Translations under genes and position numbers: made by a program | Part shown: positions 1 to 64,000 of the stretch, one piece after another | How positions within the stretch are numbered: the first letter of the stretch is position 1 | Layout: every line of letters starts with the position of its first letter | Origin: Candidatus Zixiibacteriota bacterium | GTDB lineage: Bacteria > Zixibacteria > MSB-5A5 > GN15 > PGXB01 | Direction: 5' to 3' | Assembly (NCBI GenBank): GCA_900498245.1 | Contig: LS998015.1 | Location: 2,430,069-2,494,068, forward strand | Length of the DNA: 64,000 bases | The notes under the pieces: model-generated | Told to the model about the DNA's origin: nothing | The model's input: only the letters and a program-made list of their open reading frames with translations | Databases searched by the model: none

Positions 1-1835
1 AAATCCGTGACGGTCAATTTAAAAGCGGGGGTAGTATGCGTCAAGAGATTGCCGATTGGAGCCCTTCCGACTGTCACCTGGAAATTCATGGTATCAGTCA
101 TATCGCTGTATGGAAAATCAAGAACGAGAGTGAAAGTAATAGCGCGGCCATTAATAAGACCGTCGCTAAATCTAATGACATATGGAGCGATATTCATAGA
201 ATAGGTATAATTCCACTCGAAGTTGAACAGCGCCCGGTTGGAAAGAATCGTGACCCCGGTGTCTGATGTTGTTATTGTTCCGGTCAGAGAATCAGTATTG
301 CCGGACGGCACATTAAGACGCAGAAATAGATCGAAGGTTTCTCCCGGATCGGCAATACCGTCGCCGCCGATGGCTTTATTGGCAATCAAGATTTCTGGCT
401 TGGCCGGCAGTGGCAAATACTGAATCGCTTTGGCGGCATCGGGGAGTCCATAACCATAGGCGTTATCTTCACCCGCGGCACCCAGATCGCGGCAGGATTG
501 AATAATGGCCGTCTTAATTTGCTCGACCGTGGCATCCGGATTATACTGGCGCATAAGGGCGACCAATCCGGCGATAAAGGGAGCTGCCATCGACGTACCG
601 CTCATAATTTTATAGGTTCCGCCGCGATATGAGGAATAAATGGAGACTCCCGGGGCGACCACTTCCGGTTTGATTTGGGAGGTGTCGCAGCTGGAGGGTC
701 CGCGGCTGGAGAAGTCGGCAATAATATTGGTGGCATCATCAATCGCGCCGACGGAGAACGAGTTGAGAGGCGACGTGGCGCGGTTGGCGGGAAGGCGCAT
801 TGTCATCGCGTTGGGACCTTCGTTACCGGCGGCAAAGATGGTTACGATTCCGGCCGCTTCGACATTATCGATAGCGCTGTAAAAGGTCTGGTCGCACGGG
901 GGCAATATCGAGGTCGGAACACCCCAGCTGTTTAGAATGACATCGGGAACATCACTCACGGTATTCGGATCACCATCGGGATCGACTGCCCACTGAAAGG
1001 CCGCCAGAATATCCGAAAAAGTCTTGCTTAAAGTCTGTCCCTGATCTATGACGGCGGCCGAAATCCACTCCGCCTCGGGGGCGACACCAAAACTGTCGGC
1101 CGAGTTGCTTCCCAGCATAATTCCCATAGTATGGGTACCGTGGCCCGATTTATCCGCCGGCAGGGTGTCGGTCGTTTCGGGAGCGAATAGGGCCGCTTGA
1201 TGCGGGACATGATTTCCCCGCCACTTGCTTTGCAGGGCCGGGTGGCTCCATTCCACGCCGGTATCAAAACTGCATACCAGACGTCCTCTCCCCTTTAAAC
1301 CGCGACTCCACAAAGTTGGAACATTGAGAGCCGAGAGATGACTGGAAACGCCGAGCACTTTGGCCGCGGCCGGCGTGCTCTCCACCGGCTTGACAAATTC
1401 GACAGGAGCATCTTCAATGACCGCGGTGACTTCGGGAAGATCGCGAATTGTTTCAATGAGCGAAGCGGGAACTGCGAGCGACAACGCCGGTGCAATCCAG
1501 AATTCCTTTATTTCTGCATCGGGAACGAGCGCTTGAATTTCAAATTTCAATTGCGATAATTTCGACTGGGGGGCTGTTTTGAGCTCGTTCAGGACCTGAC
1601 GATGGCGGTCGGATGCGGAACCGCTCCGGGATTCGGCGATCGCGCGAGCCCGATTCTCGGTGGCGTCATTGGAAATATAGACAAGGATTTTTATAATCGT
1701 ATCTGTAGAAGGCGGGTTGAGAGCCATTTTTTCGAGTGAAGGAGAAAGAACGGCACCTATGGCCGCAAAGAGGCCGGATGGCAGGAAGATACACAGAATT
1801 GTCAAAAATACTGAAATTTTGGCATATGGCCTCAT
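1..1835 (-). CDS. Secreted subtilisin-like (S8) serine peptidase, C-terminus cut by window edge
   Basis: An open frame runs from an ATG at 1835 to the left edge (about 611 codons) without a stop. The start is preceded by GAGGAG. Residues 1-25 form a signal peptide, and a propeptide-like region follows. The full S8 triad is visible: Asp in SFDTGV (about residue 191), His in SGHGTHTMG (about 232) and Ser in SGTSMAAPF (about 415). The oxyanion Asn lies in ILNSWGV. After the catalytic domain, from about residue 450, comes a beta-rich region with a GDGIADPGETFDL segment typical of secreted proteins of this lineage. The true C-terminus, perhaps with a sorting tail or dockerin, lies outside the window. 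Role by family: extracellular endopeptidase. It diverges from the gene at 2096. Confidence 0.9.
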   Translation of the reverse strand, partial: MRPYAKISVFLTILCIFLPSGLFAAIGAVLSPSLEKMALNPPSTDTIIKILVYISNDATENRARAIAESRSGSASDRHRQVLNELKTAPQSKLSQLKFEIQALVPDAEIKEFWIAPALSLAVPASLIETIRDLPEVTAVIEDAPVEFVKPVESTPAAAKVLGVSSHLSALNVPTLWSRGLKGRGRLVCSFDTGVEWSHPALQSKWRGNHVPHQAALFAPETTDTLPADKSGHGTHTMGIMLGSNSADSFGVAPEAEWISAAVIDQGQTLSKTFSDILAAFQWAVDPDGDPNTVSDVPDVILNSWGVPTSILPPCDQTFYSAIDNVEAAGIVTIFAAGNEGPNAMTMRLPANRATSPLNSFSVGAIDDATNIIADFSSRGPSSCDTSQIKPEVVAPGVSIYSSYRGGTYKIMSGTSMAAPFIAGLVALMRQYNPDATVEQIKTAIIQSCRDLGAAGEDNAYGYGLPDAAKAIQYLPLPAKPEILIANKAIGGDGIADPGETFDLFLRLNVPSGNTDSLTGTITTSDTGVTILSNRALFNFEWNYTYSMNIAPYVIRFSDGLINGRAITFTLVLDFPYSDMTDTMNFQVTVGRAPIGNLLTHTTPAFKLTVTD

Positions 1836-2095
1836 TGGTTCTCCTCAGTTTGACTCCATCTGCTGTCTGAGCAACCATTATGCCATGGGGCGAATTCAAT
1901 CAAATGGCACCAATCAGTGAAAATCAGGGCATATTTGTTCCTTGCGATTTTCGGTATTATATTATGAATAAAGACCTTAGAAGGTCAGTTACGTCTCGTT
2001 TGAAAATTGCACAATTTTGCCGCGCCGGCGTTTTCAAAATGCAGATATGGGTCAGATTATGCATATAAGAACCCTTTTGCAGACCGATTGAGGTA

Positions 2096-4303
2096 TTGGA
2101 CAAATCTCAAAAGCAATATATCTTATCAGCGATTATGCGCGGGATTACTGATTTTATAAAGGAAAGACCATTAATCCCGGTCCTGGCGGCCGCGGTGATA
2201 ATCCGGCTAATCTATCTATTTATTTATTTGTCGAGCCCCCAATGGAATCAGATAATGGTCGACTCTCTCTTTCATGATCGCTGGGCCAGGGCGATTGCCG
2301 GGGGGGATTTCTGGGGTCATGAGGTATTCTTCCGTGCCCCTTTATATATATATCTTCTGGCCGGAATCTATGCGTTATTCGGACATTCCTTTCTGGCGGC
2401 GAGAATTTTTGGACATCTACTCGGTCTTTTTTCCATACTATTTACCTATAAGTTGACAGATCGGTTAGCATCGAAAAAAGCAGCTGCAATTGCCGCCGCC
2501 TTTCACGCCTTCTACCCCATAGCGATTTATTTTGAGGGCGAACTTCTGTCAGAGACCTTATTCATGATGCTGGTGGAATGGTCACTGCTCCTATTCATTA
2601 GCGGCAATGGCTCCAATAGAAATAGAACTCTTTTCCTGAGCGGTATTGCCATCGGACTGGCAGCCATAACACGGGCGCTGATCCTTCCTCTTACCATTTT
2701 GTATTTTGTATGGATCTTTCTGAAGAAGGAGACAGCGGCACAATCTCTGAAAAGTGCGGCAATATTGGCGGCCGCCATTATTATTCCCATTCTTCCGGTA
2801 ACAGTGCGGAATTATGCCGTATCCGGACAATTCGTTACGGTTGCAGCGTCCGGAGGCGTGAATTTTTATATTGGAAATAACGGTGAGGCCGACGGTCTTT
2901 CGGCATCGCTGCCATCTATCGGGCCCGATTGGCAGATTGGTGACCTGCAATATCTGGCCAGGGTGGAGACGGGGCGTAATTTATCGGCCTCCGAAATGTC
3001 GGATTTTTGGCTGGCCAAAGGCACCCGCTGGATTCTGGATCATAAGGGAGATTTCATCCGCTTATATATAAAGAGACTCTACTTCTGTCTGAATAATTTT
3101 GAAGTTTCCAATAATCGCAATCTCGCCTACTTCTTTTCTCAAAATCCGCTTTTGCACTATAATCCGCTTAATTTTTCCCTGATCCTGTCGCTGGCCGCAA
3201 TGGGGCTTGCGGGCCTCATAATTTCAAGGCGATTCAATCGCAGTTTTCTTTTTCTGTCCCTTTTCGCGGCCGGGTATCTCCTTCTTATTTCATTATTTTT
3301 TATAAATTCCCGCTTTCGCCTGCCCGTCATCCCCATTGTGTTTTTATTCGGGGCAATCGGGATTATTGATTTTGCCGAAAGAGTGGGACAACGCAAAGTT
3401 ACCCTCCAGACTATTTTGCTCCCGGCGCTCGGCCTCCTGGCATTTTGGTTCTCCCATACCAATTTCTACCGGATCGACAGGGTGAACAGTGAAAGCGGTT
3501 TATTCAATGAAGCCAACTTTTATTTGGCAAAAGGGGACTTTGAGAATGCTCTTGCCAAATATAGAGATCTTTTGGTCAAAAATCCCCGCTATCCCGAGGT
3601 CAATCTTAATCTTGGCGCGGCCTTTATGAAGACAGGATTGACCGATTCGGCGGAAGTATATTTCCGGAAAGAATTACAGTTTTTCCCTGAGGAGGCCCAG
3701 GCTTATTCCAATCTTGCTTCCCTATACTATTTAAAGAACCGGCCCCTTGAAGCCGATTCTTGCGCAGATATGGCCATTAATTTGAAGCCAAATCTGCCGG
3801 ACGGGTATCTTGTGAAAGTGCGCATTCTGAATTCACTTAATAGAGCGGACAATATCGGCACGATTCTGTCGGAAGCCGAAAAATATATTGGCAAATTTCC
3901 CCGACTCTGGCTCGACGCCGGCATAATTTACAGCGAACATGGAGAATACGAAAAAGCCATCAGTTGTCTTTCGACAGTGATATCGGCCGAGCCGGAGGCC
4001 ATCGAATCCGGTATTGGCGGTTTTGATTATTCCCGGGACGTTTTCGATCTGGGGAGGATAAAGGGACGCGCCTATTATCAACTGGGATATATTTATGGGA
4101 TCAAAGGTAATCTGCAGCAATCAATCGCAATGAGTAATCGGGCCATTGCGCTCGATTCCAATCAAATTGAGGCCTATATCAATCTGGGCCATGCCTATAT
4201 TGTCGCAGGGGAAATCGCTCAAGCGAGATCGATTCTCGATTCCGGCCTGAAGCGCTTCCCGAACAATGAATATCTTTTGAATCTTCTCCGCCTCTGCAAA
4301 TAA
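2096..4303 (+). CDS. GT39-type membrane glycosyltransferase fused to C-terminal TPR repeats
   Basis: The 735-residue protein has a hydrophobic N-terminal half of about ten to twelve membrane segments (residues about 25-450) with the architecture of the dolichyl-phosphate-mannose mannosyltransferase / ArnT superfamily. An acidic first periplasmic loop (SLFHDRWARA) sits where these enzymes keep catalytic Asp. From about residue 470 it becomes soluble with at least five TPR-like helix pairs (ALAKYRDLLVKNPRYPEVNL, EAQAYSNLASLYYL, QIEAYINLGHAYIVAGE). By family it would transfer a sugar from a polyprenyl-phosphate donor to a periplasmic acceptor, with TPRs perhaps recruiting the acceptor. The start is taken as TTG at 2096 because GAGG lies just upstream; an ATG at 2135 is the alternative. 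A second GT39-TPR protein is encoded at 56506-58656. Confidence 0.8.
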   Translation: MDKSQKQYILSAIMRGITDFIKERPLIPVLAAAVIIRLIYLFIYLSSPQWNQIMVDSLFHDRWARAIAGGDFWGHEVFFRAPLYIYLLAGIYALFGHSFLAARIFGHLLGLFSILFTYKLTDRLASKKAAAIAAAFHAFYPIAIYFEGELLSETLFMMLVEWSLLLFISGNGSNRNRTLFLSGIAIGLAAITRALILPLTILYFVWIFLKKETAAQSLKSAAILAAAIIIPILPVTVRNYAVSGQFVTVAASGGVNFYIGNNGEADGLSASLPSIGPDWQIGDLQYLARVETGRNLSASEMSDFWLAKGTRWILDHKGDFIRLYIKRLYFCLNNFEVSNNRNLAYFFSQNPLLHYNPLNFSLILSLAAMGLAGLIISRRFNRSFLFLSLFAAGYLLLISLFFINSRFRLPVIPIVFLFGAIGIIDFAERVGQRKVTLQTILLPALGLLAFWFSHTNFYRIDRVNSESGLFNEANFYLAKGDFENALAKYRDLLVKNPRYPEVNLNLGAAFMKTGLTDSAEVYFRKELQFFPEEAQAYSNLASLYYLKNRPLEADSCADMAINLKPNLPDGYLVKVRILNSLNRADNIGTILSEAEKYIGKFPRLWLDAGIIYSEHGEYEKAISCLSTVISAEPEAIESGIGGFDYSRDVFDLGRIKGRAYYQLGYIYGIKGNLQQSIAMSNRAIALDSNQIEAYINLGHAYIVAGEIAQARSILDSGLKRFPNNEYLLNLLRLCK

Positions 4304-4307
4304 AAAA

Positions 4308-4337
4308 GGGGCCGGAGAAGAATGCCTCCTCGGCCCC
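4308..4337. terminator. Hairpin between convergent genes, possible bidirectional terminator
   Basis: Arms GGGGCCG and CGGCCCC enclose a further partial stem, directly after the + gene stop and before the - gene stop. An A-run precedes the hairpin on the + strand, which is a T-run for minus-strand transcription. It sits where two convergent units must end. Confidence 0.6.
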
Positions 4338-4355
4338 AAAATGGCAAATCTGCTG

Positions 4356-6641
4356 TTACTCGCCAGACATACTGGCCGGCAACAATCCCTTTCTTTGCTG
4401 TTCCTGCAGATCCCGTAGAGTCTGCCTCAACTCATTGAAACTTCCGTGCGGAGCCATGGGAGCCATTTTCCCGGCACCGATGTACGGCTGTACCGACAAC
4501 CAATCTAAACTGGTATTGACAACCGTCTGTGCGGAAGTGGAATCGAAAGGCAACATGCTGAAACAGAAGTGGGAGGTCCGGAACAAACCGGCACTCGGCT
4601 CGATATATCGAACCGCCGTCACCGCCCCCTCAAAATTGGCCGTATGCCCGACCCAAACCCCATCGCAACCGGGATCGATACGTGGCTGGTCATTTCCATG
4701 TAGAGAATGATAGAGATAAAGCGGTTCGGCCGCGGCCACCTTTTCCACATATCCGACTTCAGGAAGCGCCCCGATAATAATGGAACTATCGCTGCAGCGA
4801 TACGGACACGCCAGAATACCGTAGCCAGGGTTCCAATAATAGCGGGTGCCCAAAAGGGTCGTATCAGTTCTGAGAGTGGGATACTGGCTTTCCAGCGAAG
4901 CCTTCTCCGGAATGGCCGCAATGAAATCCTCTATTCTAATCTGAGCCAGTAATCCAAAAGGACACTGTTCCGGAGTCCCGGTGCAGAAGTATTTTATAAG
5001 GTTCACCCATCCGGTGGTGACTACCTGATCGATACCGAAGAACTGCCGATAGGTCGTCGGCGCAGCCGTCCGCACGGGCGAAATCGACTGAACATCGCTG
5101 ACAAAAGGCGAACGAGCCATAACCCAGGCACTCATCCCGGCGCTCAAACCCTCGATAACCGCCAAACCTTCGGTTGATGTGATATTCATGAGCCGGCTCG
5201 GGGAATCCTTGACTAATATGATAATCTTGTGCTTGAGGACATCTCTCAGTTTGAAGGCCGGCGCTTCTGCCGTCTTTGGCGCTCCGGCGGCATAATAGTC
5301 CTGGGTACATTTCCATTTGGGATAGTCGATAATGCCCCAAATGACAGGGATCTGGCTGATTTGAATACTGTCTTTTTTGAGAATATTCAAAGTGTCAAAA
5401 GACCCGGGCTTCCAGGCATTAATGAATCGTCCATAAATATCTTTAACGGTAGTATTTTTTAACGATGTGTACGCCGGATAATTGAAATCACTCGTCCCGC
5501 CATATCGGGTCATATCGTAAAGCATTACATCCCGCTCGAATTTGGGATCAATAACCGATATAAAGGTGAATGGTGGAACCGGATCGGGGACTTTGGAATC
5601 ATCCCGACATTGCGCCCAGACCAGAAAATACTCCTGGCGTGTGGTATCGGCCGGGTATCCCTTGAAGACATCGTATATATTCGCAGAAGTGCTGGTGACC
5701 CAGAAACTTCCATTCAGCGGATTATAGGATTCCTCCACAAGATGATTAAGTCCGGGCGGCAGGGAATCGACCTTCAACATTCTTCCCCAGTTTCCATAGG
5801 GATTGCCGGTCCGAAGCGTATCAACCAGAATATAATTAAAGGTCGTATCGATCGTCGTATCAGGAGGAACGACTGTCGTATCGATGGTCGTATCCAGAGA
5901 TCTCACGGTTTTATAAAAATCGTGGAGTTTATAGAAATCGCCGTAAATATCGACAAAAACGGACTCGGTGTAATTATTCCTTATCTGAACCATGTTTAGA
6001 GAATCATACGGCCCGAAAACTTTCCAGTGATACTCAAAGGGCGGCGGGTTGCGCGGGTAATCGATGGGATCGTCACCGCTGAACGCTAACGACACGCCAT
6101 CAAGAACCCCTGTGCTGGTAACCGCATTCACATAAGGTGATTTCAATTCGTTCGCGGATATGCGGGTGTCAGGGAAATGGTTATTTTTCCGGAATAAGCG
6201 GTTGACGATAACCGATTTGGCCCCGAGATTATCCACCGCCTGCAGGAAAATATACGATGCAATATACTTGCGGACCGGATCACGCACATCGGCCGACATC
6301 TTGATCGTCTGTTTGGTTCCGGGATCTTCCAGGCTGACCGAAACTACCACCCAGGGGATAAGACTGTCCGCCGAGTTTTGTGCATAGGCCTGAGGGTCCG
6401 CTCCTACCACCGTGCTTTCAATTACGGCATACCGGAAATAGCGAATGAATCCGTCAACATCAGTGCCATACCAGTATATCGCCGTATCGGATGAAAACCG
6501 CGCCCCTTCCACCGGAATATTTACAAAATCCACCAGCGGCGGGATATTATCGCGCGGCGGACCCTTTATATCCTTGGAACACCCCCCCAAGAAATAAAGA
6601 CCCATTAACAGCGCGGAAATTATTACAAAACTCCGCTTCAT
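4356..6641 (-). CDS. Large secreted lipoprotein of unknown function
   Basis: 761 residues starting at ATG 6641 behind GGAGGA. The N-terminus is a lipoprotein signal with lipobox LGGC (Cys about residue 21), so it is anchored in a membrane, probably the outer one. The following segment (PPLVDFVNIP, then SDTAIYWYGTDVDGFIRYFRYA) resembles the Ig/FN3-like opening found in many large lipoproteins of this lineage. Later parts are mixed alpha/beta with no motif I can name. It is the third gene of a unit with a TonB-dependent receptor and a PorV/PorQ-like protein, suggesting a surface or periplasmic partner of that system. I do not recognise a catalytic site. Confidence 0.75.
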   Translation of the reverse strand: MKRSFVIISALLMGLYFLGGCSKDIKGPPRDNIPPLVDFVNIPVEGARFSSDTAIYWYGTDVDGFIRYFRYAVIESTVVGADPQAYAQNSADSLIPWVVVSVSLEDPGTKQTIKMSADVRDPVRKYIASYIFLQAVDNLGAKSVIVNRLFRKNNHFPDTRISANELKSPYVNAVTSTGVLDGVSLAFSGDDPIDYPRNPPPFEYHWKVFGPYDSLNMVQIRNNYTESVFVDIYGDFYKLHDFYKTVRSLDTTIDTTVVPPDTTIDTTFNYILVDTLRTGNPYGNWGRMLKVDSLPPGLNHLVEESYNPLNGSFWVTSTSANIYDVFKGYPADTTRQEYFLVWAQCRDDSKVPDPVPPFTFISVIDPKFERDVMLYDMTRYGGTSDFNYPAYTSLKNTTVKDIYGRFINAWKPGSFDTLNILKKDSIQISQIPVIWGIIDYPKWKCTQDYYAAGAPKTAEAPAFKLRDVLKHKIIILVKDSPSRLMNITSTEGLAVIEGLSAGMSAWVMARSPFVSDVQSISPVRTAAPTTYRQFFGIDQVVTTGWVNLIKYFCTGTPEQCPFGLLAQIRIEDFIAAIPEKASLESQYPTLRTDTTLLGTRYYWNPGYGILACPYRCSDSSIIIGALPEVGYVEKVAAAEPLYLYHSLHGNDQPRIDPGCDGVWVGHTANFEGAVTAVRYIEPSAGLFRTSHFCFSMLPFDSTSAQTVVNTSLDWLSVQPYIGAGKMAPMAPHGSFNELRQTLRDLQEQQRKGLLPASMSGE

Positions 6642-6681
6642 ATTATTCCTCCAATATTTTTCTCAAATGATGATTTCATGT

Positions 6682-7635
6682 CTAGAACGACAATCCTATC
6701 GAAAATCTGTGAACCTGGTTCAGCCACCCGAAATCCTGATAGGCATAATCAACGGAAAGATCCATATTCTCGCCAATCGGGAGACGGAGGCCGCCGCCGG
6801 CCGTGAAGCCGTCGGAGTCGTAATTCATTCTTTCGCCGACCCTGAGACTGAATTTGTCGTGGAAGCGATATTCCAGACCGGCGTTGTATTTCTCAAGATT
6901 GTCGGAAGGATGGCTTCCTTCGGCAGCAAATGTCAGCCGATTGGCCTGCCCGTCGAGAAGGTCAATCGCAGCCCCGAATTTGAAGTTAATCGGCAGAGGG
7001 AAAGAGCGGCTGATAAATTTCAAATCCGGACCGAAATTGGAAATCACCATGGCTATCTTGAAATTTCTGAAGCCGGAGTTATAGCAGGTACCGACATCGG
7101 CCGACCATCCGGAAGCCGACAAGAGCTCCAGATTTTCCTGAATATATTTGGCCGTAAAGCCGACAGAAAACTTGTCGGTTAAATATCTGCCATAGCTCAC
7201 CGTAATGGCCATGTCACTGGCCGAGAAATATTGAGCGTTACCATTTTGATCGACACCCATTGGATGGAAATAGTCGGTATAAAGAATGTCTCCTGTGCTC
7301 AGGGCGTAGGCGCCTACCCCGACTATTCCGCCGACCGTTTCCAGAGGAAAAGCGAGACCGACGAACTCATAATTGATGTCGGCCGGCATATCGATGTGAG
7401 TAAACATAACTTCCTTGCCGTAAACATAAGTCAACGCGGCAGGATTGTAATATATGGCGGAGGCGTCACTTACACTGGCCACATATGCTTCGGCCATACC
7501 CATGGCGCGCGCCGAAACGCCCAATTCCAAGAAGTTTACACCGGTTGTTCCCACCTTGGCCTGTCCCAGTACCAGGGATGGCAGGAGGAGCAGCGCCACC
7601 GCCATCAAACCGATGCAGTATCTATTTGACCTCAT
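6682..7635 (-). CDS. PorV/PorQ-family outer-membrane beta-barrel protein
   Basis: 317 residues when started at the ATG at 7635, which has AAAGGAGA upstream; the frame extends 14 codons further but without a good ribosome site. A signal peptide (residues 1-22) is followed by the family signature NFLELGVSARAMGMAEAYVA, then SDASAIYYNPAAL, and by alternating beta-strands ending in an aromatic C-terminus (IGLSF). By family these are FadL/PorV-like barrels; PorV proteins take part in type IX secretion and surface delivery, others are of unknown function. It lies 43 nt downstream of the TonB-dependent receptor and 41 nt upstream of the lipoprotein, consistent with one operon. Proteins with type A sorting tails are encoded nearby at 14527-20463. 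Confidence 0.85.
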   Translation of the reverse strand: MRSNRYCIGLMAVALLLLPSLVLGQAKVGTTGVNFLELGVSARAMGMAEAYVASVSDASAIYYNPAALTYVYGKEVMFTHIDMPADINYEFVGLAFPLETVGGIVGVGAYALSTGDILYTDYFHPMGVDQNGNAQYFSASDMAITVSYGRYLTDKFSVGFTAKYIQENLELLSASGWSADVGTCYNSGFRNFKIAMVISNFGPDLKFISRSFPLPINFKFGAAIDLLDGQANRLTFAAEGSHPSDNLEKYNAGLEYRFHDKFSLRVGERMNYDSDGFTAGGGLRLPIGENMDLSVDYAYQDFGWLNQVHRFSIGLSF

Positions 7636-7677
7636 ATTATATCGTCTCCTTTGCGGAATCATTCTCTTATCCACCAA

Positions 7678-10600
7678 TTATAGATTCATCTGCAAACCGA
7701 ACTTGATCTGACGGCCATAGGCCCAATTCTGCGGATTGCGGTCATAGTCAGTTCCGCCGGTTACATTATATCCATCGTTTTGTCCAGTGTCGGGGCGACC
7801 GGTGTCGCTGTAAACCGATTGGACGTTTTTATTATTCAGGAGGTTGTCAACCCAGAGAATGAACCGCCAGTCCAGAGATGCCAGTTTGAAATATTTCTCG
7901 AAGCGGACGTCGAAGTTTAGAACCGACGGCCGGCGAAGGGAATTTTCATCGATGTCCTGACCTTCCGGAACCTCAAGGTTGGGATATTTTGTTCCCGGAG
8001 TGAAAGGACGTCCCGTCTCAAACGAACCCTGAACCGAGAAAGTCCAGCCGTTGGGAATTCTCATTCCAAATAGTTTCGGTTTCATCGTTTCCGGAATGAC
8101 CAATTGAATACCGCATTTCAGGGCGTGGCGGACATCGTTGTCAAGCGGTTTCTCCGAAAGAGATTCACGACTTAAGTAGAAGTCCGAGAAATAAGTGGTT
8201 CGCGTCTGGGACTGCTTGCCGTAGGCGAAGGCATAGGTATAATTGACTTCACCGTTGATCAGCCGGCCACCGCGTTTCTCAACCTGAATTTCAAAGCCGC
8301 GGCTGCGACCGTAGTCACGGTTTTCATATTGCTGTATCACCAGAGCGCCACCGCCCAGTCTGACATTGGTGCTGTTGATCTTGTCAAATTCATCTTTGAA
8401 ATAACCGGACATGTCGATCGAATAATCCTGGGACATGGCGTATTTGACACCAAATGAATACTGAATCGTCTTCACGAAGTCCAAATTGTAGTTACCCACA
8501 ACGTCACTGGCCGAAGCCGAGGTTGTATTGCGGTCAAACATAAAGGAGTATTGCGGCAACTGGTAAAAATGCCCATAGTTGAAGTGAATCTTGGCTTTGT
8601 CCGAGATGGGATACGAAAATCCGATTCGGGGGGATATTTTATAGCGACCGCCCTTGATGATGCCGCTCCCGAGGTCATCATTTGCCGCCACAGAATCTAA
8701 ACCGGTCGTCTGGATGAAGAAGTCATAGCGGAAGCCCAGACTGGCAATCATTGACCCGTATTCAAGGTTATCGCGGATATACAGCGCCCCGCTGAGAGGC
8801 TTATAGTCATAAAAGTCACGCAACTCCCCGATTCCGGCATAGGCGCCGTTGTCATTACGGCCAGTATACGGCTGCTCGAGGGAACGGACATCTTCTTTCT
8901 TCAAATGATCCTTTTCCAATTCCGCCCCGGCCTTGATTTCATGGACGCCCAACTGACGGAAGATACGGGCCTCCAAGGAGTAGGTCTGAATGCGGCGATG
9001 GTGCCAAACCGTTGTCGTCTGATAGTTACCGATATTGAGAAAGTTGTTCGTGCCACCGTAATCGTATTTGCCGTTTCCATTAATATCGGTAAAAGGCTCA
9101 CCCGGATCATACTTCTGATTGGGAGCATCATAAACACCATTGCCGTTCCGATCGATAAAGGGAATACCCGAGACCCATGGCTCGCTGGGACTGGTATAAC
9201 GAGAATTCCGATCCAGGTCCTGATTAAGGGTTGGATCCTGGGACATTACAAATTGGTCGATATTGACTTCATAGACGCCGTCATTATTGACATCCGTAAA
9301 GGGTTCGCCAAGATTAACATCGCCGTCCAGGTACGGCTCGGGATCATGCGTCCCGATCACATCGCGCCGATTGGAATCGAACTTGCCATTGCCATTGGTA
9401 TCGTAGAGATAATCCCCGGCATCCCAATGGCCGTTGCCGTTAACATCCACATACGGTTCGCCTTCCAGAGCGCCCCCGCTGGCTCCGTTATTGAATCTGA
9501 AATCGGTCATATACGTATATCCCGATTGAGCATTATTGACGAATGGACTATTCCCGTAAGTATATGCCGGCCCGCTAAAATCGCGGCCGTAAAGTGTGGT
9601 ATCGGGGAAAACATTTACAAGCGGCTCGGGAGGATCGTAAACGCCGTTGCCGTTTCTATCGTCGAACCGTTCAAATTGGTAATAGCGAAGGAACTGATCG
9701 GGATTAAGACCGCGTCCCGGGTTGTTGGGATCGCCCGGTTTATACGAAACATCGCGGTTATAATAAGATGCCCTCAAATAGTAGTGCATGTTTTTCGACA
9801 ACTGATGCGTAACCTCAAGGGCATACGATTGCCACTGAGTCTCTCCTACGGGGGCCGTATTGGGGGTATAGCGATATTGCCAGTCGAAAACCGTATAGTT
9901 ATTGACACTGGATTTGTAAGAGAAAATCATCTTCAAGTTATTGAGCGGCTTAACCAGAATATTGCCGTTCAAACTGTAGTCATTATTTTGCCGATCCGGA
10001 ATTTTGAGACCAAGCAGGTTAAAAGTGCCGTAATTCATCGCCGTGCTTGGCGTCGTAAACTTGTCGTAGGAATAAGCGGTGCCCGATTTTGTCATTTCGG
10101 CATAGAAGAAGTAGGTGATGTCTTTATCCTCAAGGAATTTCAGGCCGAGAGACGGGAGTATCTTGTTGCGGAGAATCGGATCCGGACCGCTTAGAGTAAA
10201 GGACACATAATCGTAATTATTCGAATATTTATTCAGTTTGGAATTTCCGAAGTCATCGGTGATATATTGAACCGCCATATTGGTCTTATCCACCGAACCG
10301 GTTTGAGTAGTAATCTGCACAATACCGGAAAGGGCGTTTCCATATTCAGGGTCGAAACCATCCTTAATAATATTGATTTCCTGAATAGAGCCCGAGGTTA
10401 AAGACAGACCAAGGGTGGTCGGCCCGTACCCCCCCAGCGGGTCCCCGATATTGACGCCGTCGACGATATACGCAACTTCACCGACACGGCCGCCGCGAAT
10501 AATAATTTCACCCTGATTGGTGGTTACGACACCCGCCGTCTGCTGCAGCAGTTTGTCGACATTCTGCACCGGCATGGTTTTGATGGCGTCGCGCGATATG

Positions 10601-11016
10601 GTCACCTGATTGGCCACTTCATACTTGTTGATAATGTCACGATCGGCAACGACCTTGATAACCTTGTTGAGGTCCGTCACGGCCTTTGACATTTTGACAT
10701 TGATTTCAGTGGTCAAATCCGCTTTCACTTCCACGTCCGTGACCTGCATCTCGCTGTAAGAAACCGAAGTAACTTTGAGAACATAGGTCGCAGGCGGAAC
10801 CAGCGTAATCATGTACTTTCCATCAGGATCAGTCATGGCACCCTGCTTTGTGCCCATCAAAAGCACGGATGCACCGGGAATCGGCTCACCCGTTTCCTTA
10901 TCGGTAACAACTCCTTTTATTTTGCCGGTGGAGCCGGCAAGTGCGAAGGAAGCAGCCATGAGAAGCCCGGATAACACAGCCATGATGAATAGCAATTTCC
11001 TGGGCAATCCAGTCAT
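7678..11016 (-). CDS. TonB-dependent receptor with N-terminal carboxypeptidase-regulatory-like domain
   Basis: 1112 residues from the ATG at 11016, which follows GAGGAGGAGAGG; an upstream in-frame ATG at 11061 lacks this. Order: signal peptide (1-28), a CarboxypepD_reg-like Ig domain (GKIKGVVTDKETGEPIPGAS, about 30-115), the plug domain (about 130-240, with GGRVGEVAYIVDGVNIGDP), then a 22-stranded-type barrel. One extracellular region (about residues 451-653) carries six DxNGNGxxD calcium-loop-like motifs. The family imports large substrates or acts in surface export through the outer membrane using TonB. The substrate cannot be told. Expression is probably from the promoter at 11223-11252 through a leader of about 200 nt. 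Confidence 0.9.
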   Translation of the reverse strand: MTGLPRKLLFIMAVLSGLLMAASFALAGSTGKIKGVVTDKETGEPIPGASVLLMGTKQGAMTDPDGKYMITLVPPATYVLKVTSVSYSEMQVTDVEVKADLTTEINVKMSKAVTDLNKVIKVVADRDIINKYEVANQVTISRDAIKTMPVQNVDKLLQQTAGVVTTNQGEIIIRGGRVGEVAYIVDGVNIGDPLGGYGPTTLGLSLTSGSIQEINIIKDGFDPEYGNALSGIVQITTQTGSVDKTNMAVQYITDDFGNSKLNKYSNNYDYVSFTLSGPDPILRNKILPSLGLKFLEDKDITYFFYAEMTKSGTAYSYDKFTTPSTAMNYGTFNLLGLKIPDRQNNDYSLNGNILVKPLNNLKMIFSYKSSVNNYTVFDWQYRYTPNTAPVGETQWQSYALEVTHQLSKNMHYYLRASYYNRDVSYKPGDPNNPGRGLNPDQFLRYYQFERFDDRNGNGVYDPPEPLVNVFPDTTLYGRDFSGPAYTYGNSPFVNNAQSGYTYMTDFRFNNGASGGALEGEPYVDVNGNGHWDAGDYLYDTNGNGKFDSNRRDVIGTHDPEPYLDGDVNLGEPFTDVNNDGVYEVNIDQFVMSQDPTLNQDLDRNSRYTSPSEPWVSGIPFIDRNGNGVYDAPNQKYDPGEPFTDINGNGKYDYGGTNNFLNIGNYQTTTVWHHRRIQTYSLEARIFRQLGVHEIKAGAELEKDHLKKEDVRSLEQPYTGRNDNGAYAGIGELRDFYDYKPLSGALYIRDNLEYGSMIASLGFRYDFFIQTTGLDSVAANDDLGSGIIKGGRYKISPRIGFSYPISDKAKIHFNYGHFYQLPQYSFMFDRNTTSASASDVVGNYNLDFVKTIQYSFGVKYAMSQDYSIDMSGYFKDEFDKINSTNVRLGGGALVIQQYENRDYGRSRGFEIQVEKRGGRLINGEVNYTYAFAYGKQSQTRTTYFSDFYLSRESLSEKPLDNDVRHALKCGIQLVIPETMKPKLFGMRIPNGWTFSVQGSFETGRPFTPGTKYPNLEVPEGQDIDENSLRRPSVLNFDVRFEKYFKLASLDWRFILWVDNLLNNKNVQSVYSDTGRPDTGQNDGYNVTGGTDYDRNPQNWAYGRQIKFGLQMNL
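9059..9663 (-). repeat. Six calcium-loop-like DxNGNGxxD motifs inside the TonB-dependent receptor
   Basis: Within the receptor gene the protein motifs DRNGNGVYD (twice), DVNGNGHWD, DTNGNGKFD, DVNNDGVYE and DINGNGKYD recur over about 200 residues, often preceded by GEPFTD or a variant. The spacing is irregular, so this is not a strict tandem DNA repeat. The pattern matches dockerin / EF-hand-like calcium loops. Confidence 0.8.
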
Positions 11017-11222
11017 CTTCCTCTCCTCCTCATATCTATTATTTATTAACTCTCTTTTCATACACCTGCTCTTGACATAACTTACGTATAATTATAATTC
11101 AATCATGTTTTGCGGGAAACAGCGGAGCGTGAGGCTCTACTCCGCCACCAACGGCATCACCAATTACCCTATTATCGCGAAGCCATTCCTCCCATCCAAA
11201 CCTATTTCACCCATAGGATGTA
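11017..11222 (-). other. Predicted long 5' leader of the outer-membrane operon
   Basis: If transcription starts just downstream of the promoter at 11223-11252, about 200 nt of leader precede the receptor start. Read on the minus strand it contains a hairpin CCTAT-GGGTGAA-ATAGG near its 5' end and a GCGGAG...CTCCGC hairpin further on. It matches no riboswitch consensus that I recall. There is no convincing small ORF. Confidence 0.35.
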
Positions 11223-11252
11223 AAAATATCTCCGAAACAGGCCCTAAGTCAA
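11223..11252 (-). promoter_or_regulatory. Sigma-70-like promoter for the TonB-receptor operon
   Basis: On the minus strand TTGACT (11252-11247) and TATTTT (11228-11223) are separated by 18 nt. It has the same form as the boxes before the aminotransferase operon (59777-59805) and the pfk operon (42801-42829). Confidence 0.5.
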
Positions 11253-11331
11253 GCGATTTTTTCCTTATTTATGACCTGTTTGTTTCGTTATAACTCTTCT
11301 AATTAAAAGACCATATCGGTCAAAAAAATGT

Positions 11332-12117
11332 TTAAAACTTTATTTGTGCCAGAGGCGCTCTTTTTAAGTCCTCGGCGGCTTTTTGCCATTGTTCCTTTTC
11401 ATCCGCGTTCAGGGAATAGGGAACAAAGCCCAAGCCCAAGTTCTTCGAAAAATTCTCGGCAAATTCCTTCGCAAAATCTGCGATTGTATGAAAATTGGCC
11501 GCGGGGGCGGGGCTCTTCTTCTGTCCGATGGCCTCACATTCGGACACCCCATTTATCTTGATCGAACCCTGATGAATGAATTTCTCCCCCTGCCTTCGCT
11601 GGGCCCCCCCGACAACCTTAAGTCCATCGGCCGCAATTTCATATCGGGACATCGAGGAGAAGCAGGATTTGAAGGATTGAATCCCGTTGTTCCTGAATTC
11701 CGGTTCCGAATTATGTTGCCAAGCGGTTCTCAATCCTAACGCTTCCAACACGCCGACCACAGTCTTCGTGATTGACAAATTGACGGATTTGAGGCTTCTT
11801 CCATTTTCAGGAAACAGGTGCAGCGACCCGACCAGACTAAATGTAATTTCGGCATTGTCGTGATAAATCGCTCGCCCCCCTGTAACCCTTCTGATTACAG
11901 GAAGTTCCGCCGGCAGAAGTGACCAATCGACGACTTTCCGGGGATCTTGATTACAGCCGAGCGTTATGGCCGGCCTGGCCCAGGAATAAAGGCGGAGAAC
12001 CTCCGCAAAATCGCGATCCTCGCGGTCGAGTTTATCAAAGCACCAGTTGTCAAGAGCCATATTGGCATATGGATCCTCGTCGGGCGTAAAGAGAAAAATC
12101 GCTGGCAGACCAATCAT
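11332..12117 (-). CDS. Lipoate-protein ligase A / octanoyltransferase family protein
   Basis: 261 residues. The BPL/LplA catalytic fold is recognised from RRVTGGRAIYHDNAEITFS (about residues 75-93), the equivalent of the LplA RRxxGGGxVYHD motif, and from KVVGGAQRRQGEKFIHQGSI (about 165-185), which holds the conserved lysine region. The protein would attach lipoate or octanoate to E2 or H proteins in the cytoplasm. LplA is longer and carries an accessory domain; this single-domain form is compatible with LipM/LipL-like transferases or a short ligase, so the exact activity is open. It stands alone, with no dehydrogenase genes beside it. Confidence 0.8.
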   Translation of the reverse strand: MIGLPAIFLFTPDEDPYANMALDNWCFDKLDREDRDFAEVLRLYSWARPAITLGCNQDPRKVVDWSLLPAELPVIRRVTGGRAIYHDNAEITFSLVGSLHLFPENGRSLKSVNLSITKTVVGVLEALGLRTAWQHNSEPEFRNNGIQSFKSCFSSMSRYEIAADGLKVVGGAQRRQGEKFIHQGSIKINGVSECEAIGQKKSPAPAANFHTIADFAKEFAENFSKNLGLGFVPYSLNADEKEQWQKAAEDLKRAPLAQIKF

Positions 12118-12271
12118 TTATCAACCTTATTCAAAATATACCTCATTCCCGGCCAGTGTCAACCAGTCGGCAAATCTTTTATGTTGCAGATCAATTGGCT
12201 GATAAATATTTTTTCGTATAGCCATCAAATATAATCTAAGCCCGTTCAGAAAAATTCTAATCGCCCTCATA

Positions 12272-13228
12272 ATGCTTCTATTCCTCGTAATCGTCGGGAC
12301 AGCCGGATTCGTCATTTTGGAAAAAATGGATTTGCTCGATGGTCTCTACATGACCATAATTACATTATCCACCGGCGGATTCGGCGAGGTGATTCCGTTG
12401 CACACGGCGGGACGAATATTTGTCATTTTCCTGATATTTTCAGGGGTGGTCACCGTCACTTTTATCGGATCGGCCAACGGGCAATATATCATCGAGGGGG
12501 AGTTGCGAAATTTACTGGGGAGAAAGAAAATGGAATCGCAAATTAAAAAAATGAACGACCATTATATTATTGTCGGTTACGGGAGAGTCGGACGAAAGGT
12601 TGCCGAAGAATATCGCAGGAAAAAAGTTCCATTTGTCATTATTGAGAATGATGATGCGATTTTTGATGAACTCCAGGCCGATGGCATATTCGGAGTAAAA
12701 GGCCCGGCAACTGAAGATGAAACTCTTTTATCCGCAGGGATCGATAAGGCCAAAGTCCTGGTTTCGACATTGCCGGATGAAGCCGATAATATGTACATTG
12801 CCCTGACCGCCCGACAGATGAATCCGACACTTTATATCATTGCAGGAGCCGACCAGCCGGAACGCGAAAGGAAGCTGCTCAGGGCCGGAGCCAACTCGGT
12901 GGTTTCGCCGCACATTCTCGGGAGCATCAGGATGGCCAGGGCATCCCTCCGACCCAATGTGGTCGATTTCATGCCGATGACATCCATGGAGGAATCAGGA
13001 CTCGGAATCGAGGAAATCAAAATAACCTCCGGAAGCCGCTATGCCGGAAAAAGTCTGATGGAATCCGGTTTAAAAGCCGAATACTGGATCACAGTGGTCA
13101 GAATAAGGAAGTCGGGCCGGAAAATCCTGATTAACCCCGAGCCGACCGCCATGATTGACAAAAATGACATTCTGGTGATGATTGGGGCAAGAGACAAGCT
13201 GGAACGAGTTACTTCAGAAATGGGCTGA
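12272..13228 (+). CDS. Two-TM RCK (TrkA-domain) potassium channel
   Basis: 318 residues from ATG 12272. Two membrane segments (about 1-20 and 47-67) flank a pore loop with filter STGGFGE (about 34-40). An RCK N-terminal Rossmann domain follows (HYIIVGYGRVGRKVAEEY, GxGxxG at about 99-104, acidic end IIEND), then an RCK C-terminal domain (about 235-318). This is the MthK-like plan: a ligand-gated K+ channel of the inner membrane. The filter is GGFGE rather than the common VGYGD. The frame stays open upstream to 12206 and encodes a plausible basic lead-in (SPFRKILIALI), but has no ATG, GTG or TTG there. The true start may therefore be non-canonical, or the first helix short. Confidence 0.85.
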   Translation: MLLFLVIVGTAGFVILEKMDLLDGLYMTIITLSTGGFGEVIPLHTAGRIFVIFLIFSGVVTVTFIGSANGQYIIEGELRNLLGRKKMESQIKKMNDHYIIVGYGRVGRKVAEEYRRKKVPFVIIENDDAIFDELQADGIFGVKGPATEDETLLSAGIDKAKVLVSTLPDEADNMYIALTARQMNPTLYIIAGADQPERERKLLRAGANSVVSPHILGSIRMARASLRPNVVDFMPMTSMEESGLGIEEIKITSGSRYAGKSLMESGLKAEYWITVVRIRKSGRKILINPEPTAMIDKNDILVMIGARDKLERVTSEMG

Positions 13229-13244
13229 ACTTCTAATTAAAAAA

Positions 13245-13318
13245 CACGCCCAGGAGGACTTGAACCCCCAACCTTCTGGTCCGTAGCCAGACGCTCTATC
13301 CAATTGAGCTATGGGCGC
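13245..13318 (-). tRNA. tRNA-Arg (anticodon ACG)
   Basis: A 74-nt cloverleaf: acceptor GCGCCCA pairs with TGGGCGT (G-U closing pair), the anticodon loop is CTACGGA, and the T-arm holds GGTTCAAGTCC. The A34 would be edited to inosine. CCA is not encoded; a T-run follows the discriminator G. Confidence 0.95.
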
Positions 13319-13337
13319 ATTCTTTTAGCTAACCTTT

Positions 13338-13367
13338 AATATATTTATTTTTCCTCGGAACTGTCAA
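13338..13367 (-). promoter_or_regulatory. Sigma-70-like promoter of tRNA-Arg
   Basis: TTGACA (13367-13362) and TATATT (13343-13338) on the minus strand with an 18-nt spacer, about 20 nt before the tRNA 5' end. Confidence 0.65.
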
Positions 13368-13380
13368 CCCCAAAAAGAGC

Positions 13381-14379
13381 CTATTTTGAGGTCATCAGAT
13401 AAATGATTACGACCGCAACTAGTATGAAAATTAGAAAAATTAGGGCCAGGTGGGAGGACTTCTTCTTCGCTTCCCCGGAATCTCGCTCTTCGGACCTCTC
13501 GGCCATTGCGGATAGGGCCTCTAATATTTGATTTTCTTTCAGTAGCGTTTCATCGCTTTCGACCGCGACAGTGACCGGGCCCATTTTTTCCCCCGGGGCC
13601 CCTTCCGATATCTCATCGATGCGTACCGCCACGACAGAGACATTATCCTGCCCTCCCCGATCATTTGCCAACTGGATTAGATTATTCACGATACTATCGA
13701 TTTCATCGCGGCAATCTTTCACAGCGGCAAAGATTTCGTCATCTCCGGCATATCCGCACAACCCATCGGTACATAATATATATGTCTCTCCTGCCGCGAG
13801 GAGATCAGCCCGGTAATCGATTTCGACTCTTTCATTTACACCCAACGCGCGCGTGATGACATTCTTCCCTATTATTTTTTCCGCCTCGCTCTCCGAAAAC
13901 TGACCCGATTGCTTCAATTCAGCTACCCAGGAGTGATCGGTGGTAAGCGGCACTAGGCCGGTCGGCAGGAGACGATAGGCCCGACTGTCCCCGACATGAG
14001 CTATATTGACAATCCTCTCATCCACCGCCAAGGCCACTACCGTCGTGCCCATCCCGGCCAAATCACTGCGAGATCGAGAACGAAGATATATGCTGCGATT
14101 CGCCAGCCTGATAGCCTTGACGAGCAAGGCTCCTCTTTCGGATAGCGGCGCCTCCAGGTGCAGGGAGGGATTTTTGGAAATATCCGAGGCCAACTCCGTG
14201 AAGCAATAGCTGATAATTTCACAGGCGTCCCGAGAGGCCACTTCGCCGGCCTGATGCCCCCCCATGCCGTCACAAACCAGAAAAAGATTGGAGTCGGGAT
14301 CGACCCGGAACGAATCTTCATTGCCGCTGCGGACCAACCCTATATCGCTTCTTCCGCTGTAAGAAATCCTTAATGCCAA
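13381..14379 (-). CDS. PP2C-family Ser/Thr protein phosphatase with C-terminal membrane anchor
   Basis: 332 residues. PP2C motifs appear in order: GLVRSGNEDSF (about 14-24), LFLVCDGMGGHQAGEVAS (about 32-49, metal-binding Asp), AHVGDSRAYRL, TTDHSWVAEL, YILCTDGLCGYAGDDEI and GGQDNVSVV. The arrangement is that of Stp1/PrpC enzymes, which reverse Hanks-type kinase phosphorylation using Mn/Mg. Unlike the soluble forms, it ends in an acidic linker and a single membrane segment (about 309-329), placing the catalytic domain on the cytoplasmic face. No kinase gene lies within the window. Confidence 0.92.
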   Translation of the reverse strand: MALRISYSGRSDIGLVRSGNEDSFRVDPDSNLFLVCDGMGGHQAGEVASRDACEIISYCFTELASDISKNPSLHLEAPLSERGALLVKAIRLANRSIYLRSRSRSDLAGMGTTVVALAVDERIVNIAHVGDSRAYRLLPTGLVPLTTDHSWVAELKQSGQFSESEAEKIIGKNVITRALGVNERVEIDYRADLLAAGETYILCTDGLCGYAGDDEIFAAVKDCRDEIDSIVNNLIQLANDRGGQDNVSVVAVRIDEISEGAPGEKMGPVTVAVESDETLLKENQILEALSAMAERSEERDSGEAKKKSSHLALIFLIFILVAVVIIYLMTSK

Positions 14380-14478
14380 TACTTCTCCGTTGAGAATGGT
14401 TGAAAGATATATTGTTCCGATAATAAATTAATTGATTTGGCCAAACAAGAAAAAACTACAATTTTGGCCCAAAAATGG

Positions 14479-14502
14479 AAGGGCCCCGGAACGGGGCCCT
14501 TT
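14479..14502 (-). terminator. Rho-independent terminator of the type A-tail protein operon
   Basis: Minus-strand arms AAGGGCCCCG and CGGGGCCCTT with a 3-nt loop, followed by CCATTTTTG. It lies just past the stop of the 14527 gene. Confidence 0.75.
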
Positions 14503-14526
14503 CAATATATTGTCAATCAGGCGGGG

Positions 14527-15543
14527 CTACTTCATCAAAATCATCTTCCTCACGGCACTGCTTTCGCCAGCCGACAGCCGGTAAAAATAAACCCCACTGG
14601 AGAGTCTGTCGCCGGAAAACTGAAATACGTGATTCCCGGCCGATTGGCTACCCAAATTATATTCCACCAGTTTCTGACCTAGTAAGTTGAAAATTCCCAA
14701 TCGTACCGATGCCCTGGCCGGCAGACTATAAGCAATTGTAGTTACGGGATTAAAAGGATTAGGATAGTTTTGATTAAGCCGGAATCCCGACGGCACCGCG
14801 TTCGGAGTCTCCGGTGCATCGGTAATCGCCACATATGTCGTCACGCTATCTTCAACATAAACGGAAGTATCAATCCCGGAACTGACCCGGAAATGGATCA
14901 CATCACTGGTATCTTCAAAAATAAGCGCCGGTATCAGCAGATCGAAATGCACCACGGCATTTCCATTGGGCAACGCATATGAAAAGCCGAACTGCGGCTG
15001 TACCAGCCAGCCATTTGATGAAGTAGCAGTAATACGATAAAAATCAATGCCCTGGCCGGTATTTTTGACAGTCACGGCGTAATGGATGGTATCCTTTGGA
15101 GATGCATATTGACTTATCGGCGACGAAACCAATTCCATACTGATCGCGGCTGAGGCCGAAAGATTGACTTCCTTGGGAAGTCCCATTCCGGTCCATGCCG
15201 ACGAATCCGGGCCATGTTTGACCGCCAGGCGACCATTTATGGTAAAAGTTATGATGTCATCGATTTCGGCTCCCTCGTCCTCAGGCGTCATAGCATCATC
15301 CCCATAAACCGGAAGAAAGCCATACTGCCCGGCGTTGCGAACGGTATCGCTGCCACACAAGATCGCCTGTGGGTCATAGGCATTAATAACCGACCCGACT
15401 GGTAGGGCAACTCCATTATATGTGCCGGCCGAACCGTAGAAATCGGTCCAGACATTAGTCGGTATCACCTGCGCCGACAAGCCGGTTACAAGAAAAAGAC
15501 TCATTCCTCCGACTGCCATTATTTTCAGAAACTTCGTTATCAC
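14527..15543 (-). CDS. Secreted protein with GFxPVY module and type A (T9SS-like) C-terminal sorting tail
   Basis: 338 residues from a GTG at 15543 behind AAGGAAGG. A signal peptide (1-25) is followed by a module at about 30-125 with VALPVGSVINAYDP, GQYGFLPVYGDD and DIITFTING. An Ig-like beta domain comes next (about 130-240). The C-terminus is a sorting domain with LNQNYPNPFNPVTTIAYSLP, GIFNLLGQKL and SSGVYFYRLSAG, ending RKMILMK. By analogy with Bacteroidota it should be exported by a type IX-like system and fixed to or released from the surface. The same module occurs twice in the protein encoded just upstream (15607-20463). I cannot assign a function to the module. Confidence 0.8.
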   Translation of the reverse strand: MITKFLKIMAVGGMSLFLVTGLSAQVIPTNVWTDFYGSAGTYNGVALPVGSVINAYDPQAILCGSDTVRNAGQYGFLPVYGDDAMTPEDEGAEIDDIITFTINGRLAVKHGPDSSAWTGMGLPKEVNLSASAAISMELVSSPISQYASPKDTIHYAVTVKNTGQGIDFYRITATSSNGWLVQPQFGFSYALPNGNAVVHFDLLIPALIFEDTSDVIHFRVSSGIDTSVYVEDSVTTYVAITDAPETPNAVPSGFRLNQNYPNPFNPVTTIAYSLPARASVRLGIFNLLGQKLVEYNLGSQSAGNHVFQFSGDRLSSGVYFYRLSAGESSAVRKMILMK

Positions 15544-15559
15544 TTAATTCACCTTCCTT

Positions 15560-15586
15560 ATCCGGTCCGGGATACCCGGACCGGAT
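15560..15586. repeat. Perfect 12-bp inverted repeat between the two type A-tail genes
   Basis: Arms ATCCGGTCCGGG and CCCGGACCGGAT enclose a 3-nt loop. It lies 20 nt past the upstream stop and 16 nt before the next start, ending at that gene's ribosome site. There is no T-run, so it looks like an mRNA stability or translation-control hairpin rather than a classical terminator. Confidence 0.7.
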
Positions 15587-15606
15587 CGAAGTTTATATTA
15601 ATCCAA

Positions 15607-18600
15607 CTACTTCATCAAGACCATTTTTCTCGTCTGTTCAAAACCGGCGGTTTTGAGACGATAGAAATAGATTCCTGACGCCACCGGCTGGCCATCAAAT
15701 CCGGTGCCGTTCCAGACTACTTGATTCTGGCCGGCCTGAGCCATGCCGTCAAATACCGTCGCCACTTTCTTGCCGAGGATGTTGAAGACCTCAAGCGTGG
15801 CCTGGGCGGCGGAAGGCAGGCTAAAGGAAATTGTCGTCGCCGGATTGAAGGGGTTGGGGTAGTTCTGTCCCAGGGCAAATCCAGTCGGCAGAAGCGGTTC
15901 GCCATTCTTGGCAGTCAGATTGACCAGTTCTTGTCTGGCTCCGTTTTCGGTCCAGGTGATACTTTCGCCAGTCGCCATGCCGTCGACCATAATGGCGAAA
16001 GTTTCGCCTTTGGCCGGCCCTTCTTTTTCTGCCGTGGAAGGATCATCACCATAGACCGGCATAAATCCGAACTTACCGGCCCGCCCGACGGTCGCGGCTC
16101 CGATAACTCGGCCATCGCGACTGACAGCCGTCACTGTGGCGCCCTGAGGAAGAGCCTTGTTGTCAAGTTTCAATTGATAAGAATAGAGATTCATCCAGAC
16201 CTTGGAAAGCGAAATCCGGTTTTCGGAAATCGCCCGATCGGCTTTCGCTAACATCTGCGGGAAGATCACCTTCGGCCCGACTCCCGGATAAATCAGCAAA
16301 TCGCTGTTGCTCACTTTGAGCCAGTAGCCAAATCCCGGACGCATCATCGTCAAAGTCGAATAGGCCGGTAGTTGCGGATCATAGGTCTGAGCGACGCCGT
16401 CAAAGCCAAGTGCCACAATCAAATTCTCCATCACGGAATTGAGAGCAAAAGGCGTGGAATCGGCGACATCGGGCAGATATGAAACCAGGTTCCAACCGGT
16501 TTCCAGATGAATCGGCGTCGTCGCGGCCACCGGCGTGCCGGTGACTTCAAGGACCGTATCGCAATCCATCTTTACCCAATAGCCGTGGAAATGATCGGCG
16601 TTCCAGAGAGTGGAGAAATCGGGCAACGACGGATCATAGGTGAACCCGCCCTGTTCGAATCCCATAATGACTTCGACACAACCGGATATAGATTTGAATA
16701 ATTCCTGTATGTCATCATTTGGAGTATCGACATTCCACGAAATCAGGTTCCAGCCCTGTTTCAGAGCGATAGTTTTGGTCTGAACCGGGAAGATATCAAG
16801 GCAGACCTGGAAACTGGCCCCTTTTTCGGTCCATATCCGCGGCCCATTTGCCGCCGCTGGATACCCATTAATAAAGAAGGAAATGGTATCCCCGGGTTCG
16901 GCCCCGTCCGCCTCAATGGTGTATGGGTCATCTCGGTAGACCGGCATGAAACCGTAGCTTCCGGGCATTGATACGAAATATGTTCCGCAATGAGATCCAT
17001 TAGGAGCATAAGCATCTACGACCGATCCGACAGGCAGAGGAACACCATTATAATAATTATTGTCGCAATAGAAATTGACCCATTCCGGCGTCGGCGTAAC
17101 CGGCGGAACGGGAGTTAAAACAATATCAAAACCAATCTGGCCATATTCGATATTACGCAATATCCCGGGATAATATCCTTCCTTATAGGCGTAGGCATCG
17201 AAAGGATAAATGCCGGACGAGTGGCAGGCAAACTGGCCGTTGATATCGGTTAGATGCGATGACATCAGTGAACCACCGGGGAACTGACTCCAGAGCTCGA
17301 CGGTGGCACCCTCAATTTCATTACCGGCGGTGTCTATGACCCGTCCGCATACATATCCGGAATCAATACCTATTACCACCCCGCCGGGAATGAAGGTCGG
17401 ATTTAGAATACTCGACGAATCGGTGAATTGGACCGTTTTTGATGAATCAATGGACACAAAAGTCGAGATTATGGAATCGGTAACGGTGAAATGCAGTTTC
17501 GCCAATAATCCTCGTCCGGCCGGAATTGCGGGAGTCAGGAAAGGCGACACCAGAATATTGCATTCCCGGAGGTTATTATCAAACGAGCCGACTTTGGTAT
17601 CGACATAGTTGACCCGGGTTCCACCGAACGTTATCGAATCCATTGTTATGAGAGAAGAACTCCATTTGAGGGGCACCAGAATAGAACTGAGCGGCTGCAC
17701 ATTTTTGAAATAGACCGGCACCACTACCGAGTTGCCGGGGATGGCGGGAACCGTAGCCACCCAGGCGGAATCGTCCGTATCCGGACCGGAGGTCACATGA
17801 AGAATAACCGGTACAGCCAGTCTTCTGATTCCAACTTCTCCCATATCTTCCATCACAAATATGGAATCGACATAAATGCCGGGATTGAGACCGCTCGCAT
17901 CGATGGTTACCGGCATGGACACGGGAGTCAGCTGGACATTAGGGTATCCCCAAGGGCATTGCGTTATAAGCCAGGTGCAATTAGACTCTAGATAAAACGG
18001 GGCGGCACACCCGTGGGCTTCCGATATGTTGATAGTATCATACCTGATTTCGCCCTGCATCAAAGTAACATTGAATGAGGCCGGATCGGCAACGTAAGTA
18101 CGTTCGAAGCAAGATGTATCGACCATCAATGAAATGATCGTGGTTCGCGGTGAATTTGCCGCCGAATCGGAATAGACAAAAATCGTATCGAGATGCAATC
18201 CCGGTGTTAAGCCCTCCGCCTTTATCTTCACCGGTATTGATTTGGGCGTAACCAGCGGAGTGACGGCGGCGGTATCGGGTTCGGCGATGATACCCGAAAA
18301 GCCGAGTCGGAACGGTATATTATGCCCCCGCTGCTCGAACACCATGATGCTGGTATCGGGAATCGTATCTCCAGGATGAATATGATATGGAATAAAGTAA
18401 GGTTCCACGGCAATCCGGTTGGGAACCGTATCCGGCAAAACTGTCAACTTGACCTGCGCTACCGCCGGAAATCTCATCAAGGAATCAGGATATCCATAGA
18501 ATGAAATGGTGTCAAAATAGTCGCCCGGAGCCAGGCCCTTTACATCGAAGCGATATAGTAATGATTCCGGCGTGGTAAAGGGGCCAGCCGCGTTGGCCAC

Positions 18601-20463
18601 CAGCCACGATTGAAAATTGCGCGCCATAAATTGAATTGTTTGACCGTGTGATTCACGGACCCACAAACTGCGATAGGCAACCGTATCCGGCGGCGCAACC
18701 GACACATTCAGACTCGACGGCGATACGAGCAAAACCGGAGGCACCGGCACAATCGTGATCTGCACCGGAATTTTCAGCGGCGAGTTCGTCACGTTGGCCG
18801 CCATCACTTCGACCGTATCAATATAGACTCCCGGAGCCAATCCGCCCATGGGGTAAATCCAAATAGTGTCGGGGGTAATAAGCGGCGAAAACTGCATCGT
18901 GTCGATTATCAGCCAATCCGAGGAACTGTGTGTCCAAAATTCGATATTGGCCCCGCCCTGCTCGGTTATTAAAATAGTATCGATATGATTGTCACCCTCG
19001 GTCAGAGTGGTATCAATCATCGCTTTTGACGATACCAGGGTCCCGGCCGCCTCGACATTCAGCACCGTTATGGTTATGGTTTCGCTATCGATATAGAAGC
19101 CGTCATTGGCATAAAAAGTCACATTATAAAGCCCCGCCTGAGAGGTGTCGGGCATGAATTCAAAATGCCCGGTGCCGTCGCCAAAATCGACAAATGTGGC
19201 GTGGGGCGGAAGAAAGGTTGAACCCAGACCCGGCGGGTCCCCATCAGGGTCGGTCGCTGTAACATCAAAGGCGAGAGTAGCACCTTCATTGACAGTTTTA
19301 TTACCAATCGGATTTAAGACCGGCGGACGATCGACGTTGGTGACCGTTATGGTGACCATTTCCGAATCGGCCAGGGTGCCGTCGCTTACAATAAAGAGAA
19401 CTGGATAACTCCCGGCTTGATCATAGTTGGGATTGAAGTCGAATGTCCCGGTATTATTATGATTATCCGCAAAAGTGGCATTGGCCGGAAGAGGCGCGGC
19501 CGTGAAAGAAAGCGGATCGCCGTCGGGATCGGTGCCGGAGACCCCGAAATGAAGGTTGGCGGCTTCCGCGACGGTCTTGGGACCGATTGCGGCCAGCACC
19601 GGCGAACGATCAGTATTGGTTACCGTTATCGTTACCAGTTCGGAATCAGCCAGAGTCCCGTCACTGGCGACAAAAAGGACCTGGTAGCTCCCCGCCTGAG
19701 TATAATCGGGAGAAAAACTGAAAGAGCCGGTTCCGTTATGATTATCCGTGAAGGTTGCATGATTCGGAAGCGGGGCGGCGCTCAGGGTGATGGCATCGCC
19801 ATCAGTATCGCTCGCTGAAACGCCAAAATTCAGGGCAGATGCTTCGCCAACACTTTTGGGTCCGATACTGTTAAGAACCGGCGGCTGGTTAGGTGGCGAA
19901 GTGGAATCTTCCACTGTCCAGCAAGTCTTTGTGAAAGTCGGAACGGGATCATCAAATAGCCAGTCATACGTCGGGTCCGAAGGGGTCCCTTGCTCAATAC
20001 AGAATTGACCTGAAGTGGCGGAAGTTCTGAAGGTCCAGGAGAAATCTCTAATTTCCCCGAGCGCCGGCGGATAACCCTGATTCATAGCCGCTCCGGTCAC
20101 ATTAAATAGATCAGGAAGTACGCCGTCCCAACTTTCCACATATGTGATTCTGAATAAATCCCAGAATCCGGCAAACTGCGTCGTTGTGACATGCGCAAAC
20201 ATCGTGTCGCCCTGATATTGCACCGGCACATTGCCGGTAAAAGCAAAGGGCGTCGACCACGTCGAACGATTGATCGAAAACGGTATTGTATCAGTATTGT
20301 TCGAATAAACGTTAACGGTGAAGTCGGCGTTGGGCTGTATTTTTGTCCCCCCCGCCCATACCCCCGGGCCGGTTATATCGGCGCGGATGGTCATGCCATA
20401 GCCCTCTATCCCAATAGACAAAATAAACAGGGACAGAAGTACCAAAAATACCTTTTGTTTCAT
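15607..20463 (-). CDS. Giant secreted multidomain protein: Ig/cadherin-like, cohesin-like and type A sorting tail
   Basis: 1618 residues. Order seen: signal peptide (1-23); three cadherin/Ig-like repeats of about 93 residues (about 191-471; PPVL...DTDGD...LADSELVTITV); four BACON-like repeats of about 100 residues (471-890, each with LxPGxYxDTIxV); a cohesin-like domain (896-1036; GNSVVVPVYF ... GRGLLAKLHFTV); a carboxypeptidase-regulatory-like domain (about 1040-1110); a GFMPVY module (about 1128-1215); two copies of a GWNLISW ... TYDPSLPDFSTL ... GYWVK unit (about 1228-1395); a diverged GFMPVY module (about 1415-1515); and a sorting tail with YPNPFNP and ASGIYFYRL. It is probably a surface adhesin or scaffold exported by a T9SS-like route. 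Its partner is the 14527 gene downstream. Confidence 0.85.
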   Translation of the reverse strand: MKQKVFLVLLSLFILSIGIEGYGMTIRADITGPGVWAGGTKIQPNADFTVNVYSNNTDTIPFSINRSTWSTPFAFTGNVPVQYQGDTMFAHVTTTQFAGFWDLFRITYVESWDGVLPDLFNVTGAAMNQGYPPALGEIRDFSWTFRTSATSGQFCIEQGTPSDPTYDWLFDDPVPTFTKTCWTVEDSTSPPNQPPVLNSIGPKSVGEASALNFGVSASDTDGDAITLSAAPLPNHATFTDNHNGTGSFSFSPDYTQAGSYQVLFVASDGTLADSELVTITVTNTDRSPVLAAIGPKTVAEAANLHFGVSGTDPDGDPLSFTAAPLPANATFADNHNNTGTFDFNPNYDQAGSYPVLFIVSDGTLADSEMVTITVTNVDRPPVLNPIGNKTVNEGATLAFDVTATDPDGDPPGLGSTFLPPHATFVDFGDGTGHFEFMPDTSQAGLYNVTFYANDGFYIDSETITITVLNVEAAGTLVSSKAMIDTTLTEGDNHIDTILITEQGGANIEFWTHSSSDWLIIDTMQFSPLITPDTIWIYPMGGLAPGVYIDTVEVMAANVTNSPLKIPVQITIVPVPPVLLVSPSSLNVSVAPPDTVAYRSLWVRESHGQTIQFMARNFQSWLVANAAGPFTTPESLLYRFDVKGLAPGDYFDTISFYGYPDSLMRFPAVAQVKLTVLPDTVPNRIAVEPYFIPYHIHPGDTIPDTSIMVFEQRGHNIPFRLGFSGIIAEPDTAAVTPLVTPKSIPVKIKAEGLTPGLHLDTIFVYSDSAANSPRTTIISLMVDTSCFERTYVADPASFNVTLMQGEIRYDTINISEAHGCAAPFYLESNCTWLITQCPWGYPNVQLTPVSMPVTIDASGLNPGIYVDSIFVMEDMGEVGIRRLAVPVILHVTSGPDTDDSAWVATVPAIPGNSVVVPVYFKNVQPLSSILVPLKWSSSLITMDSITFGGTRVNYVDTKVGSFDNNLRECNILVSPFLTPAIPAGRGLLAKLHFTVTDSIISTFVSIDSSKTVQFTDSSSILNPTFIPGGVVIGIDSGYVCGRVIDTAGNEIEGATVELWSQFPGGSLMSSHLTDINGQFACHSSGIYPFDAYAYKEGYYPGILRNIEYGQIGFDIVLTPVPPVTPTPEWVNFYCDNNYYNGVPLPVGSVVDAYAPNGSHCGTYFVSMPGSYGFMPVYRDDPYTIEADGAEPGDTISFFINGYPAAANGPRIWTEKGASFQVCLDIFPVQTKTIALKQGWNLISWNVDTPNDDIQELFKSISGCVEVIMGFEQGGFTYDPSLPDFSTLWNADHFHGYWVKMDCDTVLEVTGTPVAATTPIHLETGWNLVSYLPDVADSTPFALNSVMENLIVALGFDGVAQTYDPQLPAYSTLTMMRPGFGYWLKVSNSDLLIYPGVGPKVIFPQMLAKADRAISENRISLSKVWMNLYSYQLKLDNKALPQGATVTAVSRDGRVIGAATVGRAGKFGFMPVYGDDPSTAEKEGPAKGETFAIMVDGMATGESITWTENGARQELVNLTAKNGEPLLPTGFALGQNYPNPFNPATTISFSLPSAAQATLEVFNILGKKVATVFDGMAQAGQNQVVWNGTGFDGQPVASGIYFYRLKTAGFEQTRKMVLMK

Positions 20464-20788
20464 TTCTTACTCCTGTATTGTTTGGAACATTTAAAACTTG
20501 AACTCTTCATTTTAATACACGGCGGGAATTTTTCTGCAGACCAACAAATTACCATAAGCAGCGCCTTCTTTGCATGATAACGGCCGAAATCAAATACCAC
20601 CCTCAAAAATCCACATACCCCTAGCCGCTAAGAATGTCAGTTAAGCAAACTTAATACCAGGGCATCCTAATAAATAATTCAATCGCAAGTAACTTAAAAG
20701 GCTCAGCAACATAAAAATACGCTATTGTGAAAGTTTGTCAAGTTAAATAGCAGTAAAGGGATACGCAAAATATTGCATAAAATCTGGC
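20464..20788. other. Non-coding stretch upstream of the giant secreted protein
   Basis: A 325-nt gap between the start of the 1618-residue protein and the stop of the VanZ-like gene. No convincing ORF. It contains the minus-strand promoter described at 20714-20741, which would give a 5' leader of about 250 nt. I see no named riboswitch in that leader. Confidence 0.5.
20714..20741 (-). promoter_or_regulatory. Sigma-70-like promoter for the type A-tail protein operon
   Basis: TTGACA (20741-20736) and TATTTT (20719-20714) on the minus strand, 16-nt spacer, directed at the giant secreted protein about 250 nt away. Confidence 0.55.
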
Positions 20789-21175
20789 TTAGCCTGCATT
20801 GCGGAGGGTTTGAACGCGACGACGCCAGGCCAGAAGTGTCAGTACCAGAATTGCACCAACTAAGTCAGCCGCCAGATCGGACCAATCGCGGTGACGGCCG
20901 GGAATAAAACCCTGGTATATTTCATCACCGCTGGCAAATGCCGCCATTACCAGGAAAGTGGATATCATCGCCCCCTTGATTGTCAATGGACGCGGGAAAT
21001 GGGAGAAAGAGCGAAATACCAGAGCACTGAAAATTGCATATTCGGTAAAATGAAGAATCTTATCGACCTGAACCGACCGTATCCGCGGAAGATTTAAATG
21101 CGAAATAGACGAAAGACTGAAAATCAGAATCCCGAAAATTATTGCCGGCAAGTGATATTTCAGAAAATTTTTCAT
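20789..21175 (-). CDS. VanZ-like membrane protein
   Basis: 128 residues, with four hydrophobic segments (about 8-25, 41-58, 68-85, 100-118). Conserved family features are DKILHFTEYAIFSAL (about 38-52) and DEIYQGFIPGRHRDWSDLAAD (about 83-103). VanZ-like proteins are small inner-membrane proteins; VanZ itself raises teicoplanin resistance, but most members, including stand-alone ones like this, have no known role. It is a separate gene between two plus/minus boundaries. Confidence 0.85.
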   Translation of the reverse strand: MKNFLKYHLPAIIFGILIFSLSSISHLNLPRIRSVQVDKILHFTEYAIFSALVFRSFSHFPRPLTIKGAMISTFLVMAAFASGDEIYQGFIPGRHRDWSDLAADLVGAILVLTLLAWRRRVQTLRNAG

Positions 21176-21294
21176 TATTCCTCAAGTTTGAATCTCAGCG
21201 TACCACTTTTGCTGAACAGGAGCAATAAAAAAACAATTCTATTATCTAAACTTACGCTTAGTCTCAACTTCAGGTGGCGTCTTCAACTTTTAAC

Positions 21295-21324
21295 TTGACT
21301 TCATTATGTCGGGCCGATTAATAA
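21295..21324 (+). promoter_or_regulatory. Possible sigma-70-like promoter for the GNAT gene
   Basis: TTGACT at 21295-21300 and TAATAA at 21319-21324 with an 18-nt spacer, about 60 nt before the start codon. Confidence 0.35.
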
Positions 21325-21385
21325 TAACCATATTCCGGCTTAAATCAGATTCAGGATTGAAAGGAAAGAAAGGAATTTTTCGGAT

Positions 21386-21964
21386 ATGGCCAGGAAAGAG
21401 GATCTGTCAAATTACCCGACCCCTCCCACCCTGGTGGGAGAAAAGGTCTATTTGAGGACAATGGAAGCAGAAGACTATGCCGTAACCTATCTATGGCATC
21501 TTCAAACTGAGCCGCAATCGCAGACCAGTCATCAGGCGGTTATTGTAACCCCGAAAGAATATGTGGAAGCGGTCAAAAAAAGAGAGAAAAAGCCGACCGA
21601 AAGGGATTTCGCAATAGTATGCAAGGAAGACGACCGAATTGTCGGTAAGATCAGATTTTTTGGCCTCAACATGCTTAATCGGTCCGCCGAACTTGGTTAT
21701 ATCGTTGATCCAGCGGAACATAAGAAAGGCTACGGTAAAGAGGGATTGATCTTGTTGATCCGTTATCTTTTCAATAATCTTGATTTGAACAAGGTTTACG
21801 CCCAAACAGCGGTTTTCAACATTGCTTCGGTAAATCTTCTTAAAAGTCTGGACTTCAAACTGGAGGGCACCTTGCGGCAGCATCATTATTATCGGGGAAC
21901 CCTTCAAGACGATCTTCTCTTTTCACTGCTTCGTTTCGAGTGCGGCTTTTTGGGCGATATTTGA
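21386..21964 (+). CDS. GNAT-family N-acetyltransferase (RimJ/RimL-like)
   Basis: 192 residues. The start ATG at 21386 has AAAGGAA upstream. Typical features are VYLRTMEAEDYAVTYLW near the N-terminus, a beta-4 strand RSAELGYIVDPAEHKKGYGKEG (about 110-132) holding the acetyl-CoA pyrophosphate loop, and VFNIASVNLLKSLDFKLEGTL (about 143-163), the late signature of RimJ/RimL/SpeG-like enzymes. It probably acetylates an amine of a protein N-terminus, polyamine or antibiotic; the substrate is unknown. It may be co-transcribed with the CBS gene 83 nt downstream. Confidence 0.88.
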   Translation: MARKEDLSNYPTPPTLVGEKVYLRTMEAEDYAVTYLWHLQTEPQSQTSHQAVIVTPKEYVEAVKKREKKPTERDFAIVCKEDDRIVGKIRFFGLNMLNRSAELGYIVDPAEHKKGYGKEGLILLIRYLFNNLDLNKVYAQTAVFNIASVNLLKSLDFKLEGTLRQHHYYRGTLQDDLLFSLLRFECGFLGDI

Positions 21965-22047
21965 GATTCACGAAATCGCGAAATCCCATGCCGGAATCGG
22001 CACCCTGAAGCGTATATTTTTATGGATTATTTCAAAAAGGAGGCCGG

Positions 22048-22485
22048 ATGAAAGTAGCCGATATTCTCAATGTCAAAGGGCGGGAAGTTATCACTATTGA
22101 ATCTCACAAAAGTGTGAAACAGGCGATGGAGCGTCTTACTCAGAGACATGTGGGAGCTCTGCCGGTCTTGAAAGACAATAGACTGGTAGGAATAATTTCC
22201 GAGCGCGATATTCTCCGGCTGATACATCAAAAGGGCGATACTGCTTTTGATATGAATATCGGCGACATCATGACTACAAATTTGATAGTGGGAGTCCTCA
22301 GTGACGATCTGGATCGGGTAGAAGCCCTGATGACCAACAATCGCTTTCGCCACCTTCCCATTATGGAGGGGCCCGACCTGGCCGGAATTATTTCAATCGG
22401 CGACGTTGTCAAGGCCCATGTCAAGAATCTGAAAATCGAAAATCTTTATCTCATCGATTATATAACCGGCAAATATCCCGGGTAA
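22048..22485 (+). CDS. CBS-domain pair protein
   Basis: 145 residues, start supported by AAAGGAGG. Two CBS domains fill the protein: the first at about 1-65 (GALPVLKDNRLVGIISERDIL), the second at about 72-130 (HLPIMEGPDLAGIISIGDVV). Such Bateman modules bind adenine nucleotides and act as energy sensors, usually regulating a partner protein. No fused effector domain is present, and the neighbours do not reveal the target. Confidence 0.9.
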   Translation: MKVADILNVKGREVITIESHKSVKQAMERLTQRHVGALPVLKDNRLVGIISERDILRLIHQKGDTAFDMNIGDIMTTNLIVGVLSDDLDRVEALMTNNRFRHLPIMEGPDLAGIISIGDVVKAHVKNLKIENLYLIDYITGKYPG

Positions 22486-22542
22486 ACCCGATATTGATGC
22501 GGAATCATTTCAGTTTTTTCGGCTCTGACGCCGAATTTGGGA

Positions 22543-23730
22543 TTACTTTCGAACCTGGCAGATGAAGCTTTTCAAATAATATGATTCCGGGAAATAAAAC
22601 GAAATGGGGTGATCCGGGCTCTGTCGCACAGAATAACGGAATTCCAGGCGAAGATTATTTTGCACCGAAGCGCGCCTCAAGGTGACGCTCAGATCATCCT
22701 CGTTGAAGAAGGACGAACAGCTGGATGTCACGAAGTAGCCGCCATCCTTAACGAGACGCATAGCGGCCCGATTGAGAAAATGGTGGGCTTTGCGCCCGGC
22801 ATCAAAATTTCCCTTGGCTTTAATCAGGGCCGGCGGGTCAATGATGACCATATCATACTCCTCGACGGGGTCGCCGGAAAGAAATTGAAAAACATCGGCG
22901 CACAACATGGTCATATGATCCTGACAGATACCGTTCAAGTCGGCATTTCTTTGACAAAGAGCCAGAGCCGCTTCGGAGCTGTCGATATTTTTCACCGCCT
23001 TCGCCCCCGATGCCATGGCGGCAATGCCGAATCCGCCGGAATAGGAAAACAGGTTCAGGATATTGCGATTTTCCGAGAGTTTCCCCACCAATAGGCGCAG
23101 ATCTTTTTGATCCAGATAGAAGCCGGTCTTCTGACCTTTAAGAATATCGGCAACATATTTCCGCCCGTATTCACTGAAAATTGTTTCGTCTTCGATTTTT
23201 CCATAGCATATGGATATGATATCGTCCAGCCCTTCTTCCCGCCTGACCGTAAGATCACTTCGCTCTACTATCGCCGCCGGCCGCAATAGATCGGCTAGAA
23301 TTGCCACTATATTATCCCGCATCAAATCCATCCCCTTGGTGGAGATCTGAATCACGAGGACATCATTGTACCGATCCACCACCAGACCGGGGAGCATGTC
23401 CGATTCACCGTAAATGATGCGGTAGCCGGTGGTGGAATCGTCAATCCCAAAGCCCAGGGAATGCCGCAGGTCCGCAGCCTGTATCACTCTCTCACGTATC
23501 CAGGCGGAGTCGATTACGGCATCACCAAAATGAAAGACTCTAACTGCTATGGTGGTTCGGTTCGAGAGTGTTCCCGTTCCGATAATATGGCCGTCATTAT
23601 CCGCCACACGAACCAGCGAACCATGCGGAATCCCGTCGGGAATATCAACCAGCGCCCCCGAAAATATCCAGGGATGACGCTGCAAAACTGTGCTTTCTTT
23701 GCCGGACTTCAGCCGTAAAACTGGGTACAT
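22543..23730 (-). CDS. RlmI-like 23S rRNA cytosine methyltransferase (PUA plus SAM-dependent methylase)
   Basis: 395 residues when started at ATG 23730 (MYPVLRLKSGKEST). The longer frame to 23805 would run into tRNA-Pro and is rejected. A PUA-like domain (about 1-75; RHPWIFSGAL, GSLVRVADNDG) precedes an RlmI-type central domain with YGESDMLPGLVVDRYND, then a Rossmann methylase with LNLFSYSGGFGIAA (motif I), AVKNIDSSEAAL and the catalytic-region motif IIDPPALIK. By family it makes 5-methylcytosine in 23S rRNA (E. coli RlmI, C1962). The exact site is inferred. The tRNA-Pro gene ends 34 nt upstream. Confidence 0.85.
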   Translation of the reverse strand: MYPVLRLKSGKESTVLQRHPWIFSGALVDIPDGIPHGSLVRVADNDGHIIGTGTLSNRTTIAVRVFHFGDAVIDSAWIRERVIQAADLRHSLGFGIDDSTTGYRIIYGESDMLPGLVVDRYNDVLVIQISTKGMDLMRDNIVAILADLLRPAAIVERSDLTVRREEGLDDIISICYGKIEDETIFSEYGRKYVADILKGQKTGFYLDQKDLRLLVGKLSENRNILNLFSYSGGFGIAAMASGAKAVKNIDSSEAALALCQRNADLNGICQDHMTMLCADVFQFLSGDPVEEYDMVIIDPPALIKAKGNFDAGRKAHHFLNRAAMRLVKDGGYFVTSSCSSFFNEDDLSVTLRRASVQNNLRLEFRYSVRQSPDHPISFYFPESYYLKSFICQVRK

Positions 23731-23764
23731 AATTGTTCCGAATAAGTCAGCCGCCGCTTTCAAG

Positions 23765-23839
23765 TCGGGGTGAGAGGATTTGAACCTCCGACACCTTGCT
23801 CCCAAAGCAAGTGCGCTAACCGGGCTGCGCTACACCCCG
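23765..23839 (-). tRNA. tRNA-Pro (anticodon TGG)
   Basis: A 75-nt cloverleaf: acceptor CGGGGTG/CACCCCG, anticodon stem CTTGC/GCAAG with loop TTTGGGA, T-arm GGTTCAAATCC. CCA is not encoded. Confidence 0.95.
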
Positions 23840-23852
23840 CCTATCCGTTATC

Positions 23853-23880
23853 AATATATCCTCTGATATATTCAAGTCAA
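23853..23880 (-). promoter_or_regulatory. Sigma-70-like promoter of tRNA-Pro
   Basis: TTGACT (23880-23875) and TATATT (23858-23853) on the minus strand, 16-nt spacer, about 14 nt before the tRNA 5' end. It may also drive the RlmI-like gene downstream. Confidence 0.6.
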
Positions 23881-23917
23881 GGATTTTGCCCCTCAGGTTT
23901 AATTCAGGATTCGGCAA

Positions 23918-24538
23918 TTATCCGTCAAAGTCCAGATTTTTGGATGAATTCAGGCGCGCAATCAGCAATTTTCTCGCCTCCAGCAGGGCCTTTCCCCTAT
24001 GAGACACCGCGTTCTTCTCCGGCAAGGTCATTTCGGCGAATGTCTTTCCGGACGGTGGGTAATAGAAGACCGGATCGTAGCCGAAACCGGATCGGCCGAA
24101 TTTCTCTTTCGTGATAACGCCATCGACTCGGCCCTCGACGGTTTCCACATTTGACGCGTCCCAGGCGACAGCGATAACAGTCCGAAAGTGGGCGGTCCTT
24201 CCGCTTTCAGAAATTCCCTGCAGTGCCCGGAGCAGTTTCCTGTTATTATCATCGTAAGTACATCCCGGACCGGCGAAGCGCGACGAATATACCCCCGGCG
24301 CCCCGTCGAGGTGGTCGACTTCCAGGCCGGAATCATCGGCCAGCGCGGAAAATCCGGTGACCTCCGCAATTCCTCTGGCTTTCAATATGGCGTTTTCTTC
24401 AAGCGTTTCACCGGTCTCTTCAATATCCGGAAAATCGAGAAAATCGCTGAAAATGAGAATTGTAATCGGGAGATCCTCAAGGAGATGCTTTATCTCTTTA
24501 ATTTTATCTTTATTTCTGGTTGCAAGCACTAATTGCAT
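23918..24538 (-). CDS. rdgB: XTP/dITP pyrophosphatase (RdgB/HAM1 family)
   Basis: 206 residues, normal for the family. The N-terminal phosphate-binding motif LVLATRNKDKIKEI (about 3-16) is followed by ETGETLEENAILKA (about 42-55) with the catalytic acidic cluster, ALADDSGLEVDHLDGAPGVYSSRFAG (about 66-91), GFGYDPVFY and FAEMTLPEKNAVSHRGKAL near the end. The enzyme hydrolyses deaminated purine nucleoside triphosphates to the monophosphate and PPi in the cytoplasm, keeping them out of DNA and RNA. It follows the citryl-CoA lyase gene by 50 nt on the same strand. Confidence 0.95.
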   Translation of the reverse strand: MQLVLATRNKDKIKEIKHLLEDLPITILIFSDFLDFPDIEETGETLEENAILKARGIAEVTGFSALADDSGLEVDHLDGAPGVYSSRFAGPGCTYDDNNRKLLRALQGISESGRTAHFRTVIAVAWDASNVETVEGRVDGVITKEKFGRSGFGYDPVFYYPPSGKTFAEMTLPEKNAVSHRGKALLEARKLLIARLNSSKNLDFDG

Positions 24539-24588
24539 GATTAAACTTCCCTTATAAATTTCCGGCCGGCCGCGATAAATTTGAGGAT

Positions 24589-25353
24589 TTAGATTTTCTT
24601 ATGCGACGGCCCATCGTATTGGCAGTCACTCCGGCCCAACTGATGAAGCGGCTTTTCGCGAGTCATCTCCTCATAGGCATGAGCAATCAACCCGGGAACG
24701 CGCGAAAGAATAAAAAATCCCTTCCCCAGACGCCAGTCGAACTCCATATCGGAAATCACCGCGGCGATGGCCCCGTCGATGTTGATGGGCAGTTTCTTGC
24801 CCGATGATTTCCTCAGAACCTTTTCGACAGCAAGGCACAGATTAACATGACGGCCCCAAAAACCGCACCGCTCTGCAATTTCAAACAATTTAATTGTTCG
24901 CGGATCGGTCTTATGCAGAAGGTGCCCGAAGCCGGGCATCCTCTTCTTTTCGCTTTTGAGATCCTCAACCAGTTGCCCGGCAAGGTAATCAGGATCACCC
25001 TTTTTCTTAGACCATAATTGAAAGATCCGAGCCGCTTCCTCAATCGCCCCGCCGTGGGCGTCACCGATGGCCAGAATACCGGCGGCAACAGCGGCATTGA
25101 GCGGATTCCCCGCCGCGATAATATTTCTGGCACTCAAAATCGATGGCGCTGTGACGCCGTGGTCGAGCGAAGATACCAGAATGGCCCGGACCATTTCCGC
25201 TTCGGCCCGCGACGGCAGTCGCCCTTTCAGGACCAGAAATACCGCTTCGGCATAGGACAGTTTTTCCATGATTTCATCGATATCATAGCCCCGAATTCGG
25301 ATCTTTCCCGGTGAGACATCGGTTATGGCCGATTTCCAGTCCTTGTCCCCCAT
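24589..25353 (-). CDS. Citryl-CoA lyase / short citrate synthase-fold enzyme
   Basis: 254 residues, far shorter than citrate synthases (about 370-430) but close to the citryl-CoA lyase (CCL) length. Citrate synthase-fold motifs are present: RIRGYDIDEIMEKLSYAEAV (about 19-38), DAHGGAIEEAARI (about 98-110), the active-site MPGFGHLLHKTDPR (His about 141), INIDGAIAAVISDM and SRVPGLIAHAYEE near the end. In the two-step citrate cleavage of some reverse TCA cycles CCL splits citryl-CoA into acetyl-CoA and oxaloacetate; the partner citryl-CoA synthetase is not in this window. The nearby 2-oxoacid:ferredoxin oxidoreductase operon fits such a pathway. Synthase activity cannot be excluded from sequence alone. 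Confidence 0.75.
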   Translation of the reverse strand: MGDKDWKSAITDVSPGKIRIRGYDIDEIMEKLSYAEAVFLVLKGRLPSRAEAEMVRAILVSSLDHGVTAPSILSARNIIAAGNPLNAAVAAGILAIGDAHGGAIEEAARIFQLWSKKKGDPDYLAGQLVEDLKSEKKRMPGFGHLLHKTDPRTIKLFEIAERCGFWGRHVNLCLAVEKVLRKSSGKKLPINIDGAIAAVISDMEFDWRLGKGFFILSRVPGLIAHAYEEMTREKPLHQLGRSDCQYDGPSHKKI

Positions 25354-25363
25354 AAATTAATGC

Positions 25364-26182
25364 CTATTCGGTCCCCATCGACTGGGGAGGAATTTTGGTC
25401 GAATCCAGTTTTGTCTCTTTAATATCGATTCCCTTAAACGACTTTTCTGCGAAGCGCAGCCACCCTTCCTGAAATCTTTTAATATCCACGCCGAACAGTT
25501 CTTTGATCGACTTGTCGAAAGTTGCCGTCGATTGCCAGAGCATTTTAAGCCGATTGATACCAAAATTATAGGTAATGAAAGCCACTATCGAGGCCGCCTC
25601 CCAATTGCGGTGGAGACTATCAGCCCGGGCGTAACTTTCATTATTGGCCAGAGAATCGAGAGGAATAAACTGCTTTATTTCTATTAAGGAGTAGGTTAGA
25701 TGATGATAGTCGCTTCCGGAGTAGTCAAGGAGTGTCGCGAGCCCGTCATAAAGAACTCTGAAATCGGTCATCCGGATATCCATTTTATCGATCAGATAGC
25801 GGGCCAATTCGAGTCCGAACGGTGTCCGCCGGTCCCAGTGAATCTGATTCCCTTCATGGTATGGAAGAGTCCGGCCGGTCAATTTTTGTCCTTCCTCGGG
25901 ATCATTATGAATATAGAAATGGATCGTATCCTTGGGGATCTCGATGGCCAAGAAATCGCAATCTTCAGTCAGAAAGCGCTCATACGCATCGGAAAATTCA
26001 TCGATCTTCTTACCCCAATAAGATCCGGCCGGATAATGAAAAATAAAATGCTTATAGGTATATTGCTCCCAACCCGGGTATTGCGGGGGCGGAGCGGCCT
26101 TTTTTTGGGTGCATCCTCCCGATAAAATAATTATCAACAGGATCATCGCCAGGCCGAAAAGGGCTATTTTTGTTAATTTCAT
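25364..26182 (-). CDS. Lipoprotein with degenerate gluzincin (peptidase MA-like) fold
   Basis: 272 residues from the ATG at 26182, the start that gives a clean signal with lipobox LSGGC (Cys about 24); a longer frame to 26218 is possible. The body resembles peptidase MA-like (HExxH) domains: a YTYKHFIFHYPAGSYW opening, a helix FGLELARYLIDKMD where HExxH would be, then VLYDGLATLLDYSG where the distal EG motif lies, and a late helix FGVDIKRFQEGWLRFAE common in such proteins. The zinc-binding His residues are not seen, so it is probably an inactive paralogue or binding protein. It is in its own unit, since a terminator lies upstream at 26271-26300. Confidence 0.6.
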   Translation of the reverse strand: MKLTKIALFGLAMILLIIILSGGCTQKKAAPPPQYPGWEQYTYKHFIFHYPAGSYWGKKIDEFSDAYERFLTEDCDFLAIEIPKDTIHFYIHNDPEEGQKLTGRTLPYHEGNQIHWDRRTPFGLELARYLIDKMDIRMTDFRVLYDGLATLLDYSGSDYHHLTYSLIEIKQFIPLDSLANNESYARADSLHRNWEAASIVAFITYNFGINRLKMLWQSTATFDKSIKELFGVDIKRFQEGWLRFAEKSFKGIDIKETKLDSTKIPPQSMGTE

Positions 26183-26270
26183 AGGCACTTTCAAAACAGT
26201 TTTCCAAAGATAATACAACTTTTTGAATATATCACGGTATCAGCAAATTGTCAATTGCCCCGAAAATGCA

Positions 26271-26300
26271 AAATGACGGCTGCTACTGCGGCCGTCATTT
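26271..26300 (-). terminator. Terminator closing the oxoacid/NADH module operon
   Basis: Minus-strand stem AAATGACGGC / GCCGTCATTT with a 10-nt loop, followed by TGCATTTTC, lying 27 nt past the stop of the polyferredoxin gene. Confidence 0.7.
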
Positions 26301-26326
26301 CGCTTTATATAAAAAAGAAGGCTATC

Positions 26327-26740
26327 CTAGATCGGCAGACGAGTGTAACGGAGGGCCTTAGTCGGGCAGAAATGAGCGCAGGCCGGATCCCCTTTGCAGA
26401 GATCGCATTTGACAACTTCATCATGAATGTCATCGATCAATGCGCATCCGAAGGGACAGGCCGCTACACAGGCCCGGCACTTGACGCAGCGGTCCATGTT
26501 CAATTCAATCGCGCCGGTGTCTTCATTACGCTTAAGAGCATCGAAAAAACAGGACTTAACACAGGCGGCATCATTACATTGCAGGCAGGTCACCGGGACA
26601 TATTTGTCTTTGGCATGGGCCAGAGGATATATCCGGCTTTTACCCGGTTTCAGATTTTTGGAGTGACTGAAGGCGCAGGCCAGTTCACAGGTGCGGCAAC
26701 CGGTACAAAGCGACGGATCAACGACAAAGCGATAGTTCAT
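26327..26740 (-). CDS. Four-cluster 4Fe-4S polyferredoxin (HycB/CooF-like)
   Basis: 137 residues. Cysteine motifs of a ferredoxin with up to four [4Fe-4S] clusters: CTGCRTCELAC (about 12-22), CLQCNDAACVKSC (about 52-64), CVKCRACVAACPFGC (about 82-96) and CDLCKGDPACAHFC (about 111-124). This is the HycB/DmsB/CooF type that wires a catalytic subunit to partners. It overlaps the HoxU-like gene by 4 nt, so it is translationally coupled and probably a structural subunit or the dedicated electron carrier between the NADH module and the 2-oxoacid oxidoreductase. Confidence 0.9.
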   Translation of the reverse strand: MNYRFVVDPSLCTGCRTCELACAFSHSKNLKPGKSRIYPLAHAKDKYVPVTCLQCNDAACVKSCFFDALKRNEDTGAIELNMDRCVKCRACVAACPFGCALIDDIHDEVVKCDLCKGDPACAHFCPTKALRYTRLPI

Positions 26741-27528
26741 CGCGACACCTCCGCGGCCATAACCACCAGTTTGCCCATCGTTTTGGCCGTATCCAGCCGC
26801 TTGCAGTCATCGCACGTTTCAAAATAACTCATCGGCAGGTCACGATTCTTGCATAAATATTCCGCAAAATCCCTGGAAATAATCTTCTTCCCGCAATTTT
26901 TGCAGGTCAATAATTCGAATTCTCGTCCCCAGATACTCCGCTTGCCGTTTTCATCCTTCCATTCGATAAAATCGGTCGGGCAGATATTGGCACAGCTCAG
27001 ACAGCCGATGCAGTCTGCAGGCGGCTGACCGAGCGGCCCGGAAATCACTTTTTCATGACCCCGCTCTACGGCCGAAATGGCATGGCAGCCGAGTGCGTCG
27101 CAGATGCGGGTGCAGGCGTAACACATGATGCAATTGTCGCCGTCGGGAATCACCTCGTAGGGCGTCGACGTCACCCCGTGCTCGGCGGCCAGTTTCTGAA
27201 TCACCGCGGAATTGGGATTGCGGGCCAGGTATAATTCCAGGATAGTGCGTCGCAATTCCATAACCTGCGCCGTATGCGTCCCCACTATCAATTCCGGCTC
27301 AACCGGGTAAAGGCAGGAAGTAACATGTTTCTTCCAGCCGTTCCAGTCCTTCTTGGTGATTTCGACCATACAAAGGCGGCAGGCCCCGCACGGTTCAATG
27401 GCGTCATGATGACAGAGGGTCGGGATATTTATTCCTTCCCGGCGGATTGCGGTCAGCACCATTTCGCCTTCTTCGGCCTGAACCGCTTTTCCGTTGATAT
27501 ATATGGTAATCATCCTATCCCCGCTCAC
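26737..27528 (-). CDS. HoxU/NuoG N-terminal-like iron-sulfur subunit
   Basis: 263 residues. An N-terminal [2Fe-2S] domain (TLCHHDAIEPCGACRLCMVE, later TSCLYP) is followed by two [4Fe-4S] motifs (CIMCYACTRIC, CIGCLSCANICP). The His-Cys cluster motif usual between them in NuoG/HoxU is absent: NPNSAVIQ stands where NPxDCxxC is expected. The C-terminus adds a zinc-ribbon-like CKNCGKK ... CDDC segment (about 216-250). No molybdopterin or hydrogenase domain is present. The start is drawn at GTG 27528, which overlaps the NuoF-like stop by 4 nt; ATG 27513 with GCGGGGA upstream is an equally good choice. Role: relays electrons between the FMN subunit and ferredoxin. Confidence 0.88.
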   Translation of the reverse strand: MSGDRMITIYINGKAVQAEEGEMVLTAIRREGINIPTLCHHDAIEPCGACRLCMVEITKKDWNGWKKHVTSCLYPVEPELIVGTHTAQVMELRRTILELYLARNPNSAVIQKLAAEHGVTSTPYEVIPDGDNCIMCYACTRICDALGCHAISAVERGHEKVISGPLGQPPADCIGCLSCANICPTDFIEWKDENGKRSIWGREFELLTCKNCGKKIISRDFAEYLCKNRDLPMSYFETCDDCKRLDTAKTMGKLVVMAAEVSR

Positions 27529-29378
27529 TTAATTTCAATCGCGTCGAAGTTGCAGGTGGCATAGCAGGAACCGCAGCGATCGCAAACGAGTTGATTTATA
27601 AAATGCTTCTTTTTCCGTTCCCCGGTGATAGCCCCCACCGGGCAGGCCTTGATACAGGCCAGGCACCCCGTGCAATCATCGGTAATTTCATACTTTATCA
27701 GGGCCCGGCAGACACCGGCGGGGCATTTCTTATCGCGGATGTGGGCCTCATATTCGTCGCGGAAATACTGGATGGTGCTCAAAAACGGATTAGGCCCGGA
27801 CTGCCCCAACCCGCATAAAGAACCGATCTGTATGTTGCGCGACAGCTTTTCCATCTGCTCCAGATCCCCGTCTTCACCTTTGCCCTCGGTTATTTTCTCG
27901 CAGAGCCGGTGCAATTGATATAAGCCCTCGCGGCAGGGGACACACTTGCCGCACGACTCATAGACCAGGAAAGCCAGAAAATATCTGGCGACATCGACCA
28001 TGCAGGTCCGATCATCCATGATAATCATTCCGCCCGAGCCCATCATCGAGCCGGCTTCGGTCAGGGAATCGAAATCAACCGGCAGATCGAGTTTCGCATC
28101 CGGCAGACAACCACCCGACGGGCCGCCGGTCTGGACCGCCTTGAATTTCCGTTCGTTGGGTATGCCGCCGCCAATATCAAAAATAATCTGACGAAGGGTC
28201 ATGCCCATCGGGACCTCAACTAAACCGGTATTGTTCACCTTTCCCGCCAGGGAAAAGACTTTGGTTCCGGGACTCTTCTTGGTGCCAATGGAGGTAAACC
28301 AGTCGGCGCCCTTTTCAATTATCATGGACACAGTGACGAAAGTCTCCACATTATTCAGGACGGTTGGCTTGTCGTATAGACCCTTTATTACTGAGTGTAT
28401 ATATTTAGCGCGCGGTTCACCAACCTCACCGGCCACCGATTTCATGAGCGCCGATGATTCGCCGCAGACAAAGGCCCCGCCCCCGCGGTTGACCTGAATA
28501 TCGAAATTTAAACCGGTCCCCAGAATATTTTCCCCCAGAAGTCCCGCTTCGCGCGCTTGCTCGATGGCTTTTTTCAGATTATAGACGGCCTGTGGATATT
28601 CCTCACGAACATAGATATAACCTTGGGTCGATCCGACCGCGTAAGCGCAAATAATCATTCCTTCGAGAACGGAATGGGGATCGCTTCCCATAACCGTACG
28701 ATCCATGAACGCCCCCGGGTCGCCCTCATCGCCGTTGCAGATAACATAGCGAATATCGGAGGGCACTCCGGCGCAGGTGGCCCATTTTTTGCCTGTCAGG
28801 AATCCGCCACCACCGCGTCCCCGCAAAGCAGATTTGGATATTTCAGCGATGACCTGCTGCGGTGTCATGGTTGTCAGGGCCTTGGCCAGACCGGCATACC
28901 CCCCCGTGGCAATGGCATCGGTAATCCGAAGCGGATCAATCAGGCCGCAGTTGCGAAGAGCAATCCTCTGCTGATGGGCATAAAACGGTATTTCCCGGTA
29001 ACGGGCGATATGCTCGTGAGTCTTGATATCACTATATAGGAGTCGGTCGATGACCTCATTTTTCTCCAGGGTTTTTTCCACGATTTCCGCGACATCTTTT
29101 ACCTTCACCTTGGTATAGAAAATGTCCTGCGGCTCGATTATAACCAGGGGCCCGATAGCGCAGTATCCGTGACATCCGGTCTGGCGGAATGTTTCGATCG
29201 AAACCTGCGGGATTTTTTTCTGCGCTACGATCTTTTTGAACTCATCATACACTTCCGGCGCGCCGTTGGCTTCACAGGCCGTGCCGAAACAGATAAGTAC
29301 TTTGCGTTCCTGGGCGACAAAATCCCGGCGGCATTCCTCGCGCCATTGCGATAATTTATCTATATTTTCAACCCGCAT
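27525..29378 (-). CDS. NuoF/HoxF-like NADH-binding flavoprotein subunit with ferredoxin domains at both ends
   Basis: 617 residues. Order: thioredoxin-like [2Fe-2S] domain (about 25-110; CFGTAC and TGCHGYC), the NuoF core with NADH/FMN site (GRGGGGFLTGKKW at about 188, CNGDEGDPGAFMDR at about 214), the SLBB domain, the [4Fe-4S] motif ESCGKCVPCREG (about 471), and a C-terminal 2x[4Fe-4S] domain (CTGCLACIKACP, CDRCGSCYATC). This is the architecture of HndC, HydB and related soluble, often bifurcating, NAD(P)H modules. It would oxidise NADH or reduce NAD+ in the cytoplasm. It is coupled to the HoxU-like gene by overlap and lies 1 nt from the NuoE-like stop. Confidence 0.95.
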   Translation of the reverse strand: MRVENIDKLSQWREECRRDFVAQERKVLICFGTACEANGAPEVYDEFKKIVAQKKIPQVSIETFRQTGCHGYCAIGPLVIIEPQDIFYTKVKVKDVAEIVEKTLEKNEVIDRLLYSDIKTHEHIARYREIPFYAHQQRIALRNCGLIDPLRITDAIATGGYAGLAKALTTMTPQQVIAEISKSALRGRGGGGFLTGKKWATCAGVPSDIRYVICNGDEGDPGAFMDRTVMGSDPHSVLEGMIICAYAVGSTQGYIYVREEYPQAVYNLKKAIEQAREAGLLGENILGTGLNFDIQVNRGGGAFVCGESSALMKSVAGEVGEPRAKYIHSVIKGLYDKPTVLNNVETFVTVSMIIEKGADWFTSIGTKKSPGTKVFSLAGKVNNTGLVEVPMGMTLRQIIFDIGGGIPNERKFKAVQTGGPSGGCLPDAKLDLPVDFDSLTEAGSMMGSGGMIIMDDRTCMVDVARYFLAFLVYESCGKCVPCREGLYQLHRLCEKITEGKGEDGDLEQMEKLSRNIQIGSLCGLGQSGPNPFLSTIQYFRDEYEAHIRDKKCPAGVCRALIKYEITDDCTGCLACIKACPVGAITGERKKKHFINQLVCDRCGSCYATCNFDAIEIK

Positions 29379-29379
29379 T

Positions 29380-29835
29380 TTAATCCTTCTTTACCAGTTT
29401 CAGAACCTTGTCCTGACGGACAAACCCATGAACCTTGTCATTGATAACCACCACCGGAGCCATGGCACAAACCCCGACGCAGTTGACAATTTCCAGAGTG
29501 AATTTCATGTCCGGCGAGGTTTCCCCGGCTTTCATTTTTAATCCTGTCTCGAGTTGACTGAGTATCAGATCGGCATTTTTGATATGGCAGGCCGTCCCCT
29601 GGCAAACCCTTATAATCACTTCCCCCCGGGGCTCCAAACTGAAAGCGTTATAAAAGGTCGAAACGCTGAAAACTTTGCTGAGGGGGACACCGAGCTCTTT
29701 TGATGTTTCAATAAGGGCCTCGCAGGGAAGATAATGAAATTCCTTCTGGATATCCTGAAGCACCATAATTAAAGAACCGGGACTTTTGGGATTGCGGCCT
29801 ATTATTTCGGAGACCTTGCTCATGTCGTGTGTCAT
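29380..29835 (-). CDS. NuoE-like [2Fe-2S] subunit
   Basis: 151 residues. N-terminal helical bundle (about 1-65; GSLIMVLQDIQKEFHYLP) and thioredoxin-like domain with the [2Fe-2S] ligands in CQGTACHIK (about 83-91) and NCVGVCAMAP (about 124-133). NuoE partners NuoF in complex I, HoxEF hydrogenases and soluble bifurcating enzymes. Its gene is 3 nt from the stop of the 2-oxoacid oxidoreductase gamma gene, which argues that the two systems are made together. Confidence 0.95.
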   Translation of the reverse strand: MTHDMSKVSEIIGRNPKSPGSLIMVLQDIQKEFHYLPCEALIETSKELGVPLSKVFSVSTFYNAFSLEPRGEVIIRVCQGTACHIKNADLILSQLETGLKMKAGETSPDMKFTLEIVNCVGVCAMAPVVVINDKVHGFVRQDKVLKLVKKD

Positions 29836-29838
29836 TTC

Positions 29839-30408
29839 CTAACCTTTCGCTCCGATTTTGGTCGCCAATTCCCGGGCCAACTTTTGTCCTTCCAGAAACG
29901 CCTGCTGATTGAGTTCTAAAAACGATTTCTTCTCCCCCATTTTTTTGATCATCATATCGGTCAGGGTTTCGAATTTTACTATCCCGGTAATTTCCACGTA
30001 GGTTGCGAGCATGACCATATTGGCCACTTTGGTGTTGCCAATCCGGACGGCAATGTCGCTTGCCGGGACAAGAAATTCGGTAATGTCGCTGCGGCCGGAG
30101 ACACTTTCTATCAGGGAACTATTAATGAAAAGGAGACCCCCGGGCCGGATGAGGGCTCCGAATTTCTCAAGCGACGGACGATTAAATACGCAGGCCGATT
30201 CAGGATTGGAGATAATCGGGGAACCGATCCGCATTTCGGACACGACCACCGTGCAATTGGCGGTCCCTCCGCGCATCTCAGGGCCGTACGACGGCAGCCA
30301 ACAAACCTGTTTGCCTTCGGCCATCCCGGCGTAGGCGAGCAATTGCCCCGCCGTCATAATTCCCTGTCCCCCGAAACCGGCGAGAATGACTTCTTTCTGC
30401 GGCATCAC
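29839..30408 (-). CDS. 2-oxoacid:acceptor oxidoreductase, gamma subunit
   Basis: 189 residues matching the POR/KOR gamma domain: EVILAGFGGQGIMTAGQLLA (about 5-24), WLPSYGPEMRGGTANCTVVV (about 38-57) and SDIAVRIGNTKVANMVML (about 117-134). The subunit helps bind coenzyme A and shapes the active-site cleft. It overlaps the beta gene by 4 nt. Confidence 0.93.
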   Translation of the reverse strand: MMPQKEVILAGFGGQGIMTAGQLLAYAGMAEGKQVCWLPSYGPEMRGGTANCTVVVSEMRIGSPIISNPESACVFNRPSLEKFGALIRPGGLLFINSSLIESVSGRSDITEFLVPASDIAVRIGNTKVANMVMLATYVEITGIVKFETLTDMMIKKMGEKKSFLELNQQAFLEGQKLARELATKIGAKG

Positions 30409-31169
30409 TCACCCTCCCCCGTCGCCGGATCCTTGAAAGTTTTGAGGGGATAATACGGAAGCATATTATCTTCAAGCCACTTCAGGGCGGCGTTGGGTGC
30501 GATTCCCCAATTGGTCGGGCAGGTCGAAAGAACCTCGACCAGCGAGAAACAGCGCCCCTCGACCTGATAGGCAAAGGCCTTTTTGATTTTCTGCTTGGCA
30601 TTGACAATATGCATCGCGGAATGAACCGAAACCCGCGCGATATAGGCCGGGGTTCTCAAACTCGATAAAAGTTCCGAAACTCGTATCGGATAGCCCGCCA
30701 GATTGACATCCCGACCAAAGGGCGACGTGGTCGTTTTCTGATGCGGCAAGGTTGTCGGCGCCATTTGGCCCCCGGTCATGCCGTAAATGGCGTTATTGAC
30801 AAATATCACCGTGAACTTTTCACCCCGATTCGCTGAATGGACGATTTCACTCATCCCGATCGATGCCAGATCGCCGTCGCCCTGATAGGTAAAGACGATC
30901 ATATCGGGTCGGAGTCTTTTGAAACCGGTCGCCATAGCCGGAGCCCGGCCATGAGCGGCTTCCATGAAATCGACATTGAAATAATTATAAGCCAGGACCG
31001 AGCATCCCACCGGGGCCACCCCAACCGTCCTCTCGCGAACGCCCAGTTCATCGATACTTTCGGCCACCAGGCGGTGAATTACACCATGGGTACACCCGGG
31101 ACAATAATGAGTGATATTGCTGCTTAACGCTTCCGGGCGAGTCAGTATAGTCGTTGCATCTTGCGCCAT
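30405..31169 (-). CDS. 2-oxoacid:ferredoxin oxidoreductase, beta (TPP-binding) subunit
   Basis: 254 residues. TPP/Mg motif YQGDGDLASIGMSEIVHSAN (about 93-112) ending in NNAIYGMTGGQMAPTT (about 127-142), and the N-terminal CPGCTHG (about 24-30), a short form of the cysteine motif used with the cluster. It carries out decarboxylation of a 2-oxoacid to the TPP adduct and passes electrons to the ferredoxin subunit. The likely substrate is 2-oxoglutarate or a branched-chain 2-oxoacid, since pyruvate enzymes usually have a longer fused form, but this is not decided by sequence. Confidence 0.93.
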   Translation of the reverse strand: MAQDATTILTRPEALSSNITHYCPGCTHGVIHRLVAESIDELGVRERTVGVAPVGCSVLAYNYFNVDFMEAAHGRAPAMATGFKRLRPDMIVFTYQGDGDLASIGMSEIVHSANRGEKFTVIFVNNAIYGMTGGQMAPTTLPHQKTTTSPFGRDVNLAGYPIRVSELLSSLRTPAYIARVSVHSAMHIVNAKQKIKKAFAYQVEGRCFSLVEVLSTCPTNWGIAPNAALKWLEDNMLPYYPLKTFKDPATGEGE

Positions 31170-31176
31170 TTGTCAC

Positions 31177-32274
31177 CTACCTCATATAACCCGAAAGCGG
31201 GGTTTTCGTATCGAGTCCAAGTTGTTTTTTGACCATGATTTTCACTTCGTCCGGCGACGGCACAATTCCGCCCGTACGACCGTAGAAATGAAGCGGCTTT
31301 TTACTCATGGTACAGCGCTCGATATCTTCGATCATCTGCCCGACACTCATCTCGACCGTCAGGAGCGATTCGATATTTGACTTTATCGCCTGTTCATAGA
31401 CTTCCTTTTCCGGGAAGGGGAACAGAGATATGGGACGGAATAGCCCAATGCTTATCCCTTCTTTCTCCAATTCGTCAATGGCCGTCTGGCAAATGCGGGC
31501 CATCGTGCCATAGGCAAAAATCAGCATCCGGTTTTTATCATTCACTTTGTATAATTCATAGCGGATTTCATTCTTCTTGATTTCTTCATACTTGGAAGCC
31601 AGGAGAAAACTGTTTTTCTCAAGCGCTACAGGGTCGAGAAACAGCGACTTTATGATTTGCGACTTGCGGCCCCTGGCACCGGTCAGAGCCCAGTCTTTGG
31701 GCGGCAAAGCCGGTTCTTCGTATTTCTCCGGAATCTCGACCGATTCCATCATCTGGCCGATCATACCGTCACCGATTATCATCACCGGCGTACGGTACTT
31801 ATCGGCGAGATGAAACGACAGCATCATTAAATCGACCGCCTCCTGAACCGATGACGGGGCCAATACAATGAGGCGATAGTCGCCGTGTCCGCCGCCCTTG
31901 GTGGCCTGGAAATAATCCGACTGAGCCGGCAGAATGCCTCCCAGACCGGGACCACCGCGCATAATATTGACCAGCACAACGGGCAGATGGGCGCCGGCCA
32001 TGTACGATATCGCTTCCTGCATGAGGCTGATACCGGGACTGGAAGAGGTGGTAAAGACTCTCTTACCGGTGGAGGCCGCGCCGAAAAGCATATTGCCCAC
32101 TGCCACTTCGCTTTCCGCCTGAACAAAGACCCCGCCCACTTCCGGGATGCGCCGTGACAGATACTCGGCCACTTCACTTTGTGGGGTGATCGGATAAGCG
32201 AAATAATTGACGGCTCCGGCCCGCAGAGCGGCCTCGGCAATCGCTTCATTTCCTTTCATTAATTGCTTCGCCAT
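31177..32274 (-). CDS. vorB: 2-oxoacid:ferredoxin oxidoreductase, alpha subunit (VorB/KorA type)
   Basis: 365 residues from ATG 32274 (MAKQLMKGNEAIAEAA), preceded by GAGGGGTGAT; the TTG six codons upstream is not needed. Motifs: YPITPQSEVAEYL (about 30-42), FVQAESEVAVGNMLFGAA, TTSSSPGISLMQEAISY and MRGGPGLGGILPAQSDYFQ (about 107-125). The closest style is the VorB subunit of 3-methyl-2-oxobutanoate:ferredoxin oxidoreductase, but KorA is very similar. It forms the core heterodimer with the beta subunit. It lies directly after the ferredoxin delta gene. Confidence 0.92.
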   Translation of the reverse strand: MAKQLMKGNEAIAEAALRAGAVNYFAYPITPQSEVAEYLSRRIPEVGGVFVQAESEVAVGNMLFGAASTGKRVFTTSSSPGISLMQEAISYMAGAHLPVVLVNIMRGGPGLGGILPAQSDYFQATKGGGHGDYRLIVLAPSSVQEAVDLMMLSFHLADKYRTPVMIIGDGMIGQMMESVEIPEKYEEPALPPKDWALTGARGRKSQIIKSLFLDPVALEKNSFLLASKYEEIKKNEIRYELYKVNDKNRMLIFAYGTMARICQTAIDELEKEGISIGLFRPISLFPFPEKEVYEQAIKSNIESLLTVEMSVGQMIEDIERCTMSKKPLHFYGRTGGIVPSPDEVKIMVKKQLGLDTKTPLSGYMR

Positions 32275-32288
32275 AAAATTATCACCCC

Positions 32289-32522
32289 TCAATAATTAAA
32301 TAATGCGAACTGGGTTCCGTGAGTGTGCACCTCGATGGCCGCGTCGGGACAGACTATGGCGCAAATACGACAACCGATACAGCGATGCGGCTCCTTCAGC
32401 GTGGCGCAGAAATATCCTTTTTGATTAAGTTCCTTGGACATCGCCAGGATCTGCATCGGGCAGGCCTGAACACACAATTCGCAACCCTTACAGTAGGTTT
32501 TATTTATAATCACACCAGGCAT
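32289..32522 (-). CDS. 2-oxoacid:ferredoxin oxidoreductase, delta (2x[4Fe-4S] ferredoxin) subunit
   Basis: 77 residues with two classical clusters: CKGCELCVQACP (about 11-22) and CIGCRICAIVCP (about 48-59). It is the internal ferredoxin that takes electrons from the TPP centre in the four-subunit form of the enzyme. In this operon those electrons could pass on to the NuoEF/HoxU-like subunits or the polyferredoxin. Confidence 0.95.
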   Translation of the reverse strand: MPGVIINKTYCKGCELCVQACPMQILAMSKELNQKGYFCATLKEPHRCIGCRICAIVCPDAAIEVHTHGTQFALFNY

Positions 32523-32558
32523 GGCATCTATCCTTTATTTAAAGCGGCCTTTTTCGGA

Positions 32559-33275
32559 CTATTTCTTCCTCTCCCACGGTTTCAGCATCAAGCGCGTCAG
32601 CGGCAGGACCGGACAGTCTATCCGGGCTGGATCCATATTTTCCAAAACCTCCTTCTTGGCGCTTACAAACTTCAGGGGTAAATGAGTTGCTTCTTCCACT
32701 TCCCGAGCCAGGCGGAAACCCTCCATAATTATTTCCGGCGATGTTTCATCAATCATGTGAGAATTGGAGATCAAGCCGGTGAATTTTAATTTCGAAGTCA
32801 TCTCAATCCGGGTCATGGTTTTGATTGATCCGGCAACATCCGAAGTAAAAGGACGGCGGGAATTCAAAACCATGAGCATCTCATACCGGCCGGAAACAAA
32901 TGCGTCCGACAAGGCTCCCAAAGCCCGGGCCCCTTGCGCATCGCCGCCGACATCAAGGACCAGTTTTTCCTCCGCACTCTCGATGGCCCCGCGAATTTCA
33001 GGAAGCAAAATCGGAAGGTCGGCATAATAATCACCACCTCGAGGAGTGATAATTCTTATACCCAATTCCTCCATCAATTCCATAACTTCGCGCGACCGGA
33101 AATAAGGGTTTACCAAGTCCAGATCGGCGATAGTAAGGAGAGTCTTTTCCGTTTCATGAAGATAGCGGGTCAGATTTACGGCGACTTCGGTCTTCCCGCT
33201 GCCGAATCCGCCGACCAGGATAATCTTCCGGGCAGGAATAAGGGGGTATCGAAAGCCTGTCCCCTGTTCATTCAT
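32559..33275 (-). CDS. P-loop ATPase/GTPase leading the 2-oxoacid oxidoreductase operon
   Basis: 238 residues from ATG 33275 (AGAGAT upstream); a longer frame to 33350 is not supported. Walker A is GGFGSGKTEVA (about 22-32), followed by a SIMIBI-like DLDLVNPYFRSRE segment (about 49-61) and LVLDVGGDAQGARAL (about 105-119) as a Walker B-like strand. The fold resembles CobQ/CobB/MinD-type nucleotide-binding proteins. Family members next to 2-oxoacid oxidoreductase genes have, to my knowledge, no proven function; maturation, CoA/cofactor handling or assembly are all possible. It is the first gene after the promoter at 33377-33407. Confidence 0.8.
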   Translation of the reverse strand: MNEQGTGFRYPLIPARKIILVGGFGSGKTEVAVNLTRYLHETEKTLLTIADLDLVNPYFRSREVMELMEELGIRIITPRGGDYYADLPILLPEIRGAIESAEEKLVLDVGGDAQGARALGALSDAFVSGRYEMLMVLNSRRPFTSDVAGSIKTMTRIEMTSKLKFTGLISNSHMIDETSPEIIMEGFRLAREVEEATHLPLKFVSAKKEVLENMDPARIDCPVLPLTRLMLKPWERKK

Positions 33276-33376
33276 ATTTATCTCTAATTTTGCTGTCACG
33301 ACTGCCACAACCTCAATGCCCGGTTGTCTTAGATTGGCCGGCAAGCACAACCAATCTTATCCTGATTTACTATTAA

Positions 33377-33407
33377 ATAATATCGAAAAAAAATCGGAAT
33401 AAGTCAA
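33377..33407 (-). promoter_or_regulatory. Sigma-70-like promoter for the oxoacid/NADH module operon
   Basis: TTGACT (33407-33402) and TATTAT (33382-33377) on the minus strand, with a wide 19-nt spacer; GATATT at 17 nt is an alternative -10. It lies about 100 nt before the ATPase gene. Confidence 0.45.
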
Positions 33408-33524
33408 GCCCTATTGTGAAAAAAGTCACGTAGATGATGACCTTGGCATCACCCAATGAAGAGGTTAGATTTGAACTTATACGCAAAATATGCCATTTCG
33501 GCGGAACAATCGTCGAAACCGGAA

Positions 33525-34427
33525 TCACTTTTCAACCGCGGGAATCAGATCGGGATTGGAATATTTTATCCTCTCCAGAAAGGAGACATATTGTTCGTTG
33601 TAATATGTGTCTTTAGTCCCGTAAATATCATCCTTCAGTGCTTCCCCCAGCGAAATATATCGATAGCCCCTCTTCTCAATAGCGGTCAGGACTGCCTCCA
33701 GGAATATCCCGTTTATGCGGTTGGCGTGTAACTGCAATATCTGCAGGACAGGTCTTCCCGCCACTTCTTTCGCCAAGACCTCCGCCTTGCCAAGGCACGA
33801 TATAATATGATTTACATATTCCCTCTGGAGCTCGGCCCGTTTCGATGAATCGAGGATATTGAGGTTTTTTTCAAGAGAGAGGTTATAAACAAAATCTTCC
33901 GTCAGGACTGTAGCATGGGCCACGCTGATATCTTCACCGGCAAGATAGTCTAGAACTTGATCGCGGATTTCTTTGGTACCTCCATACCTCAGAAATGGAA
34001 AACGAAAGAATCGTTCTTTCTGCCGATTCATCGCCATCAGATCTTTGACGGCATCTTTTCCTTTATCGATATCATCGATATAAGCCTCTATGGGAACATC
34101 ATTTATATCCTGATTGGAATATGGCAGGAATCCGAATGTAAATCCTTTTCCGGCCCACAGGGTCAACAAGTCAAGATTGTCCTCAAGATTTTCGCCGACA
34201 ACAAATCCGGCCGCCGGGACATGATGGCGCTCGAGAGCTGCCGTGATGCCGGCGAAAATTTCCTTCCTGGTTTCCTTCTCGTAAGTATTTTCCGCGGGAA
34301 TATCGTCAAATGTTATGCAAATCCTTTTCCCAACCGGTTTTATTGACGAAGATCCCGCATCCGACTGAGGACCGGCCATGGGAGACAAAGCGGCGACAAA
34401 TAATAATAATAAAATTTTCACTTTCAT
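33525..34427 (-). CDS. Secreted polysaccharide deacetylase-like protein with degraded metal site
   Basis: 300 residues with a signal peptide (about 1-20). NodB-fold landmarks are present: motif 1 ICITFDDIP (about 36-44), motif 3-like RFPFLRYG (about 141-148) and late strands HATVLTEDFVYNL and LQILQLHANRIN. At motif 2, where active enzymes have HSxxH metal ligands, the sequence reads FGFLPYSNQDI (about 99-109), so both His are replaced. It may be a carbohydrate-binding pseudoenzyme or use a changed mechanism. It is probably monocistronic or follows the M14 gene, from which it is separated by a terminator. Confidence 0.8.
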   Translation of the reverse strand: MKVKILLLLFVAALSPMAGPQSDAGSSSIKPVGKRICITFDDIPAENTYEKETRKEIFAGITAALERHHVPAAGFVVGENLEDNLDLLTLWAGKGFTFGFLPYSNQDINDVPIEAYIDDIDKGKDAVKDLMAMNRQKERFFRFPFLRYGGTKEIRDQVLDYLAGEDISVAHATVLTEDFVYNLSLEKNLNILDSSKRAELQREYVNHIISCLGKAEVLAKEVAGRPVLQILQLHANRINGIFLEAVLTAIEKRGYRYISLGEALKDDIYGTKDTYYNEQYVSFLERIKYSNPDLIPAVEK

Positions 34428-34468
34428 ATTATCGGAAGAAATTATTTAAATTCCTCGCACGGTCAACT

Positions 34469-34500
34469 TAAAAAAAAGACAGGCCCTGGTGGCCTGTCTT
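34469..34500 (-). terminator. Strong rho-independent terminator after the M14 peptidase gene
   Basis: Minus-strand arms AAGACAGGCC and GGCCTGTCTT with a 5-nt loop, followed by a run of eight T. Confidence 0.9.
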
Positions 34501-34521
34501 CAAAAACCTTCGGATGGAAAA

Positions 34522-36696
34522 TTAGGGGCAATTGGGGGCCGGTCCGCCCTTATACAAGAAGTTTATAAGATACGAGACATCGAGAATATTTACCCCGCCG
34601 GAATTATTAACATCCGTCACCGATAAAGGACTCGGGGCCGGACCTCCGCGATACAAATAGTTTATCACAAAGGATACATCAAGAATATTGACCGATTCAT
34701 TGCCATTGGCATCGCCGCAAACAACTGATGATTTCGCGTAGACCTTTTGAATCTCCGAATATCTTCCCCACTGATTTTCGGCGTCCTGGCCGCGAACTTT
34801 GTAGTAATAATTCCCCTCGGCCCGGCCGGTAATATGGTAGGTCGTATCAGTGATGTTCGACGAAAGAACATTTTCCGTCCCGAAAATTTCCACCGGATAA
34901 AAATCATCGACATAAATCCCGTCGTAAAAAACATAGCCGTCGGTAATATAAGAAATTCGGAAATAGAGGTTCTGACCGACAAACGGCGAAAGATCAAATA
35001 GTCCTGGCACCCACCCGCCGGAATTGCCGGTTATTCCGTTACCCTTATTGTTTCCATTGGGATTGGTGGTGGTGGTAATATTTCCGGGAATGGCTGTGAA
35101 ATTAATCCCATCCGTGGAAATTTCAACATAGGCATAATCATAATCGGCTTCCATGTTATAGTAGGTCCAGAATTTGAGGGAATCGCCGGTCGTGACCGGA
35201 TGAGGATTGGCGGTCGTTATCGCATGAAAAATATTGTTTTGCGATCCCGAGTAAAAGGAGGATGGCGCCGAGTGATACTGCGAAGTGGAAATGGAAAATT
35301 GATTATTGCCCAGGTTATCCAAACTGGCAGCCGGGTCCGTTATGGTCTGCCGGTTCTGCAATTCGACCAGCTCATAATTGATGGCCGGATTGAGCGTGTC
35401 CGTGTCGAACCGCCAGGCAATATCGTATGAAGCGGCCTCCACGGTATCGGACGCCACTATAACCGGCTGGCCCGGGGCGCGAAGCTTATATTCCTGCCCC
35501 ACAATACGCGTGAAGAAAAGGTTGGGCTGCAGATTCTCGGAAACCAGCGTGCTGATACGATTGGTCGCCGGCCAGAAACCGTCGCTTTCCGAACCGACTT
35601 CCAGAGTAAGAGCATAGGTTTTTCTTTTAAGATTCTGTTCACCATATCCCCAGTCATCGGTATCGCCGTTAGTCACATACAGCCCCCAAGCTACGGTCGG
35701 AGTGAATCCGTTAAAAGCGGCCGCCGAATCCCCCATTTCCTGGAAAATATCATCATCGGGGCTGTAAATGCGATCATAACCCCACGGCCAGAGTATCAAA
35801 TTAGAATAGGAATGATATGATATTGTCATCGAGAAATCATGATCTAAAATGAAATCGCGAAGATGCTGGGTTTCCGGTTCCGAAAACGGACCGCTTCCGC
35901 GATAGGTCTCATTACTTCCGACCGGGGACGAGCCGGCATTATCATATCCCCACTCATATCCGAAATTTCGATTCAGATCGACTCCATAACTGCCATCGCC
36001 GTTATTCCGCCGATTCTTGCGCCACATCCCTCCGCCATTCGGGGAATTGGTCTCATTATAAATATAGCCGTCAGGATTAGTGAGCGGAATAAACCAGATC
36101 TCGCGGTTGTTCACAAGATATGTAACCTCCGAATCAGCTCCATAATTTGAGGTCAGATAACTCATGTAACTGAGTAAAATCTCAGGCGTGATGACCTCGC
36201 GGGAATGGATGCAGGCAAAAAATAGAATTCGCGGCTGATTTTCGTCGACATTAGGATTGTCGGAGATTTTGACTGCCCACATCGGCCGGCCTTGGAGCGT
36301 GTTTCCGATGTTCACTTTGGCCGAAACAATATTAGGGTATTCGGCGATCAAAGAATCGACCTTGGCGTAGATTTCGGCCGAAGTCTTGTAGGCCCCCATT
36401 GTCAGGGCCTTTCCGGCACGCAACAATCTGTCACGGTAGAAATTCTCCATATCGGGGATAATTACATCGGTCCGAAAACCCAGTGTGGTCAGGGAATCCA
36501 ATTGACTTTGATTAGCCGCGATATCGACGTAATTGTCGGACATCCAGATTTCGTCAAAATTGAGCGACTGTAATTGATTCCACTGTGCTCGGGAATCAGG
36601 ATAAATTCGCACTTGAATATAAGGCGACGCCATTAAAAGCGGACCACCCAAAAGCAAAAAGATAATACTGTAAATGAATAACTTAGCGAAACTCAT
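34522..36696 (-). CDS. Secreted M14 zinc carboxypeptidase with C-terminal dockerin-like repeats
   Basis: 724 residues, start supported by TTAGGAGAG. After the signal peptide (1-24) and a propeptide-like region, the M14 domain (about 95-400) shows the zinc ligands HSREVITPE (HxxE, about 165), ISYHSYSNLILWPWGYD (third His), substrate-binding GVDLNRNFGYEW, and the catalytic Glu in TLEVGSESD (about 365). A lectin/MAM-like beta domain (about 460-600) and an FN3-like segment follow. The C-terminus (about 659-722) is a dockerin-like pair, CGDANGNESVNILDVSFVIN and DVNNSGGVNILDVSYLIN, each followed by LYRGGPAP or LYKGGPAP. Role: extracellular removal of C-terminal residues, perhaps docked to a cohesin-like partner. 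Confidence 0.93.
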   Translation of the reverse strand: MSFAKLFIYSIIFLLLGGPLLMASPYIQVRIYPDSRAQWNQLQSLNFDEIWMSDNYVDIAANQSQLDSLTTLGFRTDVIIPDMENFYRDRLLRAGKALTMGAYKTSAEIYAKVDSLIAEYPNIVSAKVNIGNTLQGRPMWAVKISDNPNVDENQPRILFFACIHSREVITPEILLSYMSYLTSNYGADSEVTYLVNNREIWFIPLTNPDGYIYNETNSPNGGGMWRKNRRNNGDGSYGVDLNRNFGYEWGYDNAGSSPVGSNETYRGSGPFSEPETQHLRDFILDHDFSMTISYHSYSNLILWPWGYDRIYSPDDDIFQEMGDSAAAFNGFTPTVAWGLYVTNGDTDDWGYGEQNLKRKTYALTLEVGSESDGFWPATNRISTLVSENLQPNLFFTRIVGQEYKLRAPGQPVIVASDTVEAASYDIAWRFDTDTLNPAINYELVELQNRQTITDPAASLDNLGNNQFSISTSQYHSAPSSFYSGSQNNIFHAITTANPHPVTTGDSLKFWTYYNMEADYDYAYVEISTDGINFTAIPGNITTTTNPNGNNKGNGITGNSGGWVPGLFDLSPFVGQNLYFRISYITDGYVFYDGIYVDDFYPVEIFGTENVLSSNITDTTYHITGRAEGNYYYKVRGQDAENQWGRYSEIQKVYAKSSVVCGDANGNESVNILDVSFVINYLYRGGPAPSPLSVTDVNNSGGVNILDVSYLINFLYKGGPAPNCP

Positions 36697-36810
36697 GTTG
36701 CTCTCCTAAACGGGCAGGTAACTCTTATCTCAATATATATGGCCCGGCCCTATTTCCAAGGGAAATCTGGACGATTTTGTATCAATGCGTATGCGCCAAA
36801 ATTAAAAGAT

Positions 36811-36839
36811 TTGACAGAAATGATATCAAAACTTAATTT
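36811..36839 (+). promoter_or_regulatory. Sigma-70-like promoter for the small beta-barrel gene
   Basis: TTGACA at 36811-36816 and TAATTT at 36834-36839, exact 17-nt spacer, about 45 nt before the GTG start at 36884. Confidence 0.6.
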
Positions 36840-36883
36840 GAGCCCGATTAATACCATACTCGATTTTGCTGTAGGAGGTAATC

Positions 36884-37441
36884 GTGAAGCGTCTTTTATT
36901 CGTTCCTATTCTACTACTATTTATTTCTGCTCAGGGCCAGGATCTCCAGCAAAAGGCCGTTGGGATCTGGATGGGCGGCATGACCGGGGGCATAAAGATT
37001 TCCGATACATCATTGAGCGTCGAAAACGCGGCCGGGTGGGAAGCGGGCGGCGGTGTCGGGATAAGAATACCGGTCAAATTTTATAATCTTTCGATTGACA
37101 TTAAAGGGCTGTTTTCCGGGAAAAGCAGTTTTCGTTATTGTGGAGAGCTCAACTTTGTTCGCATGATCCGGCCAAAGATATATGCCTATGCCGGGCCGAA
37201 TATCACATTCTGGAAACTCCAGTTCGGCCCTGATACTAAAGGCGGCCCCGGATTTCAACTCGGAGCAGGATACAAAGTCGGCGGCGATGAAAATTCTTCC
37301 CTGTTGGCTGAAGCCGGTTTTAAATATATGGCGGGAAAGATCAAATTAAATGACCCCGCCTTGGGAAGTACCAATGAAGTCGGGATGCATAGCAGCACCA
37401 TATTTTTCAGAGTCGGTTTTCTCTTTCATTCCACCAAGTAA
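36884..37441 (+). CDS. Small predicted outer-membrane beta-barrel protein
   Basis: 185 residues from a GTG at 36884 with a near-perfect AGGAGGT four bases upstream. A signal peptide (1-18) is followed by alternating hydrophobic strands (GGGVGIRIPVKFYNLSIDIK, KIYAYAGPNITFWKLQFG, FQLGAGYKVGG, SLLAEAGFKYMAG) ending in FFRVGFLFHS. This is the pattern of an eight-stranded OmpA/OmpX-like barrel. The function is unknown. It has its own promoter and terminator. Confidence 0.75.
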   Translation: MKRLLFVPILLLFISAQGQDLQQKAVGIWMGGMTGGIKISDTSLSVENAAGWEAGGGVGIRIPVKFYNLSIDIKGLFSGKSSFRYCGELNFVRMIRPKIYAYAGPNITFWKLQFGPDTKGGPGFQLGAGYKVGGDENSSLLAEAGFKYMAGKIKLNDPALGSTNEVGMHSSTIFFRVGFLFHSTK

Positions 37442-37465
37442 ATTGGCTGATGCCCGATAAAAATC

Positions 37466-37500
37466 GGCCCTTTGAATCAACCATTCAAAGGGCCATTTCT
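37466..37500. terminator. Terminator between the beta-barrel gene and tRNA-Leu
   Basis: Arms GGCCCTTTGAA and TTCAAAGGGCC with a 7-nt loop, then ATTTCTT on the plus strand. The stem is symmetric, so it may also end minus-strand transcripts from the tRNA-Leu side. Confidence 0.75.
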
Positions 37501-37502
37501 TA

Positions 37503-37584
37503 TGCGGAAGGCGGGATTTGAACCCGCACGCCGTGAAGCGCCACCCCCTCAAGATGGTGCGTCTGCCAATTCCGCCACTTCCGC
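37503..37584 (-). tRNA. tRNA-Leu (anticodon GAG)
   Basis: An 82-nt class II tRNA: acceptor GCGGAAG/CTTCCGC, anticodon stem CCATC/GGTGG with loop TTGAGGG, a long variable arm and T-arm GGGTTCAAATCCC. CCA is not encoded. It follows secG by 11 nt and is probably co-transcribed with it. Confidence 0.95.
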
Positions 37585-37595
37585 AAGAATTGTAT

Positions 37596-38003
37596 TTACT
37601 TGCCGTCGCCCGCCGGGGGTTGCGTTTGTGTTGGCGCCGCTTGATCGTTCGGCGATTGCTGCCCGCCGGTAGTCGGGGACGCCTGTTGCTGCTGAGCCTG
37701 ACGTTCCATCTCCTTGGCCGCTTCGCGGGTCACAACTGATTCGGTCCCGCTGACCTGACGTCCCGCTCTGTGACCGGACATATATGCCAGGACACCGCAG
37801 TTTATCATAAATATCACGGCCAAAACGGTGGTTGCTTTGGACAGGAATGAAGCCGCACCGCGGCCGCCGAAAACGGCTCCGGTCAAACCGCCGCCGCCGC
37901 CAAAAGCGCCGGCCAGGCCTTCACCCTTGGCCGATTGCATCAGCACCACAATCACCAGGAGAATACATACCAGCGTATGAAATACCACCACTAATGTGAA
38001 CAA
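37596..38003 (-). CDS. secG: Preprotein translocase subunit SecG
   Basis: 135 residues. Two membrane segments (about 3-22 and 54-72) flank the conserved cytoplasmic loop VLMQSAKGEGLAGAFGGGGG and the phenylalanine/serine motif GAASFLSKATT. SecG assists SecYEG export. A Q/P-rich C-terminal tail of about 50 residues (AQQQQASPTTGGQQSPND) makes it longer than E. coli SecG. It lies directly downstream of tpiA, a common arrangement. Confidence 0.93.
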   Translation of the reverse strand: MFTLVVVFHTLVCILLVIVVLMQSAKGEGLAGAFGGGGGLTGAVFGGRGAASFLSKATTVLAVIFMINCGVLAYMSGHRAGRQVSGTESVVTREAAKEMERQAQQQQASPTTGGQQSPNDQAAPTQTQPPAGDGK

Positions 38004-38026
38004 TTTCTATTCCTCCTAATATCTTC

Positions 38027-38782
38027 CTACTTCGCAGACGATTTGATAATCGCCATAAATTGATCAATCTTCAAACTCGCCCCGCCTACCAGGGCGCCGT
38101 CAATATCATCTTTATTTAAAAGCCCTGCGGCGTTCTCGGCATTCACGGATCCGCCATACAGTATTGAAATCGAATCTGCCGCCGTTCCGAACCTGCCGTG
38201 CAGCCTTCTTCTTATAAAAGAATGAACCTCCTGAGCCATTTCGGGTGTCGCCGTCTTCCCGGTCCCGATCGCCCAGACCGGCTCATAGGCAATGACGGTT
38301 TTCTTTATATCCTCTTCGCTCAAATCCGCCAGGGACTCGTCAATCTGTTTCTCAATGACTTTCTCGGTCAGATTCTTCTCTCTATCGGTCAATTTCTCGC
38401 CGACACAAACTATCGGTATTAAACCGGCTCTCACGGCCAGCTTGACCTTTTCATTCACAATTTTATCTGTCTCGGCAAAGTATTCTCTTCGTTCCGAGTG
38501 GCCCAAAATAACATAGGCGACCCCGATTGTCAATAACATAGATGGCGCGATTTCCCCGGTATACGCCCCGGACTCTTTGAAATACATATTCTGAGCCCCC
38601 AGAAAAATGGGGCTTCCCTTAAGAGTCTTGGCGACTTCACTCAGTGCTGTAAAAGGGGGGCATATGACAACCCGCGGCCGATCCGTTTCCCCCACCCCGG
38701 CAATCAATCCGCGCGTCAATTCCGCGGCCTCGGGGGTCGTCTTGTTCATTTTCCAATTTCCCGCAATAATCTTAAGGCGCAT
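38027..38782 (-). CDS. tpiA: Triosephosphate isomerase
   Basis: 251 residues. All active-site motifs are visible: AGNWKMNKT (Lys about 12), LGHSERREYF (His about 97), AYEPVWAIGTGKTATP (Glu about 167) and the phosphate-binding ILYGGSVNAENA with GALVGGASL near the end. It interconverts glyceraldehyde 3-phosphate and dihydroxyacetone phosphate. It is 3 nt from the pgk stop, within the gap-pgk-tpiA-secG run. Confidence 0.97.
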   Translation of the reverse strand: MRLKIIAGNWKMNKTTPEAAELTRGLIAGVGETDRPRVVICPPFTALSEVAKTLKGSPIFLGAQNMYFKESGAYTGEIAPSMLLTIGVAYVILGHSERREYFAETDKIVNEKVKLAVRAGLIPIVCVGEKLTDREKNLTEKVIEKQIDESLADLSEEDIKKTVIAYEPVWAIGTGKTATPEMAQEVHSFIRRRLHGRFGTAADSISILYGGSVNAENAAGLLNKDDIDGALVGGASLKIDQFMAIIKSSAK

Positions 38783-38785
38783 AAT

Positions 38786-39994
38786 CTAGACCTTCACTCC
38801 CGCATCGGAAAGCGCCGCCACACCGGGGAGAATCTTTCCCTCGAGAAATTCCAGCGAGGCCCCTCCTCCGGTTGAAATATGAGTCAATTTGTCATCCAAA
38901 CCCCGTTCCGAAACTGCCGCCGCCGAATCTCCGCCGCCGACAATTGTCACCGCCCCCTTGGCGGTAATCTGCGCCAGCATATCGGCAATATCATAGGTCC
39001 CGCGGGCGAATTTTTCGATTTCAAATACTCCCATCGGGCCGTTCCAGACGACCGTCTTGGCTCGCTCCAATTCCGCACCGAACAATTTGACCGTCTCCGG
39101 TCCGATATCGAGTCCTTTCATATCGGATGGGATATTGTCGATCGAAACCACTTTAGAAGGCGCATTATCAAGGGCCTCAGCCGCTACCACGCAATCGACC
39201 GGAAGCATCATTTTCAGGCCCCTTACTTTTGCTTTGCTCAACAACTCGCGGGCCAAATCCACTTTATCTTCCTCGAGAAGCGATGTTCCGATATTCTTCC
39301 CCATCGCCTTATAGAAGGTGAAAATCATTCCGCCGCCGATCAGAATGGCATCGACTTTGTCAAAAAGATTCTGGATAACATCTATCTTGCCGGATATCTT
39401 GGCCCCGCCAAGAATCGCGACAAACGGCTTTTTTGGTTCGGACAGCGCTCCCCCAAGATATTTCAGTTCCTTCTCCATAAGATACCCGGCGGCACAAATC
39501 CTTATAAACTTGGCTACGCCCTCAGTGGAAGCATGGGCGCGGTGCGCCGAGCCAAATGCATCATTGACATAAATGTCCGCCAGTCCGGCTAGTTTTCTTG
39601 CGAATTCCGGATCATTCTTTTCTTCCTCACTATGGTAGCGAAGATTTTCCAGAAGAATGACCTCGCCATCTTTTAGGGAATTGACCAACCTTTCTACTTC
39701 ATCGCCGATACAATCAGGCGCCATTTTGACGTCTTTTTTCAGAAGTTCCGAAAGGCGGATGGCCGCCGGTCTCAAGGACATTTCTGGAACAGGCTTCCCT
39801 TTGGGGCGGCCAAAATGGCTGCATAAAATGACCCGGCCGCCATCGCCCATTATCTTCTTTATGGTGGGAAGCGATTCCACGATGCGCCGATCATCCGTAA
39901 TATGCAATGACTTATCCAGGGGGACATTAAAATCTACCCGCACCAGGGTCCTTTTCCCTTTAAAATTTATCCGTGCAATTGATAGTTTATTCAT
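38786..39994 (-). CDS. pgk: Phosphoglycerate kinase
   Basis: 402 residues from ATG 39994 (GAGGT upstream); a 32-codon extension to 40090 would run back over the terminator into the gap 3' end and is rejected. Signatures: [10 protein letters not shown] (about 18-27), [12 protein letters not shown] (about 55-66), [44 protein letters not shown] and the C-terminal ATP loop [10 protein letters not shown]. It makes ATP from 1,3-bisphosphoglycerate. A hairpin with T-run lies just upstream, so much of its expression may be attenuated or independent of gap. Confidence 0.97.
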
Positions 39995-40006
39995 ATGTAC
40001 CTCATT

Positions 40007-40030
40007 TAAAAAAACCCGCCGGCGGGCGGG
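40007..40030 (-). terminator. Intercistronic terminator/attenuator between gap and pgk
   Basis: On the minus strand CCCGCC and GGCGGG form a stem with a 4-nt loop, followed directly by TTTTTTT, 12 nt past the gap stop and 12 nt before the pgk start. It probably lowers read-through into pgk. Confidence 0.7.
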
Positions 40031-40041
40031 CTTTGATACCG

Positions 40042-41034
40042 TTAAATCATCTTCTCCAGCATCTCCACCATGCGGCAGGAGAAACCCCATTCGTTATCAT
40101 ACCACGAGAAGACCTTGGCCATGTTTCCTTTAACCATAGTGAGTTCGGCGTCAAATATTGAGCTGTGGGTATTGCCGATAATGTCTACCGATACCACCGG
40201 CTCCGTGCAGTATTCAAGAATACCCTTTAAAGAGCCCTCCGCGGCCTTTTTCATAGCGGTATTGATCTCCTCTTTGGTCGTTTCTTTCCCCAGAACAACG
40301 GCCAGGTCGACCAGCGAGGCATCGGGCGTGGGGACGCGGATTGCGACGCCATCCATTTTCCCCTTCATGGCGGGAATGACTTCGGAAATTGCCTTGGCGG
40401 CGCCGGTCGAAGTGGGAATCATGGAAAGAGCCGCCGCCCGGGCCCGCCGCAGATCCTTATGCGGCAGGTCCAGAATTTTCTGGTCGTTGGTATAGGAATG
40501 GATGGTCGTCATGAAACCGCGTTCGATCCCGAAATTATCGAGAAGAACCTTGACCACCGGGGCGAGGCCGTTGGTGGTGCAACTGCCGATAGAAATAACA
40601 TCATGCTTGCTCTTGTCGTATTCTTTATCATTGACGCCGATAACGAATGTCCCGTCATGCCCTTTGGCCGGGGCCGAAATAAGGACCTTCTTGGCGCCGG
40701 CGGTAATATGCTTGGAGGCATCCGCCTTGTCCTTCATAATTCCGGTCGATTCCACCACCACCTGCACCCCCAATTCCTTCCAGGGGAGTTTGGAGGCGTC
40801 CCTTTCCGCCGTGACCTTGATCTTCTTGCCATCGACAATCAGGAATCCGTTGTCATAGCTGATCGCCCCCGGATATTTGCCGTGGATGGAGTCGTATTTA
40901 AGAAGATGCGCCAGGGTAGGGGCATCGGTGATATCATTAATGCCGACAATATCAAGATTTGATTTCCGGGCCGCCTTGAATACCAGCCGCCCGATCCGTC
41001 CGAATCCATTTATACCGACCTTAACAGCCATCAT
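40042..41034 (-). CDS. gap: Glyceraldehyde-3-phosphate dehydrogenase, type I
   Basis: 330 residues with GGAGG upstream of two consecutive ATGs. NAD-binding [12 protein letters not shown] (about 8-19), [18 protein letters not shown], catalytic Cys in [12 protein letters not shown] (about 149), [20 protein letters not shown], and [16 protein letters not shown] near the end. The active-site loop has Gly after SCTTN where most enzymes have Cys; the nucleophile itself is kept. Glycolytic or gluconeogenic direction cannot be told. It is the third gene after the promoter at 42801-42829. Confidence 0.97.
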
Positions 41035-41056
41035 AAACCTCCGTGATAATTAAACG

Positions 41057-41716
41057 TCAATGTTTTTTTCCAAAAATATATCCCACTCCGAATGAAACTT
41101 GCCAGCCCGAATAATCCTTAATACCGGCGAGAGGCGAGCCGAATTTCACCGGAATATATTTCACGTTGCTTGTCAGACCGATCTGATCCGCGACCTGGAA
41201 ATCGATACCTCCGCCGACGACATAAGTGATCTTAGTGTCGCTTTGATCGACAAAGTCATATCCGTAGTAATAATCGGTCGCGGTCCGTCGGCCGAAAAAG
41301 AGACACCCTCCGGCCTGGATATAAGGATAGATCTTGCTTCCGCTGAGTCCCGCCAGAGGATAAATCTTGGCCGACAGCATAATAGGATAGAGATTGACGG
41401 TGCCGAGAAGAACATCCTGCTGAACCAGATAGTGGAAATCGCCGCGGCTGAATATGCCAATCGATAGTTCCCCGGCCAATGCCGGAACAAAACGATGCGC
41501 ATAGAAAAATTCGGCGTATATGCTGCTTTTGGAGTATTGTAATGAATCATTCAATGCACTCGAACCGCCGGTCGAGGTCCAGGCGCCGATTCTGACTCCC
41601 GCGAAATGCTTATGCCCCAAATCGGTCGGCACTATTTCAACCGCGCTCGTCCTTGCCGGTTCGAGTATCCCGCCGATAAAAACCAATGTCACCAGAATAA
41701 TAATTTTCTTAACCAA
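41057..41716 (-). CDS. Predicted outer-membrane beta-barrel protein in the glycolysis cluster
   Basis: 219 residues from a TTG at 41716 that overlaps the phosphofructokinase stop and uses GAGG inside that gene. After a signal peptide (1-25) come strand-like segments of an OmpA/porin-like barrel (FAGVRIGAWTSTGG, LAGELSIGIFSRGDFHYLV, NLYPIMLSAKIYPLA, IYPYIQAGGCLFFG) ending VSFGVGYIFGKKH. Its function and its reason for sitting between pfk and gap are unknown; the coupled start suggests co-expression. Confidence 0.78.
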   Translation of the reverse strand: MVKKIIILVTLVFIGGILEPARTSAVEIVPTDLGHKHFAGVRIGAWTSTGGSSALNDSLQYSKSSIYAEFFYAHRFVPALAGELSIGIFSRGDFHYLVQQDVLLGTVNLYPIMLSAKIYPLAGLSGSKIYPYIQAGGCLFFGRRTATDYYYGYDFVDQSDTKITYVVGGGIDFQVADQIGLTSNVKYIPVKFGSPLAGIKDYSGWQVSFGVGYIFGKKH

Positions 41717-42758
41717 AAAATACCTCGGCGGTATCGATCAATTCCTGATCAATCGTCTTTATTTTATTTATAACATTCGAAAGCGGGACCGGTTCGATTT
41801 TGGAACCGTGCAACGCCACCATATTGCCATATTCGCCGCGGCTGACAAAATCGATGGCATGCACGCCAAAACGGGTTGCCAGAACACGGTCGAACGCCGT
41901 CGGGGATCCCCCGCGCTGAATATAGCCGAGAACCACCACCCGGGCCTCATAACCGGTTTCCTTTTCAATCAGGTCGGCCAGTTTGTAGCCGACACCGCCC
42001 AGCCGGACATGCCCGAAAGCATCCAGTTTCTTGTCCTGGATTACCATCTCTTCCCTCTTCGAATCGGGGGACATTTGAATTTTGGCCCCTTCCGCAACTA
42101 CTACGATAGAGAAATCTTTGCCGCGGGCATGCCGTCTTTTGATCAATTCGCAGGCATTATTGACATAAGTCGTCTTTTCGGGAATGAGAATTATATCGGC
42201 GCCGCCGGCGATACCCGACTCGATTGCGATCCAGCCGGCGTGACGGCCCATAACTTCGACAATCATCACCCGGTTGTGGGCCTCGGCCGTCGTGTGAACC
42301 CGGTCAATCGCCTCGGTGGCAATATTAACAGCCGTGTCAAATCCAAATGTCCGGTCGGTACCAACGACATCGTTATCAATCGTTTTGGGGACGCCAATCA
42401 CATTGAAACCATCGGCCGCCAGACGGGCGGCGACACCGAGAGTATCTTCACCCCCGACCGCAATCAGCGCTTCAATATTATACTTTTTCAAATTGGCTCT
42501 GATTGTCTCCACTCCGTTCTCTACCTTGAACGGATTGGTGCGGGAGGAACGAAGAATGGTTCCGCCTCGATGCAATATTCCCGATACATCGCTTAGCGCC
42601 AGGGGGCGAATCAAGCCTTCTTTAATAAGACCTTTCCAACCTTCATAAATTCCCAAAATTTCGTAGTGGTAGACATCAAGACCTTTGCGCACAACTGCTC
42701 TTATGACCGCATTAAGTCCCGGGCAATCGCCGCCTCCGGTAAGTATTCCGACTCTCAT
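41709..42758 (-). CDS. 6-phosphofructokinase, predicted pyrophosphate-dependent
   Basis: 349 residues. PFK motifs: ILTGGGDCPGLNAVIR (about 5-20), VGGEDTLGVAARL (about 101-113), GVPKTIDNDVVGTDRTFGFD (about 122-141) and VMGRHAGWIA. The positions equal to E. coli Gly104 and Gly124 are Asp (GGEDT) and Lys (PKTIDND). This pair is the known marker of PPi-using enzymes, as in Amycolatopsis, and blocks ATP. It would thus be reversible, serving glycolysis and gluconeogenesis. It is the first gene behind a near-consensus promoter. Confidence 0.93.
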   Translation of the reverse strand: MRVGILTGGGDCPGLNAVIRAVVRKGLDVYHYEILGIYEGWKGLIKEGLIRPLALSDVSGILHRGGTILRSSRTNPFKVENGVETIRANLKKYNIEALIAVGGEDTLGVAARLAADGFNVIGVPKTIDNDVVGTDRTFGFDTAVNIATEAIDRVHTTAEAHNRVMIVEVMGRHAGWIAIESGIAGGADIILIPEKTTYVNNACELIKRRHARGKDFSIVVVAEGAKIQMSPDSKREEMVIQDKKLDAFGHVRLGGVGYKLADLIEKETGYEARVVVLGYIQRGGSPTAFDRVLATRFGVHAIDFVSRGEYGNMVALHGSKIEPVPLSNVINKIKTIDQELIDTAEVFFG

Positions 42759-42800
42759 TTTATTGCACTTCCTTAATCTTTTAGTATTAACGAGTTGTAA

Positions 42801-42829
42801 ATTATATCAAGTAATACGGATAAAGTCAA
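42801..42829 (-). promoter_or_regulatory. Near-consensus sigma-70-like promoter of the pfk-gap operon
   Basis: TTGACT (42829-42824) and a perfect TATAAT (42806-42801) on the minus strand, exact 17-nt spacer, about 40 nt before the phosphofructokinase start. Confidence 0.75.
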
Positions 42830-42859
42830 TATTCAACAGATTCCCCGCCGTAATTCAAT

Positions 42860-44419
42860 TTACCTGCGCGCCGGCATAAAATAGACTGTTTTCTCCGAAT
42901 AATCGAACAAAACTGAGAATTGCTGCAACATCAGGTTGCCGATATTCCCGTCAATTTCCGTCGATCTCAATATCCCGGAGTCCCCTTCCGCAAGCAAGAG
43001 CGGGGGCTTTTCAATCTTTACCGGTCCCACGAGCAAACTCTCTCCGACGGCCGCTTTTGCCGATGAGACGCCACCAACACCTCCGATCGCCTTATTCATA
43101 TCCCTAATGTCGGTAAACCCCTTTTCCAGATTATACTTATCCGCAAAAGATTTATGAATTATCAGCCCGAAGGCGTTGCCCAGGTCGATAAGAAATTTCC
43201 CCTTATATCCATCGATTTCGGCCGTCACGGCGGGAATTTTCATAATGAATTCAAAAGGTATCGCCAGTGAACTGTCCGGCCTGTGGAATCTCCTGGGATT
43301 GTAGAATATCACCTTCTCACCGGCGTAATCAACCAAAAAGGGAAAACGTGACGCCAAATCGTAACCCATTACACCGCCTAATGTTCCGGGGGCCACAAGG
43401 CCGATGGAGGCGACATCTGTCACGGCCTCCTTCTGATTTAATAGGACAATTTCCCCTAATTTGATGGAGTCAACTTCCGTAATGGCCGCCGACTGGTATC
43501 CGGCCACGCCTTTGGCCGCGATATCGCCCTCGAATTTAATACCATGGGTCTCGGCAAAAGTCTTATCAATGATGTTTATTCCGGCGCCGGAATCGAGAAC
43601 AAAATAGACACTGTCCTCTCCGGCTACGCGGGCCGTTATAAAGATATGACCTTTATCGTATTTCATGGGAACGACCACAGAATCGATATCAGGAGGGAAA
43701 AAATAATCAATAGTTGTATCTGCGACCGCGCCAAATATGGCCCGCTCGACCGGAACATTAAATTGAACGGAATCAAGCTTAATTACAGAATTCAGCTGCG
43801 GCAGGGTTGATTCTGTTCGGCTGTCGAAGGCCACCGGATATCCGTCGATGATACGATAATCGGTCGAATAAGTGAAAATTGAAATCTCATCCATTTTCTC
43901 TTCGGCGATATCGACCCGGCCGCTGTTGCGATTCAAAAATATTCGAATGGAATCGCCGCCGTCCGGCAAAGCGGAAAATATCGCATATTTCTGAGATGAA
44001 ATCAGAGTGTCTTTCAGATATGCGACTGTCCCCGGCATGCGATCCTTTACCAGATATGACTCTCCCGCCAGATAAACGGAATTGACCACTTTTTTTCGTT
44101 CATTTCCCGTTAGTTCCATAACCTGATTATTTTGATCTTTTATCCAGGCGCGACCACCGTCATAGCCCTGGATCATCTTCAATATCCCCAGATCAAATGA
44201 AACCGTCATCCGATCCGGAGCCGCGAACCACATTTCGACCTTTCCGCTCATCCCCAGCATGGTCGCATGCCCGACCTGATGGATGGTCTTTATGGCCCGG
44301 AGTTTCGGCAGGTAATCTCTCGGAATGAGAGTATCTATTTGAATACCCTGGCCTCGGGACGCAGAAATCGACAGGGCAAACAACGCCGTCAGCCCGATTA
44401 TTTTTTTTATTTGTATCAC
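42860..44419 (-). CDS. Secreted two-domain aspartyl (retropepsin-like) protease
   Basis: 519 residues. Signal peptide (1-24), an N-terminal region like lipoprotein-sorting / substrate-coat domains (about 25-240; MSGKVEMWFAAPDRM), then two retropepsin-like lobes. The first has the catalytic triplet in FVLDSGAGINIID (about 270-282), the second has DLGNA at the equal place (FLIDLGNAFGLIIH, about 408-421), so only one lobe keeps a canonical Asp-Ser-Gly. Family members are bacterial periplasmic or secreted peptidases of mostly unknown substrate. It lies 21 nt after rodA and may be the last gene of that operon. Confidence 0.8.
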   Translation of the reverse strand: MIQIKKIIGLTALFALSISASRGQGIQIDTLIPRDYLPKLRAIKTIHQVGHATMLGMSGKVEMWFAAPDRMTVSFDLGILKMIQGYDGGRAWIKDQNNQVMELTGNERKKVVNSVYLAGESYLVKDRMPGTVAYLKDTLISSQKYAIFSALPDGGDSIRIFLNRNSGRVDIAEEKMDEISIFTYSTDYRIIDGYPVAFDSRTESTLPQLNSVIKLDSVQFNVPVERAIFGAVADTTIDYFFPPDIDSVVVPMKYDKGHIFITARVAGEDSVYFVLDSGAGINIIDKTFAETHGIKFEGDIAAKGVAGYQSAAITEVDSIKLGEIVLLNQKEAVTDVASIGLVAPGTLGGVMGYDLASRFPFLVDYAGEKVIFYNPRRFHRPDSSLAIPFEFIMKIPAVTAEIDGYKGKFLIDLGNAFGLIIHKSFADKYNLEKGFTDIRDMNKAIGGVGGVSSAKAAVGESLLVGPVKIEKPPLLLAEGDSGILRSTEIDGNIGNLMLQQFSVLFDYSEKTVYFMPARR

Positions 44420-44440
44420 TGAATATACCCCCGCTTGGAT

Positions 44441-45658
44441 TTAATAATCTGTTTGATATTCGGCCATGGCGATTAGTCCGATGAGAACCCAGGACAAAAG
44501 TAACGAAGTCCCACCATAACTGACGAACGGCAATGGCAGGCCGGTGACCGGCATGAGGCCGAGGGTCATGCCGATATTTACGAAAAATTGGAAAAACAAA
44601 ATGGTCAGGGCTCCCCAGGCCAGGTTGGAGGCAAACTTGGAGCGGCACCGGGCCGCAATTTTCATCCCTCGATAAAATAGATAGGCAAATATGCCCACTA
44701 CCAGAAGCGTTCCCCATAAACCCAGTTCCTCCCCCACTACCGAAAAGACGAAATCGGTATGACGTTCCGGAAGAAATTTCAATTGACTCTGAGACCCCCC
44801 GAGATACCCCTTCCCCAGAATTCCTCCTGAGCCTATGGCAATTTTGGATTGAATGATTTGATAACCCGCCCGTTGGGGATCGCGCCCCGGATCCAGAAAT
44901 GTAATTACGCGGAGTTTTTGATAATCGGCAAGGTGATTCCAGATAAACGGCGTAAAGACGCCGAAAGCCAGATTGACCGCAATAGTGAAAACGCCGAATA
45001 CAAAGCCGGGCTTAAGGAACATGATATAGACTATCAGCAGAATCAGATAAATGACCCACGGTATCCAGTGGAAGGCGGCCACCAGTGAAATCAGAGGAGA
45101 GACTATGAGCAGAATATACAAAGGCGACAATCCCGACCAGAACCAGAGCGAGAAGAGAAGTGCAATTAGAACCAGCGAAGTCCCCAAATCGGGCTGTTTC
45201 ATGATCAGCACCGCGGGAACGATGGCCATGACAGCCGAAAATGATAGACGCCTTTTTGATTGCGGCGGCAGGCGGGTATAGGCAAAGAAACGGGACAGCG
45301 AAATAAGCAGAGCCAATTTGGCGATATCGGACGGCGAGAAACTTAATGGGCCCAGGTCAAACCAGCGCGATGCTCCCATCCGCGACGAGCCGATGACAAG
45401 TACCAGCAACAATAGCAGGAAGGCCCCCGCATAAAGAACATAGGAAGCGACATCGATCGTCCGCAGAGGAATCCGGATTACCACCCCAAAAGCCAGCAGG
45501 GCGACAAGGAGCCAGAGAGACTGCCTGAGATAATAGTTCAAGGAAGCGCCCGTCGAGGCGTCATATTGGGCCGAGTATATCATAGCGATGCCGATAACCG
45601 ACAGGGCCAATGCCGAACCTATCAGGTGCCAGTCCAGATTTCTATAATCGACCTTCAT
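44441..45658 (-). CDS. rodA: Rod-shape peptidoglycan glycosyltransferase RodA
   Basis: 405 residues with about ten membrane segments. SEDS-family motifs: MGASRWFDLGPLSFSPSDIAK (about 95-115) with the conserved FQPSE-like strand, KQPDLGTSLVLI (about 155), GKGYLGGSQSQLKFLPERHTD (about 275-296) containing the ERHTDFVF catalytic-region motif, and GLPLPFVSYGGTSLLLSW near the end. RodA polymerises lipid II during elongation with PBP2. It overlaps mrdA by 4 nt. Confidence 0.96.
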   Translation of the reverse strand: MKVDYRNLDWHLIGSALALSVIGIAMIYSAQYDASTGASLNYYLRQSLWLLVALLAFGVVIRIPLRTIDVASYVLYAGAFLLLLLVLVIGSSRMGASRWFDLGPLSFSPSDIAKLALLISLSRFFAYTRLPPQSKRRLSFSAVMAIVPAVLIMKQPDLGTSLVLIALLFSLWFWSGLSPLYILLIVSPLISLVAAFHWIPWVIYLILLIVYIMFLKPGFVFGVFTIAVNLAFGVFTPFIWNHLADYQKLRVITFLDPGRDPQRAGYQIIQSKIAIGSGGILGKGYLGGSQSQLKFLPERHTDFVFSVVGEELGLWGTLLVVGIFAYLFYRGMKIAARCRSKFASNLAWGALTILFFQFFVNIGMTLGLMPVTGLPLPFVSYGGTSLLLSWVLIGLIAMAEYQTDY

Positions 45659-47487
45659 AATTTGGGAGCCAGTCTGTCAATTTGACTCTGCGCCACCGGA
45701 GGCGTGGTCGAATCCGGGTGCAGATATTGTCTGATTATTTTCCCCACCATGGGAGCGGCCACCTCGGAACCATGTCCGGCGTTTTCAACCAGACCGCAGA
45801 CTACGATTCGAGGATCGTTTGATGGTGCAAAGCCGACAAACCAGGAATGATCTTTTCCATGAGGATTTTGAGCGGTACCGGTTTTCCCGGAAACGAGATA
45901 ATATTTATTTCGTAATCTCTGGGCCGTCCCCCGGGAACCCTGGACCACGAGTTCCGCGGCCTGATCCAGAACAGACAGCGTCATGTCGGAAAAAGGCAAT
46001 TTGAAAGATACGGTCGGGGCGATCCTCTCGACGGAACCGTCGGGATTCCGGATTTCTTTGACCAGATGCGGTTTGTAAACGATGCCATTATTGGCCAGTC
46101 CACAGTAAAATTGCGCCAGCTGCAAGGGCGTAATGGTAAATTCTCCCTGACCGATGGCGAGATTCACGATGAGCAGTCGTGACCACTGTTTCTTGCCGTA
46201 AATTTTGTCATAGTATTTGGTGCTGGGAATAATTCCGTTGAATTCCCCCGGTATATCTATTCCGGTCCTTTTCCCAAAACCGGATTCCATCGCATATTCG
46301 TGCCAGGAATCCAGCCCCAGCAACTGACCCACCTGGTAGAAATAGACATCACATGATTGTTCAACCGCATGATATACATCAAGACGCCCATGGCCTTTTG
46401 GATCCCAGCATTTGAAAAATCTGTTTCCGAACTGCATCCCGCCGCCGCAGCCTCTCAGAAGCGTCTCCGGCGTAATGACACCCTTCTCCAGAGCGGCGCC
46501 GGCCGTCAGCAGTTTCGCGGTGGAACCGGGCGGATACAGACCGGTCAGCGGGCGATTAAGAAGCGGGTGACTGGAATCGGCCACGATGGACTGCCAGATA
46601 TCGTTAGGAATAATTTCCGCAAATATATTCGGATCCAGAGCCGGGAACGAGGCCAGAGCCAAAATTTCCCCGTTCCGCGGATCGATTGCCACTACCGCCC
46701 CGCTCGCATGAAGACTGTCGAATATTCTGACCGCGGCCCGCTGCAAATCGGCATCGATCCCCAAAACCAAATCAGAGCCCGGCACCGCCGGCACACTGCT
46801 TCGCCCCTCATAGGAACCGATTATCTTACCCCGCGCCGAGACTTCGATAAAATCGGTTCCTTCCAGACCCCGCAGATAATCATCATACGATTTTTCAATC
46901 CCCTTTTTTCCCACCAGCCGGCCGGGACGATACCCTTTGGGCGACGCCATATCCACTTCTTCCGGAGAAACTTCTGCAATATAACCGATAAACGTCTCCG
47001 CCGCGATACTGTCGGCGTAGCGGCGGACCGATTCCACCCCATAACTCACCCCGGGGTAATATTCGCTGTTTTCCTCGAGGGCCGAAATAACGTCGATCCC
47101 CTGCTCGCGCCGGACCAGGGCCGGAATATAAATCCCCGCGAAATTGGCCGACATCCGTTGCTTTATTTCGCTGGTGTCGATTTTGAGAAGCTGGGCCAAA
47201 CGCGGTAATGTGACCCCTTTCACCATTTCGCACGGGACGACCGAGACGGTAAAGGAGAGCCTGTTATCCGCAATCATCTCCATATTGCGGTCGTAGATCA
47301 CACCCCGCTTGGGAATAATCGGCCGGATGCGAACCCGGTTGTTTTCCGATTGTTCGAGAAAATATCCGTGAGAAAATATCTGGAGATAAAAGAGACCCCC
47401 GATAATGACCAGCAGGGCGAGTCCCATTATCCCTCCGGCCACCCTGATTCGCAGATCCTTGTCAATATAGTATCTGACCATCGTCAC
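45655..47487 (-). CDS. mrdA: Penicillin-binding protein 2 (elongation transpeptidase)
   Basis: 610 residues. One N-terminal membrane segment (about 17-37), dimerisation domain with PKRGVIYDRN (about 54-63), then the transpeptidase with GSTAKLL (SxxK, Ser about 321), QSCDVY (SxD in place of SxN, about 377) and KTGTAQ (about 533). It cross-links peptidoglycan in the elongasome. The start is drawn at GTG 47487, overlapping the mreD stop; ATG 47481 two codons later is equally likely. Confidence 0.95.
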   Translation of the reverse strand: MTMVRYYIDKDLRIRVAGGIMGLALLVIIGGLFYLQIFSHGYFLEQSENNRVRIRPIIPKRGVIYDRNMEMIADNRLSFTVSVVPCEMVKGVTLPRLAQLLKIDTSEIKQRMSANFAGIYIPALVRREQGIDVISALEENSEYYPGVSYGVESVRRYADSIAAETFIGYIAEVSPEEVDMASPKGYRPGRLVGKKGIEKSYDDYLRGLEGTDFIEVSARGKIIGSYEGRSSVPAVPGSDLVLGIDADLQRAAVRIFDSLHASGAVVAIDPRNGEILALASFPALDPNIFAEIIPNDIWQSIVADSSHPLLNRPLTGLYPPGSTAKLLTAGAALEKGVITPETLLRGCGGGMQFGNRFFKCWDPKGHGRLDVYHAVEQSCDVYFYQVGQLLGLDSWHEYAMESGFGKRTGIDIPGEFNGIIPSTKYYDKIYGKKQWSRLLIVNLAIGQGEFTITPLQLAQFYCGLANNGIVYKPHLVKEIRNPDGSVERIAPTVSFKLPFSDMTLSVLDQAAELVVQGSRGTAQRLRNKYYLVSGKTGTAQNPHGKDHSWFVGFAPSNDPRIVVCGLVENAGHGSEVAAPMVGKIIRQYLHPDSTTPPVAQSQIDRLAPKL

Positions 47488-47969
47488 GAAACCGAGCCGG
47501 CGCGCCGGAAACCGAATAGACCGTCATGCACGACAAAATAGAGCCATCCGAAGATGATTGAATAAAGTATGCCCGGGAGAATAAAACGATAAAGTGCAAA
47601 AAACATTCCATCCGATGATATAACCACGGTGATGACCATATTATGAACCAGAAGAAATATGATCAGCATGATCAGCCGCGAGGCCTGCGAATAGAAATTC
47701 ATGCGATTGCAAATCATATTTATTATTATCGACATCCCGATTAAAGTCGCCATTTCATACGGCATCAGGTCCAGACGGGGGGTTGATGTCACTATAGCCG
47801 CCCCGATAGCGAACCATATGGCCGTCGATTCCCCGCGATAAAGCGCCACCAGGGCGACCAGCAATCCGGCCAGATCGATCGATACCCCGGAAATAGAAAT
47901 TATTTCCCCGAGAATGGTGTTATAAAAGGCCAGAAGAAACAGGAGAAAAATATAAAGAATAAATCTCAC
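47484..47969 (-). CDS. mreD: Rod shape-determining protein MreD
   Basis: 161 residues with five hydrophobic segments. The N-terminal membrane segment, central PRLDLMPYEMATLIGMSIIIN and length fit MreD, an inner-membrane component of the elongasome that links MreC to RodA/PBP2. Primary-sequence signatures of MreD are weak, so the call rests partly on its place between mreC and mrdA with 4-nt overlaps on both sides. Confidence 0.88.
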   Translation of the reverse strand: MRFILYIFLLFLLAFYNTILGEIISISGVSIDLAGLLVALVALYRGESTAIWFAIGAAIVTSTPRLDLMPYEMATLIGMSIIINMICNRMNFYSQASRLIMLIIFLLVHNMVITVVISSDGMFFALYRFILPGILYSIIFGWLYFVVHDGLFGFRRAGSVS

Positions 47970-48757
47970 CGGTCGGCCTCGGATAATATATAGAGTTCAT
48001 CGATTTCAAAAAAGTCCACGGTCGGCCGGAGCCGAACATTTTTCAATATCTCCCCGGTGTTGGGCAGGACCGAATCCACCACCGCAATCGCCAGGCCCGG
48101 GGGATAAATTCCTCCCAAACCGGAAGATGTCACCAAATCCCCTTTCTTTATTTCGGCATCGGCCGGGAGATTGTCCAGGTACATGCCGCGATCCGGCGAG
48201 AATTTCACAATACCGATCTGCCGGCTTCGCGCCACCCGTCCGGAAATCGGATTCGAAGGGTCGGTCAGCAATTGCACCGTGGCATAGCGCGGCATCACTT
48301 CCTTGATTTTCCCCACCAATCCGAAACGATTGACCACGGCCTGATTTTCCCTTATGCCATCGTCGCTCCCTTTGTTTATTACGGCCGAAATGGGATAGAA
48401 GTGCTGAAGCAGAGAGACGACTTTGACGGGAACCAGATGAAAATCCTGGGGCGGGGCAAATCCTATCAATTCCCGCAGCCGCTGATTCTCCCGGCGGGTT
48501 TCATTCAAAAGACTTAGTTGCAGGGCCGATTCCGCCAATTGGTTCTTGAGTCGCCGATTCTCTTCGGCCGCATTTCTAAAATTCTCTACATTGACCTTGA
48601 AACGGTAGAAAGGGCTATAAAAGATGGTTGAGGAAAGATACCCGAGGAAGGGTCGTACCTCTCCTCTGGAGAAAGAAACCAGCAATAAGAGAATAATAGC
48701 CGAAATTAAACTTAACACGCGACGATTTTTATGAAAAATCGTCGAAAACAAGGCCAT
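47966..48757 (-). CDS. mreC: Rod shape-determining protein MreC
   Basis: 263 residues. Short cytoplasmic part, one membrane segment (about 13-31), a coiled coil (about 55-95; NFRNAAEENRRLKNQLAE) and two beta-barrel domains with AVINKGSDDGIRENQAVV (about 133-150), GLVGKIKEVMPRYATVQLLTD and GDLVTSSGLGGIYPPGLAIA (about 205-224), all typical. It organises the cell-wall elongation complex in the periplasm. mreB, its usual upstream neighbour, is absent here. Confidence 0.95.
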   Translation of the reverse strand: MALFSTIFHKNRRVLSLISAIILLLLVSFSRGEVRPFLGYLSSTIFYSPFYRFKVNVENFRNAAEENRRLKNQLAESALQLSLLNETRRENQRLRELIGFAPPQDFHLVPVKVVSLLQHFYPISAVINKGSDDGIRENQAVVNRFGLVGKIKEVMPRYATVQLLTDPSNPISGRVARSRQIGIVKFSPDRGMYLDNLPADAEIKKGDLVTSSGLGGIYPPGLAIAVVDSVLPNTGEILKNVRLRPTVDFFEIDELYILSEADR

Positions 48758-48787
48758 AGATCAGGCGCCTCCTTCAGCCCGCGTTTC

Positions 48788-49240
48788 TCATTCGACGGTA
48801 TCGATCATCTGAAGCAGTTCACCCGGCGATGTCACTTTCATCATCTTGGCGCGGTTCTCCTCCGATTTCATTATATAGGACAGGCGGGCCATTACGTTCA
48901 AATGGGCCCCGATCGCATCTTCCGGGGCGGCGATCAAGAAGAAAAGCTGCACCGGCTTATGATCCATGGCGTCGAATTCTATCCCCTTCTCGGATCGTCC
49001 AAAAGCGATGACAATTCCCTTGGTGGCTTTGGTCTTGGCATGAGGGAAAGCCACGCCGTACCCAACGCCGGTGGTCACCAGATTCTCCCTTTCCTTGACA
49101 TCATTAAGCAATTCGGCGCCGTCTTTTACGAGGTTGGACTTGGCCGCCAGCTCCACCAGTTCCTTTAGAACCGCGTCTTTCTCGACCGCTTTGAGATTAA
49201 AAGTAATCAAATCTTCCGAACAGAATTTCGATAGTTTCAT
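48788..49240 (-). CDS. PTS EIIA domain protein (PtsN/EIIA-Fru type)
   Basis: 150 residues, a single EIIA fructose-type domain. The phosphorylatable His lies in GVAFPHAKT (about 67), and the family sequence VKERENLVTTGVGYGVAFPH is intact, with VQLFFLIAAPEDAIGAHL later. No EIIB/EIIC genes are nearby, so it is probably a regulatory EIIA-Ntr-like protein, taking phosphate from HPr or EI-Ntr and signalling nitrogen/carbon or potassium status. It sits between accA/Trm112-like and mreC on one strand. Confidence 0.9.
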   Translation of the reverse strand: MKLSKFCSEDLITFNLKAVEKDAVLKELVELAAKSNLVKDGAELLNDVKERENLVTTGVGYGVAFPHAKTKATKGIVIAFGRSEKGIEFDAMDHKPVQLFFLIAAPEDAIGAHLNVMARLSYIMKSEENRAKMMKVTSPGELLQMIDTVE

Positions 49241-49255
49241 AAATTATCCTTAATT

Positions 49256-49423
49256 CTAATAATTTTCTGCTTCATCTATGAGAAGAATCGGGATACCGTC
49301 ATCAATGGAAAATATCAGGCGGCAATTTTCACAATTGAGACTGTCCCGGTCCTCGGCATATTTCAGCGCCCCCTTGCATTTGGGGCAGACAATAATACTC
49401 ATCAGTTCGTCCGAAATCGGCAT
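49256..49423 (-). CDS. Trm112-like / UPF0434 zinc-ribbon protein (55 aa)
   Basis: A 55-residue frame from ATG 49423, with AGGAGGG formed across the accA stop, to TAG at 49256. The protein starts MPISDELMSIIVCPKCKGAL, has a second CENC pair about 15 residues on, and then FSIDDGIPILLIDEAE. This is the Trm112p-like layout (YcaR in E. coli), in which CPxC and CxxC hold zinc and DGIPxLL is the signature end. These small proteins activate methyltransferases in eukaryotes and archaea; the bacterial role is unsettled. The tight spacing to accA implies one operon. Confidence 0.88.
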   Translation of the reverse strand: MPISDELMSIIVCPKCKGALKYAEDRDSLNCENCRLIFSIDDGIPILLIDEAENY

Positions 49424-49425
49424 AA

Positions 49426-50394
49426 TCAGCCCTCCTGTTCGCGGTACACGCCCATCTGGCGGAATTTCTTAAGCCGATTTTGAAGCAAAACGTCGGTTGA
49501 AAGCGGCTCCAGTTCTCCCAGGGCCGCTGCAATCTCTTCCTTCAAAATGTCGGCCATTACGCGATAATCGGTGTGAGCCCCGCCCGGCGGTTCGGGAATA
49601 ATTTTGTCAATGATGCCGAGGTCTATCAAATCATCAGCCGTCAGACGCAGTGCCTCAGCCGCTTGAGGAGCCATAGTGTTGCTCCGCCACAGAATGGCCG
49701 CACATCCTTCCGGAGAAATTACCGAGTACCATGAGTACTCCAGCATAAATATCTTGTCCCCGATCCCGATCCCAAGAGCGCCTCCCGAGGCTCCCTCGCC
49801 GATTATGGCGATGACGATCGGCACCTTAATGACAGACATTTCACGCAGGTTTCGGGCAATCGCCTCGGCCTGGCCCCTTTCTTCGGCGCCGATCCCCGGA
49901 TATGCTCCGGGCGTGTCGATCAGAATAACAATCGGCTTATTGAATTTTTCCGCCAGTTTGAAAAGACGAAGAGCCTTGCGATACCCTTCGGGATGAGCCA
50001 TTCCGAAATTCCGCATCAACTTCTGCTTGGTATCCCGTCCTTTTTGCTGTCCCAGTATAAATATCGGTTTACCGTTTATTTTGGCGAAACCGCCGACAAT
50101 GGCTTTATCGTCGGCAAAATACCGATCCCCGTGCAACTCGATAAAATCCGTGGTCATCAATTCGATATAGTCGAGAGTGTGAGGGCGCCGGGGATGACGG
50201 GCCAGTTGGACCTTTTGCCAGCGGGTCAGACTGGAGAAAATCTCCTTGCGCATCTTGTCCATTTTGTTCTGAAGCGAGGCAATCTCCCCGGATACTTCCA
50301 GTTTGGAATTGAAGGCAAAGTCCTTCATATCCGAGATTTTCTTTTCCAACTCGGCGATCGGTTTCTCGAAATCGAGTATCTGTCTTTCTTGCAT
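49426..50394 (-). CDS. accA: Acetyl-CoA carboxylase carboxyltransferase subunit alpha
   Basis: 322 residues from ATG 50394 ([20 protein letters not shown]), five bases past the preceding stop; a GTG at 50421 would overlap that gene and is less likely. Typical segments: [16 protein letters not shown] (about 65-80), [52 protein letters not shown] (about 160-179) and [15 protein letters not shown]. It transfers carboxyl from biotin to acetyl-CoA with the AccD subunit, which is encoded elsewhere. Confidence 0.96.
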
Positions 50395-50398
50395 ATTC

Positions 50399-51466
50399 TT
50401 ATCTAATTCCATTTCGGCCACGCTTACTATGCTTTAGCCTGGCAATAAAAATAAGATATAATATAAAAGTTGCAACCATAAAAAGGAGCAAAATGGTCAG
50501 AACCGCAATTCGCTCAAAAACAAACATTGAAATTGCCACGAGACTGAAAAATATCCCCGAAAGGTAAAAAAGGACAATAATTTGACGTTGCTCCAGCCCG
50601 GCACGGGCCAAATAGTGGAAAATATGCCTCCGATCGGCTTTCATAACGTTCTTTCCGGCCGCTATCCTCCGCGTGAAGGAAGACACCGTCTCAATCAAAG
50701 GCACACCCAGCACCAGTAATGGCAGGAACAGCGCCGCCAGCGTATAGGACTTGATCGGGACCACCAGAGATATTACGGCAAAAATATAACCGGTAAACAG
50801 GGCGCCGCAGTCGCCCAGAAAAATCCTGGCCGGATAACGGTTAAAGAGCCAAAATGAAAACATCGTTCCCGCCAGAACCAGAGCAAACAGGGCTACCGCC
50901 GCGATATGAAACATGAATCCTATAATAGTCATGGTCAAGGCCGCGATGAAGGAGACGCCCGGCGCCAAACCGTCAAGTCCATCGATAAGATTAATGGCAT
51001 TTGATAACCCAACAACCCAAAGAACCGTTATTACTACGGCGAAACCACCCAGTTCCACCGAACCGAAAGGCGGAATGGAAAGAACTTGAATCGACAGCCC
51101 TCCAAAATAGAGAATCAATCCGGCGATTATTTCCACCAGGAGTTTCGGCCAGGCCGCCAGCGGCTTAAGGTCGTCGATGATGCCTACCATCAGAATCAAA
51201 AAAGCTCCGGTAAGAATATACCCGAGCGAGTCGCCAAAGTCCTCCAGCGCCACATTGCCTGCGAGGCGTATTATGGCGATGACCGCCCAGAACGAGACAA
51301 ATATCGCTATGCCCCCAAGATTCGGAGTTGGTCTTTTATGACGCTTGTGTTGTCCCGGATAATCATACAGTGACAAACGGGAACTGAATGAAATGACGGT
51401 GAAAGTCATAACTGCGGCTAAAAACGCGGCCCCGAAAAACGAAATTGGATATACCACGGCACTCAC
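50399..51466 (-). CDS. Polyprenyl-phosphate sugar-1-phosphate transferase (WecA/MraY family)
   Basis: 355 residues and about ten or eleven membrane segments. Catalytic-site motifs: [15 protein letters not shown] (about 40-54), [12 protein letters not shown] (Asp-Asp, about 94-105), [15 protein letters not shown] (about 155-169) and [12 protein letters not shown] (about 215-226). The gene context of envelope glycosyltransferases points to a WecA/TagO-like role, attaching GlcNAc-1-P or a related sugar to undecaprenyl phosphate and starting a glycan, rather than MraY. It is followed in the operon by accA. Confidence 0.9.
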
Positions 51467-51470
51467 GGGC

Positions 51471-52355
51471 TTACCTTTTGCCCCTTCCCGATGACCGCCC
51501 GGCGCTTCTAAGCAGACTGACGATCATATTTATCATCAGGGCCGCGGGTAGAAGAAAAAGTGAAAAACCATTGGGATAATATTTAAGGAAATATTTCCAG
51601 ACCGACAAGTGTTGATACCAAGCGCGCCGAAATACGGAAATATCGGCCCCTTTGCCCCATAAATGGACACCGCCTGCTTCCGGGACAAAATATATTTTTC
51701 TTCCTCCTTGTCCGATCCGGACACAGAGGTCGGTATCTTCCATGAACATAAAAAATCTTTCATCAAATCCCCCCAGTTTGATAAAAAACTCTCTCTCCAC
51801 AAGGAGGCAGGTGGCGGCGGCCGCCGGCACCTCGGTTGTCGTTTCATAGTCCCCTAAGGTATAGATTTCCTTTTCCCCGAGACCCGGTTTTCTGCGCCCC
51901 AACCACGAGCCGCGCGAAAAAAATATATTCCTCGGCGTCGGAATATTACGGCAGGTAGCCTGAAATTGCCCGTCAGGGTGTCGCAGCCGCGGACAAACCG
52001 CTCCCGCCAATTTATTATTCTTATATGCATCCACTAAAATTTTGGGACATCCCTCGTCAAGTATCAGATCCGGATTGACCATCAGGAGATATCTCCCTTG
52101 CGCCTGGCGGGCCGCGGCATTATTGGCCGAGGCAAAGCCGATATTATCGGATGACGCGATTATTTTTATTTCCGGGAAACGGTGCCGAATGGAATTGACG
52201 GTAGCATCATGCGAAGCGTTATCATATATGATAATTTCGCCGCCGGTCGATAATATTTCCCTTTCCAGAGACGCCAGACAGGGCGCTATATTCTCCACCG
52301 AATTATGAGTTACCACAATGGCGGAGATCAATAAATTTGAGCCGAAATCGTCCAC
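51471..52355 (-). CDS. Glycosyltransferase family 2 (rhamnosyltransferase-like)
   Basis: 294 residues from a GTG at 52355. A GT-A fold begins SAIVVTHNSVENIAPCLASL, with IIIYDNASHDATV, the donor-binding LLMVNPDLILDEGCPKIL (DxD-like NPD, about 90-107) and GGFDERFFMFMEDTDLCVRI (about 195-214), the ED motif of GT2 rhamnosyl- and related transferases. A hydrophobic C-terminal helix (about 262-282) may anchor it to the membrane. It adds a sugar to the lipid-linked glycan; the substrate is unknown. Confidence 0.9.
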   Translation of the reverse strand: MDDFGSNLLISAIVVTHNSVENIAPCLASLEREILSTGGEIIIYDNASHDATVNSIRHRFPEIKIIASSDNIGFASANNAAARQAQGRYLLMVNPDLILDEGCPKILVDAYKNNKLAGAVCPRLRHPDGQFQATCRNIPTPRNIFFSRGSWLGRRKPGLGEKEIYTLGDYETTTEVPAAAATCLLVEREFFIKLGGFDERFFMFMEDTDLCVRIGQGGRKIYFVPEAGGVHLWGKGADISVFRRAWYQHLSVWKYFLKYYPNGFSLFLLPAALMINMIVSLLRSAGRSSGRGKR

Positions 52356-53084
52356 CTATTTCAATCTGCCAAGAATCGACATGAAGCGCAGGAACCAGAC
52401 TTTCCATATTGCCTCCCGGACTATTTTTTTGGACATTTTTGATGCCCCGAACTGCCGATCGGCAAATATGATCGGAATTTCCTTTATGCGAAACCCCTTT
52501 TTCCAGACCCGCATCGATACCTCAATCTGAAATATATACCCGTTGGATCTTATGGCATTCAGATCGATCGCCTCAAGCACCTCCCGGCGGAAGCATTTGA
52601 AACCGCCGGTCGCATCGCGAACCGGTAGACCGGTCACGATTCGGGTATAGGCGTTGGCATAATATGAAAGCAGGAGCCGCCCCATCGGCCAGTTGACGAC
52701 ATTGACGCCGGATATGTACCGCGAGCCCAGAACCAAATCATTTTCCTCAATCGCCCGCAAGAAATCGGGAAGATATTTGGGATCGTGCGAAAAATCGGCA
52801 TCCATCTCAAATATGTAATCGTACTTCTTATCCATTCCCCATTTAAATCCGGCGATATAGGCGCGGCCAAGCCCTTCCTTTTTCTCCCGGTGTAATGTGT
52901 GAATGCGCGGATCGGCGGCCGCGAGTTTGTCTGCAATTTGGCCGGTGCCGTCGGGCGAATTGTCGTCCACCACCAGCACCTCCAAACGGCTGTCAAGCGG
53001 GAGTACCGCCTTTATAATATTCTCGATATTTTCCTTCTCGTTATAGGTCGGAAAAATTATGAGCCCGCGTTTTTTATCGGTCAT
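52356..53084 (-). CDS. Polyprenol monophosphomannose synthase-like GT2 enzyme
   Basis: 242 residues. It opens GLIIFPTYNEKENIENII, followed by LEVLVVDDNSPDGTGQIADK (about 34-53), the acceptor/donor DxD in IFEMDADFSHDPKYLP (about 90-105), and late GGFKCFRREVLEAIDL and FGASKMSKKIV. This is the soluble Dpm1/Ppm1 type, which makes polyprenyl-phosphate-mannose from GDP-mannose at the cytoplasmic face. It would provide the donor used by GT39 enzymes such as 56506-58656. Its gene overlaps the YfhO-like stop by 4 nt. Confidence 0.92.
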   Translation of the reverse strand: MTDKKRGLIIFPTYNEKENIENIIKAVLPLDSRLEVLVVDDNSPDGTGQIADKLAAADPRIHTLHREKKEGLGRAYIAGFKWGMDKKYDYIFEMDADFSHDPKYLPDFLRAIEENDLVLGSRYISGVNVVNWPMGRLLLSYYANAYTRIVTGLPVRDATGGFKCFRREVLEAIDLNAIRSNGYIFQIEVSMRVWKKGFRIKEIPIIFADRQFGASKMSKKIVREAIWKVWFLRFMSILGRLK

Positions 53085-55531
53085 AGTCGATGAGTGTCCT
53101 TTTTTCGACGCATCAGGGACTGAATTCCATATGTGCTCAGCACCGCCCCCACGATTATAAGTCCGAATAATGTGATCATCAGGCCCCGGTTATTCATTGC
53201 CTTATTATATTTAAAAATCACACGATTCGTTCCCGCCTTTAATGCGACTGCCCGGAAAGCGCCGTCGGCCCGAAGAATCGGCACTTTGGCGCCGCTGGCA
53301 AATGCCTCCCATGCAACATAGTAATTATCCGTGAGCACCAGGATGGTATTGCTCGTCAAGGTCGGAAATTCCACCACTACCGAATCGACCGCATGAGAAG
53401 TTATCTCCGCCGGGGGCAAAAGAGTATCCTGAGCGTTTATATCAAGGGGTGGGGTCTCCTCCAGAAAAACCTTTTTTCTCAGGTCGCTCTGGCCGGATAA
53501 AACCAGGGGATAAATATTCTTGCGTTCAGGAACGACCTCAAATCGATTCACCAGAAAGGCCCGGGGCAGGGCGTTGTCATTCCTGTAAAGCGAAATGGCG
53601 CCGAAATCTTTTTCCACGGTGAGCCGATTTGGTCCGAAATAGCCTACCGTATCCCTCATGCCCGAGCGGCCCAGAATGTAGCGGGCCCCTACCAAGTTGA
53701 GGAAATTGGGATTGCCCAGATTCGTCTTCGCCGGTCCCCCCAAAAGATCATCATACCATCGTAATTGATTTCCATGATATCCGACTACTACTTCGATATC
53801 AAAATAGGGCAGATAGTCATCCGGGACGGCCTGCATATTCATGACCCGGAAATGCCCCGGGAGAGTCTTGATATAATTTGAGATCACGCTCGGCGTAAAC
53901 TGCTGCCGGTAATCATAAGTCTTGATAAATCGCGAATCGAACCGGAAACCGTCGATCATGATCAATAGCGGCAAAATCAGAAAAATATTTCGGCCGACTT
54001 TCCGTGAAAGATAAAGGGCAATGGCTGTCGCTGTCGCGGCGATGAGGAACGAGGCCACCCAGAACCCTGTTTTGATGTTGGGAAGATTCATCAATGCCAC
54101 CTGCCACTTGGTGACATTGCCCTGGCCGATCGGCATGGATTTCAGGCCGCTGTAAAAAATCGAACTGTAAAATGAAAGCATCCCCTCGCCCGCAATAGAA
54201 AATAAAAGGGCGAAAAATATTAAAAGACCGGTCCCCAGGAGCAGATATAGATTCATCCTCTTCTTAATGAGTGCCGACAACTCCCTTCCCTTTTCCGTCA
54301 AAAATTGAATACCGATACCGGCCAGAAGTGCCATCGAGAAGAGAAATAGAAACATTATGGTGCTGGGAGCGCGCAGTGATTTTACATTGGGAATAACATA
54401 GTAAAAAATCTTAAACAGGGGCGTGGTGTCGCCCAGCGCATAGATAAGGGCAAATAGAGCCAGCCCCCCGAAGAAATAAGCCTCCTTCCTTCGCGAGAAC
54501 AGAAGACCGAGTAAGCCGAGGAAAAGAGTGATGACCCCGGCATATTCCGAGTTGTCTTTGAAGAAGTTCTTTCCCCAGTAATGATCATCCCGGCCACTGT
54601 CGACCCCGGCGAATTCCGGTACCACCAGCGAGAAGGCTTCCTCCGGATGCATCGACCACGATGTCGCCCAGTCATATCCGCGTTTGGTATCGGCCCGGGG
54701 GGAGTATTTTGTCGTATATATATATCCGGGATAAAATTGGATCGCGGATATAGCCAGACCGATAATAACCGCTGCAACCAGATATCCCGCCGGTTTGGCC
54801 GTGGCCACCAGGGATCGGCTCTGTCGATAAAGAAATATCAATTTGAACAACCCATACAGCGCAATGGCCCAGAGCGCATAGTAAGATAATTGGGCATGCG
54901 GGCTCAGGATTATAACCCCTATCACCAAGCCTAAGAGCGCGAAATTCAAGATTGGCTTTTTTTCAAACGCCCTTTCCAGAAAGAGCATGGTCAGGGGGAA
55001 CAGGGTGATAACAAAAATTTTGCCATCGTGTCCCGGCGCCACCAGTGAAACCAGCAAGCCGGAAAACATATAGGCGAAACCGGAAACGGTTGAGGCCACG
55101 CGCGACAGTTTAAATTGCCGCGCCGTCAGATACATGAAAATACCGGAAAGGAATATATGAATCACCAGATTCATTCCCAGCATACGGAAGAAATTGCCGG
55201 TAAATTTCAAAATCGACAGCGGATAGAAAATGTCGCCGTGGAAGGCGTCGATAAACGGCATCCCCCCGAAAATGTAAGGATTCCAAAGAGGAATGGAGCC
55301 GTGCAATTTGACATATTCGACATAAAAGTGCCTGAAAAATATGCCGGCGTTGATCATGTCCGAACCGGACAGCATCTGGTCGGAAAAGATAAAATCCCGA
55401 AACAGCAGTATCACCCCGACCAGCATGATCGTGATTACGGCCGGAAAATAATATTTAAAATTTTCCGGATCCCAGCCGGTCTTTCCCGGTCGATTTGAAT
55501 GACCGGCACTTGAATCTTTTTTCTTGACCAA
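53081..55531 (-). CDS. YfhO-like multi-pass membrane protein
   Basis: 816 residues from a TTG at 55531 (GGGAGC upstream). Around 12-14 membrane segments fill the first 530 residues, with the YfhO-family sequence SIPLWNPYIFGGMPFIDAFH (about 78-97) and the acidic SDMINAGIFFRHFY loop. The last 250 residues are a periplasmic beta-rich domain, with one membrane helix at the end. YfhO proteins are GT-C-like and are needed for lipoteichoic acid or exopolysaccharide glycosylation in Gram-positives; here the same type lies within the polyprenyl-sugar operon. Confidence 0.88.
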   Translation of the reverse strand: MVKKKDSSAGHSNRPGKTGWDPENFKYYFPAVITIMLVGVILLFRDFIFSDQMLSGSDMINAGIFFRHFYVEYVKLHGSIPLWNPYIFGGMPFIDAFHGDIFYPLSILKFTGNFFRMLGMNLVIHIFLSGIFMYLTARQFKLSRVASTVSGFAYMFSGLLVSLVAPGHDGKIFVITLFPLTMLFLERAFEKKPILNFALLGLVIGVIILSPHAQLSYYALWAIALYGLFKLIFLYRQSRSLVATAKPAGYLVAAVIIGLAISAIQFYPGYIYTTKYSPRADTKRGYDWATSWSMHPEEAFSLVVPEFAGVDSGRDDHYWGKNFFKDNSEYAGVITLFLGLLGLLFSRRKEAYFFGGLALFALIYALGDTTPLFKIFYYVIPNVKSLRAPSTIMFLFLFSMALLAGIGIQFLTEKGRELSALIKKRMNLYLLLGTGLLIFFALLFSIAGEGMLSFYSSIFYSGLKSMPIGQGNVTKWQVALMNLPNIKTGFWVASFLIAATATAIALYLSRKVGRNIFLILPLLIMIDGFRFDSRFIKTYDYRQQFTPSVISNYIKTLPGHFRVMNMQAVPDDYLPYFDIEVVVGYHGNQLRWYDDLLGGPAKTNLGNPNFLNLVGARYILGRSGMRDTVGYFGPNRLTVEKDFGAISLYRNDNALPRAFLVNRFEVVPERKNIYPLVLSGQSDLRKKVFLEETPPLDINAQDTLLPPAEITSHAVDSVVVEFPTLTSNTILVLTDNYYVAWEAFASGAKVPILRADGAFRAVALKAGTNRVIFKYNKAMNNRGLMITLFGLIIVGAVLSTYGIQSLMRRKKDTHRL

Positions 55532-55580
55532 TTTATTGCTCCCGCATTACCGGTGACAGTTTAAAATGGGCCGACAACGG

Positions 55581-56525
55581 CTAATCTTTGACATGCTCGT
55601 CGATTTTATCCAGTTTCTTGCGCATCGCCGCCAGTTCTTCCCTGACCGCCGCCAGCCCCTCCGCCAGAAAACCAAGGATGAAGAGAGCCAGCCCGACACC
55701 TACTAACAGCATAACCAGATAAAGTAGGGGACGAAATCCTTCATACTGGACAAACCGCAAATATAGGGCTATCAGCCCAACCAGGCCCCCCAGCAGGAGT
55801 GAGACGGAGCCGAAAAGCCCGAAAAATAGAAGCGGCTTTTTCAGCAGTGACAACTGGGCTTTCACCGCCAGCATATCAAGAACCCCTATCGGAATCCTCC
55901 AGATTGAAAATTTCGATTTCCCCCATTTTCGCTCATAGAGCGGTATTTTCACTTCGGCAATGTGATGGCCCTTATCAGCCGCCAATACCACCAGATAGCG
56001 ATGCCAGTCGCGGCGCAAAAAAATGTTCTTCAGCACATCGGCCTTGAAGGCTTTGACAGCGTTGAGGTCATGCACCTTTAGATTGAAAATTTTCCGAGAC
56101 AGATAATTATACACGGTTGACACAAATCTCTTCTTATATTTCCCCTGCTTCCAGCCGGTCACCAGGTCGGCGCCATGAAAAATCGGCTCTACCAGTGTCG
56201 GGATATCCTCGGGCAAATATTGCAGATCGGCCGGATAAAAAACATAAATCTCCCCTTCCGCGGCCGCGAAGCCGGTCTGTAGCGCCTCGGTCAGCCCCAG
56301 ATTGTAGGGATGCCTCCGGTACTTAATAAATGGATAGATCTTTGAGGCCTCTATAATTTTTTCATAGGTTCCGTCACTTGACCCATCATCGATCAGCACC
56401 AATTCGAACCGCAAATTGCTGCGGCCGGTCATTTCCCCGAACAGCCGGCAGAATTCCCCGACATTACCCTCCTCATTGAAGGCCGGGACTATGACCGAAA
56501 TAAGACTATTCTTCATCACTGACAT
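55581..56525 (-). CDS. GT2 glycosyltransferase with two C-terminal membrane helices (GtrB-like)
   Basis: 314 residues. The catalytic domain starts SVIVPAFNEEGNVGEF with LVLIDDGSSDGTYEKI, the DxD-like YPADLQYLPEDIPTLVEPI (about 97-115) and HDLNAVKAFKADVL, the layout of polyprenyl-phosphate glucosyl/mannosyl transferases such as GtrB and Dpm. Two hydrophobic stretches (about 225-250 and 258-285) form the membrane anchor, and the tail is charged and coiled. It probably makes a polyprenyl-phosphate-sugar for the adjacent GT39 protein, whose 3' end is overlapped by 20 nt. Confidence 0.92.
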   Translation of the reverse strand: MSVMKNSLISVIVPAFNEEGNVGEFCRLFGEMTGRSNLRFELVLIDDGSSDGTYEKIIEASKIYPFIKYRRHPYNLGLTEALQTGFAAAEGEIYVFYPADLQYLPEDIPTLVEPIFHGADLVTGWKQGKYKKRFVSTVYNYLSRKIFNLKVHDLNAVKAFKADVLKNIFLRRDWHRYLVVLAADKGHHIAEVKIPLYERKWGKSKFSIWRIPIGVLDMLAVKAQLSLLKKPLLFFGLFGSVSLLLGGLVGLIALYLRFVQYEGFRPLLYLVMLLVGVGLALFILGFLAEGLAAVREELAAMRKKLDKIDEHVKD

Positions 56526-58656
56526 CTTTTAAATTCAAAATATTAGCTATGTCCACATTAAGCCGTTCCGATTCCGGATCGAATCCGCGGGCTTTCTCCA
56601 GTTCCTCTAATCCTTTCACCCTGTATTCGGATTGCCCGGATTCTCGAAACATTCTAATATAGAACGCCCCCAATGCCAAATGCAAGTGGAAATCGGTCGG
56701 CGAAAAGGCGATTGCTTTCTTATAAAAATATTCGGCTTCTTCATACATCTTGAACTCTCCCGCCATCCGGGCCGAAATATAATTGGCGGAAAGATTGTCG
56801 GGATTTTTCAATTGAAATCTCTTCATATAATAGTGACCGGAATCGATTTTATTTTGCACGTAGTTTTGGAGGGCGATTTCATAATAGGACCAGTGATACT
56901 GGTTGGCCTCGAGATTCCCGGTAAGACCGGCCACCCGAAATAACTTCACTTTTCTCCCTCCGACATAATAATGAGCCACGAAACGGGCGCTGTCCATTAT
57001 CTGGGGGTAGTCCTTCCGGGCGGTCTCTTCATTTGACTTATCGACCAGTATATGGGTTATCGGATAGCGCCGGAAAAAAGCGGTATCGACATTGGCCACA
57101 CCGAACATATGAATGAAGTTGAAAAACCTATTTTCCTGGGTGAAATCGGCGGCATACGGCCCGGAAATCACCGCCTCCGGCGAAAGAATCAGCGACAGGT
57201 CCCGGGAATTGGCGACCGTGCAGAAGGTGGCCCGGCCCGACCAATTCAGGTAATTAATGCTTCCCGGGATAAGTATTGCCAGAACTGTCAAGAGCACCAC
57301 TCCGCGCCGAATATTCATCGCTTTAAGGAATCCTTTTATCGGAAGAAATTTCCATCCCACAAGGATTATGCCGGTGGCGACGGCCGCGGCCCCGATAAAT
57401 ATATACGGTTCCGTGCTCAAATAAAAACTGGCTTCCGATGTCTCGGCATACGGCCGAAGCAGTTGATACATTGGTACCATCAGCGCCGCCATCAAGACAA
57501 CCGGGAATAATCTATATGCTTTTGTCTCAATTCCCTTAACTGTCTGGCTGAGAAGACGAGTCATGAATATTCCTGCCAGACTGTAAATAGGATATATCAA
57601 AAGCGTCTGGTACCGAAGCGGCCGGTAATTCCAGATCATAAGGGCCCCATAAGCCCCGCCTATCATCGCAATCAGGAAAACCATCCCCGGATTGATACCA
57701 TATAATTTTTTGCGCCAGTTTTCACGGCGGCCCGCCCGATAGAGAAACAGCACTATCATGCCCCAGGCCAGAAACGCCGCCATCGGCATCCGCCCGAATA
57801 ATTCGCTCTTGAAACCGAAAGTGACATATTTGTAAAGAAAATCGGCGAATGATTCGAACGCCTTGGGGGCGCCGTAGAGACTTATGGCCTGCTCTTCGAC
57901 ATATCCCGTGACCGAGCGCGCCATCGGCAGATAACTGAAATAGAGCCAAAATACTCCCACCACGGCAAAACCCAATATAAATGACAGGTATTTCTTAAGG
58001 AACCCCCTTAAATCCGGTTTGAAGTCATGGAAATATTGATATATAGCGAAGCAGGCGAATGGGAAGAGATAGATAACGCCGATGATTTTGCTGAAGAATA
58101 TCCCTGCCCCCAAAAAGAGCCCCGCTGTCAGGCCCGCGGCATAGTGACGGCTGTAAAGCATGATGACGAATGCCAGAGCGGCAAAAAAATTCATGCTGTT
58201 TTCAAGAAACGACAACCGGCCATAAAATATCTGATTGTAATCAAGGGAAATGAATATCAGGAAGAAAAGCGAAGCGACATTTCCGGCCATTTTACGCACC
58301 GCGAAATAAAATAGGACGATTGTGGAAAATGAGAAGATTAATCCGACCGCATTTCCCTGGGCAAAACCGACCCCGAATAGCTTAAAAACCAGCATCGCCA
58401 GGACGGTGGTAACCGATTTAAGGAAAAATATTAGGCGAAAATCATGCAGAGGGTTAAAGGCCCCGAAAAGAACAAAATTGCGGGCGTATGATGTATACTG
58501 GGCCGGGTCGGTATAGACATCCTGGCTGGTCGTTAATCCCGGCGGCGGGTCGGCCGAGAGATGATTGAGCCGAATCAGAAGGGCGGTCACGATTAATAGC
58601 AGAAAGGCGATTATCTCCAGCCGCCGCGGAATTTCAAACCTTAATTTATCTTCCAA
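56506..58656 (-). CDS. GT39-like membrane glycosyltransferase with C-terminal TPRs
   Basis: 716 residues. About a dozen membrane segments (about 12-490) with a first periplasmic loop containing PPPGLTTSQDVYTDPAQYTS (about 37-56), whose acidic residues match the catalytic position of GT39/ArnT enzymes. A periplasmic domain (about 500-590) is followed by TPR-like helices (about 600-700; AEYFYKKAIAFSPTDFHLHL). The same GT39-TPR plan appears at 2096-4303. It probably transfers a sugar from polyprenyl phosphate to a periplasmic acceptor. It overlaps both neighbours (20 nt and 11 nt), so it is translated as part of this operon. Confidence 0.87.
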   Translation of the reverse strand: MEDKLRFEIPRRLEIIAFLLLIVTALLIRLNHLSADPPPGLTTSQDVYTDPAQYTSYARNFVLFGAFNPLHDFRLIFFLKSVTTVLAMLVFKLFGVGFAQGNAVGLIFSFSTIVLFYFAVRKMAGNVASLFFLIFISLDYNQIFYGRLSFLENSMNFFAALAFVIMLYSRHYAAGLTAGLFLGAGIFFSKIIGVIYLFPFACFAIYQYFHDFKPDLRGFLKKYLSFILGFAVVGVFWLYFSYLPMARSVTGYVEEQAISLYGAPKAFESFADFLYKYVTFGFKSELFGRMPMAAFLAWGMIVLFLYRAGRRENWRKKLYGINPGMVFLIAMIGGAYGALMIWNYRPLRYQTLLIYPIYSLAGIFMTRLLSQTVKGIETKAYRLFPVVLMAALMVPMYQLLRPYAETSEASFYLSTEPYIFIGAAAVATGIILVGWKFLPIKGFLKAMNIRRGVVLLTVLAILIPGSINYLNWSGRATFCTVANSRDLSLILSPEAVISGPYAADFTQENRFFNFIHMFGVANVDTAFFRRYPITHILVDKSNEETARKDYPQIMDSARFVAHYYVGGRKVKLFRVAGLTGNLEANQYHWSYYEIALQNYVQNKIDSGHYYMKRFQLKNPDNLSANYISARMAGEFKMYEEAEYFYKKAIAFSPTDFHLHLALGAFYIRMFRESGQSEYRVKGLEELEKARGFDPESERLNVDIANILNLKDVSDEE

Positions 58657-59749
58657 AGAATTCCCTTATTTTCGATGCCACATATTCTATCTGATCGTCG
58701 GGCAATTCCGGATAGATCGGCAGAGACAAAATCTGATCGGCCAATCGCTCCGTGACAGGGAAATGACCCGGCTTAAAGCCGGCTTTCAAATAGGCTTGCT
58801 GTTTATGAATAGGTATCGGGTAATGTATGAGTGTCGGGACGCCGGATTCCGCCAAAAATTGCTGCAGGGCATCCCGGCGCTCGGTTTCTATGACAAAAAG
58901 GTGATAGACTTGATAATAATCCGCTGTTTCCGATGGGACCACGATCGGGATCCCTTTCAGAATCTCGCGATATTTGGTCGCCACCCGATTCCGTTCTCTG
59001 TTCCATTTTTCGAGATATTTTAGTTTAACCCCCAGAACCGCCCCTTGAATCCCCTCCATCCGGGCATTGTAGCCGATAATATCATGAAAGTATTTCTTCT
59101 CCGACCCGTGATCCCTCAGCATCCGGATTTTGCGGGCCAATTCTTTTTCGGATGTTACCACCGCTCCCCCCTCGCCATAGGCCCCCAGATTTTTGCCCGG
59201 ATAGAAAGAGAATGCGCCGGCTGTTCCATATGAGCCGGCCGGTTTCCCTTTAAATGTCGCCCCATGGGCCTGACAGGCATCTTCAAGAACAGCCAGGCTA
59301 TGCTTTCGGGCAATTTCGTCTATCCTCTCCATATCAACCATCCGGCCGAATAAATGAACCGGAATAATGACTTTGGTTTTGGCGGTCACGGCTTTTTCAA
59401 CAAGGTTTAAATCAATATTCCTGGTTTCGGGATCAACATCGACCAGAATCGGAGTGGCTCCGGTATATATAATCGCGGCCGCAGTCGCAATAAAAGTATT
59501 GGCCGCAGTTATAACTTCGTCGCCGGGTCCGATCTCAAGGGCTTTGAGGGTCAGGAATAAAGCCGACGTTCCCGAATTGACCGCGATGGCCTCTCCGCAA
59601 CCGCAGAATCGGGCAAAATCCTCTTCAAATTTGGCCACCGACGGCCCCAGGACAAAAGACGATGTCCCTATCACGCGGCCGATGGCGTCATCGATCTCCG
59701 GTTTGATAGAGATATATTGGCTTCTTAAATCTAGAAAATTAATCTTCAT
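58646..59749 (-). CDS. DegT/DnrJ/EryC1/StrS-family sugar aminotransferase
   Basis: 367 residues. The PLP-binding motif FSFYPGKNLGAYGEGGA places the catalytic Lys at about residue 185; AVNSGTSALFLTLKAL (about 57-72) and LEDACQAHGA (about 154-163) bind the cofactor ring and phosphate. The start NFLDLRSQYISIKPEID is like FdtB/QdtB/WlaRG enzymes that aminate 3- or 4-keto-6-deoxy-dTDP- or UDP-sugars. It would make an amino sugar nucleotide for the glycan built by this operon and is its first gene behind the promoter at 59777-59805. Confidence 0.92.
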   Translation of the reverse strand: MKINFLDLRSQYISIKPEIDDAIGRVIGTSSFVLGPSVAKFEEDFARFCGCGEAIAVNSGTSALFLTLKALEIGPGDEVITAANTFIATAAAIIYTGATPILVDVDPETRNIDLNLVEKAVTAKTKVIIPVHLFGRMVDMERIDEIARKHSLAVLEDACQAHGATFKGKPAGSYGTAGAFSFYPGKNLGAYGEGGAVVTSEKELARKIRMLRDHGSEKKYFHDIIGYNARMEGIQGAVLGVKLKYLEKWNRERNRVATKYREILKGIPIVVPSETADYYQVYHLFVIETERRDALQQFLAESGVPTLIHYPIPIHKQQAYLKAGFKPGHFPVTERLADQILSLPIYPELPDDQIEYVASKIREFFGR

Positions 59750-59776
59750 AAATACCCATTCCAGTTAATCTTCTGC

Positions 59777-59805
59777 AAAATAAGCAAACGAAATTCTTAA
59801 GTCAA
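59777..59805 (-). promoter_or_regulatory. Sigma-70-like promoter of the glycan operon
   Basis: TTGACT (59805-59800) and TATTTT (59782-59777) on the minus strand, exact 17-nt spacer, about 30 nt before the DegT-family start. Confidence 0.6.
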
Positions 59806-60274
59806 GAATGAGCCCCGCGGATCTTCCCACCTCTAAGACGCTGTCCAGAATGCCTTCCGAAAAAAAATAATGGATTAATTTAGTATTTTTTTCAATTAAA
59901 ATATTACTTTATCGTATATATTTTTGAAAGTTTCCTTAGGCGGGAATTTTTAAGACGATTCATTCTTTCATACCTCAGGGGAAGGCCTCTTGCACGAGCG
60001 GGGGGCCTTTGTTATGCCCGCCAGTGGTGTCACGACGAATTAAGGCGGTTAGATGCGGGGTTACTCGGGAATTTGAAAAGATTTGAAATTTTTATGCAAA
60101 TCTATGCACAGAAACAACATCGCCATATTTGTATGTTATTATCATTCAAATGGTTACGCTACAAAGAAGGTGTGGCACGGACTTTGCTCGCTGAGGATTG
60201 TTTAATACCTATTTTTTGAAAGTGCAGAATTCTAAGGAGTTGAAATAATAACACTTAATCAATCAGGAGGTTTT
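59806..60274. other. Non-coding divergent region before the DNRLRE lipoprotein
   Basis: The gap between the two start codons is 525 nt (59750-60274) and AT-rich. It holds the leftward promoter at its left end, a GC-rich hairpin at about 59984-60012 (AAGGCC ... GGCCTT with an inner CTC/GAG pair) and the sigma-54 box at 60173-60188. I see no ORF. Sequence between the hairpin and the sigma-54 box could hold activator-binding sites, but I can name none. Confidence 0.5.
60173..60188 (+). promoter_or_regulatory. Perfect sigma-54 (RpoN) -24/-12 promoter
   Basis: TGGCACGGACTTTGCT matches the consensus TGGCACR-N4-TTGCW at every fixed base, with GG and GC at the correct spacing. It points to the lipoprotein gene starting 86 nt downstream. 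Transcription would need RpoN and an enhancer-binding ATPase. Confidence 0.8.
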
Positions 60275-61360
60275 ATGGCACGTCTGACGAAAATTATGGC
60301 CATCTTTGCGGTTTTGGCTATAATCGTAGTAGGTTGCCAGAATCAGCCGAACAGCACGCTTTCTCCGACTTCTTCTGCAGTCCCCAATATGGCCCCTAAG
60401 TTCATTCTTCCGGCGGGCGCGACTCTCGATTCGGCCATATTTTACATCTTTGTCCAGACTCCCACCAATCAGCCGGTCTATCTTTATCGCGTGACCCAGG
60501 ATTGGGCCGAAATGACCGTCACGTGGAACAATTTCGGCAGCAGCATTGCCCCCGGCGCGTATGGATCATTCATGGCTGACGCTCAAACCTGGCGTTCCGT
60601 GGATATCACAGCTCTGGCCGCGGAATGGTTTAATGGCACCTATCCGAATTACGGTTTCCTGTTGAAACAGCTTGATGAGCAATACCCGCGGACCGTCTAT
60701 CGCAGCCGCGAAAATGTCGCCCTTCAGCCCTATCTGAAGGTCTGCTACACTCTCGATGGCGGCGAAGTTTGCACTCAGGAACTTCCGATTGCCGATGCTG
60801 AAATCAATCAGCTCTATCCGAATGATAACTTCGGCTCGCTCATTCTCCTCTATACCGGATGGAATTCTCCGACTTCACTGGAGAAGCAGACTCTGGTGAA
60901 ATTCGATTTTGAAGCCACCCCTCCTCCCCCTCCTCCGGATCTTGGCTGCACCTTAACCATCGGCTTCTGGAAAAACCATGCCGGCTTCGGCAAGCAGGCC
61001 AATATGGTTTCCCCGCTTCTTCCGATCTGGCTCGGTACTTCCGGCGGTCCCAAGAGCATCAATGTAACGACCAATCTGATCGCCTACAATATTCTTTCTC
61101 AGAATGTCTATGGAACTGCTTCCAACGGCATTACCAAATTGTATGCTCAGTTACTGGGCGCCAAGTTGAATCTGGCCAGCGGCGCTTCCGATGAACCTAT
61201 CCATACTCTCATCATGGACGCCGATGCCTTCTTGGCGAATTATAATTATCTCGACTGGACCACCCTGACCCCGACACAGCAGCAGCAGGTGCTGGATTGG
61301 CAGGGAACCCTTGATAATTATAACAACGGTTTGGAGGGTGTTCCGCATTGCTCCGACTGA
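60275..61360 (+). CDS. Lipoprotein with DNRLRE-like repeats and a C-terminal GFWKNH-type domain
   Basis: 361 residues, start supported by AGGAGG. Lipoprotein signal with VVGC (Cys about 21). Residues about 40-145 resemble a DNRLRE domain (LDSAIFYIFVQTP, YRVTQDWAEMTVTWNNF, SVDITALAAEWFNG, YPNYGFLLK), and a truncated second copy follows at about 165-212 (IADAEINQLYPNDNFGS, LVKFDF). A proline linker (about 214-219) leads to a C-terminal domain that opens CTLTIGFWKNHAGFG, a motif of secreted Gram-negative proteins with no role I know. It is monocistronic, with a sigma-54 promoter and a terminator, so it is expressed under a special condition. Confidence 0.82.
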   Translation: MARLTKIMAIFAVLAIIVVGCQNQPNSTLSPTSSAVPNMAPKFILPAGATLDSAIFYIFVQTPTNQPVYLYRVTQDWAEMTVTWNNFGSSIAPGAYGSFMADAQTWRSVDITALAAEWFNGTYPNYGFLLKQLDEQYPRTVYRSRENVALQPYLKVCYTLDGGEVCTQELPIADAEINQLYPNDNFGSLILLYTGWNSPTSLEKQTLVKFDFEATPPPPPPDLGCTLTIGFWKNHAGFGKQANMVSPLLPIWLGTSGGPKSINVTTNLIAYNILSQNVYGTASNGITKLYAQLLGAKLNLASGASDEPIHTLIMDADAFLANYNYLDWTTLTPTQQQQVLDWQGTLDNYNNGLEGVPHCSD

Positions 61361-61387
61361 TGTCCGACATCATAGGACATAATATTT

Positions 61388-61420
61388 ATGCCCGCAGGTT
61401 TCAGCCTGCGGGCATTTTTA
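61388..61420 (+). terminator. Rho-independent terminator after the DNRLRE lipoprotein
   Basis: Arms ATGCCCGCAGG and CCTGCGGGCAT with a 6-nt loop, followed by TTTTTA. Confidence 0.9.
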
Positions 61421-61456
61421 TTTGAAGAAATTTCAGGAACTCAAATTGTCGGACAA

Positions 61457-62047
61457 TTATCCGCGCCGCTTCCGCTTCTGTACTTCCTTATGCCGGAAAC
61501 AATCCACGACATGATCATTCACCATCCCCGCCGCCTGCATGAAAGCATAACATATGGTCGGACCGACAAAAGAAAAACCCCGTTTTTTGAGATCTTTGCT
61601 CATCGCGATAGATTCCTCCGTAATCGCCGGAATGCCCTTAATGGTTTCGAAGCGGTTGATTATCGGTTTGCCGCCCACAAAGGACCAGATATAACGGTCG
61701 AATGTGCCAAATTCCTTTTTTACTTTAAGAAAAGCCCGGGCATTTGTCACAATTGACTCAATCTTCTTTCTGTTCCGGATAATTCCTTCATTTATCAGCA
61801 ATTTTTCCATCCGGCGCTTATCATAGCGGGCAATTTTGACGGCATCGAAATTATCCAGCGCGGCCCTATAGTTCTCGCGTCTCTGCAATATCGACGCCCA
61901 CGTCAGCCCGGCCTGCATTCCGTCAAGAATCAGAAATTCAAACAATTTGCGATCATCATGAAGCGGCGTGCCCCACTCGGTGTCATGATATTTTATCATG
62001 AGCGGACTTCCCGGCCAGGGACAGCGCGTCTTAACTTTGCCTGTCAT
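61457..62047 (-). CDS. tag: DNA-3-methyladenine glycosylase I
   Basis: 196 residues from ATG 62047 (MTGKVKTRCPWPG); the frame extends 20 codons further but without family sequence. Tag motifs: CPWPGSPLMIKYHDTEWGTP (about 9-28), DGMQAGLTWASILQRRENYR (about 45-64), GIIRNRKKIES (about 90-100), and the zinc-binding end VVDCFRHKE with Cys and His. It removes 3-methyladenine from alkylated DNA. It faces the upstream lipoprotein gene tail-to-tail and is not obviously linked to other genes. Confidence 0.95.
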   Translation of the reverse strand: MTGKVKTRCPWPGSPLMIKYHDTEWGTPLHDDRKLFEFLILDGMQAGLTWASILQRRENYRAALDNFDAVKIARYDKRRMEKLLINEGIIRNRKKIESIVTNARAFLKVKKEFGTFDRYIWSFVGGKPIINRFETIKGIPAITEESIAMSKDLKKRGFSFVGPTICYAFMQAAGMVNDHVVDCFRHKEVQKRKRRG

Positions 62048-62147
62048 CGCTATCAAGTCTTCTATTATTTCGGTTATTTCAGGAAATGATAGGCATATCA
62101 AGGGCATTAATCAATATAATTACCTCTATTTCCGGCCCGAATATGAT

Positions 62148-63092
62148 TTAAATATAACGCGGCACCGGTCCGCTTCGGTACAGGTATGATATCAAAAATG
62201 AGACATCGATTATATTGACAATTCCATCGCCATTAGCATCGGCCGTCTCTCTCAAAACCGGAGCCGCCCCGCCTCTATAAAGCGAATTGATCAGATGGGA
62301 AATATCCAATATATTAACAAATCCATTACCATTGGCATCACCGCATGGGTGGATTGTCATCGCGCCGGGAATAATAGTAACCAACTCCGTATCAATTACC
62401 GTAACATAGCTGGTATCGATGATAATCGAATCGGCTGGCGGCCCCGATACCCGGCTCCACTGGAGGCAAATGCTATCGGGGGGGGGCGGCAACCAGGCGT
62501 CGCATCTGAACCATGATGTGTCGCAAACCGCGGCCAGTTTGACACCGATCAAAAGACCGTCTTCAGTGCTGAATTGTACATTGTCGGTATTCAAATTAAT
62601 AAAAATCATGGCGCTGCGATCTGTCGTCGTGTCCGGAATATCGTAATTGTTCGCCACCAGTTTTATGAGAGGAATGTCGGGAGGAGGGGGAAAACCGATG
62701 CACGGCACCCTCGTTCCCGGCGGAACCGAAGAAGCCATCGCCACGATACTCAAATCGTGGCCGGTGCCGCTTAAGGAATGGGCCTGAATCGTCGGCCAGC
62801 CGGATATAAGTGTTCCCGAAGTATCTATCATTTCCATTCCCGTCCCATTGAAAATCATAATATCCGGCTGCTCGATAAAAATGTTCAACTTGAAAGCGGC
62901 CACGGAATCGCCCAAATCGGTCAGATAAACCGGAATCCGGAGTTGCTGTTCGCCCGGATATCCCGCCACCGAATCGATTCTTATTCCCAGTCGCGCCGAG
63001 ACCTGCGCAACTGCCCCGGTCGCAGTCACGCACCAGCCGCCAATCAGCACCGATGCGGTCCAGAGAGCAATCCTGCCAAGTTTCAAACACAT
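62148..63092 (-). CDS. Secreted cohesin-like protein with dockerin-type repeats
   Basis: 314 residues from ATG 63092, with a strong AAAGGAG; a longer frame to 63257 would cross tRNA-Sec and is rejected. Signal peptide (about 1-25). Residues about 28-190 form a cohesin-like beta domain (GYPGEQQLRIPVYLTDLG, VAAFKLNIFIEQPDIMIF, then GLLIGVKLAAV). The C-terminus (about 250-312) holds a dockerin-like pair, DANGNGFVNILDISHLINSL and DANGDGIVNIIDVSFLISYL, each with YRGGAAP or YRSGPVP. It would be an extracellular scaffold or surface protein. It sits 90 nt downstream of tRNA-Sec and may read from that promoter. Confidence 0.78.
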   Translation of the reverse strand: MCLKLGRIALWTASVLIGGWCVTATGAVAQVSARLGIRIDSVAGYPGEQQLRIPVYLTDLGDSVAAFKLNIFIEQPDIMIFNGTGMEMIDTSGTLISGWPTIQAHSLSGTGHDLSIVAMASSVPPGTRVPCIGFPPPPDIPLIKLVANNYDIPDTTTDRSAMIFINLNTDNVQFSTEDGLLIGVKLAAVCDTSWFRCDAWLPPPPDSICLQWSRVSGPPADSIIIDTSYVTVIDTELVTIIPGAMTIHPCGDANGNGFVNILDISHLINSLYRGGAAPVLRETADANGDGIVNIIDVSFLISYLYRSGPVPRYI

Positions 63093-63182
63093 AGTGGCTC
63101 CTTTCTTGAAACGGTTTGCGGCCGGATGAAACCGGCCCTTGAAATAGAATATAGGCATTTCCCCCGAATGCCCATAAAAAAA

Positions 63183-63275
63183 CGGAAGGGGTAGGAATCG
63201 AACCCACCGGAGACGGCATAACCGCCTCCCCACGGTTTTGAAGACCGCAAGGGCCACCAGACCCTATCCGCTTCC
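63183..63275 (-). tRNA. selC: tRNA-Sec (selenocysteine, anticodon TCA)
   Basis: A 93-nt gene with the marks of selC: anticodon TCA in loop CTTCAAA, a 6-bp D-stem AGGGTC/GGCCCT closing a 4-nt TGGT loop, a long variable arm (GGAGGCGG / CCGTCTCC) and T-arm GTGGG/CCTAC with loop TTCGATT. The acceptor GGAAGCG/CCCTTCC pairs except one C-C position. CCA is not encoded; a T-run follows. It implies a selenoprotein system elsewhere in the genome. Confidence 0.93.
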
Positions 63276-63281
63276 AGAACA

Positions 63282-63310
63282 ATTATAATAAAATGCATAT
63301 TTCAAATCAA
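63282..63310 (-). promoter_or_regulatory. Sigma-70-like promoter of tRNA-Sec
   Basis: TTGATT (63310-63305) and perfect TATAAT (63287-63282) on the minus strand, exact 17-nt spacer, 6 nt before the tRNA 5' end. Confidence 0.7.
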
Positions 63311-63932
63311 GGAGGGGACGGCCGCGACCGGCCCGCCGTATGACTAATCGACGACCGCTCCCCTGCCTTTTAATTTTCCACCGGGTCCCCCGTCTCTCAT
63401 CCTCGGCGAATTCCAGCTGAGCCCGACCTTTACGTTTCTAAAAAATCGCCTCGTGAGTCCCGTGAAACCCGGTTATTTTAGGGCGGGGATGGCGAATATC
63501 CTTTTTCGCCGCCCGCCCATCGCGCACAGAAGAACCTCTCTCCCGGAATTTTTAACCGACCGTCTGCAAAAAGCCGTGACGATAAACCGCCACTTTTAAT
63601 TTAGAATATTCCGACTGTGCAGAAATTATGGGGCGAGAGTGTCCTCGCCGGCAAATGACTCTGTGGATTCTGAATCTTATTGCGGTTAAGAGCGGCGGAA
63701 GACCAGCCGAGGCCGCCGTAGGCAAAAGAAAAAGGAACCATTTTCCTAAAAGAAAACAGGAACCGCGTTGCAGAGTCACAGTACACCTCCGGTAGAAGGA
63801 GTTACAAATGCACTTTACTCTTTAACGAAGGTTCCCTACAGTTCCTCTAAAAGACCTGTTTTGAAATTTCCAACCTATTACCGCAGTTAAAATAATAGAT
63901 CGAAAATGTTTGTCAAGAAAAAAATTGAGGTA
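63311..63932. other. Protein-poor stretch, possible structured RNA or leader
   Basis: About 620 nt lack a convincing gene. A minus-strand promoter lies at 63889-63916. Downstream of it the transcript would contain paired segments: GGGAACC (about 63829-63835) with GGTTCC (about 63760), a CTCC-TTCTACC-GGAG hairpin (about 63787-63801) and TTTTC/GAAAA. Two overlapping small frames exist (63552-63779 with GGAGG before a GTG, and 63601-63786), but neither resembles a known protein. I cannot match the stretch to RNase P, tmRNA, SRP or a named riboswitch. Confidence 0.4.
63889..63916 (-). promoter_or_regulatory. Sigma-70-like promoter reading into the protein-poor stretch
   Basis: TTGACA (63916-63911) and TATTTT (63894-63889) on the minus strand with a 16-nt spacer, located just past the stop of the partial gene at the right edge. 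Confidence 0.5.
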
Positions 63933-64000
63933 TTAAATCGATCGGACCGGCATCGTGGAGGGATCTTCTATCAGGATATTTTCTTTGATGGCGAAGGCCT
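63933..64000 (-). CDS. C-terminal fragment of an unidentified gene at the right edge
   Basis: Minus-strand frame entering from the right edge and ending TAA at 63933, encoding AFAIKENILIEDPSTMPVRS and one more residue. A second frame is also open over this short piece, so the coding assignment is tentative and no function can be given. Confidence 0.35.
   Translation of the reverse strand, partial: AFAIKENILIEDPSTMPVRSI

Follow-up and report, generated by a model that had tools for sequence, protein, structure and literature searches.

A predicted sigma-54 control element shared by a surface lipoprotein gene and PEP-CTERM genes in Zixibacteria

Introduction

What switches on a solitary lipoprotein gene that lies behind a sigma-54-type box, and which other genes answer to the same switch? 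The question is raised by a locus near one end of a 64,000-nucleotide stretch of Zixibacteria DNA, which was analyzed as a whole and is called here the window; plain coordinates refer to it. The original prediction, made from the letters of the window, was that a perfect sigma-54 box lies 86 nt ahead of a well-supported start, that it has no equal in the window, that it drives a lone gene ending in a strong terminator, and that the lipoprotein is therefore controlled through an activator ATPase. We followed the box, its upstream region, and the regulators that could act on it through the genome and its relatives.

The lipoprotein gene and its surroundings

The gene and its immediate context comprise the following features.

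58646–59749, minus strand: DegT/DnrJ aminotransferase gene, divergent, at the edge of a glycosyltransferase cluster (50399–59749); context, outside the transcript
60265–60270, plus strand: ribosome-binding site AGGAGG, by direct reading
60275–61360, plus strand: lipoprotein gene, 361 aa, with lipobox VVGC (Cys21), DNRLRE/CBM96 domain (aa 42–156), proline linker, and C-terminal GFWKNH domain (aa 222–361)
60398–60742, plus strand: DNRLRE/CBM96 carbohydrate-binding-module-like domain (PF24517, E = 2.7e-17; NF033679, E = 1.5e-29)
60938–61357, plus strand: GFWKNH domain, common to the lipoprotein and to Krumholzibacteria surface proteins
61388–61415, plus strand: intrinsic terminator with a 12-bp stem, 8 GC pairs, and a T-rich tail

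The position of AGGAGG supports ATG 60275 as the start codon. The product begins with a lipoprotein signal peptide whose lipobox, MARLTKIMAIFAVLAIIVVGC, has an invariant G20-C21 pair among 13 orthologs, and it ends in HCSD, with no match to TIGR02595, i.e., without a PEP-CTERM tail. The DNRLRE/CBM96 domain exceeds the curated cut-offs (63.5 bits against 26 for PF24517, 103.2 against 34 for NF033679), and family membership suggests that the lipoprotein binds carbohydrate. Pfam and NCBIfam hold no name for the 140-aa C-terminal GFWKNH domain, and many relatives of the lipoprotein additionally carry an SdrD_B domain. A structure model of the protein (pLDDT 76.5) gave only weak Foldseek matches, to TGF-beta-family propeptides, from which no function was deduced; for the DNRLRE/CBM96 domain, the top Foldseek matches were pro-BMP9 and pro-TGF-beta (E 4.6e-4, low TM-score), and Pfam likewise gave a weak match to these propeptides (E 0.082).

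Flanked by the divergent aminotransferase gene and by a convergent 3-methyladenine glycosylase gene (61457–62107, minus strand), the lipoprotein gene reads as monocistronic. Matching neighbors occur in G007 (L205), where a DegT gene, a large membrane protein gene, and a GT2-like gene lie upstream of the ortholog, and the ortholog in G006 lies ~4.5 kb from exosortase/EpsI, near a UDP-GlcNAc 2-epimerase gene.

The sigma-54 box in the window and the genome

60173–60188, plus strand: sigma-54 -24/-12 promoter TGGCACGGACTTTGCT, with a predicted transcription start near 60199

The box carries exact GG and GC dinucleotides at the correct spacing within TGGCAC-N5-TTGCW and is separated from ATG 60275 by 86 nt (60189–60274). 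Exact matches to TGGCACGNNNNTTGCW number one in the window and one in the 3,508,505-bp genome, both being TGGCACGGACTTTGCT itself. When up to two mismatches are allowed, the number in the window rises to eight, where 7.1 are expected, and the seven additional matches thus count as background. Thus, the elementary claims of the original prediction are borne out: the exact box and its distance from the start, the lone gene with its strong terminator, and the lack of a comparable box elsewhere in the window.

A perfect match is nevertheless weak evidence when taken by itself, because we estimate that about 0.8–1 exact boxes (11.5 specified positions, both strands) would be expected by chance in a genome of this size (3.5 Mb), and sites with one mismatch are no commoner genome-wide than in the reversed control (18 in each). 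We therefore rejected consensus quality alone as proof of a sigma-54 promoter. These same numbers favor an alternative, namely that the box matches the consensus by chance and that the gene is transcribed from a standard sigma-70-type promoter. Against this stands, first, that the sole sigma-70-like match on the plus strand lies within the lipoprotein gene, at 60297; conservation of the promoter region, described below, weighs against it further.

Conservation of the promoter in orthologs

Orthologs of the lipoprotein occur in Zixibacteria, and where public relatives have named records, these are Zixibacteria. Sense-strand boxes precede these orthologs down to 41–48% protein identity. For instance, the 41%-identical ortholog L044 has a perfect box, TGGCACGGGCTTTGCT, 167 nt upstream, and weaker boxes lie upstream of the orthologs in G014, G006, G003, G002, and L040. 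By a matrix set by hand from the literature, a box at p < 0.05 is present on the sense strand in 13 of 34 orthologs and on the opposite strand in 3 of 34, with combined p values of 2e-11 and 0.008, respectively. This strand bias argues against a chance match. In a same-genus genome, the box and the putative enhancer discussed in the next section stand out as conserved islands amid a diverged spacer. Box, enhancer, or both are absent in some orthologs (G004, G013, and several outside the family), and the G007 ortholog keeps the enhancer with a degenerate box.

It had also been suggested that DNRLRE/GFWKNH proteins may recur as sigma-54 targets. They do so across species; within the genome there is a single copy, and that part of the suggestion fell away.

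The upstream region contains a further conserved block, GGGAATTTTTAAGACGATTCATTCTTTCATACCTCAGGG, which together with a GC-rich hairpin (~59945–60012) is near-identical in the same-genus genome while its surroundings have diverged. It may be a small RNA or a promoter element; an Rfam search of 59700–61500 found nothing near gathering scores.

An upstream TGCA-N6-TGCA element shared with PEP-CTERM genes

60095–60108, strand not assigned: putative enhancer (upstream activating sequence, UAS) TGCAAATCTATGCA, TGCA-N6-TGCA, 64 nt ahead of the box

Inspection of 59806–60172 for enhancer sites, suggested by the original prediction, yielded this site, and TGCA-N6-TGCA occurs within 400 nt upstream in 8 of 13 orthologs. 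We then searched 15 family genomes for a composite pattern, TGCA-N6-TGCA followed by a spacer and GGMA-N7-TGCW, with reversed patterns as controls. Spacers of 52–82 nt gave four matches, and spacers of 83–113 nt gave 18 matches in 12 genomes; the controls gave none in either range. Five of these 22 composites precede lipoprotein orthologs (in the own genome, G014, G006, G002, and G003), 13 precede PEP-CTERM genes, one precedes a gene for a type-IX-sorted protein (L122, with a type IX secretion, or Por, tail), and three lie elsewhere, with no convincing target (L126, a 45-aa ORF; L128, inside a TPR-like coding sequence; and L131). The PEP-TM-basic tail is complete in 12 of the 13 PEP-CTERM targets, and the ten of these that were tested all score above the TIGR02595 cut-off; the thirteenth, L119, runs off its contig and resembles its neighbors L124/L125. 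The own genome has one PEP-CTERM composite target (L132), near C1:32.5 kb. The original prediction overlooked this control element common to the lipoprotein gene and PEP-CTERM genes.

The core letters of the UAS were derived from lipoprotein orthologs; only its association with PEP-CTERM genes and that with the activator, described below, are therefore independent of how the pattern was obtained. The converse comparison used UAS and box matrices trained on 15 non-lipoprotein composite promoters, with the window site excluded; their consensus has GGCA in the -24 region and TTGCT in the -12 region. With these matrices, only one site in 0.99 Mb of own-genome strands outranks the window site, which scores 31.6 against a shuffle maximum of 22.3; the higher-ranking site is the PEP-CTERM training site. 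A UAS paired with the box at a fixed distance, in composites numbering 22 against none in the controls, adds to the strand bias, and we consider it very improbable that the box arose by chance and the gene is sigma-70-dependent. Gaps between UAS and box cluster near 64, 85, and 94 nt, a distribution compatible with helical phasing that is suggestive only (Rayleigh p 0.007–0.03, with related sites being non-independent).

Two further arrangements were observed. Three PEP-CTERM genes lie in a row at L120 (G005:C315), at least two of them with UAS and box, and one such pair (CGCAATCTATTGCA, CGGAATTATAATTGCT) was missed by the strict pattern. In the window itself, a gene on the minus strand (15607–20463) encodes an Ig/cadherin surface protein of 1618 aa that carries a type IX (Por) secretion tail; its upstream region (20644–20777) contains a UAS-like site, TGCAATATTTTGCG (20764–20777), and a weaker box, TGGTATTAAGTTTGCT, with a composite score of 19.7, within the shuffle range. 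This gene may be another member of the regulon within the window.

Sigma-54 machinery and the candidate activator

The prediction of sigma-54 control through an activator presupposes rpoN, and the genome encodes an intact RpoN (L001, 485 aa), with AID, core-binding, and DNA-binding Pfam domains and the RpoN box ARRTVTKYRE. It also encodes 20 activator ATPases with a strong sigma-54 interaction domain, as well as exosortase and EpsI. Together with the enhancer-like site and the conservation of the box on the sense strand of orthologs, the presence of RpoN and the activators supports the predicted mode of control.

With the UAS matrix, we scanned ~0.49 Mb of the own genome, namely the regions surrounding every activator gene, the exosortase, and the window. 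There were eleven matches above 15, with one site counted twice in overlapping stretches. A doubled UAS lies directly upstream of one activator gene, G000:C1:1175441-1176871, and another copy lies just downstream. The gene encodes a 476-aa protein with receiver, AAA+, and Fis-type HTH domains, in which GAFTGA is present, and is preceded by two genes for GAF histidine kinases. Orthologs in ten other family genomes are 77–92% identical over the aligned part. All of them have UAS copies 70–100 nt upstream of the start (two or three in most), the spacing between half-sites being 10 bp, and mostly one copy ~60 nt past the stop. At the ten activator loci with both flanks readable, 28 UAS matches fall in 2.8 kb of flank, where shuffles predict 0.06, against one in 157 kb elsewhere. 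The same ten loci have a sigma-54 box ~214–225 nt past the activator stop, mostly GGAAT or GGAAC followed at the proper spacing by TTGCT, ahead of a conserved GGDEF-like gene. This small gene always adjoins the activator (L179:11161-11616; L207–L218), and a link to c-di-GMP-type signaling is possible. In G011 (L213) and G004 (L215), the activator and its UAS copies are kept and exosortase is absent or only weak; control of PEP-CTERM genes is therefore not the sole role of the activator, which must have other targets.

The gene could have a sigma-54 promoter and still answer to a different protein among the 20, the UAS at the named regulator being the site of a cross-regulating protein. The abundance of NtrC-type activators lends this some weight, as does the scope of the survey, in which 16 of the 20 were typed by NCBIfam and the UAS scan covered ~0.49 Mb of the genome. 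However, only one activator neighborhood has strong UAS copies, which the ten other genomes have conserved around the orthologous gene, so we regard another activator as unlikely. Two specific candidates were rejected: the flagellar-cluster activator L048, which lies beside two PEP-CTERM genes (L177), has no UAS match nearby, and neither gene has a composite; L050, which has the best TIGR02915 score, likewise has no UAS nearby. No activator was found near the exosortase in the loci examined.

Proposed mechanism and regulon

The best explanation, which we hold with good confidence on the strength of these sequence patterns, is that the lipoprotein gene is transcribed by RpoN-RNA polymerase through a UAS-bound activator, by the same switch as PEP-CTERM genes. 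The polymerase would bind the -24/-12 box at 60173–60188 and stay closed until an NtrC-type response regulator seated at 60095–60108 loops over and hydrolyzes ATP. Among the activators, the 476-aa receiver/AAA+/Fis-HTH protein is the likeliest to act here, and its own UAS copies probably allow it to regulate itself; phosphorylation by a neighboring kinase would trigger the ATP-dependent opening at the box. The same switch would drive the exosortase-sorted PEP-CTERM proteins and the GGDEF-like protein beside the activator.

Most likely, the lipoprotein is one member of a sigma-54 regulon for extracellular-matrix and surface proteins. With somewhat less assurance, we propose that this is a previously undescribed Zixibacteria regulon. 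At its center would be the NtrC-type activator, probably autoregulated, whose gene is flanked by TGCA-N6-TGCA and has neighbors encoding GAF histidine kinases and, under sigma-54 control, a GGDEF-like protein; it would coordinate the carbohydrate-binding lipoprotein, a type-IX-sorted protein, and the PEP-CTERM proteins.

Comparison with known systems

The closest known arrangement is the PEP-CTERM element of Haft et al. (2006), which consists of an activator motif, a spacer averaging 62.8 nt, and a sigma-54 motif; its targets form single-gene units, have long upstream regions, and are linked to exosortase and EPS genes (PMC1569441). The authors found it in Proteobacteria only and stated that regulators elsewhere had yet to be discovered (PMC1569441). 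The lipoprotein gene might be an ordinary target of this proteobacterial PrsK/PrsR system, with which it shares the order of activator site, spacer (~63 nt there, 64 here), and sigma-54 site, the single-gene unit, and the link to exosortase and EPS genes. The components differ, however. None of the 15 family genomes has the PrsK histidine kinase (TIGR02916) above cut-off, and none of the 16 typed activators, out of 20 in the own genome, passes the PrsR model (TIGR02915, cut-off 502.6), the best scoring 446.2 and the named activator 402.0. Motif 1 of Haft et al. is 17 nt long with a TTTACA end (PMC1569441), whereas the UAS here is TGCAAATCTATGCACA, TGCA-N6-TGCA, and lacks that end. On these three grounds (TIGR02915, TIGR02916, and motif 1) membership was rejected, and we consider it extremely improbable. 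In addition, spacers cluster near 64, 85, and 94 nt, the product in the window is a lipoprotein with no PEP-CTERM tail, and the phylum and regulator families are different. Thus, by the criteria applied to these sequences, the Zixibacteria element resembles PrsK/PrsR in layout and is not a member of that system.

A functional precedent comes from Aquincola tertiaricarbonis, where pepA is RpoN1-dependent, with a sigma-54 promoter (TGGCAC / CTGCTT) mapped by primer extension (PMC9850573). PepA, which is sorted by exosortase, keeps exopolysaccharide attached to cells, and its overexpression moved exopolysaccharide from the soluble to the bound fraction (PMC9850573). The sigma-54 promoter is common to both cases, whereas the phylum, product, and regulator differ, and experiment there contrasts with prediction here. 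By this precedent, the outer-membrane-type lipoprotein probably helps to keep extracellular polysaccharide or matrix attached to the cell. A general link of sigma-54 promoters to exopolysaccharide and lipoprotein genes was described by Francke et al. in 2011, whose abstract and outline name no such element or regulon (PMC3162934). Searching the available literature for Zixibacteria together with PEP-CTERM turned up nothing.

The proposed regulon allows control of the Zixibacteria matrix to be tested directly on a single protein and a single DNA site. It adds to the proteobacterial element a second, differently built one, found by sequence together with its probable activator in an uncultured phylum, and extends the targets to a surface lipoprotein outside the PEP-CTERM class. 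If true, the Zixibacteria regulon would be the equivalent of PrsK/PrsR, assembled from other components.
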